A stretch of 32,837 bases of DNA from an uncultured Balneolaceae bacterium (GTDB lineage: Bacteria > Bacteroidota > Rhodothermia > Balneolales > Balneolaceae): positions 1-32,837 of the forward strand of contig CAKZLH010000317.1 of NCBI GenBank assembly GCA_937125285.1, written 5' to 3'. The translations under genes were made by a program, and so were the position numbers. The first letter of the stretch is position 1. Each line of letters starts with the position of its first letter. This document shows positions 1-32,837 of the stretch, piece after piece. The notes beneath the pieces were generated by a model, which was given only the letters and a program-made list of their open reading frames with translations, did not search any database and had not been told where the DNA came from.

Positions 1-1301
1 TCTTCGACATCCTGCTCAAAGAAGGAGTCTTCAGTAGTTTCAAATGGAGAATCCTGAGTAGCTTCAAAGGGTGAATCTTCCTCGGTTAGGGTATCATCAT
101 CAAACAATGAGTCTGACTCGAAAAGGGATTCCGTGTCAGATTCATCAAATGTAGTGTTATCTGTCTCCAAACTTTTTTCTGCGTCTGAAGTCTCTCCGAA
201 TAAGGAAGCAAAATCATCCTGTTCAGTATCACTGGTAGTCGATCCCTCATACTCGCTTTTATTATTTTGCATAAACATGGAGGCGAGTGAATCGGGATGA
301 AGTTCCTCCTCATCTTCCTCCTCTTCGGGTGCTATAAATAGTGTTGACTCTTCTACTTCCTCTGCATTGAATAGTGATGACTCATCATTCTCGTCATTCT
401 CCTCAACCTCATCTTGTACTTCTTCTGTTTCGAGGAAGGGACGATTGAAGAGACTATCTTCGTCATCCACTGATTCAATTTCTGGTGTAGCTTCTACTTC
501 GGGAAGTATTTCCGGCTGCTCATCGACTAAAGGCTCAGAATTAATCTCAGGTTCAGGTATAGGTTCCGGCTCCACTTCAACCAGAGTCTTCTTCTTAATT
601 AGGTCGATGACTTCGTTGACTCGAAGATCGCCCTCACCTCTTAATTTTATAGCCCATTCATTTTTCGAACGATCATCAAAGTAATCAGCCAAAAGGCTCT
701 TAGGTAATTCAACACTCATACAGAGTTGATATAGGGTTTCCAGTTCTTGTTCCCATCTCCCCCAATCATAGCTTTCGGTCAATTTTGAGAGTAACTGTTG
801 AATGATTTGCGATGCTCTTACCTTCGAAAGCACATGAAGTTCTTTTCGTTCGAGGTATCGAGGCAACAGGCGTTTTAATTCTGGGAAAAACAACAGCTCT
901 TCACATCTTTTTTCTAATTCATGTGCCTCTAACTCAACTTTATCACCGTACAAAAAATCCACCAATTGCTCATTGGGTTGAACAAGTATAGGTATCCAAG
1001 TCTGTACAAATTCCTGTCCGATTTCAACCAGTTCCTCCCTTGGCACCTCTATGGTCTCCATCGCAGTGGTGATAAATGATTCCCATTTTGTGCGTACGGA
1101 ATGATCATCCCACTGTACCCAATGTGCATTTGAAGCGTTTAATTGAGAGCGAAACCTGTGCTGAACCTGATTCCAAATGAAGTCTCGTAAGTAGACGGGT
1201 AAGAGTTCGAAATGCTTAAACTGACGCTCATCAACCGATATGGGAAGAGACTTCCACTCCTCTGATAGTAGTTGGGCTACTTGATTTGAAATATTTGTCA
1301 T
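1..1301 (-). CDS. Acidic protein with repeated S-x-F motifs, C-terminus cut by left edge
   Basis: Reading the minus strand from the ATG at 1301-1299 gives 433 codons without a stop to the window edge, so the gene is real but incomplete. I do not recognise the family. Residues 1-238 look globular and helical, rich in Trp, Leu and charged residues, with no signal peptide or membrane segment, so it is probably cytoplasmic. From about residue 240 it becomes a Glu/Asp/Pro/Ser-rich, probably disordered tail. This tail carries about ten short motifs of the type (D/E/A)-S-(L/P/F/M)-F, at residues 282-285, 308-311, 340-343, 365-368, 391-394, 397-400, 409-412, 417-420 and 425-428, plus a STLF at 319-322. 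It is divergent from the CcmA-like ATPase gene with 70 bases between the starts. Function unknown; the tail may be a multivalent docking segment. Confidence 0.85.
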   Translation of the reverse strand, partial: MTNISNQVAQLLSEEWKSLPISVDERQFKHFELLPVYLRDFIWNQVQHRFRSQLNASNAHWVQWDDHSVRTKWESFITTAMETIEVPREELVEIGQEFVQTWIPILVQPNEQLVDFLYGDKVELEAHELEKRCEELLFFPELKRLLPRYLERKELHVLSKVRASQIIQQLLSKLTESYDWGRWEQELETLYQLCMSVELPKSLLADYFDDRSKNEWAIKLRGEGDLRVNEVIDLIKKKTLVEVEPEPIPEPEINSEPLVDEQPEILPEVEATPEIESVDDEDSLFNRPFLETEEVQDEVEENDENDESSLFNAEEVEESTLFIAPEEEEDEEELHPDSLASMFMQNNKSEYEGSTTSDTEQDDFASLFGETSDAEKSLETDNTTFDESDTESLFESDSLFDDDTLTEEDSPFEATQDSPFETTEDSFFEQDVE

Positions 1302-1330
1302 CACGTTTGCGTGGGATTTTTGGTATACTT

Positions 1331-1361
1331 CAAAAATAACGTCTCTTTAGTGGTGAAACAA
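1331..1361 (-). promoter_or_regulatory. Candidate Bacteroidota-type promoter for the acidic protein gene
   Basis: On the minus strand a TATTTTTG (1338-1331) matches the Bacteroidota -7 consensus TAnnTTTG. A TTG lies at 1361-1359, about 20 bases upstream, where the -33 element is expected. Transcription would start a little over 20 bases before the ATG at 1301. This is a motif match only, and it assumes that this organism's sigma factor has the Bacteroidota preference. Confidence 0.4.
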
Positions 1362-1371
1362 CTTAGGCTTT

Positions 1372-1995
1372 ATGATTACGCTTAACGCGACCAATCTTCG
1401 AAAACAATATACTCATCGCAGACTTTTTTCCGAACTCAGCTTTGAGCATCGTGAAGGAACTCTGGGCATTGCGGGTTCTAACGGCAGTGGAAAATCTACC
1501 CTCCTACGATGCTTGGCATTCTTACAGGGAATTGATGGTGGAACCATTCAATGGACCGATAATCATGAAGTCATTGAGCGACCAGCACTACGAGCACAAA
1601 TGGGCTTTGTAGCTCCTAATATTCAGCTGTATGACGAGCTTAGTGTTCTTGAAAATCTAGAGTTTATTGAAGAGTTGAACACACGTGATTCCAATAGAAA
1701 TGTGAGTACTTCAGATTGGCTAATGAGATGTCAGGTAGCCGATTTAAAAGACTATCCCTATCAACGCCTGTCGACTGGACAACAGCAGAGAGTAAAATTA
1801 GCTATTGCTTTGTCGCGAAATCCTAGCGTACTTTTTCTGGATGAACCAGGAGCCAATTTAGATGGACCAGGAAAGCAGCTAATTAGGGAAGTCATGGATG
1901 AGCTTAAACAGCAGCAAACCCTGTTATTACTGGCCACCAATGACCCTAAAGAGTTGGACCTTTGTGATCATATCATCGATCTAAGTGCCTCCTGA
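1372..1995 (+). CDS. ABC transporter ATP-binding protein, CcmA-like
   Basis: Single nucleotide-binding domain of 207 residues with Walker A GSNGSGKS (35-42), Q-loop near Q85, signature LSTGQ (133-137) and Walker B VLFLDEP (153-159). The short length and the LFSELSF and GGTIQW segments resemble CcmA, the ATPase of the haem exporter used in cytochrome c maturation. It would energise an inner-membrane export complex. No CcmB or CcmC permease gene is adjacent: the next gene is an aminopeptidase and the upstream neighbour is divergent. The position normally holding the H-loop histidine reads ATND, with Asn190. The start is an ATG with no clear Shine-Dalgarno. The ABC ATPase assignment is certain; the CcmA role is moderately likely. 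Confidence 0.9.
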   Translation: MITLNATNLRKQYTHRRLFSELSFEHREGTLGIAGSNGSGKSTLLRCLAFLQGIDGGTIQWTDNHEVIERPALRAQMGFVAPNIQLYDELSVLENLEFIEELNTRDSNRNVSTSDWLMRCQVADLKDYPYQRLSTGQQQRVKLAIALSRNPSVLFLDEPGANLDGPGKQLIREVMDELKQQQTLLLLATNDPKELDLCDHIIDLSAS

Positions 1996-2039
1996 TTCTT
2001 AACCAATTGTTACCTATTTAACCCCAAATTATTTTCATT

Positions 2040-3131
2040 GTGATTTCTGATTACGATTACCGCCTTGCCGACCTCATTTTAAACCATAGCACAGAAGTGC
2101 AAAAAAACGACCAAGTCATGGTTCAACTTATCGGGTTGAATGGCATCGATCTGCTGCGAGCATTGGTTGAAGGCATCCGTAAGCGTGGTGCCCATCCTTT
2201 TGTTCAAATAGAAGACACCGAAGTGCAACGTACCTTAGTCGAACATGGGGATGAACACTTTTGGAAAAATCAGGCATCCGTAGATCAGCTACCCTTGATG
2301 AAACAAATGGATGTATTTATAGGTATTCGTGCTTCCGAAAATATTTATGAACAATCCAAGGCCAGTAAAGATGCGAATAAGGCATATTCTGAACATTTTT
2401 TAAAGCCTGTTCACTTTGACGAACGAGTAAATAATACTCGCTGGTGCATTATGCGATACCCCTCCCCCGCTTTTGCCATGAATGCAAAACTACCTACACG
2501 GGACTTTACGAAATTTTATTACGAAGCCTGCCTTGTAGACTATGGTCAACTTCAAGAGGCTATGAAACCCCTTGAAACCCGACTGCGAGCAGCCGATCAG
2601 GTACGCTTGGTAGGAGAAGGAACCGATATTAGTTTATCGGTTAAAGGTCAAAATTGGGTACCTTGCTTTGGTCGACACAATATTCCTGACGGGGAAATAT
2701 TCAGTTCTCCTATTATCGATTCCGTTCAAGGTGTCATACGCTATGCCCCTAGCGTCTATCAAGGAAAACCCTTTGAATTCGTTTCTCTTAAAGTAAAAGA
2801 TGGCGTCGTAGTCGACTTTGATTCTTCAAATAACGACGCACTTCGAGATATTTTGGACACCGATAAAGGAGCTCGCCGATTCGGAGAGTTTAGCTTTGGA
2901 ACCAATCCGATTATTGCGAGTCCTATGTACGATATTTTATTCGATGAAAAGATTTATGGCTCTAATCACCTCACCCTAGGTAAAGACTACGAAATAGCTC
3001 CAAACGGAAATTCCAGTAACATCCACTGGGATTTGGTATGTATAGGAGCCGATGTCTATCTCGATGGAGAACTGATTCGAAAAGGTCGCCACTACATAAC
3101 CGACGATTTAAAAGGGCTCAATCCTAGTTAG
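2040..3131 (+). CDS. M29 family metallo-aminopeptidase
   Basis: A 363-residue cytoplasmic enzyme of the AmpS/PepS/aminopeptidase T family, which removes N-terminal amino acids using a two-metal centre. The expected ligands are present: E219 in PDGE, E283 in GEFSFGTN, H310 in SNHLTLG, and H329 and D331 in IHWDL. The start is taken as the GTG at 2040. An in-frame TAA lies 21 bases upstream, and the next Met (residue 27) would remove the conserved N-terminal strand. It follows the ABC ATPase gene by 44 bases and may be co-transcribed with it, but no functional link is evident. It converges on the aldehyde dehydrogenase gene. Confidence 0.9.
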   Translation: MISDYDYRLADLILNHSTEVQKNDQVMVQLIGLNGIDLLRALVEGIRKRGAHPFVQIEDTEVQRTLVEHGDEHFWKNQASVDQLPLMKQMDVFIGIRASENIYEQSKASKDANKAYSEHFLKPVHFDERVNNTRWCIMRYPSPAFAMNAKLPTRDFTKFYYEACLVDYGQLQEAMKPLETRLRAADQVRLVGEGTDISLSVKGQNWVPCFGRHNIPDGEIFSSPIIDSVQGVIRYAPSVYQGKPFEFVSLKVKDGVVVDFDSSNNDALRDILDTDKGARRFGEFSFGTNPIIASPMYDILFDEKIYGSNHLTLGKDYEIAPNGNSSNIHWDLVCIGADVYLDGELIRKGRHYITDDLKGLNPS

Positions 3132-3160
3132 AGCAGAATCTTTTAGCGAGAGCAGAATCT
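3130..3160. repeat. 12-bp direct repeat pair in convergent gap
   Basis: AGAGCAGAATCT occurs at 3130-3141 and again at 3149-3160, a period of 19 bases. The first copy overlaps the stop codon of the M29 gene. It may be a small tandem duplication at a gene end. I see no hairpin or T-run that would make this a terminator. Confidence 0.7.
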
Positions 3161-3190
3161 ACTACTTACCTATTGTTTTCGGAGGCGAAG

Positions 3191-4702
3191 TTAATCTACG
3201 TCAAACGAGATGCCCTGCGCCAATGGCAACGCTTCTCCCCAATTAATCGTATTGGTTTGTCGCCTCATGTATGCTTTCCATGCATCGCTGCCCGACTCTC
3301 TACCACCACCGGTTTCTTTTTCCCCTCCGAAAGCGCCCCCTATTTCGGCACCACTGGTACCTATATTGATGTTGGCAATACCACAATCAGATCCAGTAGC
3401 ACTTAAAAATCGTTCGGCTTCTCGAAGATTCAGTGTAAACATCGCGGAACTTAAACCTTGCTTAACCCCATTATGAAGTTCAATTGCTTCTTCCTGTGTA
3501 CTATATTTAATAAGGTATAAAATAGGCGCAAACGTCTCCTCTTGGACAATTTCATAATGATTTTGAGCCTCCACAATGGCCGGTTTTACGTAGTGCCCCT
3601 CACCTTCAAGTACCTGCCCACCACAGATGATGGTTCCCCCTTCGGATTGAACCTTTTCCAATGCGGCCTGCATAGCATTCACGGCATCTTGATCTATCAT
3701 CGGACCAACTAAGGTACCTGGCTCTAGTGGGTCGCCAATGGTGATTTTCTCATAAATACTCACCAAACGGTCTTTTACTTGATCATATACCTTCTCATGA
3801 ATGATTAATCGTCGAGTACTAGTACATCGCTGACCACAGGTACCCACCGCTCCAAATACAGTCGCTCGTATAGCCATTTCAAGATCGGCCTGATCTGAAA
3901 TAATAATGGCATTATTGCCTCCTAATTCCAGTATACTCTTGCCAAGGCGACCTCCCACAACTTTGGCGACTTCCTTACCCATCCGAATTGAACCGGTTGC
4001 AGAGATTAAAGGTACTCGCGAATCTTGAGTCATCCACTCACCAACTTCTCGATCGCCAGTCACCAAATTAAAAATCCCTTCAGGAAGTTTGTTTTCTTTG
4101 AGCACTTTAGCCACAATCTTTTGGATAGCCACACCACAAAGTGGGGTCTTCTCCGAACCTTTCCAAATCATCACATTCCCACAAACCGCCGCGATCATTG
4201 CATTCCAACTCCAAACGGCTACTGGGAAATTAAATGCCGAAATTATGCCCACGATTCCCAACGGATGCCACTGTTCGTACATACGATGCTCGGGTCGCTC
4301 ACTATGCATGGTGAGCCCATAGAGCTGTCGACTTAACCCCGTCGCAAAATCGCAAATATCAATCATCTCTTGTACTTCACCAAGGCCTTCTTGATGAATT
4401 TTACCCATCTCATAGGTAACTAATTTGCCAAGAGGCTCCTTAAATTCGCGCAGTTTATCACCAATTTGTCGAACAATCTCCCCTCTTTGCGGAGCTGGCA
4501 TAGTTCTCCAGACCTGATGCGCATTCTGTGCTGTTTGCACCACCTGCTCATACTGCTCTTTTGTGGTAACCGTTACGTTGGATATTTTTTTTCCATCTAC
4601 TGGAGTAAAGCTGCTGATGAGCTCTTTACTTTCCATATGTTTGGTACCCGTGCTCGTGCCTGCGTTTACCCCTTCAATACCTAATTTGCGTAAAAAATCC
4701 AT
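3191..4702 (-). CDS. amaB: ALDH7-type aldehyde dehydrogenase (aminoadipate semialdehyde/P6C dehydrogenase)
   Basis: A 503-residue NAD(P)-dependent aldehyde dehydrogenase. The nucleotide-fold motif AFNFP (N158) and WKGSEKTP (K181), the general base E259 in LELGGNN, the nucleophile C293 in GQRCTSTRR and E389 in EETFAP are all present. The GQRCT-x-x-RRL context, the GSDCGI and GGAFGGEKETGGGRESGSDAWK segments and the LPLAQGI tail are very close to human ALDH7A1 (antiquitin). The probable reaction is therefore oxidation of alpha-aminoadipate semialdehyde (piperideine-6-carboxylate) in lysine catabolism, or of related osmolyte aldehydes. No other lysine-degradation gene is nearby. It is a cytoplasmic, apparently single-gene unit divergent from the RNA methyltransferase. 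The family is certain; the exact substrate and symbol are inferred. Confidence 0.9.
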   Translation of the reverse strand: MDFLRKLGIEGVNAGTSTGTKHMESKELISSFTPVDGKKISNVTVTTKEQYEQVVQTAQNAHQVWRTMPAPQRGEIVRQIGDKLREFKEPLGKLVTYEMGKIHQEGLGEVQEMIDICDFATGLSRQLYGLTMHSERPEHRMYEQWHPLGIVGIISAFNFPVAVWSWNAMIAAVCGNVMIWKGSEKTPLCGVAIQKIVAKVLKENKLPEGIFNLVTGDREVGEWMTQDSRVPLISATGSIRMGKEVAKVVGGRLGKSILELGGNNAIIISDQADLEMAIRATVFGAVGTCGQRCTSTRRLIIHEKVYDQVKDRLVSIYEKITIGDPLEPGTLVGPMIDQDAVNAMQAALEKVQSEGGTIICGGQVLEGEGHYVKPAIVEAQNHYEIVQEETFAPILYLIKYSTQEEAIELHNGVKQGLSSAMFTLNLREAERFLSATGSDCGIANINIGTSGAEIGGAFGGEKETGGGRESGSDAWKAYMRRQTNTINWGEALPLAQGISFDVD

Positions 4703-4810
4703 AGTTATATCTCATGCTTAGTGTGTATTGAAAGATAAGGACTTAGTGGTTAAATGACAGTGATTTTACCCGCTAGAAGGATTTATTTCTGATAAGAGTC
4801 TAGAAAGCTT

Positions 4811-4818
4811 TAGATTTG
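4811..4818 (+). promoter_or_regulatory. Candidate -7 box directly before the RNA methyltransferase start
   Basis: TAGATTTG fits TAnnTTTG and ends four bases before the ATG at 4823. A TTTC at 4786-4789, about 21 bases upstream, is a weak -33 match. If it is used, transcription would begin at or next to the start codon, giving a leaderless mRNA. Motif match only. Confidence 0.35.
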
Positions 4819-4822
4819 ACCC

Positions 4823-5650
4823 ATGAGAACAGTGAGCCAGCGACAATTAGGAATACTTAGAAAACTGAAACGGAAAAAATACCGTGAACAGTTGGGATTA
4901 TTCATTGCCGAGGGTTGGCATACCCTAGAGCAAATAGCCGAAAATAAAGTCCTACCCATTCAGGAAGTGTATCTTACTAATGATCACATCGACAGCGCTG
5001 AGTGGCAAAAGCTTCAGAGGCTCGGAATACCAGAAGATCGATGTTTTGTTCTCTCAAACAGCGATGCTGCCGAAGTATCTGATACGGAGCAATCTTCTGG
5101 GTGGCTTGCAACTATACAAATTCCTAAGCCTACTGAACTAAACTCACTGATTCATGCCGGAGTCGCAGCTAAAGGAGATGAACCAGAAGGTTCAACCCGA
5201 AAAATATTCATTGCCCTAGATGAAATCCAGGATCCCGGGAATCTGGGAACCATTCTGCGAACAGCCGTTTGGATGGGGGTAGAAGGAGTGATTTTTGGCA
5301 AGGGATGCGTGGACGCCTGGAACCCGAAAGTGGTGCGTAGTACGGTTGGGGCTTCGGGAATGATTCCCTATGTATCAGGTGAGTTAGCGGAGCTTTTGCC
5401 CAATTTTGAGTCAAAGGGTTGGAACATTGGCATACTGGAAGGATCGGATCGGGCAGAGCCACTCTCCAAACCACTGGAAAAGGGGGCATTTATTTGGGTA
5501 GTAGGGAACGAATCACGGGGTATTTCTGAAGAAGTAAGAGCGTTAGGCTATAAAGAATATCGCATCGAATCGACGGGAAAAGGGGTTGAAAGCCTGAATG
5601 CAGCCATGGCCCTAGGTATTGCACTTTACCGGACGGTTAACTTTTCGTAA
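4823..5650 (+). CDS. TrmH/SpoU family RNA 2'-O-ribose methyltransferase
   Basis: A 275-residue SPOUT enzyme that transfers methyl from S-adenosylmethionine to a ribose 2'-OH in rRNA or tRNA. An N-terminal substrate-binding domain (about 1-105, with the typical FIAEGWHTLEQ segment) precedes the knotted catalytic domain. That domain carries motif 1 DPGNLGTILRTA (137-148), motif 2 VVGNESRGIS (226-235) and motif 3 around ESLNAAMALGIALYR (256-270). Motif 1 Asn140 and Arg146 fit the catalytic pattern. The architecture resembles RlmB/TsnR-type 23S rRNA methyltransferases, but the target nucleotide cannot be read from sequence. It is divergent from the aldehyde dehydrogenase gene and 104 bases upstream of the PhoH gene. 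Confidence 0.92.
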   Translation: MRTVSQRQLGILRKLKRKKYREQLGLFIAEGWHTLEQIAENKVLPIQEVYLTNDHIDSAEWQKLQRLGIPEDRCFVLSNSDAAEVSDTEQSSGWLATIQIPKPTELNSLIHAGVAAKGDEPEGSTRKIFIALDEIQDPGNLGTILRTAVWMGVEGVIFGKGCVDAWNPKVVRSTVGASGMIPYVSGELAELLPNFESKGWNIGILEGSDRAEPLSKPLEKGAFIWVVGNESRGISEEVRALGYKEYRIESTGKGVESLNAAMALGIALYRTVNFS

Positions 5651-5754
5651 CACGTTGCATCTGGTTTTACCATTGCATTTATTACGGGAGAAGTACATCT
5701 ACATAGAGAAGCTTAAAGCTTTCTCAAAGATCTCATCTACATCTTATTACACTT

Positions 5755-7086
5755 ATGCCAAAGAAGAAAACGAAGAAGATATTCGTGCTCGATACCTCGG
5801 TTTTGTTGTACGATTTTGAGGCGGTTAAAAATTTCCAAGACAATGATGTCGCCATCCCTATAACGGTACTTGAAGAGTTGGACAGTTTTAAGAAAGGGAA
5901 CTCTGTCACGAATTTACATGCGCGAGAATTTATTCGGTATTTAGACAGTATTTCCGATGCGAATATGCTCCAAGAATGGATACCGATTGATGGGCGCAAG
6001 AGTGGGCGTCTCAAAGTGATTAGCAATGGAGGCGATCATGTAGATGCCAATAAAGTTTTTGGGTCCAAAAAGAATGATCACGACATCTTGAATGCTGCGC
6101 TTAGACTGCGCGCCGATAATCCCGAGATTCGTGTGATATTGGTATCCAAGGATATTAACCTACGCCTGAAGGCTCGAGCATTGAACTTAGAGGCCGAGGA
6201 TTACGAAACCGTACAGGTTAAAAATATCGACCAACTCTATAAAGGAAAAACCGAGCTTATACTGGAAGATCCCTCGGTAATTGCTAAGCTATACGAACAA
6301 GGACACTTGGATCCTGAAGACCTTATGGAGGATACACCCCCTTTAAATCACTTCTATATCCTCAAAAGCCATGGCTCGTCGGCTCTAGGTTGGTACAACC
6401 CCAACAGTCGGTTGATTGAAAATATTGAGATGAAGAATATTTTTGGTATTCATCCTCGCAATGCGGAACAACATTTCGCCATGCATGCCTTGATGAATCC
6501 TAATGTACTGCTTACCACCATCACAGGTTCGGCAGGTACAGGGAAAACTCTATTGGCCTTGGCTTCGGCACTCGAGCAAAGAAGCCAGTTCAAGCAAATA
6601 TATCTCGCACGCCCTATTATTCCTCTGAGTAACCGAGACATCGGTTTTTTACCCGGGGATGCGAATGCCAAAATTGATCCTTATATGCAACCGCTGTGGG
6701 ATAATCTTAGCTTTATCAAAAATCAGTTTAAGGAAAACAGTAAGCAATACAAGAAGATTGATGAGATGATTCAAACCGATAAGCTCCGTATTGTTCCGTT
6801 GGCCTATATTCGAGGACGCAGCTTGTCGAATGTGATTTTTATTGTGGATGAAGCTCAAAATCTTACCCCACACGAGATTAAAACCATTATCACTCGTGCC
6901 GGAGAAAAAACTAAAATTGTGTTCACGGGCGATATCTTTCAAATCGATACCCCATACCTAGACGCACAAAGTAACGGACTCTCTTACCTGGTCGATCGTA
7001 TGCATGCATCACCGCTGTATGCACATATCAACTTAGAAAAAGGTGAGCGTTCGGAATTAGCCAACATAGCCAGTAAACTGTTGTAG
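5755..7086 (+). CDS. PIN-PhoH fusion ATPase/ribonuclease (PhoH2/YlaK-like)
   Basis: A 443-residue fusion. The N-terminal PIN nuclease domain (about 8-150) starts with FVLDTSVLLYD and has acidic residues D13, E40/E41, D108/D110 and D133 at the expected active-site places. The C-terminal PhoH ATPase domain carries Walker A GSAGTGKT (258-265) and Walker B IFIVDEAQN (361-369), followed by TGDIFQID. This is the PhoH2 arrangement, which in mycobacteria acts as an ATP-dependent RNA helicase/RNase paired with a small antitoxin. No small overlapping antitoxin ORF is visible upstream here, so it looks like the stand-alone YlaK-like form. It is cytoplasmic and converges with the S9 peptidase gene 20 bases away. 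Confidence 0.92.
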   Translation: MPKKKTKKIFVLDTSVLLYDFEAVKNFQDNDVAIPITVLEELDSFKKGNSVTNLHAREFIRYLDSISDANMLQEWIPIDGRKSGRLKVISNGGDHVDANKVFGSKKNDHDILNAALRLRADNPEIRVILVSKDINLRLKARALNLEAEDYETVQVKNIDQLYKGKTELILEDPSVIAKLYEQGHLDPEDLMEDTPPLNHFYILKSHGSSALGWYNPNSRLIENIEMKNIFGIHPRNAEQHFAMHALMNPNVLLTTITGSAGTGKTLLALASALEQRSQFKQIYLARPIIPLSNRDIGFLPGDANAKIDPYMQPLWDNLSFIKNQFKENSKQYKKIDEMIQTDKLRIVPLAYIRGRSLSNVIFIVDEAQNLTPHEIKTIITRAGEKTKIVFTGDIFQIDTPYLDAQSNGLSYLVDRMHASPLYAHINLEKGERSELANIASKLL

Positions 7087-7098
7087 TTACCGGCTATG
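7065..7098. terminator. Imperfect hairpin between convergent PhoH and S9 peptidase genes
   Basis: CATAGCCAGTAAACT (7065-7079) can pair with AGTTACCGGCTATG (7085-7098) through 13 base pairs, with one A-C mismatch, one bulged A and a 5-base loop. The stem spans the last codons and the stop codon of the PhoH gene and sits just before the convergent stop at 7107. There is no T-run on either side, so it is at best a weak or factor-dependent terminator. Confidence 0.35.
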
Positions 7099-7106
7099 GC
7101 TAAGGC

Positions 7107-9416
7107 TTAGTTACTCCAGTTATTGTCCGACAAGAACAACTCGCCATGTTCTGGGGATAACCGCTCGGTTAAGTAGCGCATGCGAATTTTGTTGTAGTGC
7201 GCCCCATGAGCTCCACGAATACCATGTCGATTGTCGGGATAGAACATCACATCAAATATTTTGTCCTCTCTAATGAGCGCATCGATTAACATGATGCTAT
7301 TCTGAGGATGCACATTGTTGTCGGTTGATCCATGCACAATTAGCAAATCTCCTTTGAGTTCACTCGCATAGGTCATGGCAGAACCCACGTCATAGCCCTC
7401 CTTATTGGCCTGAGGAGTATTCATATAACGCTCGGTGTAAATGGTGTCGTAGCTTCTCCAATCGGTTACTGGAGCACCCGAAACTCCCACATGAAAGATA
7501 TTCGGATAGCGTAGCATAAGCATTGCCGTTGCATAACCTCCATAGGAGTGGCCGTATACCCCGACTCGTGAACCGTCGGCATAGGAACGCTCGGCAATAT
7601 GAGAAACAAAAGCCGCGTAATCATCAATTTCTAAGGTGCCTAATTTACCATAATGTAGAGTAGCAAAGTTTTTACCTCTATTGCCCGATCCACGATAATT
7701 GGCTCTAATTACGATGTATCCTAATTGAGCTAGTCTCTGATAACCATCGTTGGTTTTGTAGCCATTGGTTACATCCTGATAGGCAGGTCCACCGTAGAGG
7801 GGTAACAGTATTGGATAGTTTTTTGAAGGGTCAAAGTCTGCGGGTTTGTATACCAAGCCTACCAGATCCGTAACGCCGTCAGCAGCTTTGAAAATAACTT
7901 TTTCAGGTGCTGCTAGACCCTGAGCTTCTACCGCGCTTACGTCCATGGTTTGAAGACTACGCACTAGTGATCCATCGGCTTTATGTAAACTCGCCGCATA
8001 TGGGCGACTAAACGAAGAGGAACGAGAAACATAGTAGGTAGCGGCCTCATTCATAGAAATCATATAACGGCCGTCCGATTCAGAAAGGGTTTGAACATTT
8101 GCATCAAAATCGACGACATGAAAATACTCATCCAGTCCCATATCATGATAGGCAGTGAAATAGACCTTCTGGTTTTTCTCGTCAACACCCACAATAGATC
8201 CTAATGGGTTTTCTCCATCGGTTAACTGACGCACCAAATTCCCATTGAAATTATACAGATATAACTGATTGTATCCCGTTTGCTCTGACGTCCATAGAAA
8301 GTGCTCACCATCGGCTAACTGAATAAAATTATCGTGCAAATTGATGTAGGCGTCTTCTCGCTCCTCAAAAATGGTTCGAACTTCGCCTTCGGCTAAACTG
8401 TAGGACAAAAACTCCAATTCATTTTGCTGACGGTTCAATCTACGGAAGGTCAACTCTTGGGAATTATTTCTCCAGATAGGTCGCACAATGTAGGTGTCGG
8501 GGCTGCTATTGGTAGGAATCTGATCAATTTCTCCAGTCTCGATATCCACGATAAATAGATTAACCGTTGGATTTGGCTCTCCAGCCTTAGGGTAACGCAT
8601 GAGTTCGAGTCCCGTCTCAAACTCTAACTCATGAATAATCGGATATTGATAAACATCTGTCTCGTTATACTGTAAGTAGGCGATTTTTTTATTATCTGGA
8701 GAGAACCAGTAGGCTTCTCTTTGACTAAATTCTTCCGGATATACCCAACTCGGACGACCATTCATCTGTTCCTCACTTCCATAGGTAAGACGCTTCTCTT
8801 CCTTGGTCTGAGTATTGACCAAGTAGATATCATAGCCTTTAACATGCGCAAACCATCGATAATCATGAGAATACGTACCATTCCAAAGCTGCGATCGCTC
8901 CATGCTTCGCATGAGTTCATCGGTATACTGAGCGCGCTCAACTTCTTGCTTGTATAGACCTCGTAACTCAAGAGAACTTAAATCGAATACATGATCTTGT
9001 TCTTGGTATACAAAGAAGATGGAGGAATTATCCATTACATAATCAAAACTGCCAAATGGAATTGCATTGAGCTCGACATCGTGAAGTTCTTCTAGCCCTT
9101 TGAGTAAAGCTCTTTTTTGGCGATTGGTAAACAGCTCAGTCCGTTTTTGGCTTTCAGGATCTACCTTATAGTATTCGGTTCCACCTTCTACCTGCTCTCG
9201 TTCCATATAACCGAGATCTCCAGGTAGCCATTGGATATTTGCAGATCCTTCATAACTAACGAAACCAGGAGTACCCATGGCTTGGTATAAGTCGTAGCCT
9301 CGCAACACTTCCTGCGCCTTTGCTGGCTGATAAGCAATTGATGTAAAGACTACTGCCCATAATAGTATAGGCATGAACGCTAAGTTGAATCGTTTGAAAG
9401 AGGTATGGGTTTTCAT
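7107..9416 (-). CDS. Secreted S9 family dipeptidyl peptidase (DPP-IV-like)
   Basis: A 769-residue serine peptidase that removes X-Pro or similar dipeptides from peptide N-termini in the periplasm. A signal peptide (about 1-34, ending AKA before Gln) is followed by a DPP-IV-type N-terminal beta-propeller. The propeller carries a double Glu (E228, E229) in WVYPEEF, matching the pair that holds the substrate amino group in DPP-IV. The C-terminal alpha/beta hydrolase domain has S624 in GHSYGG, D699 in STDN and H731 in NRHG, a complete triad. Length and domain order are normal for the family. It is followed downstream by the PhoH gene on the other strand, and upstream by murI on the same strand with a 114-base gap. 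Two direct repeats lie just upstream of its start. Confidence 0.94.
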   Translation of the reverse strand: MKTHTSFKRFNLAFMPILLWAVVFTSIAYQPAKAQEVLRGYDLYQAMGTPGFVSYEGSANIQWLPGDLGYMEREQVEGGTEYYKVDPESQKRTELFTNRQKRALLKGLEELHDVELNAIPFGSFDYVMDNSSIFFVYQEQDHVFDLSSLELRGLYKQEVERAQYTDELMRSMERSQLWNGTYSHDYRWFAHVKGYDIYLVNTQTKEEKRLTYGSEEQMNGRPSWVYPEEFSQREAYWFSPDNKKIAYLQYNETDVYQYPIIHELEFETGLELMRYPKAGEPNPTVNLFIVDIETGEIDQIPTNSSPDTYIVRPIWRNNSQELTFRRLNRQQNELEFLSYSLAEGEVRTIFEEREDAYINLHDNFIQLADGEHFLWTSEQTGYNQLYLYNFNGNLVRQLTDGENPLGSIVGVDEKNQKVYFTAYHDMGLDEYFHVVDFDANVQTLSESDGRYMISMNEAATYYVSRSSSFSRPYAASLHKADGSLVRSLQTMDVSAVEAQGLAAPEKVIFKAADGVTDLVGLVYKPADFDPSKNYPILLPLYGGPAYQDVTNGYKTNDGYQRLAQLGYIVIRANYRGSGNRGKNFATLHYGKLGTLEIDDYAAFVSHIAERSYADGSRVGVYGHSYGGYATAMLMLRYPNIFHVGVSGAPVTDWRSYDTIYTERYMNTPQANKEGYDVGSAMTYASELKGDLLIVHGSTDNNVHPQNSIMLIDALIREDKIFDVMFYPDNRHGIRGAHGAHYNKIRMRYLTERLSPEHGELFLSDNNWSN

Positions 9417-9435
9417 AGGAATAGATGTTTGCGCA

Positions 9436-9468
9436 ATTCTATGTTGAATGTCTGATTCTAAGTTGAAT
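9436..9468 (-). promoter_or_regulatory. Pair of 14-bp direct repeats upstream of the DPP-IV gene
   Basis: ATTCTA(T/A)GTTGAAT occurs at 9436-9449 and 9455-9468, with 13 of 14 bases identical and a period of 19. Each copy has ATTC...GAAT ends in inverted orientation. They lie 20-52 bases before the ATG of the S9 peptidase gene, a place suited to a regulator binding site. No regulator can be named. Confidence 0.4.
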
Positions 9469-9530
9469 TTCTTAACTAGGTTTAAAGTAAATAAAGCTAA
9501 AGGATAAACGTGTAAAAGCTTTCAAAAAAG

Positions 9531-10346
9531 CTACGTCCAATCCCGCACAATCTCAATGTGGGAAAGCTCATGACCCAAAAAGCGTTCTGCTAGCTCCTGA
9601 AATCGTTGGGGGCGATCGCTTACATAACAACTAAAACTTCCCCCTTGGTTATTGCATCCATCCTGATGCTCCAAATAATCTTTGGCCGTTCGAGCAATTG
9701 ATACCGCCGAGTCAATAATGAGGGTTTCTTTGGAGCTAAGCAGCTCAGATATAAGTGGTTTAAACAATGGGTAATGCGTACAACCCAATATGATAGCATC
9801 CAAGGACTGATCCTGGAAAGCTTGAAGATAATGCTCTAGGGTCAATCGTGCGACGGCGTGATCAATCCATCCTTCCTCTGCCAAGGGCACCAATAAGGGA
9901 CAGGCTTCCTGAACTACCTGTATCTGAGAATAGGTAGACTCTAGGGCTTTTTTATAGGCCTCGGAACGAACCGTTGCCAAGGTTCCTATTACCCCTACCG
10001 TAGGTTCGGACACTCTGAGCTCCTCTTTAATGGTTTGCACCCCTGAGCTTATTACATCCAAAACAGGCACCTCGCCAGCCAGTCGTACTACATCCTCTTT
10101 TGCAGAAGCCGATACGGTATTGCAGGCAATAAGAATCATTTTGACGCCCTTGTCTAAAAGAAACTGGGTAATTTCCATCGCATACATTCGCACCGTTTCT
10201 TCCGACTTGATACCGTAAGGCACCCTTGCGGTGTCTCCAAAATAGATAATATCCTCGTGTGGAAGAGCCTCTTTAACCGCTTTAGCAACAGTCAGCCCTC
10301 CAATACCGGAGTCGAAAATTCCAATGGGTCGCTTTTGATTATTCAA
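9531..10346 (-). CDS. murI: Glutamate racemase
   Basis: A 271-residue cytoplasmic racemase that interconverts L- and D-glutamate, supplying D-Glu for peptidoglycan. Motifs fit the family: FDSGIGGLTV (D12, S13 near the N-terminus), the first catalytic cysteine C75 in IACNT and the second, C189, in LGCTHYPL, followed by H191. Length is typical. The start is a TTG at 10346-10344; no in-frame ATG is available between it and the divergent receptor gene, and the family-conserved N-terminus begins at once. It lies upstream of the S9 peptidase gene on the same strand. Confidence 0.96.
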   Translation of the reverse strand: MNNQKRPIGIFDSGIGGLTVAKAVKEALPHEDIIYFGDTARVPYGIKSEETVRMYAMEITQFLLDKGVKMILIACNTVSASAKEDVVRLAGEVPVLDVISSGVQTIKEELRVSEPTVGVIGTLATVRSEAYKKALESTYSQIQVVQEACPLLVPLAEEGWIDHAVARLTLEHYLQAFQDQSLDAIILGCTHYPLFKPLISELLSSKETLIIDSAVSIARTAKDYLEHQDGCNNQGGSFSCYVSDRPQRFQELAERFLGHELSHIEIVRDWT

Positions 10347-10415
10347 TTCGCTGAATGATTTTTTGATATCAGATGTATGGGAATGTATGATTTTATTTGC
10401 GCTATATTCAATCTT

Positions 10416-12596
10416 ATGATCATGAGATTTATTCGATGTGTCCTCCCCGCTCTGTTATTGGCGTATATTAGCCTTTTTAGCGTACCGACTTGGGCAAAAG
10501 CAACCCTTGTTAACAAGCCCTCTTACAGCCCATCAGATACCACTGATCTTGCATTAGATCTGGATGAAGTGGTCGTCGTCGGGTACTTAAATAGCCGAAA
10601 TCTACTCCAAATACCCGCAGCTATACAGAGCATTGACCCGATGGATTTCAACCGATTCGACAGTCACTCACTTCGGAATGTGTTAAACACGGTATCTGGT
10701 CTTCGATTCGAAGAGCGGGCGCCGGCAAGCTATAGATTATCGGTTCGAGGAAGTTCTTTGCGCTCCCCATTTGGCATTCGAAACATAAAAATATATTGGA
10801 ATGATTTTCCACTTACAGAACCCACTGGTAGCGCCTTTTTAAATCTCTTGGACCCTATTCAGTTTTCTGAAGCTGAGGTGTTAAAAGGACCATCGGGGAG
10901 TATTTTTGGCGCAGGTAATGGAGGAGCAATACTCTTTCGCAGTTTTCCACTTCTATCACCGACTAAAGGGAAGAGCGGGATGGTTCAAACCGAGAAAAAA
11001 TGGGCGCGAACCCAATGGAGTCAGCAATTAGAAGGTGGGGCGTTTGGCCGTAGAATAGCGAATTCTCGTTTTCTCATGGAATCCGCCGATGTTCAGGTAG
11101 GGCTTAACTGGGCCAATTCGTCACTGGATGGATATCGGGAGCAATCGGCTATGGATCGATCGGTGATGGAGCTCAGCCTACGGGTACGTGATGCCTCTAC
11201 CAAGCATCTTATTTCGGCACATATGATGCATAGCAAGCTAGATTATGAAATCCCTGGCGGGTTAAACTTAAGTCAGTTTCAAGAGAACCCTAGGCAAGCA
11301 AGGCCAGGTAATCGATTCGTTCAGGGAAGTGTGGAGTCCGATGCCGGGATTCTACAAAATGCGATCATTGGGGGCATGCATTGGGATTGGGAAATGAATG
11401 GTGAATGGAGCCAAAAGATTTCAATTTTTGGGCAGGCGAGTGACTTTGAAAATCCTTTCAATTTGGATTACAAAATAGATCAGCGCATTAGCGGTGGTAT
11501 GCGTGGTATTTGGACCTGGCAAAATCGGGAATCAGATCCGGATATTAGATGGAATTCCGGTTTTGAAGTGCATCAGGCCTCCTACGCAGCTCGGAATTAT
11601 GGGAACATTGGAGGGCAGGTGGATACCTTGAATTTTGATGATCAGATAGAGGTGGACCAACGGCTCTTTTTTAGTTCTTTGGACTGGCATTTCGCACCCA
11701 ATTTGAGCCTTCAAATATCACAGAGTTTTAATGCACTTAGCTATGATATCACCCGGTTGTCCGCCGCTTTCGGCTATGGCCCAATCGGCGCAATATCTCG
11801 TGATTTCAAGCTTCAATGGGTGCCTAGGGTTGGGCTTAATTATGAGTTTAATTCAAATGCGTCTACCTATTTGAGCTTAGCTCGCGGCTTTTCCCCTCCC
11901 ACCCTCGAAGAAATACGCACCAACGAAGGTTCTGTGAATTCCGAGCTTGAAGCCGAAGTGGGAACTAATATTGAATGGGGTTTCCGAGGATATTTCTGGA
12001 ATCAAGGCTGGTTTGTAGATGCTAGTTTCTTCTATTTCTGGTTGAAGGAAGCCATTGTACAGCAACAAACCGAACGTGGAACACTTGTTTTTGAAAATGC
12101 TGGGAGTACGATTCAACCCGGGTTGGAACTTCGGCTAAATGGAACGCTTTGGACCTCTGAGTCAAGTAATTGGGGGCTGAATTATTCGGCCGCTGGAAAT
12201 TATTATCCATTCGAATTTAACCGTTACCGTTCGGCAGATGGTGTGTTTGATGGCAATGAGCTAACCGGTGTTCCTAAAACACAAGTGTATCAGCAGGTTC
12301 GCCTCGAGGGGTCTATTGGACTAAGTGCTAGCTTGACGCACGAGTTTCAGTCTTCCTTACCTCTGGACGATGAAAATTCCGTTTTTACAGACGCCCATCA
12401 TGTGTTCAATGGCCAATTAGCTTGGACCCACCGGTGGGGACCTAGACTAGAAACCAAAGCATATATGAGTGTGGAGAATATAACCGATACCTCCTACAGC
12501 TTAGGCTATGACACCAATGCATTTGGTGGGCGATATTATCAACCTGCACCCAAAAGATACGCCTACGGCGGTATCCGCCTTAGTTGGGATTTGTAA
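10416..12596 (+). CDS. TonB-dependent outer-membrane receptor
   Basis: A receptor that takes up a ligand (siderophore, haem, cobalamin or similar) across the outer membrane using TonB energy. After a signal peptide ending near PTWA there is a DEVVVVG segment typical of TonB-box regions. A plug domain follows, with LSVRGSSLRSPFGIRNIKIYWND and EVLKGPSGSIFGAGNGGAI as its hallmark stretches, then a beta-barrel of roughly 500 residues. No N-terminal carboxypeptidase-like domain is present. The ATG at 10416 (or 10422) is preferred over 10377. The later start gives a standard signal peptide and leaves about 70 bases for the divergent murI and receptor promoters. The ligand cannot be inferred; no SusD, siderophore or metal gene is adjacent. 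Its stop codon is one base from that of the convergent lipoprotein gene. Confidence 0.92.
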   Translation: MIMRFIRCVLPALLLAYISLFSVPTWAKATLVNKPSYSPSDTTDLALDLDEVVVVGYLNSRNLLQIPAAIQSIDPMDFNRFDSHSLRNVLNTVSGLRFEERAPASYRLSVRGSSLRSPFGIRNIKIYWNDFPLTEPTGSAFLNLLDPIQFSEAEVLKGPSGSIFGAGNGGAILFRSFPLLSPTKGKSGMVQTEKKWARTQWSQQLEGGAFGRRIANSRFLMESADVQVGLNWANSSLDGYREQSAMDRSVMELSLRVRDASTKHLISAHMMHSKLDYEIPGGLNLSQFQENPRQARPGNRFVQGSVESDAGILQNAIIGGMHWDWEMNGEWSQKISIFGQASDFENPFNLDYKIDQRISGGMRGIWTWQNRESDPDIRWNSGFEVHQASYAARNYGNIGGQVDTLNFDDQIEVDQRLFFSSLDWHFAPNLSLQISQSFNALSYDITRLSAAFGYGPIGAISRDFKLQWVPRVGLNYEFNSNASTYLSLARGFSPPTLEEIRTNEGSVNSELEAEVGTNIEWGFRGYFWNQGWFVDASFFYFWLKEAIVQQQTERGTLVFENAGSTIQPGLELRLNGTLWTSESSNWGLNYSAAGNYYPFEFNRYRSADGVFDGNELTGVPKTQVYQQVRLEGSIGLSASLTHEFQSSLPLDDENSVFTDAHHVFNGQLAWTHRWGPRLETKAYMSVENITDTSYSLGYDTNAFGGRYYQPAPKRYAYGGIRLSWDL

Positions 12597-12597
12597 C

Positions 12598-15246
12598 TTA
12601 ATTATCCTGTCGTTGATTAATCGTCCAGCAGCGTAAGCCATCTCGAGTTAATGCTACCAATTCTTGCCTACCATCGCTATTTAAATCAGCAAACATTGGG
12701 TACCTCATAGAAGCAGTAGGAAGCTCGAAAAGCCGCTCGCCATTTACCAGGGTCCAAGCAAATAAACGCCCGAAAGAACCGGAAATGCCTACATCTAGAT
12801 TTCGATCGGCATCAATATCCAAAATACTCAGCGAAGACTCAGGGGTAGCCGCCTGTCCCATAGCATAACTGGCGATGAATGCGGGTTGATCATTATATAA
12901 AAATATGCTTCCATTGCCACTGACCATCGCAAAAATATCACTTCTGTAAAAACCAGAACTATCGCGTAACAGCACTGAAGGGCGTTGGTCCAAGGACAGT
13001 AGAGGCGTGGAGCTCACAGAAATCGATCTAAGCTGCAAAGAGTCTACTTGCTCGGTTGTATCTAGAGCCATGACCCCAATGGGGGAACTAAGGGTGTCGC
13101 TCCATACCGGATTTGTTGCAATGGCATACCACTGCCCATCCGCGGCCACCCCTCTCCATTCCTCTTTCACAATCAATGGATCCGAGCTTATCGGCGCCGG
13201 TAAAAACATAGGGTACCCTTCCTTGGCCAGACCATATCTGTTCCATGCATGCACACTGTTTTCCGCGTGGGCAACTATCATCCATTCTCCTTCCCACTGC
13301 GTATGCAGGATTTTAGAACGTATGGGGGCATTTAATTTCTGTGGCCATCCTCGAACATTTTGCCCCCGTCCGTCTAACACATGAATATTTCGAGCCGCCG
13401 TGCCAACCACCAGTTCAGGTATTCCATTACGCATAACATCTGTAACCAACAAAGGAGTGGTTATTTCTTCCCCTAGTTCAAGCGGAAATTGCGGTAGCAA
13501 TCCACCATTCGTATTCCAGGCATATATCTTGGTACCTGCCGCCTGCATTACTATTGACTGTCCATTTCCGTACCAATCATAAACCAATGGACTTCCCACA
13601 GGTAAATCTTCTCCAGTTTGAACCCGAAAAACTTCGGTCCCATCAAATGCTATTCCCACCACATCACCATTGGTGGTGGTGGCGAGTATCTCTTTGGTTG
13701 AGTTACCAACTAAATTTATGGCCGTTGGTGTGGCTACTAATGAATCCGCATCCAAAGGCCATACCCATAATTCTTCATAGGGTTGAATTTGTCCTTCTTT
13801 GGTAAAACTGTTAAAACTAAAGCGAAGTTTGGAAGACTGGGGGACTCGCTGGAACTGAATCATGGCTCCGTCAAAGCCCTGTACCAATGGCTCCAATGGT
13901 GCATCGGGCATCAGCATCGGCTGTAAAAACTGAAGAAAGTCGTTGGATGAAAACCAAACTAAAGCACTTCTTTCATCCCACCCGTTATCCAATAGTTGCC
14001 GATACGTTTCGTCATAATACATGACTCGTCTTCGACGTCTATCCGCCTCAACGCTTTCCACCAAACCCTTGCGAGTGGCCATAACGATGACTTGCCCAGA
14101 AATACTTAGGTAGTAATCTTGAAATGGGGCAAGTGAAGCCCCTAAGAGCTCTCTAATCAACTCACTTTGCACGTAATAACTCTCATCTACTTTTCGCACC
14201 CAGCCAAGTTCCGACCATGATTCCAAAAGATTTTCCACGACCCGCGTCGATGACATGGCTCGCATAAATAAAAACTCACCACTACTGGCTACACCTGATT
14301 CGGCATAACTCACAGCCGCAAATGCTTCACCAATAGCAAGGGCAAAATTTCTAAAGCTTTCAGGGTCTGAAACCAAAGCCGAATCCAACGATGAACGACC
14401 AGCAATACGCGGATTGGGTGCGGTTCGAACGGGTGCATGCATAATAGCAAAAGCCGCCGCATTGGATGCAATATATCGATCTAAATCCAAGCTTTGATTG
14501 CTGTAACTCAAAGCCTTTACCAATGGAGATGCAGCTGTATCTACTACGTTTACCTGCCCCTCTAGGCTTATCATACCGGAGGCTGGGTCTACTGAACTTC
14601 GAATATTCACCGCTGTTAAACCATTACTCTTGTCTTGTAAACTAGGTCGATATCGTATTTGAAAATATTGGTCTGCCCAATCATCTATATTTTCAAGCGC
14701 CAACCATTGCTGACCTGGAGTAATGGTATTGGGAATTTTAACGCGAGGGCTTGTTGCCTGATGGCTCATGATCGCTTTTTCAACTATACCTGAATAGGAA
14801 GATAGAATCAGGTTTTGTTGAATTTGCGCCGCATATAAGATACCTGAAGGCGTAATTAGCCTATGGACTACATTTCCCCGGAATTGGTAGGTATTCTGGC
14901 TCAGTGGCTCATAGAATAAGGGCGCCCACTCACTTATATCTTCATCCACTTCTAGCAGCCATAGGGTACTATTTTGAGTGGAAGTAGCGGGCAAAATAGC
15001 CAAAGCTTTTAGATTTAGGGGACGCTCAAGGACTCTCTGAAGATCACTCACCGATTGAAGAGGGAAGTTCGAAATGTCGCTAATTTTATTGGTATAGGCT
15101 TGTTGAGAGAATTCAGCTAAGGATTGATTTTCGGGCACCGATACAAGCCATCGAGTATCCTCTGGTAGGTACGATGTCCATGAGTCTTCTGATCCTCCAG
15201 AACAACTCATTACAATGAGCGAAAGTACTCCGATCCAAAAGCGCAT
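12598..15246 (-). CDS. Large lipoprotein with C-terminal beta-propeller-like domain
   Basis: An 882-residue protein of unknown function. It begins with a hydrophobic segment and a relaxed lipobox, IVMSC, with the lipidated cysteine at C15. The following SGGSEDS is acidic enough to suit surface export signals seen in Bacteroidota. Residues about 20-470 are not recognised; the SYLPEDT opening and the repeated references to per-object values resemble DUF3352-type proteins only weakly. From about residue 480 there are repeating blade-like segments (for example KEILATTTNGDVVGI, PELVVGTAARNIHVLDGRG, DGRQELVALTRDG). These fit an FG-GAP/PQQ-like beta-propeller and include calcium-loop-like DIDADRNLD and DLNSDGRQE. 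It is probably anchored to the outer membrane and binds a partner or polymer. It is a single-gene unit, divergent from the BatA-like gene across a 194-base gap. Confidence 0.85.
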   Translation of the reverse strand: MRFWIGVLSLIVMSCSGGSEDSWTSYLPEDTRWLVSVPENQSLAEFSQQAYTNKISDISNFPLQSVSDLQRVLERPLNLKALAILPATSTQNSTLWLLEVDEDISEWAPLFYEPLSQNTYQFRGNVVHRLITPSGILYAAQIQQNLILSSYSGIVEKAIMSHQATSPRVKIPNTITPGQQWLALENIDDWADQYFQIRYRPSLQDKSNGLTAVNIRSSVDPASGMISLEGQVNVVDTAASPLVKALSYSNQSLDLDRYIASNAAAFAIMHAPVRTAPNPRIAGRSSLDSALVSDPESFRNFALAIGEAFAAVSYAESGVASSGEFLFMRAMSSTRVVENLLESWSELGWVRKVDESYYVQSELIRELLGASLAPFQDYYLSISGQVIVMATRKGLVESVEADRRRRRVMYYDETYRQLLDNGWDERSALVWFSSNDFLQFLQPMLMPDAPLEPLVQGFDGAMIQFQRVPQSSKLRFSFNSFTKEGQIQPYEELWVWPLDADSLVATPTAINLVGNSTKEILATTTNGDVVGIAFDGTEVFRVQTGEDLPVGSPLVYDWYGNGQSIVMQAAGTKIYAWNTNGGLLPQFPLELGEEITTPLLVTDVMRNGIPELVVGTAARNIHVLDGRGQNVRGWPQKLNAPIRSKILHTQWEGEWMIVAHAENSVHAWNRYGLAKEGYPMFLPAPISSDPLIVKEEWRGVAADGQWYAIATNPVWSDTLSSPIGVMALDTTEQVDSLQLRSISVSSTPLLSLDQRPSVLLRDSSGFYRSDIFAMVSGNGSIFLYNDQPAFIASYAMGQAATPESSLSILDIDADRNLDVGISGSFGRLFAWTLVNGERLFELPTASMRYPMFADLNSDGRQELVALTRDGLRCWTINQRQDN

Positions 15247-15440
15247 ATATCTTACCTACCTTTCTATGTTATTCTATGATATAAAACGGTTAATTTGTGA
15301 TATTAGACAATCCTTTTCTGTATTATTGATAACAGTTGGGACTCTACCATCATTTTCCATAGTCGTAAGATACAAATCGAAATCTTTGTAGTATGACCTG
15401 GAATGTTATCACCCTCTAAACATAAGGTATTTTATTGTAA
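15247..15440. promoter_or_regulatory. Divergent 194-base intergenic region, longest gap in the window
   Basis: It separates the starts of the beta-propeller lipoprotein (minus) and the BatA-like gene (plus), so it must hold both promoters. It contains a short repeat TTCTATG at 15262-15268 and 15272-15278. An AATCTTTG at 15381-15388 differs by one base from the TAnnTTTG box. I see no hairpin, RNA gene or small ORF in it. Confidence 0.4.
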
Positions 15441-17639
15441 ATGAGTTTTCTGAACCCGTTTTTTTTAGTCGCCCTACTAGCCGTTGGCGTTCCGCTAGTA
15501 CTGCATTTCTTAAAATTGCGGAAAGCTCGGAAACTCCCATTCTCTACCCTCAGCTTTTTTAAGGCTCTTCAAAAAAGTACTCTTCGAAGAATAGAACTCA
15601 AACGTTGGCTATTATTAGTACTCAGAATGCTTGCACTGGCATGTCTTGCTTTCGTACTAGCCCGACCCTTCCTAGCTCCAAATACCCTTGGCATTTCAGG
15701 TCCTCAAGGTAATGCTCTACACGCAATACTGATCGATAATTCGGCAAGTATGAATCGTATTGGTCAGAATGGACCTCTTTTGGAACAAGCACAACAATTG
15801 GCCTCCGAACTTATTGATAATGGTAAAGCCAATGATCGCTTCATCATCCAAACCACCAATGGATCCGGTTTTTTTACAACGATTGCACAAGCTTCGGCAT
15901 CCAAAGATCGAATACAGGAAATAACTGCCCAAAAGACCGGCAGTTATCTGAGTGAGCGCTATTTAGAGCTGGTGGAAATCATGGCAAATGCACCTTATTC
16001 ACAAAAGAACATCTATCTCATTTCGGATGCGCAGGAAAGTAGTTTAGCCCCTTTGCTAAAGCATCTTGCTAAGGAATCGAATAAAACAGGTGACGTCGAG
16101 AATAGTGACGATGAAGATGTGGATGAAGGGGAGAAAATCCAATTTCCTATCCCCACTTCTCTAATCGCCCTTGAAACCATACCCCTCCAAAACACCTACA
16201 TCTCTTCGGTTGAACTTTCCACGAATCTTATCGGAGTAAATACGCCACTTGAGGTTTTTGTAGAAGTAACCAACGACAGTGACATTCCCGTGGCCAATCA
16301 ATTTTTGAGTTTTGAATTCGAAGGACAACAAGTTGGCCAATATACCTTGAGTTTAAATGCGGGGGAATCACGCTTACTTAGCTTTGATATTCGAGCACCT
16401 AAAATTGGCTCTAACATAGGTGTGTTACGTATAGAAGGTGATGAATATGCCTCCGATAACGAATATCCCCTATCCATTTTTATTCCTGAAGAGCGGACGA
16501 TCTTATGGGTTGAAGGTAATGAAACACTTCTCGGAGCCCGTTCTCCACTAGATTTAGTTGCACAGGCTATTAACAATCCTGGCTATAGCACCGCAAATTC
16601 GATTCGATTAGAAAAAAAGAATTTGAATAACTGGGATGAACAGGACTTGGCTAATTACGATGCGGTTTTACTCCACGAATTAGCTACCATACCGAGTGGT
16701 CTGATTTCAGGTCTACTTCCTCGTATTCAAGAGGGTCTTGGACTTTGGATAGTGCCGGGTTCGAATAGTCAATTATCGAGTTATAACCCCTTGCTATCTT
16801 CGCTAAATACAGGACGATTTCAGGGACAGATTGGAGATTTTGGTTCCTTCAACCCGGTCACTAGCGCTACCTCTATTACTGACAAGCACCCTATTTTTGA
16901 TGGGCTTTTTGATCGCTCCGAAGAGGACGACCTGCGCGTGGATCCCATATCCATTTATTACCAATTCCTTCACAGCACATCCACCGCTGACGGAGGTTTT
17001 CAGCTCATTTTAAATGACCTGAATAACCCCCTCATGTACAGTAAACCCTTTGGCAAAGGACAGGTACTCGTTTCCAGTATTGGATTTAGTGCGGGTTTCT
17101 CGGACCTACAATTAAAGGCTCTATTTCCTGCCCTAATTTACCGGAGTTTACTGTATATAAGCGCAGGCCAGGAGGGTGGATTGGAATCTCATACACTTGG
17201 AAAACCCATAGACGTATTAGCCGAATTAGATCCTGAGTCCTCTCAATTTAGACAAGCGTCTGAGGATTGGCCAGCTCAGGCACAACAAAGCCCAGAAGGT
17301 TTACGTTTTCAAGCTTCAGACTATGATTGGGAATCTGGCTGGATTGAATTAACAGACGATATTCGTTCCAAAAAAATCGCGTTGATTGTTCCTGCAGAAG
17401 AATCTTCATTTTCCCAGTTCTCGGAAGAAAATTGGAATACAAGAATCGAAGATAGTCCCTATCTTAATATGACGGAATTGAACGAGGATACCTTCACTTC
17501 AGAAATTCAGGCCATTAGTTTTGGAAGAGAAATTTGGCCCTGGTTTTTAATGGCAGCGCTCGTGTTTTTAGTTCTCGAAAGTATAGTGGGGGCTTTTTTC
17601 CAAACGCAAGGTTCACTCGCCAATTCCGCAAAATCTTAG
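15441..17639 (+). CDS. BatA-like membrane protein with VWA domain
   Basis: A 732-residue inner-membrane protein. Residues 1-75 match the aerotolerance BatA N-terminal double-membrane domain: a first hydrophobic segment at about 7-24, the HFLKLRKARKLPFSTLSFF linker, and a second hydrophobic segment at about 56-74. A von Willebrand A domain follows, with a complete MIDAS start, D99-N-S101-A-S103. An acidic insert sits near 215-232. The middle to C-terminal part (about 350-620) looks like a glutamine-amidotransferase-like fold, without a readable catalytic set. A final membrane segment lies near 700-721. The MoxR ATPase and other Bat genes usually found with it are absent here. It is the first gene of a tight six-gene run ending with aroA. 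Its role, probably assembly or quality control at the envelope, is inferred. Confidence 0.88.
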   Translation: MSFLNPFFLVALLAVGVPLVLHFLKLRKARKLPFSTLSFFKALQKSTLRRIELKRWLLLVLRMLALACLAFVLARPFLAPNTLGISGPQGNALHAILIDNSASMNRIGQNGPLLEQAQQLASELIDNGKANDRFIIQTTNGSGFFTTIAQASASKDRIQEITAQKTGSYLSERYLELVEIMANAPYSQKNIYLISDAQESSLAPLLKHLAKESNKTGDVENSDDEDVDEGEKIQFPIPTSLIALETIPLQNTYISSVELSTNLIGVNTPLEVFVEVTNDSDIPVANQFLSFEFEGQQVGQYTLSLNAGESRLLSFDIRAPKIGSNIGVLRIEGDEYASDNEYPLSIFIPEERTILWVEGNETLLGARSPLDLVAQAINNPGYSTANSIRLEKKNLNNWDEQDLANYDAVLLHELATIPSGLISGLLPRIQEGLGLWIVPGSNSQLSSYNPLLSSLNTGRFQGQIGDFGSFNPVTSATSITDKHPIFDGLFDRSEEDDLRVDPISIYYQFLHSTSTADGGFQLILNDLNNPLMYSKPFGKGQVLVSSIGFSAGFSDLQLKALFPALIYRSLLYISAGQEGGLESHTLGKPIDVLAELDPESSQFRQASEDWPAQAQQSPEGLRFQASDYDWESGWIELTDDIRSKKIALIVPAEESSFSQFSEENWNTRIEDSPYLNMTELNEDTFTSEIQAISFGREIWPWFLMAALVFLVLESIVGAFFQTQGSLANSAKS

Positions 17640-17663
17640 AAACGAAATTCAAAAAACCTCCGA

Positions 17664-18248
17664 ATGAGTGAATTTTTAATGCATTTTTTTTCTGGCTTGT
17701 TGGTTGTTTTTAGTATCGCTTCAACCTTTATGGCCGCTTATTCCGTACTTAATAAGTACCGGTTAAGAAGTGTTCGTTTGCATTGGCGCGCCGGAAAACT
17801 AAAAGGATATCCTCTATTCGCAACGGTCTTTCTGGTACTTATAGGAATCCTATCCATCCTAGCCGTACTTGTGATTAGGGATCAAAGTCATACACCCTTT
17901 TTTATGGGGTACTTATGGATGGGAAGTATGTGGTTTATTTCGAGTTACCTAAGTTCTAAACACTACATTACCGATCACGGGATTGTAAAGAATATCAACG
18001 ATCCTGCTCAAACCATTCCTTGGTACCTGATCATTGATTATGTGGAGCATGCAAACGATCAAGGAATCCAGTACATGTTTAGTTATGCTCACCCTAATGG
18101 AATCGGGTCGGAGGCTTTTAATCAGTTGCGTTTGCACGTGCCAAAAACACATGTGGAAGCGTTTAAGAAAATCATTGCTCTCAAACTTCAGCTAAAGTTA
18201 GATGATGAAGAGGTTCCAGAAATTAACTGGAAAAAACTTCAACCCTAA
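17664..18248 (+). CDS. Small membrane protein, possible PH-like C-terminal domain
   Basis: A 194-residue protein of unknown function with three hydrophobic segments (about 5-27, 50-71 and 78-97) and a soluble C-terminal part. That part (about 100-185) has the look of a bacterial PH-like domain: a KHYITDHGIVKN strand pair, TIPWYLIIDYVE, a beta-rich middle and a final helix with EAFKKIIALKL. It lies 24 bases after the BatA-like gene and 24 bases before hflX, so it is almost certainly co-transcribed with them. The PH-like assignment is a fold impression, not a motif match. Confidence 0.8.
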   Translation: MSEFLMHFFSGLLVVFSIASTFMAAYSVLNKYRLRSVRLHWRAGKLKGYPLFATVFLVLIGILSILAVLVIRDQSHTPFFMGYLWMGSMWFISSYLSSKHYITDHGIVKNINDPAQTIPWYLIIDYVEHANDQGIQYMFSYAHPNGIGSEAFNQLRLHVPKTHVEAFKKIIALKLQLKLDDEEVPEINWKKLQP

Positions 18249-18260
18249 TCCACATTACAC

Positions 18261-18266
18261 AAGAGG
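18261..18266 (+). promoter_or_regulatory. Shine-Dalgarno site that fixes the TTG start of hflX
   Basis: AAGAGG lies six bases before the TTG at 18273, a normal spacing. It is one of the few recognisable Shine-Dalgarno sequences in the window. It supports the TTG over the next Met (residue 39), which would delete conserved N-terminal sequence. Confidence 0.65.
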
Positions 18267-18272
18267 ATATCT

Positions 18273-19562
18273 TTGCTAGACGACGTTAAAAATTCTGATA
18301 TTGATAAAGAAAAAGTTCTTCTAGTAGGTTTGTATGGATTAAGCTCAGCCAAATTTCAAGCCGAAGAACATCTCGAAGAATTGGCTATGCTCACCGATAC
18401 TGCAGGTGGAATTACGGTTGGAAGAGTGCTCCAGCAAAGAAATCGACCCGATGTGAGTAGCTATGTAGGTAAGGGTAAATTACAGGAGCTCAAAGGGCAA
18501 ATGAAAGCACTGGATGCCAAAACCATCATCTTTGACGACGACTTGAGTCCTACTCAAATCCGAAATGTGGAGAAAGTCACCGAGTCCAAAGTCTTGGATA
18601 GAAGTGCCTTAATTCTGGATATATTTGCCTCACGAGCGCAAACCTCAGCAGCTAAGACACAGGTTGAACTTGCCCAGCTACAATATCTCTTACCCCGCCT
18701 TACTCGATACTGGACCCACTTATCTCGTCAAAGTGGAGGTATTGGAACCAAAGGTCCTGGTGAAACTCAGATAGAAACCGACCGTCGTATCATTGGCCAA
18801 CGCATTGGGGTATTGAAATCGAAACTCGAGAAATTAGATCGGCAACGAACAACGCAACGTAAAAGCAGAGATAGTATGGTGCGCGTATCTTTAGTAGGCT
18901 ACACCAATGCCGGCAAATCAACCTTGATGAATGCGCTCACCAATAGTGGTGTGTTTGCCGAAAATAGACTCTTTGCCACCTTGGATTCAACCGTGCGTAG
19001 ACATCAGTTAAACAATCATGAGATTCTGCTTTCCGACACCGTTGGTTTTATCCGAAAACTTCCACACCACTTGGTAGAGAGTTTCAAGTCAACACTGGAC
19101 GAAGTAAGAGAAGCCGACTTATTACTCCACGTGGTAGATGGAAGTTCCCCCATGGTTCACGAATACATTGAAGTGGTGGATGAAACTCTTAAAGAGCTTA
19201 AGGCTACGAAACAGGATCGTATACTTATCTTCAACAAAGTTGATCGCATGAACGACGAGCAACATGAAATGCTCCGTCAAGAGTACCCAGATGCCCATTA
19301 CATCTCGGCCGTTCGAGGTATAGGCCTGAGTGAATTAGAAGCGGCCATCGAGGACAGAATTGAATCTCAATACCTAGCCATCGATGTAGAAATTCCCTTG
19401 CATGCTTACAAAGCAGTGGCCTTCATCCATGAACATGCACATGTAGATTCCGAAAAATACAATGAAAATAATGTGTTAATTTCATGCAAAATTGATCAAA
19501 AAGATTTCAAGCAATTATCTAAGATGTTAGATACTATAGAGTATAGTATTGAAACCCGATAA
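18273..19562 (+). CDS. hflX: Ribosome-associated GTPase HflX
   Basis: A 429-residue GTPase that binds stalled 70S or 50S particles and splits or rescues them under stress. The N-terminal HflX domain has RPDVSSYVGKGKL (58-70). The glycine-rich linker GGIGTKGPGETQIETDRR (155-172) precedes a coiled helix. The G domain carries G1 GYTNAGKS (209-216), G3 DTVG (255-258), G4 NKVD (321-324) and G5 near SAV (345-347). Length matches E. coli HflX. The start is a TTG backed by AAGAGG six bases upstream. It is third in the BatA-like to aroA run, seven bases before the CBS gene. Confidence 0.96.
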   Translation: MLDDVKNSDIDKEKVLLVGLYGLSSAKFQAEEHLEELAMLTDTAGGITVGRVLQQRNRPDVSSYVGKGKLQELKGQMKALDAKTIIFDDDLSPTQIRNVEKVTESKVLDRSALILDIFASRAQTSAAKTQVELAQLQYLLPRLTRYWTHLSRQSGGIGTKGPGETQIETDRRIIGQRIGVLKSKLEKLDRQRTTQRKSRDSMVRVSLVGYTNAGKSTLMNALTNSGVFAENRLFATLDSTVRRHQLNNHEILLSDTVGFIRKLPHHLVESFKSTLDEVREADLLLHVVDGSSPMVHEYIEVVDETLKELKATKQDRILIFNKVDRMNDEQHEMLRQEYPDAHYISAVRGIGLSELEAAIEDRIESQYLAIDVEIPLHAYKAVAFIHEHAHVDSEKYNENNVLISCKIDQKDFKQLSKMLDTIEYSIETR

Positions 19563-19569
19563 TTAAGGT

Positions 19570-20253
19570 ATGAGCACCCTTGTAGAACAACATATCGCAG
19601 GTTTAGAACTCTCAACAAGCTTAGCAGAAACCAAAGCCTGGTTTCAACGCTCTGGCTTAGATGTTGTGATATTAGTTCAAGATGAACTCCTTTTGGGTGT
19701 ATTGGATCCTCAGTTTCTCTTTGAAAACACCGAACATGAGGAGGATTCTATACGTCTTAGCGACTACATCTTAGAATTCCCTGAGGAAGTTGATCGCCAT
19801 TCTTTTGTTCGTGTTAACGATCACTTATTTAGTCTTGCCGAAACTTTTAGCCACAGTCTCTACAAGTTTTTACCATTGGTAGATCATCAGCATAAACTAA
19901 TAGGAGTTAGCTCTAGAAAAGACACCTTGGAGCAACTCTGTTCAACCTTGAACATGGATATTAGCGGTACCATTGTAGATGTTATGCTTACCGAATCCAC
20001 CAATCCTATTAGTGAAATTATCCGACTTATTGAAACTGAAGGGGCTCAGGTTTACACCCTAAGCGTTCAACAGTATTCTTCCGATGAATATCATGGCAAA
20101 TTGAGTATGAAAATTTCGAGTGACGCCGCATCCAATGCCATAGCGACTCTTGAGCGCTTCGGCTACACCGTTTTCAGCCCGCATAGAGACCTACAAAGAG
20201 ATATCGATTTTCACGAACGAGCCAATGAACTCCTCCGCTTACTTGATCTCTAA
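19570..20253 (+). CDS. CBS-domain protein with ACT-like C-terminus
   Basis: A 227-residue cytoplasmic protein. The first 130 residues show a CBS pair (for example the DVVILVQDELLLGVLDP and FLPLVDHQHKLIGVSSRKD strands). The remainder (about 133-215) reads like an ACT domain: GTIVDVML, NPISEIIRLIETEGAQVYTLSVQQ, and an alternating final strand. This order, CBS-CBS-ACT, is like AcuB. Such proteins sense adenine nucleotides or amino acids and regulate a partner; the partner is unknown here. It sits between hflX (7 bases upstream) and the TPR gene (22 bases downstream) in the same run. Confidence 0.85.
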   Translation: MSTLVEQHIAGLELSTSLAETKAWFQRSGLDVVILVQDELLLGVLDPQFLFENTEHEEDSIRLSDYILEFPEEVDRHSFVRVNDHLFSLAETFSHSLYKFLPLVDHQHKLIGVSSRKDTLEQLCSTLNMDISGTIVDVMLTESTNPISEIIRLIETEGAQVYTLSVQQYSSDEYHGKLSMKISSDAASNAIATLERFGYTVFSPHRDLQRDIDFHERANELLRLLDL

Positions 20254-20275
20254 GCCCTCGATTAGATTCTTTAAG

Positions 20276-23275
20276 ATGCCAAGCTTACGAAGTTTTTTTA
20301 CCGTCAGTCTTCTATTAAGCATTACTCTCGCGAACCCTTCCTTAGCGCAACACCTTCATCAGGGCGAAGAATCGGCACTTTCTTCTGCCAAAAGACTGTA
20401 TGCAGCTGGAGAATGGCAACAGGCATGGGAATATTTGAACCGAAGTTCGCAGGAACTCACAATCTCTGAAGTTAATCGGATTCAATTTGACTACTACAAA
20501 CTACGCATTGAGTCGGCTCTGGATTCAACCCGAATAGTTCCACTTTTTGAAGCTTTTATCACACGCTATCCCGGCATTGCAGAATCGGGGCGACTACTGA
20601 TCGAGTTAGGCGATTATTATGCTGATCAAAGCAACTTCGTACAAGCTGCAGAGTACTACGCACAGGCCTATGCATCGGGCTTAGATAATGACTTAGGGGC
20701 ACAGGTTATGTATTGGAGAGCAGAGGCCTTGGCGGAATCTGGAAATGCTTCGGCTTCCAGGGCTCAGTTTCTCGAATTGGCCGATCTTCATCCCGAGTCG
20801 GATTGGGCAGCAAAAGCTCTGTATGCAAGAGGCCGGCTGTACCTCAGCGAAAATCGATACGATTCCACCTCTTTAGCATTTGAACTCTTGAAAGAACGCT
20901 ATCCGAACGACCCAGTGACTCGAGGTGTGGGTACGGCTTTGGGAGAATCATATTATCAGCAAGGTCGATACGAGGAAGCTATTGAGGCACTTGATGCTCA
21001 GATGATTTTTTTGGACCAAGCCTCCATTATCAAAGCGTTATTTTTAATGGCAGAAGCGCATAATTTTCTAGGGAATTACGACGAAGCCATTAAAGATTAT
21101 CTTCGCTACTTAAACCTCACCAAAGGCACGGATAAAGAAGCACCGGCTCATTATGGACTTGGATGGCTCTATCATCGTCAGGGAATTTACCATTGGGCAG
21201 CACAAGAGTTTGAAAAAGCGGTCGTTGGGGATGACATTAGATCTCGAAAAGCACTGTATTATGAGGCGGTGAATCACAAGCTTTCAGGTAATTTTCAGCG
21301 AGCGATGAACACCTTCGAGGAGTTTGGCTCTCGATTTAAAGAAGGTCTATGGGTGGAAGAAGCCTACTACGAGTGGGGTTTGTCTGCCTTTGAAGCGGGT
21401 GATTATGATGGAGCCATTACCATTCTTTTGCAACTCGTACGCCAACAGGAAGAACTCGAAAATGCGGCTAAAATATATACCCTATTAGGAGAGATTTTTT
21501 ATGCCAACAACGAATACAGTTCCGCCATAACGGCTTTTGAAGAGGCGGAAAAGGTTGGTAATGTAGACCCATTTTTACGAAGACAGGCGATATTTCAAAA
21601 AGCCTGGATCCTTCATAGAAATCAAGCCTTTGAACAAGCTCAACCTCTGTTTGAACAGGTTTATGCCGAATCTCCAAGAACCGATTTAGGCGCCGAAGCC
21701 TTATTTTGGAGCGCCGATAGTTACTACAAGATCAATCAGTTTGGACCGGCTGCCCAAAGATTTAAGACTTTCAGCGATAATTTTCCTGGTCACGAAATGA
21801 TGGGGGCCGCCCTATATTCTTTGGGTTGGTGCTATTTTATGCAGGGTGAATTTGAACAGGCGGTAGGTCCATTAGAATCCTTTTTAGCCGAATACGAAGC
21901 CCCTCCTATTGCCCTATTTCCTTATGACACAGACACCCAACTAAGAATTGGCGATGCCTATTATGCCTTGGGGCAATATCGTAAATCTTTAGAGTTCTAT
22001 AATAAAGCCATAGGTGCCGAGCCAGGTGGAGACTATGCCATGTTTCAAGTGGCCAACAGTTATTATAGAGGTAATCGCACCTTTGAAGCGGTGAGCACCT
22101 TCAGGCGGCTACTCCGGATTTATCCTTTTAGCAGGTTACGAGAACAAGCCCAATACAATGTTGCTTACATCTACATGACGACCGGAAACTATGAGCAAGC
22201 TATTGAAGAATTTGAAACTGTAATCAGTCGCTACCCTGGAACCGAATGGGCCGCGCGGTCGCAGTACAATATAGGGGATGCTCATTACAATGCTGGTGCC
22301 TACGATTTGGCGGTGGAAGCCTATCAACGAGTTTTAGATAGATACCCTAGAAGCTCCTACATCATACAGGCTATCAACGGCATACAGTATGCCCAGCTAT
22401 CCTCTGGGCGTACCGATAGTTCTTCGGTCATACTTGAAAATTTCTTAGGGGATAATCCACAGAGCAGTACGGCGGACCGTCTTCGTTATCGTCAAGCCGA
22501 AAATACCTTCCAAAGTGGAGACTATGCAGGTGCAATTCGAGAATTCCGTCAATACTTAAGAGTTACTAATTCCGAGGCACTTGCCCCTCAAGCCTATGTG
22601 AACCTAGGAGAATCCTATAAGCAGTTAGGGGATTTAAACAGAGCAAAAGAGGCCTACCTTCAAATTCTCAATGAATTTCCTTCATCCAATCAGGTTCCCA
22701 ACGCCCTTACCTCCTTAGGTATTTTATCCTATGAAGAAGGAGCTTACGAGACGGCTCATGAGTATTATCAGCGCCTGCTTCGTGAAAGTTCTCGTTTCGA
22801 GCAGGAAGCCTATGTAGGCATGGGTAATGCGAGTCTGGCCCAAGGCAAGTATGAAATTTCACGAGGCGAATTTGAACGTGCTCTCCAGCGAAATCCTAAC
22901 AATGCTAGCGCTCAACTGGGATTAGCCAAAGTGGCTTTAGGAGAAAACCTTCTAGAAGAATCTAGAAATTTACTTTTCCCCATTGCCGATCGGAATACTA
23001 CGGAGCTAGGCGCTGAAGCCCAATTTTTGCTAGGTAAACTAACCGCATCCGAGAATAAATTCGAGCAAGCACTAGAGGAATATGCTAAAGTGAAGGTACT
23101 CTTTGAGGCCTTTGACATTTGGGTTGCTGAATCTCTCTTTGAAGCTGCTCAAATACATCTACAACTTGGTAATACTGGAGAGGCCTCGGGTATGCTCAAT
23201 GAAATCGTAGAACGCTATCCGGATACAATCACTTCTAACAAAGCCTACTCACTCATCGAACAGCGTAATTTTTAA
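20276..23275 (+). CDS. Periplasmic tetratricopeptide-repeat protein
   Basis: About 999 residues from the ATG at 20276. Upstream in-frame ATGs exist at 20150 and 20225, but they overlap the CBS gene or spoil the signal peptide; the 20276 start gives a clean one ending NPSLA before Gln. The mature protein is built almost entirely of helical TPR-like repeats of about 34 residues. Examples are ALYSLGWCYFMQGEFEQAVGPLE, QYNVAYIYMTTGNYEQAIEEFETVISRYPGTEWAARSQYNIGDAHYNAGAYDLAVEAYQRVLDRYP in part, and AYVNLGESYKQLGDLNRAKEAY. The spacing resembles BamD/YbgF-type TPRs. It is probably a periplasmic or outer-membrane-associated scaffold. Its stop is two bases before the aroA start. Confidence 0.88.
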   Translation: MPSLRSFFTVSLLLSITLANPSLAQHLHQGEESALSSAKRLYAAGEWQQAWEYLNRSSQELTISEVNRIQFDYYKLRIESALDSTRIVPLFEAFITRYPGIAESGRLLIELGDYYADQSNFVQAAEYYAQAYASGLDNDLGAQVMYWRAEALAESGNASASRAQFLELADLHPESDWAAKALYARGRLYLSENRYDSTSLAFELLKERYPNDPVTRGVGTALGESYYQQGRYEEAIEALDAQMIFLDQASIIKALFLMAEAHNFLGNYDEAIKDYLRYLNLTKGTDKEAPAHYGLGWLYHRQGIYHWAAQEFEKAVVGDDIRSRKALYYEAVNHKLSGNFQRAMNTFEEFGSRFKEGLWVEEAYYEWGLSAFEAGDYDGAITILLQLVRQQEELENAAKIYTLLGEIFYANNEYSSAITAFEEAEKVGNVDPFLRRQAIFQKAWILHRNQAFEQAQPLFEQVYAESPRTDLGAEALFWSADSYYKINQFGPAAQRFKTFSDNFPGHEMMGAALYSLGWCYFMQGEFEQAVGPLESFLAEYEAPPIALFPYDTDTQLRIGDAYYALGQYRKSLEFYNKAIGAEPGGDYAMFQVANSYYRGNRTFEAVSTFRRLLRIYPFSRLREQAQYNVAYIYMTTGNYEQAIEEFETVISRYPGTEWAARSQYNIGDAHYNAGAYDLAVEAYQRVLDRYPRSSYIIQAINGIQYAQLSSGRTDSSSVILENFLGDNPQSSTADRLRYRQAENTFQSGDYAGAIREFRQYLRVTNSEALAPQAYVNLGESYKQLGDLNRAKEAYLQILNEFPSSNQVPNALTSLGILSYEEGAYETAHEYYQRLLRESSRFEQEAYVGMGNASLAQGKYEISRGEFERALQRNPNNASAQLGLAKVALGENLLEESRNLLFPIADRNTTELGAEAQFLLGKLTASENKFEQALEEYAKVKVLFEAFDIWVAESLFEAAQIHLQLGNTGEASGMLNEIVERYPDTITSNKAYSLIEQRNF

Positions 23276-23277
23276 CT

Positions 23278-24570
23278 ATGTCTCAACAACAGGTATCCCC
23301 TGCCAAACAACTCATAGGAAGTATTGAATTAGCACCTGATAAATCCATTGCTCAACGTGCTGCTATATTTTCTTTATTGCATGAAGGTACATCGACAATA
23401 GAAAATTTCTCCCCTGCCCAAGATCCACAAAGCACCTTGTCATGTGTTGCAAAATTAGGGGCAAAAGTAGATATCGACCAATCTATTGTACGGATTGAAG
23501 GGGTTGGACGAGATGGCATAAAAGCCGAGATCAATGAGTTGGACTGCGGAAATTCTGGCACAGCCATGCGTTTACTCTCTGGAGTTTTAGTGGGTGCTGG
23601 TATTCCGGTCACTCTCATTGGCGACCCTAGTTTGAGCAGTCGGACGATGACCCGAATTATAAAACCCCTTGAACAGATGGGGGCTCATATATTAGCTAGG
23701 AATAGTGCTTATGCACCTTTATTTATTACCAGAGAAGACCCTTTGGTCCCTATGGATTTCCGACTCCCTATTCCAAGTGCACAGCTTAAATCATGTATTC
23801 TGTTAGCCGGCCTATTTGGTGAGGAACCAACTCGCGTTATTGAGTCTATTCCAAGTAGAGATCATACCGAACGGCTCCTTCAACTTCCCGTTAGCGAATT
23901 GCACGGCGAACGTATCATTGAGGCCTCTAGGCACCTAAAGATACCCGCCCAGAATTATCGTATCCCTGGCGATTATTCAGCCGCTGCCTTTTGGTTGGTC
24001 GCTGGTTCTATTGTCCCGAATTCCGAAATTCAACTCCCCCATGTAGGTCTAAACCCCACTCGAACAGCGTCATTAAAGATACTACAAGAAATGGGAGCCA
24101 ATATATCTATTGAAACACATTCAGAGAGTTTTGCCGAGCCAGTGGGCACCTTAACCGTTACATCTTCCGCTCTTAAGGCTTTTGATATTCCGGTTGAATG
24201 GATTCCAAATGCTATTGATGAGCTTCCCATACTTGCCGTAGCTATGGCCTTCGCAGAAGGAACATCACATATTCGGGGAGCCGAAGAACTTCGACACAAA
24301 GAGACCGATCGAATCATGGCGATTGCCCAATTACTCCAAGCTATAGGAGCCCATTTTAGGGAGCTGCCCGATGGTCTAGAAATCATAGGCAATCCCAATT
24401 TAGAGTTCGAATCGGCGACCTTTGAAAGTTATCATGATCATCGTATCGCAATGGCTTCCGCCGTAGCTTCACTCCGCGGTTCAAAAAGCTCCTTCATTCA
24501 TGATGCAGAAGCCGCAGCTGTATCTTACCCCGACTTTTGGACTCATCTGGGTGCTCTTAGCGCAAACTAG
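23278..24570 (+). CDS. aroA: 3-phosphoshikimate 1-carboxyvinyltransferase (EPSP synthase)
   Basis: A 430-residue enzyme joining shikimate-3-phosphate and phosphoenolpyruvate in the shikimate pathway. The family motifs are present: APDKSIAQRA (K22), DCGNSGTAMRLL (89-100), GDPSLSSR (115-122), SAQLKSC (167-173), SRDHTERL (193-200), GDYSAAAFW (231-239), the catalytic-base region AIDELP with D314, RHKETDR (339-345) and DHRIAMA (387-393). Two positions depart from the common form: SSRTM instead of SSRPM, and RHKETDR instead of RxKESDR. Otherwise it looks complete and functional. It starts two bases after the TPR stop, so it is translationally tied to that run. No other aromatic-pathway gene is adjacent. 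Confidence 0.95.
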   Translation: MSQQQVSPAKQLIGSIELAPDKSIAQRAAIFSLLHEGTSTIENFSPAQDPQSTLSCVAKLGAKVDIDQSIVRIEGVGRDGIKAEINELDCGNSGTAMRLLSGVLVGAGIPVTLIGDPSLSSRTMTRIIKPLEQMGAHILARNSAYAPLFITREDPLVPMDFRLPIPSAQLKSCILLAGLFGEEPTRVIESIPSRDHTERLLQLPVSELHGERIIEASRHLKIPAQNYRIPGDYSAAAFWLVAGSIVPNSEIQLPHVGLNPTRTASLKILQEMGANISIETHSESFAEPVGTLTVTSSALKAFDIPVEWIPNAIDELPILAVAMAFAEGTSHIRGAEELRHKETDRIMAIAQLLQAIGAHFRELPDGLEIIGNPNLEFESATFESYHDHRIAMASAVASLRGSKSSFIHDAEAAAVSYPDFWTHLGALSAN

Positions 24571-24574
24571 AAGG

Positions 24575-24582
24575 TAGCTTTG
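24575..24582 (+). promoter_or_regulatory. Candidate -7 box for the Hsp20-dnaK run
   Basis: TAGCTTTG matches TAnnTTTG and begins five bases after the aroA stop codon. No good -33 TTTG is seen at the expected distance. If used, it would give a leader of about 70 to 100 bases to the hsp20 start. No CIRCE-type inverted repeat is visible before hsp20 or dnaK. Confidence 0.3.
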
Positions 24583-24683
24583 GTATTTTCTGACATTTCG
24601 TCGGTCAATTAGGCAGACTATTTCATAGGCTATCGATTTGGTACGGTCATTGCATTATGCTGTGTAAACAAACACCTACTGCC

Positions 24684-25127
24684 ATGAAAACAACAGCCGA
24701 CTTACACGAATTAGGAGAAGAAATCGAGAAGCATGTTCATAAAATTGGACAGGAACTCTACGACTTTGTAGACCGAGTAGTGCCCAAGCACACTCAAGCA
24801 AAAGATTTTCGACCAGAAGCCGATATTATTGTCACAGATTCGACCTATAGTATCGTCATGGATCTACCAGGACTCACTAAAAAAGAAATTGCCATTACGC
24901 GTAAGCAAGATGTACTTACCATACGCGGAGATCGTGAAATTGAGCTACAGGAAGGGCAGGAATTTAAACGGCAAGAACGCAAATCGGGAGCTTTTATGCG
25001 CTCTTTTGCTCTACCCGAAGGAAGTGATGCTTCAAAAATCACGGCCACATTTCGAAACGGTGTTTTAACGGTTCAACTTCCACTACATCACGAGGATGAA
25101 CAGTCAACGCACATTCCTGTTCAATAA
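24684..25127 (+). CDS. Hsp20/alpha-crystallin small heat-shock protein
   Basis: A 147-residue holdase chaperone that binds unfolding proteins and passes them to the DnaK system. The alpha-crystallin domain spans about 43-133 (ADIIVTDSTYSIVMDLPGL at its start, and RNGVLTVQLP as the A-xxx-nGvL end). A C-terminal I-x-V motif, IPV, at 144-146 is the oligomer contact. The start is taken at ATG 24684; an in-frame ATG at 24657 would add nine residues of poor conservation and cannot be excluded. It lies 53 bases before dnaK, a sensible stress-gene pairing. Confidence 0.93.
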   Translation: MKTTADLHELGEEIEKHVHKIGQELYDFVDRVVPKHTQAKDFRPEADIIVTDSTYSIVMDLPGLTKKEIAITRKQDVLTIRGDREIELQEGQEFKRQERKSGAFMRSFALPEGSDASKITATFRNGVLTVQLPLHHEDEQSTHIPVQ

Positions 25128-25180
25128 TAGGATGTGATAAAAACGAGTGTAATTAAAACGAAATAGAAATAGATACAACA

Positions 25181-27121
25181 ATGGGAAAAATAATTGGAAT
25201 AGATTTAGGTACTACGAACTCATGTGTTTCCGTAATGGAAGGTAATGAGCCCGTAGTGATTCAGAATGCCGAAGGTGGACGAACCACCCCATCGGTAGTA
25301 GCTTTCAGTAAAGATGGTGAGCGTATGGTAGGTGCGCCTGCTAAACGTCAAGCTATCACCAATCCTGATAAAACCATCGCTTCTGTAAAACGATTTATGG
25401 GGCGTATGTACAATGAAGTTGCCGGTGAAACCAAGCAAGTAGCCTACAAAGTGGTCAAGGGAGATGACAATACGGCACGTGTAGAAATCGATGACCGTAA
25501 ATATGCGCCGCAAGAAATTTCTGCGATGGTGCTGCAAAAAATGAAACAAACCGCTGAAGAATATCTAGGCGATAAAGTTACCGAGGCGGTAATTACGGTA
25601 CCCGCTTACTTTAATGATGCACAGCGTAAGGCAACCCAAGAAGCAGGTAAAATTGCAGGCCTTGAGGTTAAGAGAATCATCAACGAACCTACAGCGGCCG
25701 CATTGGCCTACGGGTTGGATAAAAAAGATACCGATCAAACCATCGCTGTATATGACCTTGGTGGGGGTACCTTTGATATTTCTATTCTCGATCTTGGGGA
25801 TGGGGTATTTGAAGTAAAATCTACCAATGGGGATACCCACTTAGGTGGAGATGATTTCGATCAGCGCATCATAGACTTCCTAGCAGATGAGTTTAAAAAT
25901 ACCGACGGTGTGGATTTACGAAACGATGCTATGGCGATGCAACGTTTGAAAGATGCTGCAGAAAAAGCCAAAATCGAACTTTCAAGCTCTCAAAAAACTA
26001 CCATCAACTTGCCATTTATTACGGCTACACAAGATGGGCCTAAGCACATTAATATCGATTTGAGCCGTGCTAAATTTGAGCAATTGGTTGATGACTTGGT
26101 TAAACGTTCTATTCAACCATGTGAAAAAGCCCTTAAAGATGCTGGTTTAAGCAAAAGTGATATAGACCAGGTAATCCTCGTGGGTGGTTCAACCCGAATA
26201 CCACGTATTCAAGAAGCCGTTAAAGAGTTTTTTGGGAAAGAGCCCAGCAAAGGAGTAAATCCTGACGAAGTGGTTGCCGTAGGAGCAGCTATACAGGGGG
26301 GTGTACTCACCGGTGAAGTAGACGATGTGGTATTATTGGATGTGACTCCGTTGACTCTTGGAATCGAAACCCTTGGTGGTGTGATGACTCCTTTAATTGA
26401 GTCGAACAGTACCATCCCTACCTCCAAGTCTCAGGTATTTTCAACGGCTGCCGACAATCAGAGTAGCGTTGAAATTCACGTACTTCAAGGAGAGCGAGCA
26501 CAAGCGGCTGCAAACCGAACGCTAGGCCGATTCCACCTAGACGGTATTCCACCTGCTCCTCGCGGTATGCCTCAAATTGAAGTAACCTTTGATTTAGATG
26601 CCAATGGTGTGTTGAACATCATGGCGAAAGACAAAGGAACCGGGAAAGAGCAAAGCATTCGCATCGAATCATCTTCTGGCTTATCCGATGAGGAAATCGA
26701 AAAAATGAAACAAGCGGCTAAAGATCACGAAGAGGAAGACAAAAAAATTCGTGAGAAAGTCGAGAAAATGAATCAAGCCGATGGATTAATCTTCTCTACC
26801 AAGAAGCAGTTGGATGAATACGGCGATAAAATCTCTGAAGACAACAAGAAAGCCATAGAAGATGCTGTGGCTAAGCTTGAAGAGGTACATAAAGCCGAAA
26901 ATTTAGAAGAGATGGATGCTGCTATGGAGGCGGTTAATACCGCATGGGCAGGTGCCTCTCAAGAAATCTATGCCGCATCTCAGGCCGAAGCGGAAGCCGC
27001 TGGGGCTCAAGGTGCCGAAGGTGCAGCAAATGGCGATACTCAGGGTGCTTCCGATAGCGAAGACAATGACGCTGTAGATGCTGACTTCGAAGTAGTCGAC
27101 GAAGACGACAAAGACAAATAA
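25181..27121 (+). CDS. dnaK: Chaperone DnaK (Hsp70)
   Basis: A 646-residue Hsp70. The N-terminal ATPase domain begins [17 protein letters not shown] and has [24 protein letters not shown] and YDLGGGTFD. The interdomain linker [12 protein letters not shown] lies near 383-394, then the substrate-binding domain and helical lid. The tail is Ala/Gly/Gln-rich and ends in the acidic [14 protein letters not shown], standard for bacterial DnaK. It refolds proteins with DnaJ and GrpE, whose genes are not in this window. It follows the Hsp20 gene and precedes tsaD by 7 bases. The ATG is preceded by an A-rich leader without a Shine-Dalgarno. Confidence 0.98.
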
Positions 27122-27124
27122 GGG
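27120..27124 (+). promoter_or_regulatory. Shine-Dalgarno-like AAGGG overlapping dnaK stop, for the TTG start of tsaD
   Basis: AAGGG shares its first two bases with the dnaK TAA and lies four bases before the TTG at 27129. It implies translational coupling of tsaD to dnaK. Confidence 0.5.
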
Positions 27125-27128
27125 TGCC

Positions 27129-28148
27129 TTGAACATCCTTGGCATTGAATCTTCCTGTGACGATACCGCCGCTTCGGTACTAACCGAGGCGGGGGTTTTG
27201 TCCAATGTCATTGCCTCACAATCCATTCATATTCAGTTTGGAGGTGTTGTGCCAGAACTCGCCTCCCGTGCTCATCATCAAAGCATCAGCCAAACGGTTG
27301 ATCAAGCCCTTTCAGAGGCTGGAATTTCTATAAAAGACATCGATGGCATTGCCGTAACTCAAGGTCCAGGGCTTATGGGATCCTTATTAGTGGGACTCAG
27401 CTTTGCCAAAGGTTTAGCTTTGAATTACGGGATCCCTTTAATCGGCGTGAACCACATGGACGCGCACATCTATGCCAACGCTATTGAACATACACTAGAG
27501 TATCCGTTCATCGCATTGACGGTTTCCGGAGGGCATACCCAACTCACCAAAATTTCGGCCCCTCTTCAGCATGAAATCATCGGCAAAACTAGAGACGACG
27601 CAGCCGGTGAAGCCTTTGATAAGATTGGGAAAATTTTAGGTTTAGCCTATCCTGCGGGTCCTAAGATAGACGCTTTAGCCAAAGATGGTAATCCGGCTTT
27701 TAAAAAATTTCCGCAGGGATTGGTTCATGAAGGCCTAGATTTTAGTTTTTCTGGACTCAAAACCAGCGTGCTTTATTATCTACAAGATCTGGCACCCGAT
27801 GAGATTCAAAAACATTTGCCAGATATATGTGCTAGTGTGAGCGAAGCCATCACAGAGGTTTTGGTAAAGAAATTGGATCGGGCCATGGACGAATATGGCA
27901 TAGCAAGGGCGGTTATTGCAGGAGGAGTTTCTGCCAATAGTATGCTCAGAGATAAAATTGATGTACTGAGCAAACAAAAATCTGTGACTATATACACGCC
28001 ATCCATGGCATTTTGTACCGATAATGGCGCCATGATTGCCCAAACTGGTGCCTTACTTTTTCAACATGTATATAGCACTAAAAAACCAGCCGAACTCTTA
28101 GCAGAAGGCCTACGGCTTCACCCCTATGCCGGTCAGCCTAGCTCATAA
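27129..28148 (+). CDS. tsaD: tRNA N6-adenosine threonylcarbamoyltransferase
   Basis: A 339-residue enzyme that transfers the threonylcarbamoyl group to A37 of ANN-decoding tRNAs, with TsaB and TsaE. It opens with LGIESSCDDTAASV, has the ATP-binding SGGHTQL and GGVSAN stretches, and metal ligands H109 and H113 in NHMDAHIYA and D298 in TDNGAM. Length is normal. The start is a TTG seven bases after the dnaK stop; the ILGIESS N-terminus begins at once, so no shorter start is credible. Confidence 0.97.
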   Translation: MNILGIESSCDDTAASVLTEAGVLSNVIASQSIHIQFGGVVPELASRAHHQSISQTVDQALSEAGISIKDIDGIAVTQGPGLMGSLLVGLSFAKGLALNYGIPLIGVNHMDAHIYANAIEHTLEYPFIALTVSGGHTQLTKISAPLQHEIIGKTRDDAAGEAFDKIGKILGLAYPAGPKIDALAKDGNPAFKKFPQGLVHEGLDFSFSGLKTSVLYYLQDLAPDEIQKHLPDICASVSEAITEVLVKKLDRAMDEYGIARAVIAGGVSANSMLRDKIDVLSKQKSVTIYTPSMAFCTDNGAMIAQTGALLFQHVYSTKKPAELLAEGLRLHPYAGQPSS

Positions 28149-28170
28149 GGTTACATGATGCGGCTTATTG

Positions 28171-28180
28171 GTGAATTCAC
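28171..28180. promoter_or_regulatory. Perfect 10-bp palindrome before the symporter gene
   Basis: GTGAATTCAC reads the same on both strands and ends 12 bases before the ATG at 28193, in the 44-base gap after tsaD. It could be a small operator or chance. Confidence 0.2.
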
Positions 28181-28192
28181 TACTTTTCACGG

Positions 28193-29119
28193 ATGAATGA
28201 AAGTATTGATGCACTTCAGTTAAATCTGGGAGGCGGTGGCCTAATGGTCATGAATGTCTCTCTTGCTGTAATCATGTTCGGTGTAGCTTTAGAGCTTCAA
28301 ATCGATCATTTCAAAGCCATTTTTAAAGAGCCAAAAGGTGTTATTGCCGGATTTATTTCACAGTTTCTATTCCTCCCTGCTATTACCTATGGTGTGATTT
28401 GGCTATTGAATCCGCATCCTAGTTTTGCTCTGGGTATGATGATGGTTGCCGCTTGCCCTGGAGGGAACATCTCAAACTTCTTTTCACAGTTAGCGGGGGG
28501 CAACACCGCCTTATCGGTAAGTCTAACAGCTATAGCTACACTACTCGCCATTATTGCTACTCCTTTAAATTTCACTTTTTGGGCCGGACTTTATCCTCCA
28601 ACAGCCGAAATACTTCAAGCCATTCGAGTAGATATTTATCAAGTCTTTCAGATTGTAGGACTCATTTTAGGGATCCCATTGATATTGGGGATGATGGTTC
28701 GTCACTACAAACCAGCCTTAGCTTTGAAATGGACTCACTGGATTAAACGATTTGGAATCATCTTTTTTGGAGGCTTCATTGTGGTGGCCTTTAGCATGAA
28801 CTTGGAACATTTTATGGATTATGTTCATCTGGTTATTGGGCTGGTATTTTTACACAATCTACTCGCACTTGCTGGAGGCTATACCTGGGGTAAGGTGTTT
28901 GGATTAGGCGATGCCGATTGTCGATCGCTTGCTATTGAAACCGGGATTCAAAATTCAGGCTTAGGACTGCTTCTAATTTTCACTTTTTTTAATGCCCTTG
29001 GCGGTATGGCTCTGATTGCCGCTTGGTGGGGAATTTGGCATATCGTTGCAGGTTTTGGGATGGTATTTTATTGGACCAAAGTTGTCCCACGATTTAAAAC
29101 TCATTCAAATTATGCGTAA
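28193..29119 (+). CDS. Bile acid:sodium symporter family transporter (BASS)
   Basis: A 308-residue inner-membrane protein with about nine or ten hydrophobic segments. It shows the two family sodium-site signatures: VAACPGGNISNFF (86-97) in the first crossing region, and the E249/Q253 pair in IETGIQNSGLG in the second. Bacterial members move organic anions such as pantoate, glycolate, 2-keto acids or steroid acids with sodium; the substrate cannot be read here. It follows tsaD by 44 bases and overlaps the acyltransferase gene by eight bases. Confidence 0.92.
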   Translation: MNESIDALQLNLGGGGLMVMNVSLAVIMFGVALELQIDHFKAIFKEPKGVIAGFISQFLFLPAITYGVIWLLNPHPSFALGMMMVAACPGGNISNFFSQLAGGNTALSVSLTAIATLLAIIATPLNFTFWAGLYPPTAEILQAIRVDIYQVFQIVGLILGIPLILGMMVRHYKPALALKWTHWIKRFGIIFFGGFIVVAFSMNLEHFMDYVHLVIGLVFLHNLLALAGGYTWGKVFGLGDADCRSLAIETGIQNSGLGLLLIFTFFNALGGMALIAAWWGIWHIVAGFGMVFYWTKVVPRFKTHSNYA

Positions 29120-30401
29120 ACACTATCTGTTTTATCAATTTTTCCGAGTAATTGTCACTAAGTACGGGCTTATCTTCTTCTATAGGAGAATACGATCGGT
29201 GGGAAGGGAAAAAATCCCGAAAAACACTCCTGTAATGTTTATTCCAAACCATCAAAACTCCTTTATGGATGCTTTATTGGTGGTAAGTACAAATTGGAAA
29301 TACACGTTCTTCTTGACTCGCGCACAGGCATTTAGTACGGCTTTTATGCGTTGGTTCCTTGAAAACTTGAATATGCTTCCCGTTTATAGAGTTCGTGATG
29401 GGATGAGTTCTGTAACCAAAAACAATGCTATTTTCGAGCGTTGTATTCGGATGCTAGAAAAAAAATATGCCGTACTTGTTTTTGCTGAAGCCAATCACAA
29501 TTTAAACCGTAGAATTCGCCCCTTGAGTAAGGGATTCACGCGAATTGCCTTTGATGCGGAATTAGCCAATGATTGGAATTTGAATCTACATGTGGTTCCC
29601 GTGGGCGTTAATTACACTCGTCACAGAGAGTCCCGTAATGATGTAACGGTGGTTTATGGGGATCCCATACCGATGAAACAATACCAAGAAGTCTACACAG
29701 AAGACGAGCGTAAGGCGGCCAATGTGTTAAAAAATGATGTGGCCAAGGTGATGAAAACCTGTACCATGCATGTTCAAAATGCTCAACAGTATTTTGCCCA
29801 TCGGGTGATATTAGATGAGATAGCCGATGATCGGGGGCATTTGGTTCAACCCGAAAAAACACGTGAATTAGGTGAGAAAATAGACTCTTTAGCTACCGAA
29901 GAAGACTATCTTGCGGCTGAAAAATTAATTGAGCACTCTGAAAAAGAGGATATTGATCTGAGCTATTTAGCCGCCTGGACTACCGGTCAAATAACGCCTC
30001 TATGGAAAAAAATCCTTCTCAGTCCTTTCATTTTATTGGGTTACTTGAATTTTAGGCTGGCGTATATTCCCATAGAAAAATTGGTTACGCATACGATTAA
30101 GGACCATGCTTTTGATGCCTCCATCAAATTCTTATTAAGTGTATTCTTGTTCCCCGCATCCATGCTTGTAATTGCTGGATTGTTATGGCTTACTGGTGTC
30201 GACACTATGTGGATTTGGGGGTATCTGGCCAGTAGCTTTATAAGTCTTTATGGATTTAAAGAATGGGTCCGAATGAGAAAACGGAAAAAGACAGAGGTGA
30301 AATGGAAACAATTAGCATCCTCTGAGCCGGAAATTTATCAGGAAATGATTGAATCGCTTGAGCTGTTAAAGGAATTGAAAGCGAAGGTCTTTGATAACTG
30401 A
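29112..30401 (+). CDS. PlsC-like phospholipid/glycerol acyltransferase
   Basis: A 429-residue membrane-bound enzyme that probably acylates a lysophospholipid or glycerol phosphate. The catalytic motif is NHQNSFMD, with H47 and D53, five rather than four residues apart; this spacing is common in a related subfamily. Later come FAEANHN (124-130), where FPEG is usual, and VPVGVNY (162-168). After about residue 300 there are three hydrophobic segments, roughly 302-322, 337-360 and 366-385, then a basic RMRKRKK stretch. The ATG at 29112 overlaps the transporter stop (ATGCGTAA); an earlier ATG at 29016 would lie inside the transporter gene. The stop is 64 bases before the superoxide dismutase start. 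Confidence 0.87.
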   Translation: MRKHYLFYQFFRVIVTKYGLIFFYRRIRSVGREKIPKNTPVMFIPNHQNSFMDALLVVSTNWKYTFFLTRAQAFSTAFMRWFLENLNMLPVYRVRDGMSSVTKNNAIFERCIRMLEKKYAVLVFAEANHNLNRRIRPLSKGFTRIAFDAELANDWNLNLHVVPVGVNYTRHRESRNDVTVVYGDPIPMKQYQEVYTEDERKAANVLKNDVAKVMKTCTMHVQNAQQYFAHRVILDEIADDRGHLVQPEKTRELGEKIDSLATEEDYLAAEKLIEHSEKEDIDLSYLAAWTTGQITPLWKKILLSPFILLGYLNFRLAYIPIEKLVTHTIKDHAFDASIKFLLSVFLFPASMLVIAGLLWLTGVDTMWIWGYLASSFISLYGFKEWVRMRKRKKTEVKWKQLASSEPEIYQEMIESLELLKELKAKVFDN

Positions 30402-30465
30402 TCATCACTTCTCATTATCACGACTAATCATCACTATTAATCTTCAAAATAACAACCATACCATC

Positions 30466-31032
30466 ATGAAGAACAGAACTATTTGGAACAAAGGGACTAT
30501 ACTAGTTGCCATTATTAGCATCGCGATTACAGGTTGCATGCAAACCGAAACCATTGAAATTGAACGCGAAATGGAGGGACCCGAGTATACTCATGCCGTA
30601 GCTATTCTACAGCCAACCGAGGGTTTCGAAGCGAGCGGAACGGTCTATTTTACCAAAGTTGAGGAAGGGGTAAACGTAACGGCCGAAATCACGGGTCTAA
30701 GTGAAGGCAATAAAGGATTTCATATCCACCAATACGGTGATTGTACAGCTGCCAACGGTACATCGGCAGGCGGTCATTTCAACCCGGATGAAATGGATCA
30801 TGCAGGTCCCGATGATGCGATGAGACATATGGGGGATATGGGAAATATTGTAGCCGATGCCGATGGCAATGCCACCATCGATTATGTTGATGGAACCATT
30901 AACATTAATATGATTTTGGGTCGAGGGGTGATTGTGCATAACGGAGAAGATGATTTGACCTCTCAACCTTCAGGAGCTGCTGGACCTCGAGTAGCTTGTG
31001 GCGTTATTGGTGTAGCAGCGGGTACCGAGTAA
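30466..31032 (+). CDS. sodC: Cu/Zn superoxide dismutase, lipoprotein
   Basis: A 188-residue enzyme that dismutates superoxide outside the cytoplasm. It has a lipoprotein signal ending AITGC, with C24 as the lipidated residue. All metal ligands are visible: copper H86, H88, H104 and H158; zinc H104, H112, H121 and D124. The disulfide pair C93/C178 and the active-site Arg175 in GPRVACG are also present. The zinc loop is Met- and Asp-rich. The ATG at 30466 gives the proper signal; the upstream in-frame ATG at 30391 lies in the acyltransferase gene. It is followed 26 bases later by the SdpI-like gene. Confidence 0.95.
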   Translation: MKNRTIWNKGTILVAIISIAITGCMQTETIEIEREMEGPEYTHAVAILQPTEGFEASGTVYFTKVEEGVNVTAEITGLSEGNKGFHIHQYGDCTAANGTSAGGHFNPDEMDHAGPDDAMRHMGDMGNIVADADGNATIDYVDGTININMILGRGVIVHNGEDDLTSQPSGAAGPRVACGVIGVAAGTE

Positions 31033-31058
31033 AGAGTAAGCAAACCATTGAAATTAAA

Positions 31059-31727
31059 ATGAGTGCGTCCAAAACTTCATTGACATCAACACTCAGGAAA
31101 GAGTGGTATGTCGCTATAATTCTACTTATCCCCTTTTTGGTGTCTTGGAGTGTTTGGGATCTATTACCTGAGCAGGTACCCATTCATTTCAATATTCAAG
31201 GTGAAGCTGATGACTGGGGTCCTAGATGGATAAATGCCTTCCTGATGCCTCTTATCGGGTTGGGCCTTTATTTTTTCTTGTTGATTGTTCCCGCTATCGA
31301 TCCTAAAAATCAAATCGAGAACAAGCAAGAAGCACTACGAATCATCCGAATAGCTACCAGTTTATTCATGGTGGTGGTATATGGTGTGGTCATGGGGCAA
31401 AGTCTGGGTTATGATTGGAATATTACTCAAATCATATTTGCGGCTACAGGACTTTTATTCCTTTTACTAGGGCAAGCGATGAAATCGGTAAAACCCAATT
31501 ATTTTATGGGTATACGCACCCCATGGACCTTGGAAAACGAACACGTTTGGAACCGTACACATGCATGGTCGGGCACCCTTTGGGTGTGGGGAGGGGGTGC
31601 TATGATGGCCTCTTCTTTTATACCGAACGAATCCTTTATGCTTGGATTTTTTCTGGCCATTATCGCGGTACTTGTTCTTGGACCGCTCATCTTCTCTTTT
31701 TTAGAGCACCGAAAAGTGTCTGAATAA
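31059..31727 (+). CDS. SdpI-like membrane protein (DUF1648 plus SdpI domain)
   Basis: A 222-residue inner-membrane protein with about six hydrophobic segments. The N-terminal part has the DUF1648 signature PEQVPIHFNIQGEADDWG (38-54). The C-terminal part has the SdpI signature KPNYFMGIRTPWTLENEHVWNRTH in two portions (145-168). In Bacillus subtilis SdpI gives immunity to the SdpC toxin and signals to SdpR. No toxin or regulator gene is near, so the role here is open. The ATG at 31059 is preferred; the upstream one at 30996 is inside sodC. It is the last gene of the plus-strand run before the terminator. Confidence 0.9.
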   Translation: MSASKTSLTSTLRKEWYVAIILLIPFLVSWSVWDLLPEQVPIHFNIQGEADDWGPRWINAFLMPLIGLGLYFFLLIVPAIDPKNQIENKQEALRIIRIATSLFMVVVYGVVMGQSLGYDWNITQIIFAATGLLFLLLGQAMKSVKPNYFMGIRTPWTLENEHVWNRTHAWSGTLWVWGGGAMMASSFIPNESFMLGFFLAIIAVLVLGPLIFSFLEHRKVSE

Positions 31728-31757
31728 AAAGTTGCGGGCTTGAGCTCACCCGCAACT
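31726..31757. terminator. Shared hairpin terminator between SdpI-like gene and glyQS
   Basis: AGTTGCGGG (31730-31738) pairs perfectly with CCCGCAACT (31749-31757), nine base pairs with a 10-base loop. On the minus strand the stem is followed by TTTTT (complement of 31726-31730), a good intrinsic terminator for glyQS. On the plus strand only a weak T-rich run (CTTGTTC) follows, so it is less effective there. Confidence 0.8.
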
Positions 31758-31781
31758 CTTGTTCATATTCTATTGATCGAA

Positions 31782-32837
31782 TTAATCGGTAGGCGTTTCC
31801 CAGGCCTTCATTTGATCGGATAGATAGGCCGGCAATTGCGCGATGGATACGCGCTCTTGGGCCATGGTATCACGGTGTCGGACCGTAACCGAATCATCTT
31901 CCAAGCCGTCAAAATCTACCGTAATACAGAAAGGCGTTCCAGCCTCATCCAATCTTCTGTAGCGCTTGCCAATCGAACCCGCTTCATCGTATTGTACCGA
32001 ATAATCTTCTTTTAGGTCTTGGCTAATGCGGCTGGCGAGTTCCTGTAGTTCAGGCTTTTTAATTAGTGGAAACACCCCTAACTGTATGGGAGCTAATTTT
32101 GGATGCATTTTTAACACCACTCGGCTATCTCCATCCAATTCCTCTTTTCGATAGGCATCACTTAGTACCATAAGGGTGCAGCGATCCAAACCAATGGAGG
32201 TCTCAATAACATAAGGTATGTACCGTTTATTTTGAGCCTGATCGAAATATTCCATCTTTTTACCCGAATATTCCTGATGCTGGCTTAAATCAAAATCGGA
32301 GCGATTGTGGATGCCCTCAACCTCTTGCCAACCTATAGGAAAATGATACTGAACATCGGCTGCGGCTCTTGCATAATGCGCTAACTTATCGGGTGGATGT
32401 GGAGCAAATCGCAAATTATTGGGTCGTATACCCATGCTTTTATGCCAATCTAACCTCTTTTCGAGCCAGTCTTCATAGGCCTGCTCATCGGTGCCAGGTT
32501 CTACAAAATATTGCATTTCCATTTGCTCAAATTCACGCATGCGGAAGACAAACTGTCTGGCCACTACTTCATTACGAAACGCTTTACCTGTTTGAGCTAT
32601 TCCAAAGGGTACTTTAACCCGGGTTGAGTCGAGCACATTCTTGTAGTTCACAAAAATTCCCTGTGCCGTTTCGGGTCGAAGGTAAACCGCATCATCTTCT
32701 GAAGCTGTAGCCCCAAATGCGGTTTTGAACATCAGGTTGAACTGTCTTACTTCTGTCCAGTCAAAAGCCCCTGAATCAGGCGCTTTAATCTCGTTTGAAA
32801 TAATAATATCGTATAGATCCTCGGTTAAACTCTTTCG
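31782..32837 (-). CDS. glyQS: Glycyl-tRNA synthetase, N-terminus cut by right edge
   Basis: Class II synthetase of the one-chain, alpha2 type, attaching glycine to its tRNA. The reading frame stays open to the window edge, upstream of the first Met at 32732, so 351 C-terminal residues are visible and the start is outside. Visible are YLRPETAQGIFVNYKNV, motif 2 around FRNEVVARQFVFRMREFEQMEMQYF, motif 3 ETSIGLDRCTLMVL, and a C-terminal anticodon-binding domain (LAPIQLGVFPL onward, VTVRHRDTMAQ near the end). It ends near the shared terminator. Confidence 0.96.
   Translation of the reverse strand, partial: RKSLTEDLYDIIISNEIKAPDSGAFDWTEVRQFNLMFKTAFGATASEDDAVYLRPETAQGIFVNYKNVLDSTRVKVPFGIAQTGKAFRNEVVARQFVFRMREFEQMEMQYFVEPGTDEQAYEDWLEKRLDWHKSMGIRPNNLRFAPHPPDKLAHYARAAADVQYHFPIGWQEVEGIHNRSDFDLSQHQEYSGKKMEYFDQAQNKRYIPYVIETSIGLDRCTLMVLSDAYRKEELDGDSRVVLKMHPKLAPIQLGVFPLIKKPELQELASRISQDLKEDYSVQYDEAGSIGKRYRRLDEAGTPFCITVDFDGLEDDSVTVRHRDTMAQERVSIAQLPAYLSDQMKAWETPTD

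Follow-up and report, generated by a model that had tools for sequence, protein, structure and literature searches.

A near-universal, single-copy Balneolales protein with a species-level array of phenylalanine-ending motifs in its acidic interdomain linker

We found that the draft genome of an uncultured Balneolaceae bacterium encodes a 528-residue protein in which a helical N-terminal domain (about 240 residues) and a helical C-terminal domain (about 75 residues) flank an acidic linker carrying ten short phenylalanine-ending motifs. The motif array is statistically real, and the protein, which is near-universal and single-copy in Balneolales and has relatives across much of the phylum, is covered by no Pfam or NCBIfam model and is uncharacterized. 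Our tentative reading, quite possible though short of probable, is that it belongs to the core proteins of the order and acts as a cytoplasmic adaptor, with putative docking motifs exposed on its disordered linker and multiplied in this species. In such an adaptor the two helical domains would be tied together by the long acidic linker, and the linker would present short hydrophobic stretches, each some six residues long, for docking; these may form short helices upon binding, either to another protein or to the two domains themselves. One or two motifs, of the PLWxRF or the SLNDKL type, would be enough in many relatives; multiplying a [DESA]-[ST]-[LMPF]-F form to about ten in this species would give higher avidity or several partners per molecule. 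We infer that the motifs bind something, that their various forms serve one function and that avidity is the point of the array. The array may not share the job of the motifs found in relatives, since the protein studied here has neither the P-phi-W pattern nor the SLN[DE]xL type. The linker motifs are short, well above chance in their recurrence and directly testable as peptides, and their range from one to about ten copies among close relatives offers a natural series for how motif number tunes binding.

The completed protein and its distribution

The window, by which we mean the whole stretch of 32,837 nucleotides analysed, corresponds to contig C317; the draft genome comprises 399 contigs totalling 2.68 Mb. 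The reading frame begins with an ATG at position 1301 of the minus strand and has no end before the contig start. The first 77 nucleotides of the window are, however, identical to the last 77 of contig C221, inside one gene, and among the genome matches listed for this overlap the end of C221 is the only one outside the window. The overlap looks like an assembler's k-mer joint, and joining C317 and C221 there yields the 528-residue protein. On C221 a carboxyltransferase gene follows directly on the same strand; the join is supported by the two other same-genus genomes whose surroundings were compared (L088 and L089), where a member of a single gene cluster likewise comes next, a carboxyltransferase in L088. 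The features of the gene in the window are as follows.

3..1301, minus strand: protein gene, residues 1-433 of 528; the other 95 residues are encoded by C221 (locus L002, minus strand)
582..1301, minus strand: helical N-terminal domain, residues 1-240, matched in 114 of the 128 genomes of the order, its own included
3..581, minus strand: acidic, predicted-disordered linker, residues 241-433, continuing to about residue 456 on C221
1..77, no strand: exact overlap with the end of C221, holding the last three motifs (DSPF, DSPF and DSFF)

The original prediction had described the motif stretch as the tail of the protein and had called for the gene to be followed to its end. Joining C221 did this and changed the picture: the motifs sit in an interdomain linker, with 95 more residues, a conserved C-terminal domain among them, beyond the window. 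Overlaps of 77 nucleotides of this kind may let further contigs of the genome be linked. The other end of the contig also truncates a gene, encoding a glycyl-tRNA synthetase-like protein (31782-32837; named by eye).

The linker (residues 241-456, 216 residues) contains 78 Asp or Glu residues against 3 Lys or Arg, a net charge of -75. In the AlphaFold model, which covers residues 1-432, the N-terminal domain has block pLDDT values of 83-98, apart from 59 at residues 21-30, while the linker from residue 251 is modelled at low confidence (38-58). Two short predicted helices, 339-346 and 363-367, overlap the motifs SLASMF and ASLF. The highest mean hydropathy over 19 residues is 0.73 anywhere in the protein; there is no membrane-type segment, and the protein is therefore presumably cytoplasmic.

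Each of the matching genomes of the order carries a single N-terminal domain match, as do 81 of the 83 high-quality ones. In a profile search of 296 genomes sampled evenly across the phylum, the N-terminal domain was found in 102 and the C-terminal domain (profile A2) in 174, again one match each; the own genome matched A2 with an E-value of 5.7e-31, its domain having helped to build that profile. Relatives that give no N-terminal domain match include short proteins consisting of a linker and the same C-terminal domain.

The N-terminal region had been predicted to match no known family. Indeed, where a cut-off was given, no Pfam or NCBIfam model scored above it for the protein in the window, nor for four relatives. 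A Pfam scan of 28 orthologues returned 12 families, each matching one member and none matching two, with DAAP1 the best (E-value 3.5e-05; no cut-offs given for that scan). PADLOC gave no match at E <= 0.01 for three proteins, and sequence searches of solved structures with profiles of both domains gave none with an E-value below 0.09. We considered an SD-repeat surface adhesin (ClfB) and rejected it; the score was 17.1 bits against an NCBIfam cut-off of 999, in a protein with no membrane-type segment. A literature search retrieved no account of the family, which a survey of Bacteroidetes/Chlorobi signature proteins may include.

The array and the other linker motifs of the family

Three features of the linker bear on the array and its conservation.

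18..458, minus strand: S-x-F array, residues 282-428 (DSLF, SSLF, STLF, ASMF, ASLF, ESLF, DSLF, DSPF, DSPF and DSFF)
438..455, minus strand: SLFNRP, residues 283-288, exact in six of eight same-genus proteins (this one included) and with one change in the other two
273..293, minus strand: DSLASMF, residues 337-343, with SLAx[LM][FY] in all eight same-genus proteins (this one included)

The array consists of nine S-x-F motifs (Ser at residues 283, 309, 341, 366, 392, 398, 410, 418 and 426) and one T-x-F, the T-L-F of STLF at residue 320, all of them within the linker, which holds an extra T-x-F (TTF at 383). In 20,000 composition-preserving shuffles of the 216-residue linker (residues 241-456), S-x-F occurred 1.60 times on average and at most 7 times, so that not one shuffle attained nine. 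The tighter pattern [DESA][ST][LMPF]F occurs 10 times where shuffles give an expectation of 0.29, and 11 of the 14 linker phenylalanines stand in an [ST]xF context. Synonymous positions vary among the motif codons, and Tandem Repeats Finder reported no more than two short arrays (period 9 nucleotides) in window positions 1-1310; the motifs are therefore no recent duplication at the DNA level. The count of about ten S-x-F motifs in acidic sequence was thus predicted correctly. The extent given for them, 1-900, was too wide: the array does lie within it, but 582-900 encodes part of the N-terminal domain. As for the proposal of a multivalent array, a motif array in an acidic, predicted-disordered stretch is real, and partner binding by it remains a prediction from sequence.

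The ten-fold array is not conserved and represents a species-level amplification of a phenylalanine-ending motif. Seven same-genus orthologues have between 1 and 4 S-x-F per linker, the other 21 of the 28 order orthologues between 0 and 2, and some further Balneolales (L048, L050 and L210) up to 3 or 4. Counting [ST][LMPFIV]F, the linker in the window has 10 and the richest of 164 other linkers from the phylum has 4. Among 20 hold-out Balneolales, 22 S-x-F were observed against 14.1 expected, which is near chance. Orthologues lacking the S-x-F repetition had been named in advance as grounds for abandoning the idea of a binding array; the ten-fold repeat is indeed absent from them, but a different form of linker motif is kept, once or twice, in many.

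Within the genus two motifs are kept, the SLFNRP and SLAx[LM][FY] forms listed above, although the order of the SLFNRP-like and SLAxxF/Y motifs is swapped between the protein in the window and its same-genus relatives. In the full alignment the same-genus SLASLF shares columns with SLNxLF of other genera. We had taken SLNxLF from the alignment as a candidate order-wide motif and dropped it because SL[NA]x[LVIM]F occurs in just 2 of 20 hold-outs, which also leaves the link between SLASLF and SLNxLF loose. Separately, one same-genus orthologue (L004) carries LDDVETD five times in tandem in its linker, eight residues apart (residues 345-383), so that a repeat of another kind has expanded in this region. 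Four linkers from another lineage of the phylum (L149, L150, L151 and L152) contain two S[LI]F[DE]xI motifs each, which resemble SLFNRP.

Relatives at class level carry linker motifs of the PLWKRF type, often two. In an enumeration of 960 prefiltered patterns, P-hydrophobic-aromatic-x-x-aromatic came out on top, being present in 70 of 142 linkers against 1.5 expected from two shuffles per linker. The sample was what remained of 165 linkers after 23 redundant or too short ones had been removed, and it included linkers whose cut ran through an SLN[DE]xL-type motif; the first position was limited to P, S, [PST] or [DE], a choice made after the linkers had been read. In hold-out Balneolales, P-[LIM]-W-x-x-[FYL] was found in 17 of 20 (0.02 expected). 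Another branch has an SLN[DE]xL-type motif shortly ahead of the C-terminal domain, seen in 9 of the 20 sequences first inspected; in hold-outs of that branch [ST][LIV]N[DEQ]x[LMI] was found in 15 of 19 (0.14 expected), a set that leaves out L196 as coming from the same genome as the already seen L108. The hold-outs are related to one another, so neither count is one of independent events. Our own reading is that the genus may have swapped the class motif for SLFNRP and SLASxF and that the species then multiplied the S-x-F form; this would be motif turnover with function kept.

Fold of the N-terminal domain and weighing of the linker's role

To characterize the fold we used, besides the model of the protein in the window, that of a class-level relative (L113), which is full length, has a mean pLDDT of 90 and is confident for both domains. 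With either model, 48 of the best 50 Foldseek rows were, by their titles, EF-hand or DCN1-type proteins, but no solved fold was matched with an E-value below 0.1. The top VIA-align rows were OtDUB (Z up to 7.5). EF-hand rows reached a Z of 6.2 (calbindin, 2.4 Å over 64 residues), which is below the level termed meaningful for helical folds and may reflect a mere common arrangement; they place residues of about 105-178 and 178-250 as two single lobes. The listed matches of both programs barely extend over the C-terminal domain. The calcium-loop pattern D-x-[DNS]-x-[DNSG]-G is absent from all 30 N-terminal domains of alignment A1, hhalign detected no internal sequence repeat when lobe was compared with lobe, and no EF-hand Pfam family matched the 28 orthologues (E <= 0.1) or the protein in the window (E <= 1). 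The EF-hand likeness of the predicted N-terminal domains is thus a weak lead.

The adaptor reading draws its support from the array beyond chance, the low-confidence linker with short predicted helices over two motifs, the two motifs kept in the genus, the recurrence of other motifs in the pattern scan and in hold-outs, and the near-universal occurrence in the order; counting against it, S-x-F is barely enriched elsewhere in the order and gene neighbourhoods differ among lineages. The linker could instead serve chiefly to space the folded domains, as an acidic entropic tether, with those domains doing the work and the phenylalanine repeats being low-complexity drift of little function. The confinement of ten copies to this species, against at most four in the 164 other linkers, and the wide variation of linker length and motif type over the phylum would fit such a spacer, but the shuffles, the two genus-wide motifs and the recurring hold-out motifs all speak against mere drift, and we consider it rather unlikely. 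It gains, nonetheless, from the same two results that lower the standing of a further alternative, namely an unremarkable motif helix in L113 and top VIA-align rows that are not EF-hand proteins. EF-hand proteins bind aromatic or phenylalanine-containing peptides, and in that alternative the lobes of a calcium-independent, EF-hand-like N-terminal domain would recognize the protein's own linker motifs, in cis as auto-inhibition or in trans as self-assembly. The Foldseek titles, the two lobes spanned by the EF-hand rows and the position of the L113 motif PLWRRF (265-270) within a predicted helix (266-277) are in line with this self-recognition. That helix, however, is predicted with no higher confidence than the stretch just upstream (mean pLDDT 66 at 251-260, 67 at 261-270, 55 at 271-280, then 41 and 45 in the next two blocks), and the EF-hand rows are not independent, as the PDB is rich in calmodulin. 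Adding the Foldseek E-values, the modest EF-hand Z-scores, the missing calcium-loop pattern, lobe repeat and Pfam match, and the many relatives that have the C-terminal domain but no recognized N-terminal domain match, some of them with SLN[DE]xL, we judge self-recognition unlikely.

A bolder version would be a widespread bacterial domain-motif system, in which an EF-hand-like module that needs no calcium would, together with aromatic docking motifs arrayed in the acidic linker of the same protein (PLWxRF, SLFNRP, SLNDKL), form a self-assembling scaffold, decavalent in this species. We hold this to be quite improbable; if true, it would be a bacterial counterpart of EH-domain/NPF adaptors. The peptides that calmodulin-type proteins bind are amphipathic helices anchored by aromatic residues, and PLWKRF appears to look like such a calmodulin target peptide; calmodulin and its relatives are also like the N-terminal domain models in that EF-hand proteins fill most Foldseek rows, but unlike them in that here no fold match is significant and the 30 N-terminal domains lack the calcium-loop pattern. 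Eps15/epsin-type endocytic adaptors carry DPF repeats, and EH domains are of the EF-hand type; the protein shares with them many phenylalanine-ending tri- or tetrapeptides within a disordered stretch, and perhaps EF-hand-like lobes as well. It differs in being bacterial, in its S-[LPMF]-F motif, in the weakness of its EF-hand likeness, in the lack of any sequence kinship found and in that its docking is predicted. The pairing of EH domains with NPF ligands is described in the literature (PMC12808100, PMC8927860).

The sliding clamp and the gene neighbourhood

Acidity and a Pro-Phe ending are shared by the DSPF copies and the tip of SSB, which works at the free C-terminus of that protein; the motifs here, however, are internal and followed by a conserved domain. 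The original prediction had guessed at the DNA sliding clamp as a partner, a reading that we now regard as extremely unlikely. It arose from the resemblance of xSLF to positions 2-5 of the clamp motif, which a review defines by a Gln at position 1, [LM] at position 4 and [FL] at position 5 or 6 (PMC11139829). The same review describes the Gln as important but not essential (PMC11139829), and one copy, QDSPF, has it, both of which leave some room for the guess. Nine of the ten copies, however, lack the Gln, the tenth has Pro instead of Leu or Met, and neither Q-[ILVAM]-x-[LM]-[FL] nor the hexamer form has a match in the 528 residues. Meanwhile, by pattern, Pol III alpha has QxxLFG in six of six genomes (QVNLFG in the own genome), and one Y-family polymerase of the own genome has QMNLFF, in a check that leaves out locus L221, where the frame taken was another protein. 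Since the polymerases keep the Gln, the clamp of this organism apparently continues to use it. The linker charge of -75 would, moreover, fit poorly with clamp faces that are mostly negative save near the pockets, as the review has it (PMC11139829). Like bacterial clamp-binding proteins, the protein presents a short motif with a Leu-Phe core outside its folded domains, but those proteins have one or two copies where it has ten, none of which matches Q-phi-x-[LM]-[FL].

On the other side of the gene lie two genes of the plus strand.

1372..1995, plus strand: adjacent gene in divergent orientation, a CcmA-like ABC ATPase (117 bits, short of the 131.6 required for CcmA)
2040..3131, plus strand: M29-type aminopeptidase, the next gene beyond the ABC ATPase

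We compared 40 regions, in 39 of which the target frame was called (the exception being L092). Each of the 17 other Balneolales regions has an ABC ATPase from a single homologous cluster in divergent orientation, and in each the gene that follows on the target's strand belongs to the carboxyltransferase cluster, at a distance of 0-21 nucleotides in 15. The protein in the window shares both neighbour clusters as well as the order-wide N-terminal domain similarity. This constancy, with the carboxyltransferase on C221 and in L088, could mean that the protein is an accessory factor of the adjoining acyl-CoA carboxylase, but outside the order the neighbours mostly differ while the C-terminal domain persists, and we find such a role very improbable. 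There an Obg-like gene lies downstream in 8 regions and 5 have a thymidine kinase-like gene in divergent orientation, each cluster being named from one member checked against Pfam. Neighbourhoods thus vary by lineage and do not point to a single pathway. The five regions with a thymidine kinase-like gene are L106, L107, L108, L109 and L112, two of which have a tetrapyrrole-methylase-type (RsmI-like) gene next. Thymidine kinase loci serve for counter-selection in Bacteroides genetics, and mutants near this thymidine kinase-like locus may exist.
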